Of a stretch of 26,307 nucleotides of DNA, positions 1 to 26,307 are shown piece by piece. Position 1 is the stretch's first letter. Each line of letters begins with the position of its first letter. The notes under the pieces were generated by a model. It saw only the letters and a program-made list of their open reading frames with translations, was not told the origin of the DNA and ran no database searches. Origin of the DNA: Bacillota bacterium (lineage in GTDB: Bacteria; Bacillota; Clostridia; Peptostreptococcales; Anaerovoracaceae); contig JAFRLD010000061.1 in NCBI GenBank assembly GCA_017431395.1, positions 1 through 26,307 on the forward strand, written 5' to 3'. The translations under genes were made by a program, and so were the position numbers.

Positions 1-594
1 AACCTGTTTTCACTGAAGAGTTCACTGGATGCGATCGGAAGAGAAGCTGTCGTCACTTCCGATGAGGAAGTGATCGCAGCTGCAGACCAGGTGATCCTTC
101 CCGGCGTAGGCGCGTTCGAGGATGCGGCAGCCAAGCTCAGGGGCACCGGCATGGCAGACCTGGTCAAGCGGGAAGCTGAGAAGGGCAAACCGATCATGGG
201 CATTTGCCTCGGGATGCAGCTTTTGCTCGAAAAAAGCTACGAATACGGGGAGCATGAGGGCCTCGGTCTGATCCCGGGCAGCGTGCGCCCGATCGCGGAC
301 GTGATCCCGGAAGATTATAAGATCCCGCATATCGGCTGGAACGCCATCACATTCCCGGGGGAGAAGAGCCCTCTCTTCAAATACATCGACGAGGGAGCCT
401 TCATGTATTTCGTGCACTCGTACTATGCGACGGACTGCGCGGAGAACACGATCGCGGTGACTGAGTATGGTGCTCCGCTGACCGCGGCAGTAGCCTCTGG
501 CAATGTGTTCGGCTGCCAGTTCCATCCGGAAAAAAGCGGTGAGATCGGGCTCAATATCCTGCGGGCGTTCTGTGAAATGGAGGCGGTGAAATGA
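1..594 (+). CDS. hisH: HisH, glutaminase subunit of imidazole glycerol phosphate synthase (5' end missing)
   Basis: Class I glutamine amidotransferase that supplies ammonia to HisF for ring closure to imidazole glycerol phosphate in histidine synthesis; cytoplasmic. The reading frame is open from base 1 and reads NLFSLKSSLDAIG, which is the segment just after the usual HisH start (MIAIIDYGAGN...), so about ten codons lie upstream of the window. An internal ATG at 136 or GTG at 70 would cut into the domain and is not the true start. The nucleophile motif GICLGMQ has its Cys codon at 205-207, and the CQFHPEKSG motif with catalytic His (523-525) and Glu (529-531) is intact. The stop overlaps the hisA start (ATGA), so the two genes are translationally coupled. 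Family identity is secure. Confidence 0.97.
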   Translation, partial: NLFSLKSSLDAIGREAVVTSDEEVIAAADQVILPGVGAFEDAAAKLRGTGMADLVKREAEKGKPIMGICLGMQLLLEKSYEYGEHEGLGLIPGSVRPIADVIPEDYKIPHIGWNAITFPGEKSPLFKYIDEGAFMYFVHSYYATDCAENTIAVTEYGAPLTAAVASGNVFGCQFHPEKSGEIGLNILRAFCEMEAVK

Positions 595-1319
595 TCCTGT
601 TTCCGGCGATCGACCTATATGAAGGCAAAGCGGTCCGTCTCTTCAAGGGCCGCTATGATGATATGACCATTTACAGCGAAGATCCGGGTTCCATCGGGGA
701 GGACTTCAAGGCATGCGGCGCCAGCCATATCCACATCGTGGATCTGGAGGGGGCCAAAGAAGGCACGACGCCGAATTTCGACACGGTCTGCGATATCAAA
801 AATCGCAGCGGCTGCTTCTGTGAGATCGGAGGCGGCATCCGGAGCATGGATGTGGTAAGGAAGTATGTGGAGGCCGGGATCGACCGGGTCATCCTCGGGA
901 CCGCCGCGGTAACGGACCGGGATTTTCTGGAGGAGGCACTGGACGCTTATGGCGATAAGATCGCGGTCGGCGTCGATATCCGGGACGGCTGCGTTTCGAT
1001 CAAAGGCTGGACCCAGGACTCGGGACTGGACGCATTTGATTTTTGCACGGACATGCAGCAGCTCGGTGTGAAGACCCTGATCGTTACCGATATCTCTAAG
1101 GACGGAGCCATGAAGGGGACCAACCGGATGCTCTACAAGGAGCTGACCTCAAGGTTCGACCTGCAGATCACGGCTTCAGGCGGTGTATCGAGTATGGAGG
1201 ACGTGCAGGCCCTGGCGGAGATGGACCTCTACGGAGCCATCATCGGCAAAGCATATTATATCGGCGCGATCGACCTTAAGGAAGCGGTCCGGGCCGCTGA
1301 AACGAAGACAGCAGAATAA
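591..1319 (+). CDS. hisA: HisA, ProFAR isomerase
   Basis: Phosphoribosylformimino-5-aminoimidazole carboxamide ribotide isomerase of histidine synthesis, a (beta/alpha)8 barrel of 242 residues, the usual length. The N-terminal strand FPAIDLYEGKAVRL carries the first catalytic Asp, and TDISKDGAMKG near the middle carries the second. The phosphate-binding glycine motifs GGGIR and ASGGVSS are both present. The ATG is preceded by a GGAGG-like site within the end of hisH and overlaps the hisH stop by 4 nt. It lies between hisH and hisF, the standard order of the distal histidine operon. No unusual residue was seen. Related TrpF/PriA functions are unlikely given the operon. Confidence 0.97.
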   Translation: MILFPAIDLYEGKAVRLFKGRYDDMTIYSEDPGSIGEDFKACGASHIHIVDLEGAKEGTTPNFDTVCDIKNRSGCFCEIGGGIRSMDVVRKYVEAGIDRVILGTAAVTDRDFLEEALDAYGDKIAVGVDIRDGCVSIKGWTQDSGLDAFDFCTDMQQLGVKTLIVTDISKDGAMKGTNRMLYKELTSRFDLQITASGGVSSMEDVQALAEMDLYGAIIGKAYYIGAIDLKEAVRAAETKTAE

Positions 1320-1340
1320 AGAATCATCAGGAGAACTATC

Positions 1341-2102
1341 ATGATCACAAAAAGAATCATCCCATGCCTTGACGTGAAGGACGGAAGAGTCGTCAAAGGT
1401 GTGAACTTCAAAGATCTGAATGACGTTTCATCGCCGGTGGAGCTGGCGAAATACTATTCCGGGATCGGAGCGGACGAGCTCGTATTCTACGATATCACCG
1501 CATCCTACGAAGGGCGAAAGCTCTTCACGGACATCCTGTGTGAGACAGCGCGGCAGGTGTTCATCCCGCTTACCGTCGGCGGAGGCATCAATACGGTGGA
1601 GGACTTTGACCGCGTCCTGAAGTGCGGCGCGGACAAGGTCAGTGTGAATTCGGGAGCGATCCGAAATCCCGGACTGATCGATGAGGCAGCCAAACTCTAC
1701 GGAGACCAATGCGTGGTCCTCTCAGCGGATATCGCCCTGATCGATGGGGTCTACCGGGTCTTCTCCAAAGGCGGCCGGGACAATACCGGGATGGAGGCGA
1801 TCGCCTGGATCAAAGAGTGCGTCGATCGCGGCGCGGGGGAGATCGTCGTCAACTCAATAGACACCGACGGGGTGAAGCAGGGGTTTGACCTCCCGATGCT
1901 GCGCGCCGTATGCGATGCGGTGAAGGTTCCTGTGATCGCTTCCGGCGGCGCCGGCTGCATCCAGGACTTCCTGGACCTCTTCGATCAGGTCCCGGATATC
2001 GATGCGGGTCTGGCGGCATCCATCTTTCACTTCGGTGAGGTGAGCATCAAGGATCTGAAGGAAGCTATGGCGGAGCACGGGGTACCGGCAAGGATCGTTT
2101 AG
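1341..2102 (+). CDS. hisF: HisF, cyclase subunit of imidazole glycerol phosphate synthase
   Basis: Cyclase that uses ammonia channelled from HisH to convert PRFAR into imidazole glycerol phosphate and AICAR. The protein is 253 residues, typical for the family. The start [18 protein letters not shown] contains the conserved catalytic Asp, and SADIAL in the middle supplies the second Asp. The phosphate-binding motifs GGGI and ASGGAG are intact, and [14 protein letters not shown] is a family signature. The ATG follows an AGGAGAA ribosome binding site at about 1329-1335, 21 nt after hisA. It works as a heterodimer with the HisH encoded upstream. Confidence 0.97.
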
Positions 2103-2116
2103 GAGAGGAGAGCACA

Positions 2117-2767
2117 ATGGTCAACATAGATGAACTGAAATTTGATGAAAAAGGTCTGATCCCTGCGATCGTAGTCGATGCGGTCACGAAACGGGTACTG
2201 ACCCTGGCATATATGAACCGGGAGAGCCTGCAGATCTCCATGGAGAAGGAACTGACCTGCTTCTGGTCCAGATCCCGGCAGGAACTGTGGCTAAAGGGCG
2301 ATACAAGCGGCAATTACCAGCACATAGTGTCGATCACGGCGGACTGTGACCGGGACGCGCTGGTCGTCATGGTCGAGCCGGACGGGCCGGCCTGCCACCT
2401 TGGCACGGAGTCCTGCTTCGAATATCCGGTCTATCAGAGCGAAGAGCGGCATGAGTTCTCTTACCGCGGCCTGATGGAGCTGATCGAGGGACGCAAGACC
2501 GATCCCAAGGAAGGCTCCTATACGACCTATCTGTTCGACAAGGGCCTGGATAAGATCCTGAAGAAAATCGGGGAGGAGTCTACAGAGGTCATCATCGCGG
2601 CCAAGGATAACGACCGGGCGGAGACGATCTATGAGATCGCAGACTTGGCTTATCACGTCATGGTCATGATGATCGAGCAGGGGATCTCCCTGGAGGATAT
2701 CCACAGGGAGCTGGCGTCCCGCCACGTGATCGACCACAAGGTCAAGCAGGAGAAGATGACGAAGTAA
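2117..2767 (+). CDS. hisI: HisIE, fused phosphoribosyl-AMP cyclohydrolase / phosphoribosyl-ATP pyrophosphatase
   Basis: Bifunctional enzyme for steps two and three of histidine synthesis, 216 residues. The N-terminal half is HisI: it has [19 protein letters not shown], the metal-binding DCDRDAL segment and [12 protein letters not shown] with the conserved cysteines. The C-terminal half (about residue 115 on) is HisE, an all-helical MazG-like fold, with GSYTTYLF and the acidic helix [15 protein letters not shown]. The fused form is widespread in Firmicutes. It follows hisF by 14 nt with a GGAGAGGAG-type ribosome binding site. It is the only MazG-like domain in the window. Confidence 0.97.
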
Positions 2768-2789
2768 AACAGGCGGATTGGAGGGACGG

Positions 2790-3587
2790 ATGATCCTCAA
2801 AGATTATCATATGCACACGACTTACTGCGATGGAACGGCATCGGCGGAGGAAATGGTGCAGGAAGCGGTCCGCCGGGGCCTGACCGAGATCGGCTTCAGC
2901 GGGCACAGCCACACGGCGTTTGATGAGAGCTACTGCATGTCGGAGGAACAGACCGAACAGTACCGGCAGGAGCTTCTGGAGCTGAGGGAGAGATACGCGG
3001 ACCGGATCTCCATTAAGATCGGCCTCGAGATGGACCGGTATTCCGATGCGGATCCGTCGCAGTTCGACTACTGCGTCGGGTCAGTACATTATATCCGGGT
3101 GCCGGAAAAGGGAACCGGGGGTGTCCCTGCGGGATGTCTTCCCTATGAAGGTTTCATCTACATACCCATCGACGAGACACCGGAGATCCTGCGGGCGGCG
3201 GCGGATGCCTATTTTGACGGAGATCTGATCGCTTTAGCCGCCCATTTTTTTGATACCGCCGCTGAGGTCTGCGCCAGCACCGGCTGCAGCATCATCGGAC
3301 ATTTCGATCTGGTCACCAAATTCAATGAGGGGGGCGGGCTCTTTGATGAGAGCGACCCGCGGTATATCGCTGCCTGGCAGCGGGCGGTGGACCAGCTTTT
3401 GCAGGAAGGCGTTCCCTTCGAGATCAACACAGGGGCCATCTCTAAAGGGTACCGGACGGAGCCCTATCCCGCGAAAAACATCCGCGACTATATCCGGCAG
3501 CAGGGCGGAAGGTTCATCCTCTCGAGCGACAGCCACCGTACGGACACATTGTGCTACGGATTTGAGGAGTATGAGGCGGAGGTGTGA
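2790..3587 (+). CDS. hisJ: HisJ-type histidinol-phosphatase, PHP family
   Basis: Metal-dependent phosphatase of the PHP superfamily that removes phosphate from histidinol phosphate, completing the pathway in bacteria without a HisB-type phosphatase. PHP motifs appear in order: DYHMHTTYCDG (HxH), GFSGHSHTAF, GLEMDR, VGSVHYI, IGHFDLVTKF and SSDSHRT, giving the expected trinuclear metal ligands. The preferred start is ATG 2790, giving 265 residues, because GGAGGG at 2780-2785 sits just upstream; the in-frame TTG at 2778 overlaps that site. It follows hisIE by 22 nt, so it belongs to the histidine operon. Other PHP phosphoesterases are possible, but this position makes HisJ by far the best call. 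Confidence 0.9.
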   Translation: MILKDYHMHTTYCDGTASAEEMVQEAVRRGLTEIGFSGHSHTAFDESYCMSEEQTEQYRQELLELRERYADRISIKIGLEMDRYSDADPSQFDYCVGSVHYIRVPEKGTGGVPAGCLPYEGFIYIPIDETPEILRAAADAYFDGDLIALAAHFFDTAAEVCASTGCSIIGHFDLVTKFNEGGGLFDESDPRYIAAWQRAVDQLLQEGVPFEINTGAISKGYRTEPYPAKNIRDYIRQQGGRFILSSDSHRTDTLCYGFEEYEAEV

Positions 3588-3593
3588 GGCGCC

Positions 3594-5051
3594 GTGAAAC
3601 TCACTGTCAACAGGGATTCGGTCACGCCGGTCTATATCCAGATCTCAGATCATATCCGCAGGGGCATCATCGACGGAAGCCTGGTGGATGGTTTTCTGCT
3701 GCCGTCAGAACGTAAGCTGGCAGAGGAGCTGGGCATCCACCGAAACACGGTGACAAGGGCATATATGGAGCTGAAGAGCGAGGGCCTGATCGAAGCGCGG
3801 CAGGGCCAGGGATACCGGGTGCATTACCACAGCCTGTTCGGGCAGATGGAGAGCCAGGGATTTAAGAAAAAACCGGTGCACTGGGAGGCTCTGATCGAAG
3901 ACCGCTACGAAGACATACGGAGCTCATTCGATGAGCTCTACCATCTGTCCTATGAGGAAGACCTGATCCCTCTGGGCGGAGGGGTGGCAGCCAGAGAGCC
4001 CTATCCGCCGGAAGAGATCGCCGAATACTTCGAGAAGATCCTGAAGGGGAAGACCTATTTCCATTCTCCCTATCAGGGGGATCCGGAGCTCAGAAGAGAG
4101 ATCGTCAAACTGCTGGAGCTGCGGGGGATCCGGGTGCGCGAGAGCAATATCCAGATGTTTTCCGAAGCGAATCAGACCATGGATTTTCTGAACAGCTTGC
4201 TGCTTTCTCCCGGGGATACCGTCATCACTCCAGAGCTTCTGTCCGCCGACGTGTATCGTTCCATACAGCTTTTGGGCGGGAAGCTCGTGCCCGTGCCGAT
4301 GGATGAAGAAGGCATGATCTGCGAGCGTTTGGAGGCTCTGATCGAGGAGCATCATCCGAAGTATATCTATGTAGACTCCAGCTTCAACAATCCCACAGGA
4401 GCCCTCCTCAGTATAGAGCGGAGACAGAAGCTGCTGGAGCTTTCCTACAGGTACCGTATTCCTATCCTTGAAGAAGATGAGAGTTCGGACCTCTTCTATG
4501 AGGAACTGACCCTGCCATCCATCCGCTCCATGGATACAGGGAATAACGTGATCTATCTGTTTTCTTTTTCGCTCACATTCCGGCCGGGACTGGGGGTCTC
4601 TTTCGTCACGGCGGACAGGAGCATCACCGAACGTCTGCACAACATGGTCTCTGTAAGGCTCGCGGCGCTGGACTGGGCCCCGCAGATGATCATGCTCGAA
4701 TATCTCAGGAACGGTCAGTATCTGCAAAGGCTGGAGGATTACCGCACGGTCTGCCAGCAGAAGCGGGACCGTATGGACCAGCATTTGCAAAAGCTGGCCC
4801 GCCGCTTCGGGATAAGCTATACACGGCCAAGGGGCGGAGTCTATTTCTGGGTCAGACTTCCGGAAGGAATGGATGCGGCGAAGCTTCTGCAGAAGGCGCA
4901 GACGCTCGGCGTCACATTTATCCCGGGAGATCTTTTTGATCCTGCCCATGCGAGAGGCAAAGATCACATACGTCTCAATTTCTCTTATCCGAGCATCGCG
5001 CAGATCGATAGGGGAATGGAGCTTCTGGGCAAAGCAATGAAGGAAATATAG
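3594..5051 (+). CDS. MocR/GabR-family regulator (GntR winged helix + aminotransferase-like domain), PLP lysine lost
   Basis: Predicted transcription factor of 485 residues. The N-terminal GntR winged helix (about residues 10-75) includes YIQISDHIRRGIIDGSL, LPSERKLAEELGIHRNTVTRAY and LIEARQGQGYRV. From about residue 115 it is a fold-type I aminotransferase domain, with NNPTGALL in the middle. Normal members have SFSKT, whose Lys forms the Schiff base with PLP; here it reads SFSLTFRPGLGV with CTC (Leu327, bases 4572-4574). The PLP-contacting Asp-x-Tyr region reads EEDESSDLFY, so the Tyr also appears lost. It may therefore sense a ligand without covalent PLP. The GTG start follows GGAGG at 3578-3582. 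It lies 6 nt after hisJ and upstream of the arc operon, which it could regulate. The true ligand is unknown. Confidence 0.88.
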   Translation: MKLTVNRDSVTPVYIQISDHIRRGIIDGSLVDGFLLPSERKLAEELGIHRNTVTRAYMELKSEGLIEARQGQGYRVHYHSLFGQMESQGFKKKPVHWEALIEDRYEDIRSSFDELYHLSYEEDLIPLGGGVAAREPYPPEEIAEYFEKILKGKTYFHSPYQGDPELRREIVKLLELRGIRVRESNIQMFSEANQTMDFLNSLLLSPGDTVITPELLSADVYRSIQLLGGKLVPVPMDEEGMICERLEALIEEHHPKYIYVDSSFNNPTGALLSIERRQKLLELSYRYRIPILEEDESSDLFYEELTLPSIRSMDTGNNVIYLFSFSLTFRPGLGVSFVTADRSITERLHNMVSVRLAALDWAPQMIMLEYLRNGQYLQRLEDYRTVCQQKRDRMDQHLQKLARRFGISYTRPRGGVYFWVRLPEGMDAAKLLQKAQTLGVTFIPGDLFDPAHARGKDHIRLNFSYPSIAQIDRGMELLGKAMKEI

Positions 5052-5057
5052 GATCAC

Positions 5058-5092
5058 ATAACTGGCACATAAAAAAACACGATGACTGGCAC
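5058..5092. repeat. Pair of direct repeats ATRACTGGCAC upstream of the arc operon, candidate operator
   Basis: ATAACTGGCAC at 5058-5068 and ATGACTGGCAC at 5082-5092 match at 10 of 11 positions, with the 8-mer ACTGGCAC exact, and start 24 nt apart. The second copy overlaps the putative -35 region of the arc promoter. MocR-family regulators such as GabR and PdxR are known to bind pairs of direct repeats near their target promoters, and such a protein is encoded immediately upstream. That link is inference. Confidence 0.5.
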
Positions 5093-5116
5093 TTTAGGTC
5101 CGGTCTGTGTTATAGT
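5086..5116 (+). promoter_or_regulatory. Putative sigma-A promoter of the arc operon
   Basis: TATAGT at 5111-5116 is a good -10 match (5 of 6). CTGGCA at 5086-5091 is a weak -35 at a long 19-nt spacing. The weak -35 and the overlapping direct repeat would fit a promoter that needs an activator. It lies about 57 nt upstream of the arcB start, in the only sizeable gap between mocR and arcB. Confidence 0.42.
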
Positions 5117-5172
5117 ATATTGACATCAGAAACAAGAAATCGATTCAAACGGAAATGAAAGGAGATATCGTT

Positions 5173-6168
5173 ATGGCTGTTAATCTGAAAGGAAGAAGTT
5201 TTCTCACACTGATGGATTTCACACCGGAGGAGATCCGTTACATGCTGGACCTGGCCCACGACCTTAAGGCTAAGAAGAGAGCCGGCATCAAGGGCGATCT
5301 GCTGGCGGGCAAGAACGTAGTCCTGCTGTTTGAGAAGACATCCACCAGAACCAGATGCGCGTTCGAAGTCGGCGCGATGGATGAGGGTGCCGGCGTCACA
5401 TTCCTGGACAGCAAGTCCTCCCAGATGGGCAAGAAGGAGTCCCTGGAGGATACCGCTAAAGTTCTGGGCAGATTCTATGACGGCATCGAGTACAGAGGAT
5501 ATGACCAGAGGGTCGTTGAGGACCTGGCTAAGTACGCGGGCGTTCCGGTCTGGAACGGACTGACGGACGTTGACCATCCGACACAGATCCTGGCGGACCT
5601 GCTGACCATCGAAGAGCACGTAGCGAAGCCGCTGCGTCAGGTCAAGGTCGTCTTCGTCGGCGATATCAGAAACAATATGGCTTACGCATGGATGTATGGC
5701 TGCGCTAAGATGGGCATGAGCTTCGTGGCTTACGGCCCGGCAGAGCTGGCAGACCAGGTCGATGCAGACGTCGTCGCCAGAGCCAGAGCCGTCGCTGAGG
5801 AGACCGGCGCCAGCATCGAGATCAGCTCCGACATCGAGAGCATCCGCGGCGCGGACGTTCTGTACACAGACATCTGGGCTTCCATGGGCGAAGAGGATCA
5901 GATCCCGGAGAGAGTCCGCATGCTGACCCCGTTCAGAGTCACCAAGGAAATGCTGGACGCCACCGGCAATGATGATGTCATCTTCCTGCACTGCCTGCCG
6001 TCCTTCCACGACTTCGAGACCACCATGGCCCAGAGCCAGAAGGAACTGGGTTACGACATCCGCGAGGTCACCGACGAAGTATTCAAGAGCAGACATTCCA
6101 AAGTGTTTGATGAAGCAGAGAACAGAATGCATACGATCAAGGCGGTCATGGTAGCAACGATCGCATAA
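5173..6168 (+). CDS. arcB: Ornithine carbamoyltransferase, catabolic (arginine deiminase pathway)
   Basis: Catalyses citrulline plus phosphate to ornithine plus carbamoyl phosphate in arginine fermentation. The carbamoyl-phosphate motif STRTR (residues 57-61), DHPTQ (134-138) and the ornithine-binding HCLPSFHD (HCLP at 273-276) are all present in a 331-residue protein of normal length. The ATG at 5173 is chosen over the in-frame ATG at 5155 because GGAG at 5161-5164 sits 8 nt before it. Sequence alone hardly separates catabolic from anabolic enzymes; the catabolic call rests on the arcA and arcC neighbours. Arginine codons are mostly AGA, unlike the CGG/CGC-rich histidine genes, which suggests high expression. 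Confidence 0.95.
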
Positions 6169-6183
6169 GATAGGAGGTTCGAT

Positions 6184-7404
6184 ATGAAACCGGGAATCAA
6201 TAATTTCTCTGAGATCGGTAAACTGAACAAAGTCCTGCTCCACAGGCTCGGCAGTGAGGTCGAGGGCCTGGTACCGGACAACTTCGAGCGTCTGCTGTTC
6301 GATGATATCCCGTATCTTAAGGTCGCTCAGCACGAGCATGACCGGTTCGCGGACGTTCTGAGAGAGAACGGCGTAGAGGTCATCTACTATGTGGACGAGA
6401 CCGTGAAGGCACTGTCTGACCGCGGTGTGCGGCAGCAGTTCGTCAGGGAATTCATCGGCGAGAGCAACATCTACTCCGAAGCTGTGAAGGAAGCGCTGGA
6501 GGAGTATCTGATGAACATGACCGTCCGTGAGATGGTCGAGAAGTGTATCGCCGGCGTCAAGAAGAACGAGATCGATGTCAAGACAAACTCTCTGGCAGAG
6601 TACATCGCTTCCGGATATCCATACTACATGGATCCGATGCCGAACCTTTATTTCACAAGGGACCCGGGTGCATGTGTCGGCGGAGGCCTGAACATCCATC
6701 ACATGAACACCACCGCGAGACGCAGAGAGCCGCTGCTCCTGAAGTACATGTTCATGTATAACAAGAACTTCGCGCCGGACGGGACTTTCCAGTGGTATGA
6801 CTATTACGACGAGGAGTCCATCGAAGGCGGAGACGTCCTGGTCCTCTCGGATGAGATCGTTGCCATCGGTCTTTCCCAGAGAACGACGGTGGCCGGCATC
6901 GAGCACTTCGCACGGAACGTGCTGAGCACGGACTCCGGATTCAAGAAGATCCTGGTATTCGACATTCCGAAATCGAGGGCGTTCATGCATCTGGATACGG
7001 TATTCACCATGGTCGATTATGATAAGTTCACCATCCATCCGGAGATCGAAGGACCGCTGCAGCTGTTCGAGATCACTCTGGACAAGGACGGCGAGGCACA
7101 CTTCGCCAGCATGACGGACAGCCTGGAGAACATCCTGAAGGCAGAGCTGGGACTTCCAGCGGTAGACCTGATCCGCTGCGGAGGCAATGACCTGCAGGCA
7201 GCCCAGAGAGAGCAGTGGAACGATGGATCCAACACCCTGTGCATCGCGCCGGGAACCGTTGTCACCTATGAGAGAAACTATGTGACCAACGACATCCTGG
7301 ACCACAAGGGCATCAAGGTCCTGGCCATTCCGAGTTCTGAGCTCTCCAGAGGAAGAGGCGGCCCAAGATGCATGAGCTGCCCGGTGAACAGAGAGGCACT
7401 CTAA
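6184..7404 (+). CDS. arcA: Arginine deiminase
   Basis: Hydrolyses L-arginine to citrulline and ammonia, first step of the ADI pathway; cytoplasmic. The 406-residue protein has the guanidino-group modifying enzyme motifs in order: FTRDPGA (157-161 for FTRDP), EGGDVL (about 214), HLDTVFTMVD with catalytic His269, and the C-terminal RGRGGPRCMSCPV with nucleophile Cys396. The length is standard. The ATG follows an AGGAGG site at 6172-6177, 15 nt after arcB. Gene order here is B-A-C rather than the more common A-B-C. A terminator-like hairpin follows before arcC. Confidence 0.97.
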   Translation: MKPGINNFSEIGKLNKVLLHRLGSEVEGLVPDNFERLLFDDIPYLKVAQHEHDRFADVLRENGVEVIYYVDETVKALSDRGVRQQFVREFIGESNIYSEAVKEALEEYLMNMTVREMVEKCIAGVKKNEIDVKTNSLAEYIASGYPYYMDPMPNLYFTRDPGACVGGGLNIHHMNTTARRREPLLLKYMFMYNKNFAPDGTFQWYDYYDEESIEGGDVLVLSDEIVAIGLSQRTTVAGIEHFARNVLSTDSGFKKILVFDIPKSRAFMHLDTVFTMVDYDKFTIHPEIEGPLQLFEITLDKDGEAHFASMTDSLENILKAELGLPAVDLIRCGGNDLQAAQREQWNDGSNTLCIAPGTVVTYERNYVTNDILDHKGIKVLAIPSSELSRGRGGPRCMSCPVNREAL

Positions 7405-7424
7405 AATCATTGCAAGCACACATC

Positions 7425-7461
7425 GTGACGGCTGTGATAGGTGCGCGGCCGTCACTTTTTT
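7425..7461 (+). terminator. Intrinsic terminator-like hairpin between arcA and arcC
   Basis: GTGACGGC (7425-7432) and GCCGTCAC (7448-7455) form a perfect 8-bp stem with a 15-nt loop, followed at once by six T residues (7456-7461). The arcC ribosome binding site GGAGGAGG starts 2 nt later. It should act as a full or partial terminator that lowers arcC expression relative to arcB and arcA, or as an RNA processing or stability element. Confidence 0.75.
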
Positions 7462-7476
7462 CGGAGGAGGATAATC

Positions 7477-8421
7477 ATGACGGAAAAAATTGTAATCGCG
7501 CTGGGCGGCAATGCGCTGCAGTCCGGTAAGGGCGAAGCCACCGCAGAGGCTCAGCTGAATGTTGTAAAAAAGACATGTGAACACGTAGCGCAGATCAGCA
7601 GCCAGGGTTATGAGATCGCCGTTGTACACGGCAACGGACCGCAGGTCGGCCGGATCGTCATGGCCAGTGAAGCGGCTAAGGATGTGACCCCGGCCATGCC
7701 GTTTGACGTCTGCGGCGCTATGTCCCAGGGTTATATCGGATACCACATCCAGCAGTGCCTGAAGTACGCGCTGAACAGGGACAACCGCAACATCCCTGTC
7801 GTTACCGTAGCGACCCAGATGATCGTCGATGAGAATGATCCCGGCTTCCAGAACCCGACCAAGCCGATCGGACCGTTCTACACAGAGGAAGAAGCCAGGG
7901 AACTGGAGGCTTCTCAGGGATGGACCATGAAGGAAGACGCAGGGCGCGGATGGAGACGCGTCGTGGCATCCCCGATCCCGAAGAGGATCGTTGAGATCGA
8001 CGCGGTCCGTCAGCTGTGGGACCGCAGCATCGTCATCACCTGCGGCGGCGGCGGAATCCCGGTCGTTGAGCGCATGGACGGACACCTGGAAGGTGTGGCG
8101 GCCGTCATCGACAAGGACTTCGCGGCAGAGCTCCTCGCTGAGGATGTGGAAGCCGACATCCTGATGATCCTGACCGAGGTCGAGAAAGTCGCGATCAATT
8201 TCAACAAGCCGGATCAGGAGGATCTGGACCACCTGACACTGGAGCAGGCTGCAAGATATATCGAAGAAGGGCAGTTCCCGGCTGGGAGCATGCTCCCGAA
8301 GGTGGAGGCAGCCATGAAGTTCGTTCGCCGTTATCCGAGCAAAAAGGCGATCATCACCTCGCTGGATAAGGCGGTTGAGGCGCTGGCCGGAGACACCGGA
8401 ACAGTCATCACATTCAACTAG
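7477..8421 (+). CDS. arcC: Carbamate kinase
   Basis: Transfers phosphate from carbamoyl phosphate to ADP, giving ATP, ammonia and CO2; the energy-yielding last step of the ADI pathway. The 314-residue protein has the amino acid kinase fold signatures: the N-terminal VIALGGNALQ loop, VVHGNGPQVG, the Gly-rich TCGGGGIPV and AVIDKDFAAELLA. The length matches the family. The ATG at 7477 is chosen over an in-frame GTG at 7441 because that codon lies inside the upstream hairpin, whereas GGAGGAGG at 7463-7470 is ideally placed for 7477. It is last in the operon, with a terminator downstream. Confidence 0.96.
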   Translation: MTEKIVIALGGNALQSGKGEATAEAQLNVVKKTCEHVAQISSQGYEIAVVHGNGPQVGRIVMASEAAKDVTPAMPFDVCGAMSQGYIGYHIQQCLKYALNRDNRNIPVVTVATQMIVDENDPGFQNPTKPIGPFYTEEEARELEASQGWTMKEDAGRGWRRVVASPIPKRIVEIDAVRQLWDRSIVITCGGGGIPVVERMDGHLEGVAAVIDKDFAAELLAEDVEADILMILTEVEKVAINFNKPDQEDLDHLTLEQAARYIEEGQFPAGSMLPKVEAAMKFVRRYPSKKAIITSLDKAVEALAGDTGTVITFN

Positions 8422-8437
8422 TACGATCAGACATCGG

Positions 8438-8471
8438 AGCCGCCGCAGGCGAAGCCATGCAGCGGCTTTTT
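8438..8471 (+). terminator. Intrinsic terminator after arcC
   Basis: AGCCGC (8438-8443) pairs with GCGGCT (8462-8467), and the interior can extend the helix with GCAGGC/GCC-A-TGC around a GAA loop. A run of T follows (8467-8471). It begins 16 nt after the arcC stop and marks the end of the arc operon. Confidence 0.75.
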
Positions 8472-8533
8472 GTTATGCAGGAAAGCATTGAAACGATGGA
8501 CCAGCCTTTGCAAAAAGATGATTTCGCTTGCCT

Positions 8534-8562
8534 TTGACGGGTAGAAGTGATATTATTAATAG
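8534..8562 (+). promoter_or_regulatory. Weak putative promoter for the CYTH gene
   Basis: TTGACG (8534-8539) is a good -35. TAATAG (8557-8562) after 17 nt is a poor -10 within an AT-rich TATTATTAATAG stretch. It lies between the arc terminator and the CYTH gene, where a promoter is expected. The rest of the 186-nt gap (8422-8607) shows nothing else recognisable. Confidence 0.35.
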
Positions 8563-8607
8563 CACGTTTGGAGGATAGGTCCTGCGGCTGCGGGATCTGA
8601 GGAGTGT

Positions 8608-9222
8608 ATGGAAATAGAACTGAAGTACAGGATCCCCGACGAGGAAACCGCCGAGAGGATCTGGGAAGACAGCCTGTTTTCCGAAATCGAAGAAGATGAT
8701 TCAAGAGAAGAGATCCAGATGATGGCGATCTACTACGACACGGATGAGCTTGACCTCGCCAGAAACAAGATCGCTTACAGGGTCCGCCGGGAGGGAGAGC
8801 GCCTGATCGCGACACTCAAATGGAGTGGCAAGAGCGAGGATGGGCTTCATACCCGGGAAGAACTGTGCGTGCCGGTGCCGGAACGGGAACCCGACATCAG
8901 CCCGTTTCTTGAGAGTGATATCGGAGAGGAACTGGAGCAGATCCTGGAGGATAAGGAGATGACAGAGCTCCTGCGGACCGATATCCGGCGAAGATCTTTC
9001 CGGATCGATACCGGAACAGGACTCTTTGAGATCTCCGTGGACACCGGGAGTGTCCTGGCAGGCGGAGGGGAAGCACCTGTTCAGGAGGTCGAGGTCGAAC
9101 TCTTTTCCGGAGAGACGGAGGAGCTGCTGGAGATCGGGAAACACCTTCAGGAGGTCTACGGACTTGAGACAGAAGACACCAGCAAATATGTGAAGGGGAT
9201 CGAACTGATCTGCGGTAAATAA
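8608..9222 (+). CDS. CYTH-domain protein (triphosphate tunnel enzyme superfamily)
   Basis: A 204-residue protein of the CYTH fold, an eight-stranded tunnel that binds triphosphates and divalent metal. The N-terminus MEIELKYRI has the diagnostic E-x-E-x-K motif (Glu2, Glu4, Lys6). Later basic and acidic strands such as KIAYRVRREGERLIATLKWSG, RRSFRID and the C-terminal VQEVEVELFSGE are typical. Family members are inorganic triphosphatases, thiamine triphosphatases or class IV adenylate cyclases; the substrate cannot be told from sequence. It is monocistronic, flanked by terminators, with a GAGGAG ribosome binding site just upstream. There is no CHAD domain attached, unlike many bacterial CYTH proteins. 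Confidence 0.85.
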   Translation: MEIELKYRIPDEETAERIWEDSLFSEIEEDDSREEIQMMAIYYDTDELDLARNKIAYRVRREGERLIATLKWSGKSEDGLHTREELCVPVPEREPDISPFLESDIGEELEQILEDKEMTELLRTDIRRRSFRIDTGTGLFEISVDTGSVLAGGGEAPVQEVEVELFSGETEELLEIGKHLQEVYGLETEDTSKYVKGIELICGK

Positions 9223-9230
9223 AGAGTCTT

Positions 9231-9263
9231 ACAGGACCTTGTGGACAAACGGGGTCCTGTTTT
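9231..9263 (+). terminator. Intrinsic terminator after the CYTH gene
   Basis: ACAGGACC (9231-9238) pairs with GGTCCTGT (9253-9260) to form a perfect 8-bp stem with a 14-nt loop, followed by TTTT ending at 9263. It starts 8 nt after the stop codon. Confidence 0.75.
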
Positions 9264-9294
9264 GATGAAGCGGTAAATTTCGCTGTTTTCAGTC

Positions 9295-9323
9295 TTTACA
9301 GATGCATTAAAGAACGCTATAAT
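9295..9323 (+). promoter_or_regulatory. Sigma-A promoter of tig
   Basis: TTTACA (9295-9300), a 17-nt spacer and a perfect TATAAT (9318-9323). It lies 38 nt upstream of the tig start, which has an AGGAGG site. This is one of the strongest promoter matches in the window and likely drives tig and possibly the clp genes. Confidence 0.85.
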
Positions 9324-9360
9324 AATATGTACTATGCGTTCATAACAGGAGGAAAAATAC

Positions 9361-10644
9361 ATGAAAACGACATTGCTGTCAAAAGAAAACACAGAAGCAA
9401 AATTCAAGATGGAGTTTACACCTGAAGAATTCGAAGAAGCCGTAGTCAAAGTCTACAAGAAAGAAAAAGGCAATTTCCAGATCGATGGCTTCAGAAAAGG
9501 CAAGGCTCCAAGAAGTATCATAGAAAAACGCTATGGCGAAGGGATCTTCTACGAAGATGCGATCAACGACCTGTTCTCACTGAACTATCCGCTGGCTCTC
9601 GACGAGCTGGATCTGGATGTCATCGACTATCCGAGAACCGAGTTCGGTCAGATCCAGAAGGGTGAGAACTTCGACGTGACTGTTACCGTCGCTGTCTATC
9701 CGGAACTGGAGATCAAGGACTACAAGGGCGTTGAGATCGAGGCCGTCAGTGCTGAGGTCACAGACGAAGACATCGAGAAAGAGATCGCTGACATGGCCAA
9801 GAGAAACTCCCGTATGGTAGAGGTGGATCGTCCGGCACAGGATGGCGACATGGTCCTGATCGATTATGAGGGATGGGTCGGCGATGAGCAGTTCGAGGGC
9901 GGCACGGCAGAGAGACAGCCGCTGAAGCTCGGTTCCGGTACATTTATCCCGGGATTCGAAGAACAGCTGATCGGTGCGGTCAAGGATGAGCAGCGCGATG
10001 TCAAGGTCACATTCCCTGAGGACTATCACGCAGAAGATCTGGCAGGTAAGGAAGCCGTGTTCAAGTGCAAGGTGCATGAGATCAAGGAGCAGGAACTGCC
10101 TGAGATCAATGATGAGTTCGTGAAGGACGTCAGTGAGTTCGATACGCTGGATGAGCTGAGAGCGGATACGAGAGAGAAGCTGGAGAAGTCGAAGGCTGAG
10201 CAGGCGGAGAACTCCATGAAGAACAGCGTGATCGAAGCGGTCTTCAACGCGAACGATTTCGATGTTCCGGATCCTCTGGTCGAGCAGGAGATCGACAGCC
10301 AGATGGGTCAGTTCGATCAGCAGCTGAGAGCACAGGGCATGGATCTGGAAACTTACATGAAGTATCTGGACAAGAACCCGTCCGAATTCAGAGATGAGAT
10401 CAGAGACGAGGCCCGCAAGAAGGTCAAGACACAGATGATCGTTACTGCAGTCGCAGAGCAGGAAGGCTTCGAAGCCAGCGAGGAGGAGATCTCCGAAGAG
10501 CTCGAGAAGATGGCACAGCAGTACGGCATGGAAAAAGACAAGCTGCTGTCCGTCATCGGACCGCAGAACGTCAGCATGATCGGCGGGGACATCAAAGTCC
10601 GCAAGGCGGTCGACTTCATGTATGAGAACGCAGTGAAGAAATAA
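9361..10644 (+). CDS. tig: Trigger factor, ribosome-associated chaperone
   Basis: Binds near the ribosomal exit tunnel and helps fold nascent chains; it also has prolyl isomerase activity. The 427-residue protein has the three expected parts: the N-terminal ribosome-binding domain with the tail signature GFRKGKAPRSIIEKRYG, an FKBP-like domain at about residues 155-240 (GDMVLIDYEGWVG, FIPGFEEQLIGAV), and a long helical C-terminal domain rich in Glu, Lys and Gln. Arginine codons are mostly AGA, fitting high expression. It is the first gene of the tig-clpP-clpX-lon order, which is classic for Firmicutes. Confidence 0.97.
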   Translation: MKTTLLSKENTEAKFKMEFTPEEFEEAVVKVYKKEKGNFQIDGFRKGKAPRSIIEKRYGEGIFYEDAINDLFSLNYPLALDELDLDVIDYPRTEFGQIQKGENFDVTVTVAVYPELEIKDYKGVEIEAVSAEVTDEDIEKEIADMAKRNSRMVEVDRPAQDGDMVLIDYEGWVGDEQFEGGTAERQPLKLGSGTFIPGFEEQLIGAVKDEQRDVKVTFPEDYHAEDLAGKEAVFKCKVHEIKEQELPEINDEFVKDVSEFDTLDELRADTREKLEKSKAEQAENSMKNSVIEAVFNANDFDVPDPLVEQEIDSQMGQFDQQLRAQGMDLETYMKYLDKNPSEFRDEIRDEARKKVKTQMIVTAVAEQEGFEASEEEISEELEKMAQQYGMEKDKLLSVIGPQNVSMIGGDIKVRKAVDFMYENAVKK

Positions 10645-10692
10645 GACCTTTATGATCAGAAGATATCGGGAAAGCAGACAGGAGGCACATCA

Positions 10693-11274
10693 ATGGCGCT
10701 GATCCCATATGTCGTCGAACAGACCGGCGGCGGAGAACGAACATATGACATCTATTCGAGACTTCTAAAAGACAGGATCATATTCATCGGTGAGGAGATC
10801 GATGACCACCTGGCAAGTCTGGTAGTGGCACAGCTGCTCTTCCTGGAAGCGGAAGACCCAGAGAAAGATATCAATATTTACATTAACAGCCCCGGCGGAT
10901 CCGTATCCGCCGGACTGGCTATTTATGATACCATGCAGTACATCAAACCGCAGGTCTCGACGATCTGTGTAGGACTGGCCGCGAGCATGGGAGCATTTCT
11001 GCTCGCTGCGGGTGAAAAGGGAAAACGCTATGCGCTGCCGAACGCGGAGGTCATGATCCATCAGCCGCTCGGCGGGGCCAGCGGCCAGGCAGAGGATGTG
11101 AAGATCCGCGCGGAATGGTTGATCCGGACAAGGGAGAAGCTCGACCGGATCCTGAGTGAACGGGTGGGCCAGCCTTTGGAAACGATTCGTCAGGATACGG
11201 ACCGCGATCATTTCATGTCCGCGGAAGAAGCGATGCAGTACGGGATCGTGGATCACGTGATCAAGGAGAGATAA
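10693..11274 (+). CDS. clpP: ClpP, ATP-dependent Clp protease proteolytic subunit
   Basis: Serine peptidase that forms the tetradecameric barrel used by ClpX and other unfoldases. The 193-residue protein has the catalytic triad Ser98 (GLAASMGAF), His123 (MIHQPLGG) and Asp172 (DTDRDHF), plus [11 protein letters not shown] for the oxyanion region. The N-terminus [11 protein letters not shown] is the usual short propeptide and axial loop region. GGAGG at 10681-10685 supports the ATG start. It is followed by its partner clpX 22 nt later. Confidence 0.98.
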
Positions 11275-11296
11275 GGGGACTGCAGGAAAGAAACAG

Positions 11297-12622
11297 ATGG
11301 TTAAGAAATACGATGACAACAATGAGCTTTGCTGCTCATTCTGCGGGAAGCCACAGAGCCATGTGAGAAGACTCATCAGCGGTCCGGATGTTTATATTTG
11401 CGACGAATGTGTCGAGCTCTGCCTGGAGCTCCTGGAAGAAAAAGAACAGGAGTCTCAGGAGACCGAGGTCGTTGAAGCGGAGAAGGCCTATCTGCCGAAG
11501 CCGCGGGAGATCGCGGATATACTCTCGGAGTACGTGATCGGGCAGGAAGCGGCCAAGAAGGCCCTGGCAGTGGCGGTCTACAATCACTACAAGCGGATCC
11601 AGCTTGGTATGGCCGGAGATGATGTGGAGATCCAAAAAAGCAATATCATTATGATCGGACCGACCGGATCCGGCAAAACACTTTTGGCACAGACCCTGGC
11701 CAGGATCCTGGACGTGCCGTTCGCCATCGCGGATGCGACGACATTGACGGAGGCCGGTTATGTCGGAGAGGATGTGGAGAATATCCTGCTGAAACTGATC
11801 CAGGCGGCGGACTGGGATATCGAGAGGGCGCAGCGCGGCATCATCTATATCGACGAGCTCGATAAGATCGCCCGGAAATCTGAGAACCCCTCCATCACTA
11901 GGGACGTCAGCGGTGAAGGCGTGCAGCAGGCACTCCTCAAGATCATTGAAGGGACCGTGGCGAATGTTCCTCCGCAGGGCGGAAGGAAACACCCGCATCA
12001 GGAATTCATCCCGTTCGATACGAGCAATGTGCTGTTTATCTGCGGCGGCGCGTTCGGCGGGATCGATAAGGTGATCCAGAAGAGGATCGGTGAGAAGGTC
12101 ATCGGCTTCAATTCGAATGTCGACAGCAACAAAGTCGAGAAAGAGGAACTGCTGAAACACGTGCAGCCTGAGGACCTGCTCAAATACGGCCTGATCCCGG
12201 AGATCATCGGAAGGCTGCCGGTCCTGGTCGCTCTGGAAGAGCTGTCAAAAGACGCGCTTATGAAGATCCTGACAGAGCCGAAGAACGCATTGGTGAAGCA
12301 GTATCGCAAACTCCTGGCGATGGATCATGTCGAACTGGAGCTGACCGAAGACGCGATCTCCGCGATCGCGGAGCAGGCATTGGCAAGAAAGACCGGAGCC
12401 CGGGGGCTGCGGGGCATCATGGAAAAAATCATGACGAACATCATGTTCGAGCTTCCATCCAGAACGGACGTGATCGGATGCAGGATCACGAGACAGACGG
12501 TGGAGCAGGAGCAGGAGCCGATGCTGATCCTGCGGGAGCAGGAACTTTCCGGCCCGGCTTCGGAAACGGACGCCGGAAGTAATGACAGTACAGCCCTGTC
12601 CCCAAAGGCTGAAACAGCATAA
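11297..12622 (+). CDS. clpX: ClpX, ATP-dependent unfoldase
   Basis: AAA+ hexameric unfoldase that recognises tagged substrates and feeds ClpP. The 441-residue protein has an N-terminal zinc-binding domain (Cys13, Cys16, Cys35, Cys38), Walker A GPTGSGKT (121-128), Walker [12 protein letters not shown], the pore-loop region GYVGED, and the IGF-type ClpP-binding loop [11 protein letters not shown]. The C-terminus has a low-complexity tail after the last conserved helix (ending SPKAETA), a little longer than in many homologues. A weak AGGAAAG ribosome binding site precedes the ATG. It sits between clpP and lon. Confidence 0.98.
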
Positions 12623-12639
12623 TAGATGGAGATTTTATC

Positions 12640-14982
12640 GTGGATGATAAAGACAGAATAATATTTGAAAAAGAAACGATCGATCTGCCGATGATCCCTC
12701 TCAGAGGCCTGTCCGTATTTCCGAACATGGTGCTCCATTTTGACATCGGCAGAGAGAAGTCGATCAATGCCCTTGAGAAGGCAATGGTCAACAATCAGTA
12801 TATATTCCTCAGCTCACAGATGGATGAGAATACCGACCTTCCGACCGCGGAGGATTTTTATCATCTCGGGACCATCGGGAGGATCAAGCAGATGCTCCGG
12901 CTTCCGGGAGACTCTATTCGTGTGCTCGTGGAGGGGATCTGCCGTGCGACGATCGAAGAGGTCCTTTTCGAGGTGCCGTATTTTCAGTGCAAGGTCCGTC
13001 CGCTGACCCCGGAGGAGTCCGACTGCAGCGATTCCGCTACAGAGGCCCTCATGCGCACGGTGCTGACGAGCTTCGATGAATACATCAACCTGAACCAGAA
13101 CCTGGCTCCGGAAGTGTTCGCTTCGGTCGTCACGATCGAAGAAGCCGGCCGCATGGCGGATATGATCGCCTCTCATATGGAGATCCGCCTTGAGGACAAG
13201 CAGCTCCTGCTGGAAACACTGGATCCGAACGAGCGTCTCGAGAAACTGAACGGGATCCTGCTCAAGGAGATCGAGATCCTCAAGATCGAACAGGACATCT
13301 CCTCGAAGGTCAAATCCCAGATCAACCAGAACCAGAGGGAATACTACCTCCGTGAACAGATGAGAGCGATCCAGGAGGAACTGGGTGGAGCCGAAGACGT
13401 CGAGGACGAGGTCGCCGGATTCATCGAGAAACTCGAGGAGCTCGATCTGGAAGAGAAGACCAGGGACAAGGTCATGAAGGAGATCCACCGGTTCTCGAAG
13501 ATGCAGGCTTCCTCCGCAGAGGCGACGGTCAGCCGCAATTATATCGAAACGATCCTGGAATTACCGTGGAATACATACAGCGAAGATAATATCGACCTGG
13601 TCGAAGCGGAGAAGATCCTGAACGAAGACCACTATGGACTGGAGAAGGTCAAGGAACGCGTTCTGGAATATCTGGCGGTCATGCAGCTCTCCGAAGGACT
13701 GAAGGGACCGATCCTGTGTCTCGTCGGACCACCGGGAACAGGCAAGACTTCCATTGCCAAGAGCGTGGCCAGATCCATCGGCAGAGAGTTCGTGCGGATG
13801 TCGCTCGGAGGCGTCCGGGACGAGGCAGAGATCCGCGGGCACCGGCGTACTTATATCGGAGCGATCCCCGGGCGTATCATCAACGCCATCAAGGACAGCG
13901 GTACGGCCAATCCGGTCTTCCTCTTTGACGAGGTGGACAAGATCGGGGCAGACTATAAGGGGGATCCGGCATCGGCGCTTCTGGAAGTGCTCGATCCGGA
14001 GCAGAACAAAGATTTCACGGACCACTATCTGGAGGTGCCGTTCGATCTTTCGAAGGTCATGTTCATCACTACGGCGAACACGACCGAGACGATCCCGCGT
14101 CCGCTTCTTGACCGTATGGAGGTCATCCAGGTCACAGGATATACGGAGGACGACAAGCTGCATATCGCACAGCAATACCTCGTTCCGAAGCAGATCCGTG
14201 AGAACGGGCTGAAAAAATCAAATATCTCTTTCACAAAGGCTGGTCTGCAGACGATCATCAATTACTATACCAGAGAATCCGGCGTGCGGAATCTGGAACG
14301 GGAAGTCGGGACGATCTGCAGGAAGGTCGCGAAGCAGTATGTCACAGGGGATCTGAAGAAGGTCAGCGTGACCGCTAAGCGGGTCGAAGAATATCTTGGG
14401 AAGAAGAAATTCAGATTCGATATCATCCGCGGCAAGAAAGAGATCGGAGTGACCACCGGGCTCGCCTGGACGATCGTTGGCGGAGAGACGCTGTTCATCG
14501 AGACCGTTGCGGTCCCCGGAAGCGGCAAACTCTCCCTGACAGGCCAGATGGGCGATGTCATGCAGGAATCCGCCAGAACGGGACTCAGCTATATCCGCTC
14601 GATCGCGAAGGAACTGCAGATCGAGGAGGATTTCTATAAGAAATACGATATCCATATCCACATTCCGGAAGGGGCGATCCCGAAGGATGGGCCATCGGCA
14701 GGCGTGACCATGTGCACGGCGCTGGTATCGACACTGACGGGTATCCCGGCGCGAAAGGATATCGCGATGACCGGAGAACTGACGCTGCGCGGCAACGTGC
14801 TCCCGGTCGGAGGGATCCGTGAGAAGGTGATGGCTGCACACCGGGCGGGCATCCGCAAGGTATTGCTTCCGGCAGAGAACGAGGTCGATCTGCAGGAGAT
14901 CCCGGCCGTCGTTCGCGAAGAGATGGAATTCGTCCTGCTGAACAAGGCAAAGGACGCGATGAAACAGGTGCTGGTCAAATGA
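12640..14982 (+). CDS. lon: Lon, ATP-dependent protease (LonA type)
   Basis: Soluble AAA+ serine protease that degrades misfolded and regulatory proteins. The 780-residue protein has the LAN substrate domain at the N-terminus ([15 protein letters not shown]), a helical linker at about 200-300, the AAA+ module with Walker A GPPGTGKT (363-370) and Walker [12 protein letters not shown], and the protease domain with PKDGPSAGV (Ser686) and [11 protein letters not shown] (Lys729), the Ser-Lys dyad 43 residues apart as in characterised Lon. The start is GTG at 12640 with GGAG at 12628-12631. The stop overlaps engB by 4 nt. Confidence 0.98.
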
Positions 14983-15566
14983 AGATCCGTCATTCAGAGC
15001 TAGAACAGGTCGCTGTAAGACCGAATCAGTATCCCCCGGAGGATCTGAAGGAGATCGCATTCGCGGGAAGATCCAATGTGGGCAAATCATCCCTGCTGAA
15101 TCTTCTGACCGGACGAAAAAAGCTGGCCCGCGTCAGCGGCAGCCCCGGCAAAACGAGGACGATCAACTTCTACCGGGTCAACGGAGAGTTTCGGATCGTG
15201 GATCTGCCCGGGTATGGGTATGCCAAAGTTTCGAAGTCGATCTCCGAGAGCTGGGGACCAATGATGGAGCAATACCTGGAGAGCCGGGAAAACCTCATCA
15301 CGGTCATCCAGCTGGTGGATATACGCCATGCTCCGTCCGCCCAGGACAAGACCATGCATGAATACCTGAAGTCCTATGGGCTGGATGGGATCGTTGTCGC
15401 TACGAAAGCGGATAAGATCTCACGCAATCAGCTCCAGAAACATATCCGGATGATCCGCCAGGAACTGCAGCTTTCGGCGGATGACCTGGTGCTTCCGGTA
15501 TCCGCTCTGAAACGGACCGGTGCGGAGGATCTCCTGGATGTCATGGAGCAGCTGTTGGAGGATTAA
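14979..15566 (+). CDS. engB: EngB/YsxC, ribosome-assembly GTPase
   Basis: Essential GTPase of the TrmE-Era-EngA-EngB family involved in late 50S subunit assembly. The 195-residue protein has G1 GRSNVGKSS (30-38), G2 within TRTINFY, G3 [10 protein letters not shown] and G4 as ATKADKI (a variant of the usual TKxDK). The ATG overlaps the lon stop as ATGA, so it is translationally coupled. The order clpX-lon-engB is conserved in Bacilli and Clostridia. Confidence 0.97.
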
Positions 15567-15908
15567 ATGCAGTTTTTCGGATTCAGAGTACTGATCAAGA
15601 GGATCAAGGCGATCAGGTTCATGATGGCAGATAAATCCGTTCCCTGGTGGAAGAAGGGTATTATTATTGCCGGGATCGTTTATCTGTTCCTTCCGTTTGA
15701 TATCATACCGCCGTTCATATTCCCGTTCGGCATCATTGACGATATCATCGTTTGGGCATTGATCCTCTGGTATCTGTCCAGCGAGCTGGATAAATACTGG
15801 ATCGGAGAGACTCCGAAGGACTACTCGAGAAAATATCGTGGAAAAAACGTCGTTGATGATGTAGAATATGACGTGAGTGACGATGACGACGAAAAAAAGG
15901 CGGATTGA
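15567..15908 (+). CDS. DUF1232 (YkvA-like) small membrane protein
   Basis: A 113-residue protein with the DUF1232 signature: VPWWKKGIIIAGIVYL, then LPFDIIPPF and GIIDDIIVW, with the LPxDxIPx and GxxDD motifs. One or two hydrophobic helices lie at about residues 30-70, and the C-terminus is an acidic, lysine-tipped tail (DDDDEKKAD). Function is unknown; the family is membrane associated. The ATG follows the engB stop without a gap, and GGAGG at 15557-15561 lies inside engB, so it is probably coupled to engB. It ends 1 nt before the hpt start. Confidence 0.85.
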   Translation: MQFFGFRVLIKRIKAIRFMMADKSVPWWKKGIIIAGIVYLFLPFDIIPPFIFPFGIIDDIIVWALILWYLSSELDKYWIGETPKDYSRKYRGKNVVDDVEYDVSDDDDEKKAD

Positions 15909-15909
15909 T

Positions 15910-16437
15910 ATGCACGAGAATACGATTGGAACGATAATGATCACGCAGGAGGAGATCCTGCAGAAGGCAAAAGAGATCGGACTTCGGATCACACAGGAGT
16001 TCGAAGGGGAAGAGATCGTTATGGTCGGCATCCTTCGGGGCGCTGTCCTGTGGATGGCGGATTTGATGAAGAACATCGGACTGGATATGACCATCGATTT
16101 CATGGCGGTCAGCAGTTATGGGGGCGCCAAAAAAAGCTCGGGTGTTGTTAAGATCAATAAGGACCTGGATACAGATATCGAAGGCAAGTCCGTGATCATC
16201 GTAGAGGATATCGTAGACAGCGGCGTCACACTGAATTATCTGCGGGGCTATTTCGTCAGCCGTGGAGCCAAAGTCGTGAAGATCTGTTCGCTTCTGGATA
16301 AGCCGGATGGCCGCAGGATCGACATCGATGTTGATTACATAGGATTTACCGTGGACGACAGATTTATCGTCGGTTACGGTCTTGACTATGATCAAAGATA
16401 TAGAAACCTCCCATACATCACATATCTGGAGGATTAA
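15910..16437 (+). CDS. hpt: Hypoxanthine phosphoribosyltransferase
   Basis: Purine salvage enzyme that makes IMP or GMP from hypoxanthine or guanine and PRPP. The 175-residue protein has the PRPP-binding motif VIIVEDIVDSGVTL, the flexible-loop and metal region SSYGGAKKSSGVVKI, and the C-terminal DRFIVGYGLDYDQRYRNLPYI that contacts the purine. The ATG at 15910 is taken as start, one base after the DUF1232 stop; ATG 15937 is an alternative that would trim nine residues. The ribosome binding site is weak (AAGGCGG), so translation probably relies on the upstream gene. In many Firmicutes hpt sits near tilS and ftsH, so this location is less usual. Confidence 0.95.
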   Translation: MHENTIGTIMITQEEILQKAKEIGLRITQEFEGEEIVMVGILRGAVLWMADLMKNIGLDMTIDFMAVSSYGGAKKSSGVVKINKDLDTDIEGKSVIIVEDIVDSGVTLNYLRGYFVSRGAKVVKICSLLDKPDGRRIDIDVDYIGFTVDDRFIVGYGLDYDQRYRNLPYITYLED

Positions 16438-16467
16438 GTATTAGCGAAGGAATTAAGGAGAGAAACA

Positions 16468-17040
16468 ATGGGTTACAAAGTGAAAATCGGACTGTCTAAC
16501 AAGCATGTGCATCTGAATGAGAGGGATCGGGATATCTTATTCGGTAAGGATTATGAGCTGACACCAGTCAAACCGCTGGTCCAGCCGGGACAGTTTGCGG
16601 CAGATGAGAAGGTCGACATCGTAGGACCTAAGACCACACTGAAAGGAGTCCGTGTACTTGGACCGCTCCGTCCGGAGACACAGATCGAACTGGCTATGAC
16701 AGATGCGAGAACACTCGGCATCAAAGCACCGGTCAGAGAATCCGGCCATCTGGAAGGAACACCGGGCTGCAAGCTGATCGGACCATGTGGTGAAGTCGAA
16801 CTGGATCACGGCGTGATGATCGCACAGAGACATGTGCATCTGAATCCGGAACAGGCTATTGAAGCAGGCGTGCAGGATCACGATGTCGTATGCCTCAAGA
16901 TCGACGGTGAGAGAGGCCTGATCTTTGATAATGTCGTTGTCAGAGCCGGTGATAAGCATGAGAGAGAAGTGCATCTGGATACCGACGAAGGCAATGCAGC
17001 AGGTTGCGGACCGGACGCTGTCGCCGAGATCATCAAATAA
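16468..17040 (+). CDS. pduL: PduL-type phosphate propanoyltransferase / phosphotransacetylase
   Basis: Transfers an acyl group between acyl-CoA and phosphate, giving acyl phosphate for ATP synthesis by acetate or propionate kinase. The 190-residue protein consists of two beta-barrel domains, each with the zinc-binding HVHL motif (His13/His15 and His122/His124), plus EVHLDTDEGNAAG near the C-terminus. It starts directly at the first domain, without the N-terminal extension that directs PduL into bacterial microcompartments, and no shell gene is nearby. It therefore looks like a cytosolic phosphotransacetylase. An AGGAG site precedes the ATG and a terminator follows. Confidence 0.93.
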   Translation: MGYKVKIGLSNKHVHLNERDRDILFGKDYELTPVKPLVQPGQFAADEKVDIVGPKTTLKGVRVLGPLRPETQIELAMTDARTLGIKAPVRESGHLEGTPGCKLIGPCGEVELDHGVMIAQRHVHLNPEQAIEAGVQDHDVVCLKIDGERGLIFDNVVVRAGDKHEREVHLDTDEGNAAGCGPDAVAEIIK

Positions 17041-17054
17041 ATCGTTCGTTTTAC

Positions 17055-17084
17055 TTGTCATACACCGCTCTGTTGTGAGATAAT
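17055..17084 (+). promoter_or_regulatory. Sigma-A promoter of the giant repeat-protein gene
   Basis: TTGTCA (17055-17060), an 18-nt spacer and GATAAT (17079-17084, 5 of 6) with an extended -10 TGA just upstream (17076-17078). Transcription would begin near 17091, about 57 nt before the GTG start. The elements lie within the pduL terminator hairpin. Confidence 0.6.
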
Positions 17085-17100
17085 AGAGTGGTGTATTTTA
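17061..17100 (+). terminator. Terminator-like hairpin after pduL, overlapping a promoter
   Basis: TACACCGCTCT (17061-17071) pairs with AGAGTGGTGTA (17085-17095) through 11 base pairs, one a G-T wobble, around a 13-nt loop, then TTTTA follows. It starts 20 nt after the pduL stop. The loop contains a promoter -10 element, so the same bases serve two functions. Confidence 0.72.
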
Positions 17101-17133
17101 TATTGGAGCAACTATTGCCTGATTTGTTGAGAC

Positions 17134-17141
17134 AGGGAGGT
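17134..17141 (+). promoter_or_regulatory. Ribosome binding site that fixes the giant gene's start
   Basis: AGGGAGGT lies 6-7 nt before GTG 17148. The next in-frame start upstream, GTG 17088, lies in the descending arm of the pduL terminator and has no ribosome binding site. Confidence 0.8.
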
Positions 17142-17147
17142 AGCAAC

Positions 17148-20100
17148 GTGATTGCCACTGGAAACTGGGGAACATGTGAATGGACGATCTCCGAAGAGGG
17201 AGAACTCATCATCAGCGGCGGTGCTGCAGAAAGCGTATCCGCAGATGGTAAATACCCATGGGATGACTACAGGGCAGAGATCCGCAGGATCGCTTTCGAC
17301 GGACCGGTCACCGGCGTGGTCAGTCTGGTCGGCGCATTTATGAACTGTACATCTCTGGAGGAGGTGGACCTGAATGGACTTGACACGTCGAACACGGTTG
17401 ACCTGAGCTGGCTGCTCTGCGGATGCAGCCGTCTGGAACGGGTAGATCTGTCGATGCTTGATACGAAAAAAGTCGTAGATATGAGCTGCATGTTTCTTTC
17501 CTGCAGGAATCTGCGGGAGGTCATTTTTGGCAGGATCGACACTTCGTCTGTGATGGATATGTCAAAAATGTTCATGTACTGCAGCAGTTTGCATTCGCTG
17601 GATGTTTCCTGCCTGGACAACCGCTCCCTGCAGATGTCAGACGATATGTTCTTTGGCTGCGAGGGGCTGCGCGCCCTTGTTCCGGGCAAAGAGTTTTCCC
17701 TGGGCGGCGGCGGCCGGACGGTCATCGCGATGCCTGAGAGCACAGGCTCAGAAGAAGCCGGTGAGGGGGAAGACCGTGAGATGGTTTCCGACTGGCGGAC
17801 CTCAACAGATGGCGTTCTTTATATTTCCGGCAGTGAATTCACCGTGCGTTACGATGGTAATGGAGCCGGACCCATCCCATCGGAAGAGGGCGAAGAACAG
17901 GAACTGGTCATCACATGCGAAGCGGGAACGCAGCTTCGCGCGAAGCGGGATCAGTTCGAAGTCCCTGCAGACCGGGTCTTCAAGGAATGGAACACCAACC
18001 GGGATGGCAGCGGCAGAACGCTCCTTCCGGGGCAGCTCTTCAATGTGCATTCTGATATGACGCTGTACGCGGTCTGGGCCGGACGGCCGGTCTTCCTGGA
18101 GGTTTACGAGGTCCCGGAGATCGTCTATGGAACTCTGCTTGAGTTAAAAGAGCCACAGATCGATCCGAACCATGGAGAGATCACATCTCTTAAGGCGCAG
18201 ATCAGCGATGTCTCAGACAGCGGCTGGTCCGATTTCGAAAACGACGAGATCCTTCCGGCCTCCCGCAGCGGAGCACGGATCAGATATGTGGCGGAGAATT
18301 TTGTCGGACAGACGGTTTCCGAAGAGAAGACGATCCATATTGACAAAGCAGAGTACGACATGAGCGAAGTGCACTGGGTGCTCCCTGAGGCTCTGACGTT
18401 CGATGGACAGGAGAAGGAAGTCCATCTGGAGGGACTTCCCGAAGGGATCACTGTAGAATACGCAGGCAATGTCGCCAAGGATGTCGGACAGTACACAGCT
18501 TCTGCGATCTATCGGTATGATGAGGCGAATTTCCTGCCGCCGCAGCCGGCTGAGAAGCTGGAGTGGAGCATCACGAAGGGCAGATATGAGATGTCCGATC
18601 TGAACTGGTCGTACATGGAGGCTTTCACATACGATGGGGAGCCAAAAAGCGTTCGGGTAGAGGGGCTTCCGGATGGAACCGTCCCCTATTATTCAGGAGC
18701 GGATGCGGTAGATGCCGGAACCTATATCGCTACCGTCGGTCTGGATTATGATATCGACAATTACAGCCGGCCGGATCCGGTCAAGCCATGTACCTGGAGG
18801 ATCCTCAAGACCTCGCATGATATGAGCGGCGTGCACTGGGAAGGGCCGGAGGCATTCACCTATGACGGGTCGCCAAAAAAAGTCGAACTCAGCGGACTTC
18901 CGGAAGGAGTACACGCGGAGTATACCGGAAACATCGCTGTGGATGCGGGAGCATATATAGCCAGAGCAGCTTTCGTGCTGGATGATCCGGTCAACTATGA
19001 GATCCCGGATCCGGTAGAATTCAGCTGGGAGATCCGCAAGGCAGACCATGATATGAGTGAGACGGTCTGGACGGAGGATCAGCTCGTATATAACGGTGAG
19101 GAGCAGAACATCCATCTGACCGGGGTACCGGAGGGAGTCAGCGTTCTCTATGAAGGAGATACCGGCCTGCTCGCCGGAGAGTATACCGTGCGGGCGGAGT
19201 TCTGCGTTGAGGACCTGAACAACTACAACCAGATGGACCCCATCACCAGGACCTGGCAGATCCGCAAGGCGGATATCGATATGTCACGAGCCCGCTGGAA
19301 CTACAGCAGCCCCTATATTTACAACGGAACAGAGAAGTCCGTAGAGCTCAAGGGACTTCCGGAGCAGATCGAAACGGTCACCTATACCGGTGAACGCGCA
19401 ACGAATGCGGGAAGTTACGTAGCTCATGCGGAGTTTACCTATGATACAGAGAATTATAATCCGCCGGTCATCGAGGACTGCCGGTGGGCGATCCTTAAAG
19501 CGAATCTGAAGCTGCGGGATCTACACTGGGATTATGAAGGCCCGTTCACTTATGACGGGAAGGAGCATGCCGTCAGGATCACAGACCTGCCGGCGAACGC
19601 GTCCGTACAGTACGAAGGAGGAAGTGCGGACAAGGCAGGGACACATGTGGCACGCGCTGTGATCACCCCTGTGGATCCGGACAACTACAACACGCCTCAG
19701 CCTTTGGAATTCCCATGGGAGATCCGCAAGGCAGTATTCGATATTTCAGACAGCTTCTGGAACGAAGCAGAAAAACGCGTATTTGATGGAAGCACCAAGG
19801 CGGTTGCGCTCTGCAATCTGCCGGAGGGTGTGGAGGTCTCCTACGTGGGGAATGAAGCGACGGACGCCGGAGAATACCATGCGAAGGCGGTATTTACCGT
19901 GAAGGATACGGACAACTTCCTCCCGCCGCAGCCCAGAGAGATCACCTGGAGCGTTACACCTTCCCCCATCGATCTGAGCGGAGTCGTCTGGGATTACACC
20001 GGAGCATTCACGTATGACGGGAGTGAGAAGGAGGTCGTCCTCCGGGGACTTCCGGAGGGAGTCACTGCCCGGTATTCCGGGAATGTAGCCAGTGAAGCAG

Positions 20101-21878
20101 GAGAATATGCAGCAGAGGCGATCCTCATGCCACCGGAGGGCAGCAGTTTCAGAGAGACGAAAATCCTTGGCAAAGTCTGGAGGATCAATCGTGCGGATAT
20201 CGACGTCAGCGAAGCTAAGTGGGTCTGCCCGGAGGAGTTCGTCTATGACGGCATGCTGAAGGAGATCTCCCTCACAGGCCTTCCGGACAACGTCCGTGTG
20301 GAGTATACAGGCCATCAGGCAGTGGATGCCGGGACCTATGATGCTCAGGCGGTCCTGATCCCATATGATCAGGACAACTATAATGTGCCGCATGTAGCAG
20401 GGTATCGCTGGAATATCGCCAAGGCGGACATCGATATCAGCGGAGCGACCTGGTCCGGATACGATACGTTCGTTTATGACGGGACCGTGCACCGGGTGAT
20501 CCTGAAGAATCTCCCGGAATCGGTCGAAGCAGTATATGAAGGAAATGCAGCGACAGATGCGGGCAACTATATAGCCACGGCAGAATTCCTGCCAAAGGAT
20601 CCTGACAACTTCAACCCGCCGCACAGCCAGCAATATGAGTGGTCCATCGCCAAAGCACAGCTTCGCGCGGATGGAGTCTACTGGACGAACGCCGGAGACG
20701 ATCTGGTCTATAACGGTCAGGAGCACAGCATCCGGCCTGCCGGCCTGCCGCAGGGAGTGAAGGCAGTCTGCAAGGGCAATACGGCGGTCAACGCCGGGCA
20801 GTATATCGCGAGTGCCGTTCTGGAACCGGATGACTACATCAATTACCTGCCATGTGTGATCGACCCTTATCGCTGGGAGATCGAGAAGGCGGAGATCGAT
20901 ATCTCCGAGGTGATGTGGGCGTCCTCAGGGGACCTCGTATATGACGGGACATTGAAGGTCGTAGGACTGACCGGACTCTCAGATGATGTGACGGTAGAAT
21001 ATGAAAACAACGTGGCGACGGATGCCGGGACCTATCATGCGTCCGCCGTCCTGTCGACGCAGAACCAGAACTATACGGCACCGGAGATCGAAGGATGTAC
21101 ATGGACGATCGCTAAAGCCGTTCCGGATATCTCCGGCGTCACCTGGAGCTATGCTTTCGAATTCACCTATGACGGTTATGAGAAGAGCGTGGAACTGCTC
21201 GATCTGCCTGAGGGCATGAGTGCCAAGTATCAGGGCAATGCGGCGATCGAAGCCGGCGATTATGTGGCAGAAGCCACTCTGATCATGGAAGATTCCATGA
21301 ACTATGAAGCACCGGAGGTTTCCCCGCTGCAGTGGACGATCGCTAAGCGCGATTATGATCTGAGCACAGCGGTATGGATCGGAGCGGATGGTTTCGTATA
21401 CGATGGGACCGCGAAATCCGTCGAGCTTACCGGACTGGAAGACAGCCTTGAACCGATCTATCAGGACAATGTTGCCATCGACGCAGGGACCTATACCGCA
21501 TCGGCCAGATTCCTGTATGATGAGAACAACTATAATCCTCCACAGGATCTGACCTGTACCTGGGAGATCCGCAAAGCTCCGCTTGATGTGAGCGGTGTAC
21601 GCTGGAACTACGATGGGCCGATCAAGGCGAATGGCAGGAACAAAACCGTAACCTTACTGACCGATGGAACGGATCAGGGCTTCATGGGCAAGATGTTCGG
21701 CCGGGGCAAGGATGTGAACTATCCGGGACTTCCGGAAGGGACGACCGTGCGGTACGAAGGAAATACCGCGAAAGCTCCGGGAACATACGAAGCGAAAGCC
21801 TACCTGACAGTGCCGCCGATGCCAAATCATGAAGTGACAGGACCGATCTGTCTGACATGGGAAATCATCGATGACTGA
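17148..21878 (+). CDS. Giant BspA-like LRR and tandem-repeat protein without visible signal peptide
   Basis: A 1576-residue, visibly acidic protein. Domains in order: an N-terminal segment typical of mature BspA proteins (TGNWGTCEWTISEEGEL); DUF285-type leucine-rich repeats at about 17290-17690 (LDTSxxVDMSxMFxxCxxL units); an InlB/Listeria-Bacteroides B-repeat at 17835-18077 (FTVRYDGNG to LYAVW); an Ig-like segment of about 90 residues; and fifteen tandem ~77-residue units from 18348. Such architectures normally occur in secreted adhesins, yet there is no N-terminal hydrophobic segment, no LPxTG, no membrane helix and no cell-wall-binding repeat. GTG 17148 is chosen for its AGGGAGGT site. The last 8 nt overlap cls. 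Function is unknown; adhesion is only family inference. Confidence 0.88.
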   Translation: MIATGNWGTCEWTISEEGELIISGGAAESVSADGKYPWDDYRAEIRRIAFDGPVTGVVSLVGAFMNCTSLEEVDLNGLDTSNTVDLSWLLCGCSRLERVDLSMLDTKKVVDMSCMFLSCRNLREVIFGRIDTSSVMDMSKMFMYCSSLHSLDVSCLDNRSLQMSDDMFFGCEGLRALVPGKEFSLGGGGRTVIAMPESTGSEEAGEGEDREMVSDWRTSTDGVLYISGSEFTVRYDGNGAGPIPSEEGEEQELVITCEAGTQLRAKRDQFEVPADRVFKEWNTNRDGSGRTLLPGQLFNVHSDMTLYAVWAGRPVFLEVYEVPEIVYGTLLELKEPQIDPNHGEITSLKAQISDVSDSGWSDFENDEILPASRSGARIRYVAENFVGQTVSEEKTIHIDKAEYDMSEVHWVLPEALTFDGQEKEVHLEGLPEGITVEYAGNVAKDVGQYTASAIYRYDEANFLPPQPAEKLEWSITKGRYEMSDLNWSYMEAFTYDGEPKSVRVEGLPDGTVPYYSGADAVDAGTYIATVGLDYDIDNYSRPDPVKPCTWRILKTSHDMSGVHWEGPEAFTYDGSPKKVELSGLPEGVHAEYTGNIAVDAGAYIARAAFVLDDPVNYEIPDPVEFSWEIRKADHDMSETVWTEDQLVYNGEEQNIHLTGVPEGVSVLYEGDTGLLAGEYTVRAEFCVEDLNNYNQMDPITRTWQIRKADIDMSRARWNYSSPYIYNGTEKSVELKGLPEQIETVTYTGERATNAGSYVAHAEFTYDTENYNPPVIEDCRWAILKANLKLRDLHWDYEGPFTYDGKEHAVRITDLPANASVQYEGGSADKAGTHVARAVITPVDPDNYNTPQPLEFPWEIRKAVFDISDSFWNEAEKRVFDGSTKAVALCNLPEGVEVSYVGNEATDAGEYHAKAVFTVKDTDNFLPPQPREITWSVTPSPIDLSGVVWDYTGAFTYDGSEKEVVLRGLPEGVTARYSGNVASEAGEYAAEAILMPPEGSSFRETKILGKVWRINRADIDVSEAKWVCPEEFVYDGMLKEISLTGLPDNVRVEYTGHQAVDAGTYDAQAVLIPYDQDNYNVPHVAGYRWNIAKADIDISGATWSGYDTFVYDGTVHRVILKNLPESVEAVYEGNAATDAGNYIATAEFLPKDPDNFNPPHSQQYEWSIAKAQLRADGVYWTNAGDDLVYNGQEHSIRPAGLPQGVKAVCKGNTAVNAGQYIASAVLEPDDYINYLPCVIDPYRWEIEKAEIDISEVMWASSGDLVYDGTLKVVGLTGLSDDVTVEYENNVATDAGTYHASAVLSTQNQNYTAPEIEGCTWTIAKAVPDISGVTWSYAFEFTYDGYEKSVELLDLPEGMSAKYQGNAAIEAGDYVAEATLIMEDSMNYEAPEVSPLQWTIAKRDYDLSTAVWIGADGFVYDGTAKSVELTGLEDSLEPIYQDNVAIDAGTYTASARFLYDENNYNPPQDLTCTWEIRKAPLDVSGVRWNYDGPIKANGRNKTVTLLTDGTDQGFMGKMFGRGKDVNYPGLPEGTTVRYEGNTAKAPGTYEAKAYLTVPPMPNHEVTGPICLTWEIIDD
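18348..21875 (+). repeat. Fifteen tandem ~77-residue protein repeats (MBG-like) inside the giant gene
   Basis: Units begin at 18348, 18579, 18810, 19041, 19269, 19500, 19731, 19962, 20193, 20424, 20655, 20889, 21117, 21348 and 21576. Lengths are 76-78 residues, except the last, which is 100. The shared pattern is a D-[IM]-S start, a W near position 10, F-x-YDG, a GLPEG turn, V-x-Y-x-GN, a DAGxY motif, then NYxxP and W-x-I-x-K at the end. Units are well diverged in DNA, so the array is old rather than recently slipped. The pattern resembles MBG-type beta domains of Gram-positive surface proteins. Confidence 0.92.
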
Positions 21879-23469
21879 AGTAAGCAGAAACTTTAATAAT
21901 ACAGAGAAAGATACTTTGCTCAGAAAACTGAAGGGTCTGTGGAAGCTGCTGTTCGGACGAACGACCATGTTCGTCCTGCTGCTGCTGATACAGTCCTTCG
22001 CTCTGTTTGGGGGTTTCGCGCTCCTCGGTTCCAAGGTCATCGCGATCAACTATGGCATTGGTATCGTGTCTGTCCTGATCCTGATCTACCTGCTCAACGC
22101 GCGCTCTGATGCCAATTTCAAGCTGATGTGGATCATACTGATAGCATCCGTTCCGGTATTCGGCGTAACGCTTTTTTTGTACACAAGGATACAGCCGGGA
22201 ACCGCGACCAGGTCCAATCAGGTCGAACGGATCCTTGAGGAGCAGAGGACCTATCTGGCACCGGCCAGACACACGATCGAAACGGAGCTGGTCGACGCGA
22301 GACAGGAATACGGTATCTTCAAATATATATATGAGGAAGGCCACTACCCATCCTATGAGAATGCCAGCGTGAAGTATTTCCCTCTGGGAGAAGCGAAATT
22401 CGCCGAGATGCTGAGGCAGCTGGAGCGGGCCGAGAAATTCATCTTTTTAGAGTATTTCATCATCGACAAGGGAGAGATGTGGGACGCCGTATTGAAGGTG
22501 TTAAAGAATAAGGTGGCACAGGGTGTGGAGGTCCGGCTCATGTATGACGGGACCTGCACGCTGTCGCTTCTTCCTATCGGGTTCCCGAAGGAGATGGAAG
22601 CGCTCGGGATACGGTGCAAAGTGTTCTCACCAATGCGCCCGTTTCTTTCAACGCACCAGAATAACCGCGATCACAGAAAGATCCTGGTCATCGATGGGCG
22701 CGTCGCATTCACAGGGGGAGTCAATCTGGCGGATGAGTATATCAACCGAAGAGAACGGTTCGGGCACTGGAAGGATGCGGCGATCATGGTCGGAGGCAGG
22801 GCCGTGGACAGCTTTACCCTCATGTTCCTTCAGATGTGGAATATCGGTGAGACAAGGCGAGAGGACTATCACAGGTATATTATCGCATCCGATGATGAGG
22901 TCGATCCCGGCATGAAGCGGGGAGGCCTGATCGCCCCATATGGCGACAGCCCGCTAGATCAGGAAGAGGTCGGAGAGAAGGTCTATCTGGACATCATCAA
23001 CCGGGCAGAGGCATATGTCCACATCATGACCCCTTACCTAATCCTGACGGAAACGATGATCCATTCGCTGATCTTCGCAGCACAGAGGGGGATCGAGGTA
23101 AAGATCATCCTTCCGCATATACCGGATAAAAAATACGCTTACTGGCTGGCCAGAACATACTATAGCGAACTGATCAGCGGCGGCGTCAAGATCTATGAGT
23201 ATACCCCCGGATTCGTTCATTCGAAGGTTTTCGCCAGCGATGACAGGAAGGCCGTTGTCGGCACGATCAACATGGACTACCGGAGCCTGTACCTGCACTT
23301 CGAATGTGCGGCATATATATACAATAATCCGGTCGTGGATGATATAGAAAAAGATTTTCAGCAAACGCTGGAGATGTGCCAGAGGATCACACTGCAGAAC
23401 TGCAGGAACTACAGCCTGCCGGCACGTTTCGCGGGCAGAGCACTGCGGATCGTCGCTCCTCTGATGTAG
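21871..23469 (+). CDS. cls: Cardiolipin synthase, phospholipase D family
   Basis: Membrane enzyme that condenses two phosphatidylglycerol molecules into cardiolipin and glycerol. The 532-residue protein has two N-terminal hydrophobic helices (about residues 28-90) with the PLDc_N region, then two HKD catalytic motifs: HRKILVID (His268, Lys270, Asp275) and HSKVFASD (His450, Lys452, Asp457). The spacing and length are typical. The ATG lies inside the end of the preceding gene (ATGACTGA, 8-nt overlap) and has only a weak GGGA site, so translation is probably coupled to the giant repeat protein. The next gene starts 28 nt downstream. Confidence 0.95.
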   Translation: MTEVSRNFNNTEKDTLLRKLKGLWKLLFGRTTMFVLLLLIQSFALFGGFALLGSKVIAINYGIGIVSVLILIYLLNARSDANFKLMWIILIASVPVFGVTLFLYTRIQPGTATRSNQVERILEEQRTYLAPARHTIETELVDARQEYGIFKYIYEEGHYPSYENASVKYFPLGEAKFAEMLRQLERAEKFIFLEYFIIDKGEMWDAVLKVLKNKVAQGVEVRLMYDGTCTLSLLPIGFPKEMEALGIRCKVFSPMRPFLSTHQNNRDHRKILVIDGRVAFTGGVNLADEYINRRERFGHWKDAAIMVGGRAVDSFTLMFLQMWNIGETRREDYHRYIIASDDEVDPGMKRGGLIAPYGDSPLDQEEVGEKVYLDIINRAEAYVHIMTPYLILTETMIHSLIFAAQRGIEVKIILPHIPDKKYAYWLARTYYSELISGGVKIYEYTPGFVHSKVFASDDRKAVVGTINMDYRSLYLHFECAAYIYNNPVVDDIEKDFQQTLEMCQRITLQNCRNYSLPARFAGRALRIVAPLM

Positions 23470-23497
23470 ACAGAACCATAGATAAGAGACAGAATAT

Positions 23498-25129
23498 ATG
23501 ACACAGAAATCTTTAGTCAAAGGCGCAGCGGTACTGGCTGCTGCGGGAATCATCGTCAAGGTGTTCGGAGCTGCGTTCCGGATCCTTTTGGCGAGTTTTA
23601 TAACCGATGAAGGCATGGCGTATTATTCACCTGCCTACTATATCTATGCGGTGCTCCTTGTCGTTTCGACTTCAGGTATCCCGATCGCCATATCGAGAAT
23701 GGTCTCTGAGCGATATGCGATCGGAAGATTTGATGAAGCGGACCGGGTGTTCCGCATTTCGCGATGGCTGATGATCGGTCTTGGCGCCGCGGGTTTTATC
23801 GTGCTGTTCTTCTTCGCAGGAGCCATTGCGTCCGCTACCAGGCTGGAAGGCTCGGAACTCGCCATGCAGGCGACAGCGCCGGCGCTGCTTCTGGTCCCGA
23901 TCATGTCATCCTACCGGGGATACTTCCAGGGACAGCAGCTGATGGCGCCTACCGCGCTGTCACAAACCGTCGAGCAGATCTTCCGGGTCGTCTTCGGACT
24001 GCTTCTGGCCGTGCTCCTGATGCGAGGGACGTTATTCGCAGCTTCATTCACAGATCTGCAAAGGGGAGCAGCAGGCGGATGCTTCGGAGCATCTGCCGGA
24101 GCCGTCGGTGGGCTGGCGGTCATGATCTTTATTTATCTTCTTGCCCGTAAGGAACTGAAGCAGAGGATCCGCCGGAGCACCGGAGGGGAACGCGAATCTG
24201 CGGGCTCGATCCTCAAATCGATTATTCTGATCGCTGTACCGATCACCATTGGGGCGACGTTGATGCCGCTTGTCAATCTGGTCGATGCGACCGTCGTGAA
24301 TACGAGACTGCTTCATGCAGGGTTTGAGCCGTCGGTTGCCAAAGCTCTCTATGGCCAGCTGACCGGATTCTGCGAGCCGATCGTCGCACTGCCACAGGTC
24401 CTTATGTCCGCGATCGTCATGAGCATCGTTCCGATGGTCGCTGCAGCGAACAAGGTGAATGATACAGAGCGCCTTCATGGGACGATATCGCTGGGACTCC
24501 GGATGTCAACGATCATCGCGTTCCCATGCGCGATCGGTCTGATCATTCTCGCTAAGCCTGCCCTGACCATGCTGTTCTTTACCCAGAAGGAGAGCGCGGC
24601 CAATGCGGCACCAAGCCTGCAGGTCCTCGGGGCCAGCTTCATACTGCTCGCATTGATCACGATCATGACAGGGATCCTGCAGGGAGTGGGCAAGCAGGGG
24701 TATCCGGTCATCAATCTGTTCATTGGCCTTTTATTTAAGGTCGTGCTGACATGGGTCCTGGTCGGACAGCCGGAGATCAATGTCGTGGGAGCACCTCTGG
24801 GAACGATGGCGGCCTATCTGATCGCAGCTGCGCTCGATCTCATTTGTGTCATCCGGTTTACATCTGTGAAGCTTCCTTTCCATTTGATGATCACGAAACC
24901 TTTCATTTCGGCTGCGGTCATGGGGATCTTCGTCTGGGGAGCATACAAAGGTCTGGTCTGGCTTACCGGCAGCAATACACTATCGACCCTGGCAGCGATC
25001 GTGATCGGAGTAGCTGTATACGGAGTCATGATCATCCGGACGAAGACTATTCTCAGAGAGGAAATGATGGAGCTTTCGATCGGCCGAAAACTGGTGTCCG
25101 TCGGTGACCGGCTGCACCTGTGGAAATGA
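23498..25129 (+). CDS. SpoVB/MurJ-like polysaccharide flippase (MOP superfamily)
   Basis: Integral membrane transporter of 543 residues with about a dozen or more hydrophobic helices. It resembles the polysaccharide biosynthesis (SpoVB/YabM) branch of the MOP superfamily: SLVKGAAVLAAAGIIVKVFG at the N-terminus, PIAISRMVSERYAIG, PALLLVPIMSSYRGYFQG and TVEQIFRVVFGL are typical. Relatives flip lipid-linked oligosaccharides, including peptidoglycan precursors. In Bacillus the homologue yabM precedes mazG and rqcP, and here it precedes hup and rqcP. It could serve peptidoglycan or another envelope polymer. The start ATG has a poor ribosome binding site (AAGAGA). Confidence 0.88.
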   Translation: MTQKSLVKGAAVLAAAGIIVKVFGAAFRILLASFITDEGMAYYSPAYYIYAVLLVVSTSGIPIAISRMVSERYAIGRFDEADRVFRISRWLMIGLGAAGFIVLFFFAGAIASATRLEGSELAMQATAPALLLVPIMSSYRGYFQGQQLMAPTALSQTVEQIFRVVFGLLLAVLLMRGTLFAASFTDLQRGAAGGCFGASAGAVGGLAVMIFIYLLARKELKQRIRRSTGGERESAGSILKSIILIAVPITIGATLMPLVNLVDATVVNTRLLHAGFEPSVAKALYGQLTGFCEPIVALPQVLMSAIVMSIVPMVAAANKVNDTERLHGTISLGLRMSTIIAFPCAIGLIILAKPALTMLFFTQKESAANAAPSLQVLGASFILLALITIMTGILQGVGKQGYPVINLFIGLLFKVVLTWVLVGQPEINVVGAPLGTMAAYLIAAALDLICVIRFTSVKLPFHLMITKPFISAAVMGIFVWGAYKGLVWLTGSNTLSTLAAIVIGVAVYGVMIIRTKTILREEMMELSIGRKLVSVGDRLHLWK

Positions 25130-25161
25130 TTGTAATCTCAAGAAAAACACAGAAAAAGATG

Positions 25162-25190
25162 TTGACAACAAGAAGTAAAAATGGGACAAT
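25162..25190 (+). promoter_or_regulatory. Sigma-A promoter of hup
   Basis: A perfect TTGACA (25162-25167), a 17-nt spacer and GACAAT (25185-25190, 4 of 6), preceded by an A-rich stretch that could act as an UP element. The resulting leader is about 75 nt. No other feature was seen in the 144-nt gap. Confidence 0.75.
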
Positions 25191-25273
25191 ATCAATGTAT
25201 GTTTGACGTTGCTTAAAATTGTCATTGGTTGATGGTCTTAGAACCATTCGACAAATATAAGGAGGATTTATTA

Positions 25274-25552
25274 ATGAATAAAGCGGAATTAATCACAGCA
25301 GTTGCAGACAAAACTGGATCAACTAAGAAGGAAGCTGAACTGGCAGTCAATGCATTCGTATCCAGCATTGAAGAAGCTCTGAGAAAGGGCGAGAAAGTAC
25401 AGCTGATCGGATTTGGAACATTCGAAGTACGCCAGAGAAAAGCCAGACAGGGAAGAAACCCGAGAAAGCCTGGCGAAGTTATCAAGATCGCTGCTTCCAA
25501 GGCACCGGTATTCAAGGCTGGCAAGGCTCTGAAGGATGCTGTTAACAAATAA
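25274..25552 (+). CDS. hup: HU family DNA-binding protein
   Basis: Histone-like dimeric protein that bends and compacts DNA. The 92-residue protein starts [15 protein letters not shown] and carries the HU signature [23 protein letters not shown], which forms the DNA-binding arm, and ends with the [13 protein letters not shown] helix. ATG 25274 is chosen because AAGGAGG ends 8 nt upstream; earlier in-frame starts would add a non-conserved extension. It has its own promoter and a strong terminator. The order flippase-HU-RqcP is common in Clostridia. Confidence 0.97.
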
Positions 25553-25567
25553 GACTTTATAGAGCTT

Positions 25568-25595
25568 AACGGGTGACTTCGGTCACCCGTTTTTT
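25568..25595 (+). terminator. Intrinsic terminator after hup
   Basis: AACGGGTGAC (25568-25577) and GTCACCCGTT (25582-25591) form a perfect 10-bp stem closed by a TTCG tetraloop, followed by T residues to 25595. This is the strongest terminator in the window. rqcP begins 37 nt later, so any readthrough is probably needed for its transcription. Confidence 0.92.
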
Positions 25596-25631
25596 CTTGG
25601 GCAGCATTGCTGAAGATTGATTGGAGTAACT

Positions 25632-25874
25632 ATGAGGATCGATAAGTATTTGAAGAACTCGAGGATCATCAAGAGAAGAACGGTGGCTAAGGATGCCTGC
25701 GAGCAGGGGCGGATCATGGTCAATGACAAAGTCGCCAAACCCGGAACAGAGGTGAAGCCCGGCGATGAGATCTATATACAGTTCGGCAGCGGAAGCCTCA
25801 GAGCCAGGGTCGTATCGACACCGGAAACCGTCCGCAAGGAAGATGCCGCAGGCATGTACGAAGTGATCGAGTAA
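25632..25874 (+). CDS. rqcP: RqcP (YabO), S4-domain ribosome quality control protein
   Basis: Small S4 RNA-binding protein of 80 residues. In Bacillus RqcP works with RqcH on stalled 50S subunits to promote poly-alanine tailing. The S4 motif is clear: MRIDKYLKNSRIIKRRTVAKDAC followed by GRIMVNDKVAKPGTEVKPGDEI. The chosen start, ATG 25632, has GGAG at 25623-25626. Hsp15 has the same fold, but the length and location beside hup point to RqcP. In Bacillus the next genes are yabP, yabQ and divIC; here the promoter region of a probable rRNA operon follows. Confidence 0.9.
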   Translation: MRIDKYLKNSRIIKRRTVAKDACEQGRIMVNDKVAKPGTEVKPGDEIYIQFGSGSLRARVVSTPETVRKEDAAGMYEVIE

Positions 25875-25925
25875 GACCGCGATTCGATACAAGAAAATAA
25901 TACATAAAAAAACAGAAAAAAGTAG

Positions 25926-25954
25926 TTGACAAGGGGGAATGGATTTGGTAATAT
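25926..25954 (+). promoter_or_regulatory. Probable rRNA operon promoter P1
   Basis: A perfect TTGACA (25926-25931), a 17-nt spacer and TAATAT (25949-25954, 4 of 6). An A-rich stretch (about 25895-25921) lies just upstream, as in UP elements of strong promoters. Confidence 0.75.
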
Positions 25955-26069
25955 ACAGAGGCTGTGTCACGGGCAGAAGCCCTGGATGCGGCAGGCAGAG
26001 GAAGCATTGAAGAGGCTTTGGGACGCCGGACCGGGACGAAAAAAGTTCCGGAAAAAGTGAAAAAAGTTC

Positions 26070-26098
26070 TTGACAAAGCAGATTCGATGCCATATAAT
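26070..26098 (+). promoter_or_regulatory. Probable rRNA operon promoter P2
   Basis: A perfect TTGACA (26070-26075), 17-nt spacer and perfect TATAAT (26093-26098), with A-rich sequence upstream (26050-26066). It is 144 nt downstream of P1. Both promoters are preceded by AAAAAAGT. Consensus tandem promoters of this kind are typical of rRNA operons. Confidence 0.88.
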
Positions 26099-26104
26099 AA
26101 AAAA

Positions 26105-26307
26105 GCTCGCCGAAAGGGAAATGCCCCGGCCGGCGCGCACATTGAAAACTTCATAGTGTAGAAATTTGAGTCAAAAAATTTCTTGAAACCAAGCAAATAC
26201 CTGAAGTGGGTAAGAGCAAGGTTTCCGACAATTTCTCAAAACAATAAGATTCGGATTTAAGAAGAAGCTAAGCGTTTTGGGCAAGAGTCAAACGATTAAG
26301 ACTTTAG
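26105..26307 (+). other. Leader RNA of a probable rRNA operon (16S gene expected beyond the window)
   Basis: No coding signal was found from 25875 to 26307. After P2 the AT-rich leader contains the boxA-like element, a small hairpin (GAAATTT 26161-26167 with AAATTTC 26176-26182) and a longer-range match of GAAACC (26185-26190) with GGTTTC (26219-26224), features that fit rRNA leader processing. The sequence ends in a GTCAAACGATTAAGACTTTAG stretch that could lead into the 16S start. The 16S signature itself is not reached, so this is inference from promoter and leader character. Confidence 0.65.
26139..26152 (+). promoter_or_regulatory. boxA-like antitermination element
   Basis: ACATTGAAAACTTC resembles the CTTTGAAAACT element in the leaders and spacers of Firmicute rRNA operons, where NusB and NusE bind to prevent early termination. 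It lies 41 nt after the P2 -10 element. Confidence 0.6.

Follow-up and report, generated by a model that had tools for sequence, protein, structure and literature searches.

The window, by which we mean the whole stretch of 26,307 nucleotides that was analysed, encodes a giant gut-bacterial protein that has the build of a surface adhesin and carries no export signal (Table 1). The initial annotation had described this combination, and we confirmed that it reflects neither an error nor a damaged gene. Loci of the window's type run in the order lon, a gene that we take to be engB-like, a small gene, a phosphoribosyltransferase gene, in some cases pduL, the repeat gene, cls and a gene for a SpoVB-like flippase. 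The pduL gene (PTAC), at 16468-17040 in the window, was observed between the phosphoribosyltransferase and repeat genes in some species and is absent there in L033 and L034.

Table 1. Coordinates of the repeat gene, its parts and its neighbours within the window.
Feature	Position	Strand	Remarks
Promoter-like TTGTCA-18-GATAAT, TG before second hexamer	17055..17084	+	consensus match only
17-bp hairpin with T-rich tail, probable pduL terminator	17060..17096	+	overlaps promoter-like site and alternative start 17088
Shine-Dalgarno AGGGAGGT before GTG 17148	17134..17141	+	GGAGG-type site in orthologues printed
Leaderless DUF285 / B-repeat / Ig-like / 15x MBG-like repeat protein	17148..21878	+	open frame, 1576 aa
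DUF285 (BspA/PARCEL-type) leucine-rich repeats, residues 59-172	17322..17663	+	
Listeria-Bacteroides (InlB B-type) repeat, residues 231-309, sub-threshold	17838..18074	+	Flg_new profile
15 MBG-like beta-sandwich repeats, ~77 aa each	18336..21875	+	repeat HMM
23-aa loop insert in repeat 15, residues 1504-1526	21657..21725	+	conserved glycine-hydrophobic-basic-hydrophobic core
Cardiolipin synthase (cls)	21871..23469	+	TIGR04265, 326 bits vs 290; start overlaps repeat-protein stop, 8 nt
SpoVB/MurJ-like flippase, conserved downstream neighbour	23498..25129	+	below NCBIfam cut-offs

A protein search with the window protein returned 187 matches at E up to 1e-10, and the best 120 were examined. We treated the best 55 of the 187 (P0004-P0058) as a family with 34-99% identity to the window protein, P0004 being that protein itself or a near copy. 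Relatives are annotated as 'BspA family leucine-rich repeat surface protein', and one sister-clade member was deposited as Mogibacterium sp., a genus that belongs to Anaerovoracaceae. Within the window's genus 19 of 49 genomes had any match, many via DUF285 alone, while by our reading of the match table 11 of the 49, including the window's, hold family-type matches. The N-terminal profile was matched in 44 of 47 genomes of the sister genus; the E value was 2e-141 or lower for 43, and the match in G331 was weak. Matches to the sequence query in a sampled search (E 1e-30) were observed in 23 of 296 genomes and 2 of 92 genera, and a profile search over 393 genomes of the order matched at least 37 genomes in at least 6 of 158 genera; among the matches listed, those in genera beyond the two covered the DUF285 range only. 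Our literature search, which covered titles and the openings of abstracts, found no account of this family. In one genome (G004) the gene is present twice, as divergent copies at the cls locus (L160) and elsewhere (L159), the latter with a stop followed by a further repeat-bearing frame. Two loci of the window's genus (L015, L029) contain a frame with DUF285 repeats that by eye resembles a Ser/Thr kinase.

The adhesin-like make-up first described for the protein (DUF285 repeats, a B-repeat, an Ig-like segment and 15 MBG-like repeats) was borne out, with the B-repeat weak and below threshold. DUF285 (PF03382) scored 47-49 bits (49.1 in one run) against a cut-off of 25 and was matched in all 32 aligned family members at E 0.01, and the window protein has the LRR fold by which DUF285, PARCEL or BspA-type LRR proteins are recognised. 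The B-repeat (Flg_new) reached 19.3 bits against a cut-off of 27, with 14 of the 32 aligned members matching at E 0.01. The first of the 15 repeats found with the repeat HMM starts near residue 399; Pfam MBG_3 gave 29.2 bits against a cut-off of 25 for the protein, with no single stretch significant alone. Residues 1091-1576, within the MBG-like repeats, were modelled with a mean pLDDT of 88.2. The Pfam family KH_PARP14_3 (PF23249) is precomputed on 54 of the 55 family members, apparently as a false match to the MBG-like repeats.

GTG 17148 had been proposed as the best-supported start, and the orthologues agree, as they retain this start together with a GGAGG-type site. Nine loci have a start equivalent to 17148 within a few codons (L031, L032, L034, L033, L157, L163, L164, L161, L160). 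The suggested comparison of orthologue N-termini was run and showed that syntenic orthologues start alike, several with a stop or a gene just upstream: a stop six codons before the GTG in L034, a TAA immediately 5' of the ATG in L164, and an ATG that overlaps the pduL stop in L160/L041. The predicted structure has its first strand from residue 3, with a mean pLDDT of 93 over residues 1-10 and 96 over residues 11-20.

Signal-like segments were defined as 11 uncharged residues with a mean Kyte-Doolittle value of at least 1.9 inside the first 50 residues. None was found by this simple hydrophobicity rule in the first 50 residues of the window protein, nor a lipobox in the first 40, an LPxTG-type motif in the last 50 or a wall-binding Pfam domain anywhere in it. 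No transmembrane segment was found in the protein either, its top 19-residue Kyte-Doolittle mean being 1.31 versus 2.4 in the two adjoining membrane proteins. These hydrophobicity, motif and Pfam scans uphold the earlier statement that signal peptide, LPxTG, membrane helix and wall-binding repeat are all missing, and the window protein has neither the N-terminal signal peptide nor the lipobox by which a BspA-type surface protein is recognised. The family is alike in this respect, with a signal-like N-terminus in 0 of 55 members by the same rule, a top 19-residue mean of 1.61 and no hit to any of 9 sortase-type motifs among the 50 C-terminal residues of the 55 rows. Six entries (P0027, P0034, P0036, P0043, P0052, P0054) have longer N-termini as listed, none of them signal-like by the rule, and were taken as over-extended starts. 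A more permissive scan, over the N-terminal 90 residues of stop-to-stop frames, flagged 5 of 32 frames; by inspection, four of these (the window, L031, L032, L034) were flagged for an internal LRR segment at residues ~54-65 that is confidently folded in the model, and in the fifth (L159) the flagged stretch lies upstream of the likely start. The initial annotation had named orthologues with a signal encoded in another frame just upstream as the finding that would count against it, and no signal-like segment was found in any frame of the 150 nt upstream at 8 loci, the window included.

Signal-like N-termini were observed in 48 of the 65 next-best matches after the family (the remainder of the best 120 of 187 matches, same rule). 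Among the other 17, some entries look truncated or fused and some are probably mis-started, and three (P0059, P0060, P0062) start directly in the domain; DUF285 proteins that are predicted to have no leader are not confined to the 55-member family. Across 12 genomes with a family gene, all four DUF285 paralogues found begin with signal-like sequences (L200/L026 and L027 scored by the rule, L201 and L214 judged by eye), and in 8 of the 12 the family gene was the only DUF285 locus found. A DUF285 gene from a genome without a family gene (L012) was also signal-like by the rule. The weaker DUF285-range matches of the genus (L013-L019, L028-L030), three of which (L013-L015) have an open 5' end, stand outside this classification of N-termini.

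The repeat gene is under purifying selection. Between the window and four orthologues dN/dS was 0.09-0.15, and 0.07-0.08 for cls, with synonymous sites near saturation. Values of pN/pS were 0.21-0.31 for the repeat gene versus 0.15-0.18 for cls, and 0.25-0.31 versus 0.10 for lon in the two pairs compared. Each of the 15 repeats best matched the same-numbered repeat in the four orthologues (60 of 60 comparisons), while mean identity between repeats within the protein was ~40% among BLAST hits. Every one of the 23 rows in the window's clade has 15 repeats, and 21 of the 24 sister-clade rows have 23, the exceptions being P0054 with 22 and the apparently truncated P0056 and P0058 with 18 and 15; the other 8 family rows had 14 to 23 repeats. 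This fixed number may be partly explained by the low inter-repeat identity (~40%), which limits slippage.

It is near certain that the window protein is leaderless, conserved and functional. The leaderless state is kept in relatives of two related groups, and the protein therefore probably works inside the cell or leaves it by an unknown route. Of the three options offered initially, a cytoplasmic location is the best supported, and we lean slightly towards it because the protein has no Sec signal and the genomes hold no general alternative route. Our best reading of the sequences is that the repeat protein would be a rod in the cytosol whose BspA-type ancestor was secreted, and the 48 signal-like proteins among the 65 next-best matches make an ancient loss of the signal plausible. 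Against a cytosolic rod stand the recognised domains, every one of them typical of exported proteins, the presence of sortases, and a downstream neighbour that differs between genera (cls or CNNM).

Signal-independent export, the second option, is possible but appreciably less probable. The protein would then be a surface adhesin that gets out through lysis or along an unrecognised signal-independent route, to attach to the surface afterwards. Each of its domain types (DUF285, B-repeat, Ig-like, MBG) is a surface-protein module, the passages cited from PMC2996958 predict most PARCEL/DUF285 domains to be external, and the gene evolves faster than lon in the two pairs given above. However, no anchor was found, the DUF285 paralogues found in these genomes do use signals, the repeat number is constant within the two main clades, and the export genes searched for are not general. 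EssC (TIGR03928) was above cut-off in 2 of 25 genomes with the family, FlhA in 0 of 22, and no second complete SecA (PF07517) was found in 22 genomes, of which G013 has an extra 224-aa fragment, G034 two fragments and G042 none above cut-off. Sortases were above cut-off in 21 of 22 genomes. Many of the assemblies are incomplete and an absence says little about any single genome, but as a set these counts suggest that T7SS, SecA2 and flagellar routes are none of them general in the genomes that hold the family.

We also considered whether the protein might be a cytosolic relic, kept merely through translational coupling to the membrane-protein gene behind it. The repeat gene is indeed tightly coupled to that gene at most loci. 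All 8 junctions examined have its stop overlapping the start of cls (8 nt in seven, 14 nt in L157), while at the cls locus of G004 (L041/L160) there is no overlap and the repeat gene ends ~600 nt before cls. In the sister genus (L137-L156) the repeat gene directly precedes a CNNM-family gene, after which comes secA, and has on its other side a metNIQ-type transporter cluster that is often accompanied by a racemase-like gene. At 17 of 19 loci the repeat stop and the CNNM-family start are no more than 25 nt apart; the twentieth locus showed no CNNM gene. Selection at the amino-acid level and the fixed repeats nevertheless make a relic improbable, and the long frame is not needed for cls, because related species without the repeat gene have cls after the phosphoribosyltransferase gene or pduL, at times with a gap.

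A targeting signal supplied by a start further upstream, or by a frameshifted leader, is more improbable still. The window frame is open to 17079, where the in-frame stop at 17076-17078 closes it, and a frame from GTG 17088 would encode 1596 aa. The earlier description of this longer frame as closed upstream and without a signal was correct. GTG 17088 sits within the hairpin at 17060-17096 (-22.6 kcal/mol, z -5.9 for 17041-17105), which probably terminates the upstream pduL gene and resembles by eye an inverted repeat in L031, L032, L033, L157 and L164. Positions 17079-17147 lie partly in this terminator-like hairpin and the remainder is unconserved as protein. A counterpart of the 17088 start is absent in L034, L033, L163, L164 and L160, where the frame is closed or startless just upstream, and the frames of the sister genus differ 5' of the start. 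Across 17055-17096 a promoter-like site is nested in the hairpin 3' of pduL, and the loop TTGTGAGATAAT is nearly identical by eye at several orthologous loci. The third option, a signal lost recently through a frameshift, a mutated start or a sequencing error, or else a pseudogene, has a negligible probability and is refuted for this locus by the orthologues, because the leaderless start is family-wide and the gene is under purifying selection, with no signal-like upstream frame at the 8 loci, although the domain start and the start of the mature part in signal-bearing relatives are only a few residues apart.

For a protein that stays in the cytoplasm we propose the role of a fixed-length tether. 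It would form a long, stiff rod of Ig-like domains, 15 here and 23 in the sister genus, whose N-terminal LRR head probably binds a partner protein. The rod would keep a set spacing between this partner and a second site, which may be the membrane, reached via a conserved basic-hydrophobic loop in one repeat. Put together as a cytoplasmic ruler, in which LRR head and fixed-number rod set the distance of the bound protein from the membrane, docked by the loop and made with an envelope enzyme (cardiolipin synthase here, the CNNM-family protein encoded next to secA in the sister genus), the idea is speculative and we consider the whole of it unlikely.

The loop insert is carried by one repeat in 53 of 55 family members and is by eye the same loop. 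It sits in repeat 15 of 15 in the window's clade, and the 21 sister-clade rows that count 23 repeats have it in repeat 19. A glycine, hydrophobic residues and a basic-hydrophobic pair make up the core of the insert; the net charge of the protein is about -9 per 100 residues, and the insert is unstructured in the model (pLDDT <50, model residues 418-430). A loop pattern matched at the insert in 44 of 55 proteins, a descriptive count, as the pattern was written after the inserts had been seen. A membrane-targeting helix was unsupported, as the 11-residue helical moment exceeded composition shuffles at p <0.05 in 1 of 53 inserts; this test took the wrong repeat in P0024, P0033, P0039 and P0056, which are among the 53, and likewise in P0020, which then had no testable window. 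The insert is visible in P0020, P0024, P0033 and P0039, and none is seen in P0056 and P0058, both of which look truncated. A resemblance of the loop to the C-terminus of MinD was considered; by eye the motif is not seen in the MinD-family C-termini of 7 genomes, and we base no claim on it.

If the protein is cytosolic, the name 'BspA family leucine-rich repeat surface protein' would be wrong for a gene that is near-universal in one genus, and giant Ig-rods would play an intracellular role in bacteria. We know of no MBG rod in the BspA-like proteins of Trichomonas. Some of those entries resemble the window protein in having neither signal peptide nor membrane segment, and their export route is left open in the part of the account cited here; they differ in being eukaryotic and in having LRRs of the TpLRR type (PMC2843621). 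Closer are the 'untargeted' PARCEL/DUF285 ORFs (category H, BMC Genomics 2010), for which the passages cited leave open a pseudogene, a cytoplasmic protein or an annotation artefact (PMC2996958). They share DUF285-type repeats and the lack of a membrane-targeting sequence, and here too targeted forms occur in the same genomes, whereas the present proteins, as far as that text goes, differ in forming a defined orthologous family, mostly of 1.5-2.4 thousand residues, with MBG-like rods, purifying selection and a near-universal presence in one genus. Because the family is so defined, selected and distributed, the pseudogene and artefact options are excluded for this lineage, and with this clean case the question becomes one for a localisation experiment. 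Fibrillar adhesins, for which MBG and Flg_new are treated as stalk domains in the sections cited, are likewise of great length and combine a binding-type region at the N-terminus with a repeat stalk, here of 15 MBG-like repeats; unlike them, as described there, the family has no anchor or signal peptide that we could find, and its repeat number is fixed in the two main clades (PMC9210967). Periscope proteins are also tandem-domain rods and are described, in the portion cited, as surface proteins of variable length, whereas here the repeats are ~40% identical and their number is constant within the main clades (PMC8201768).
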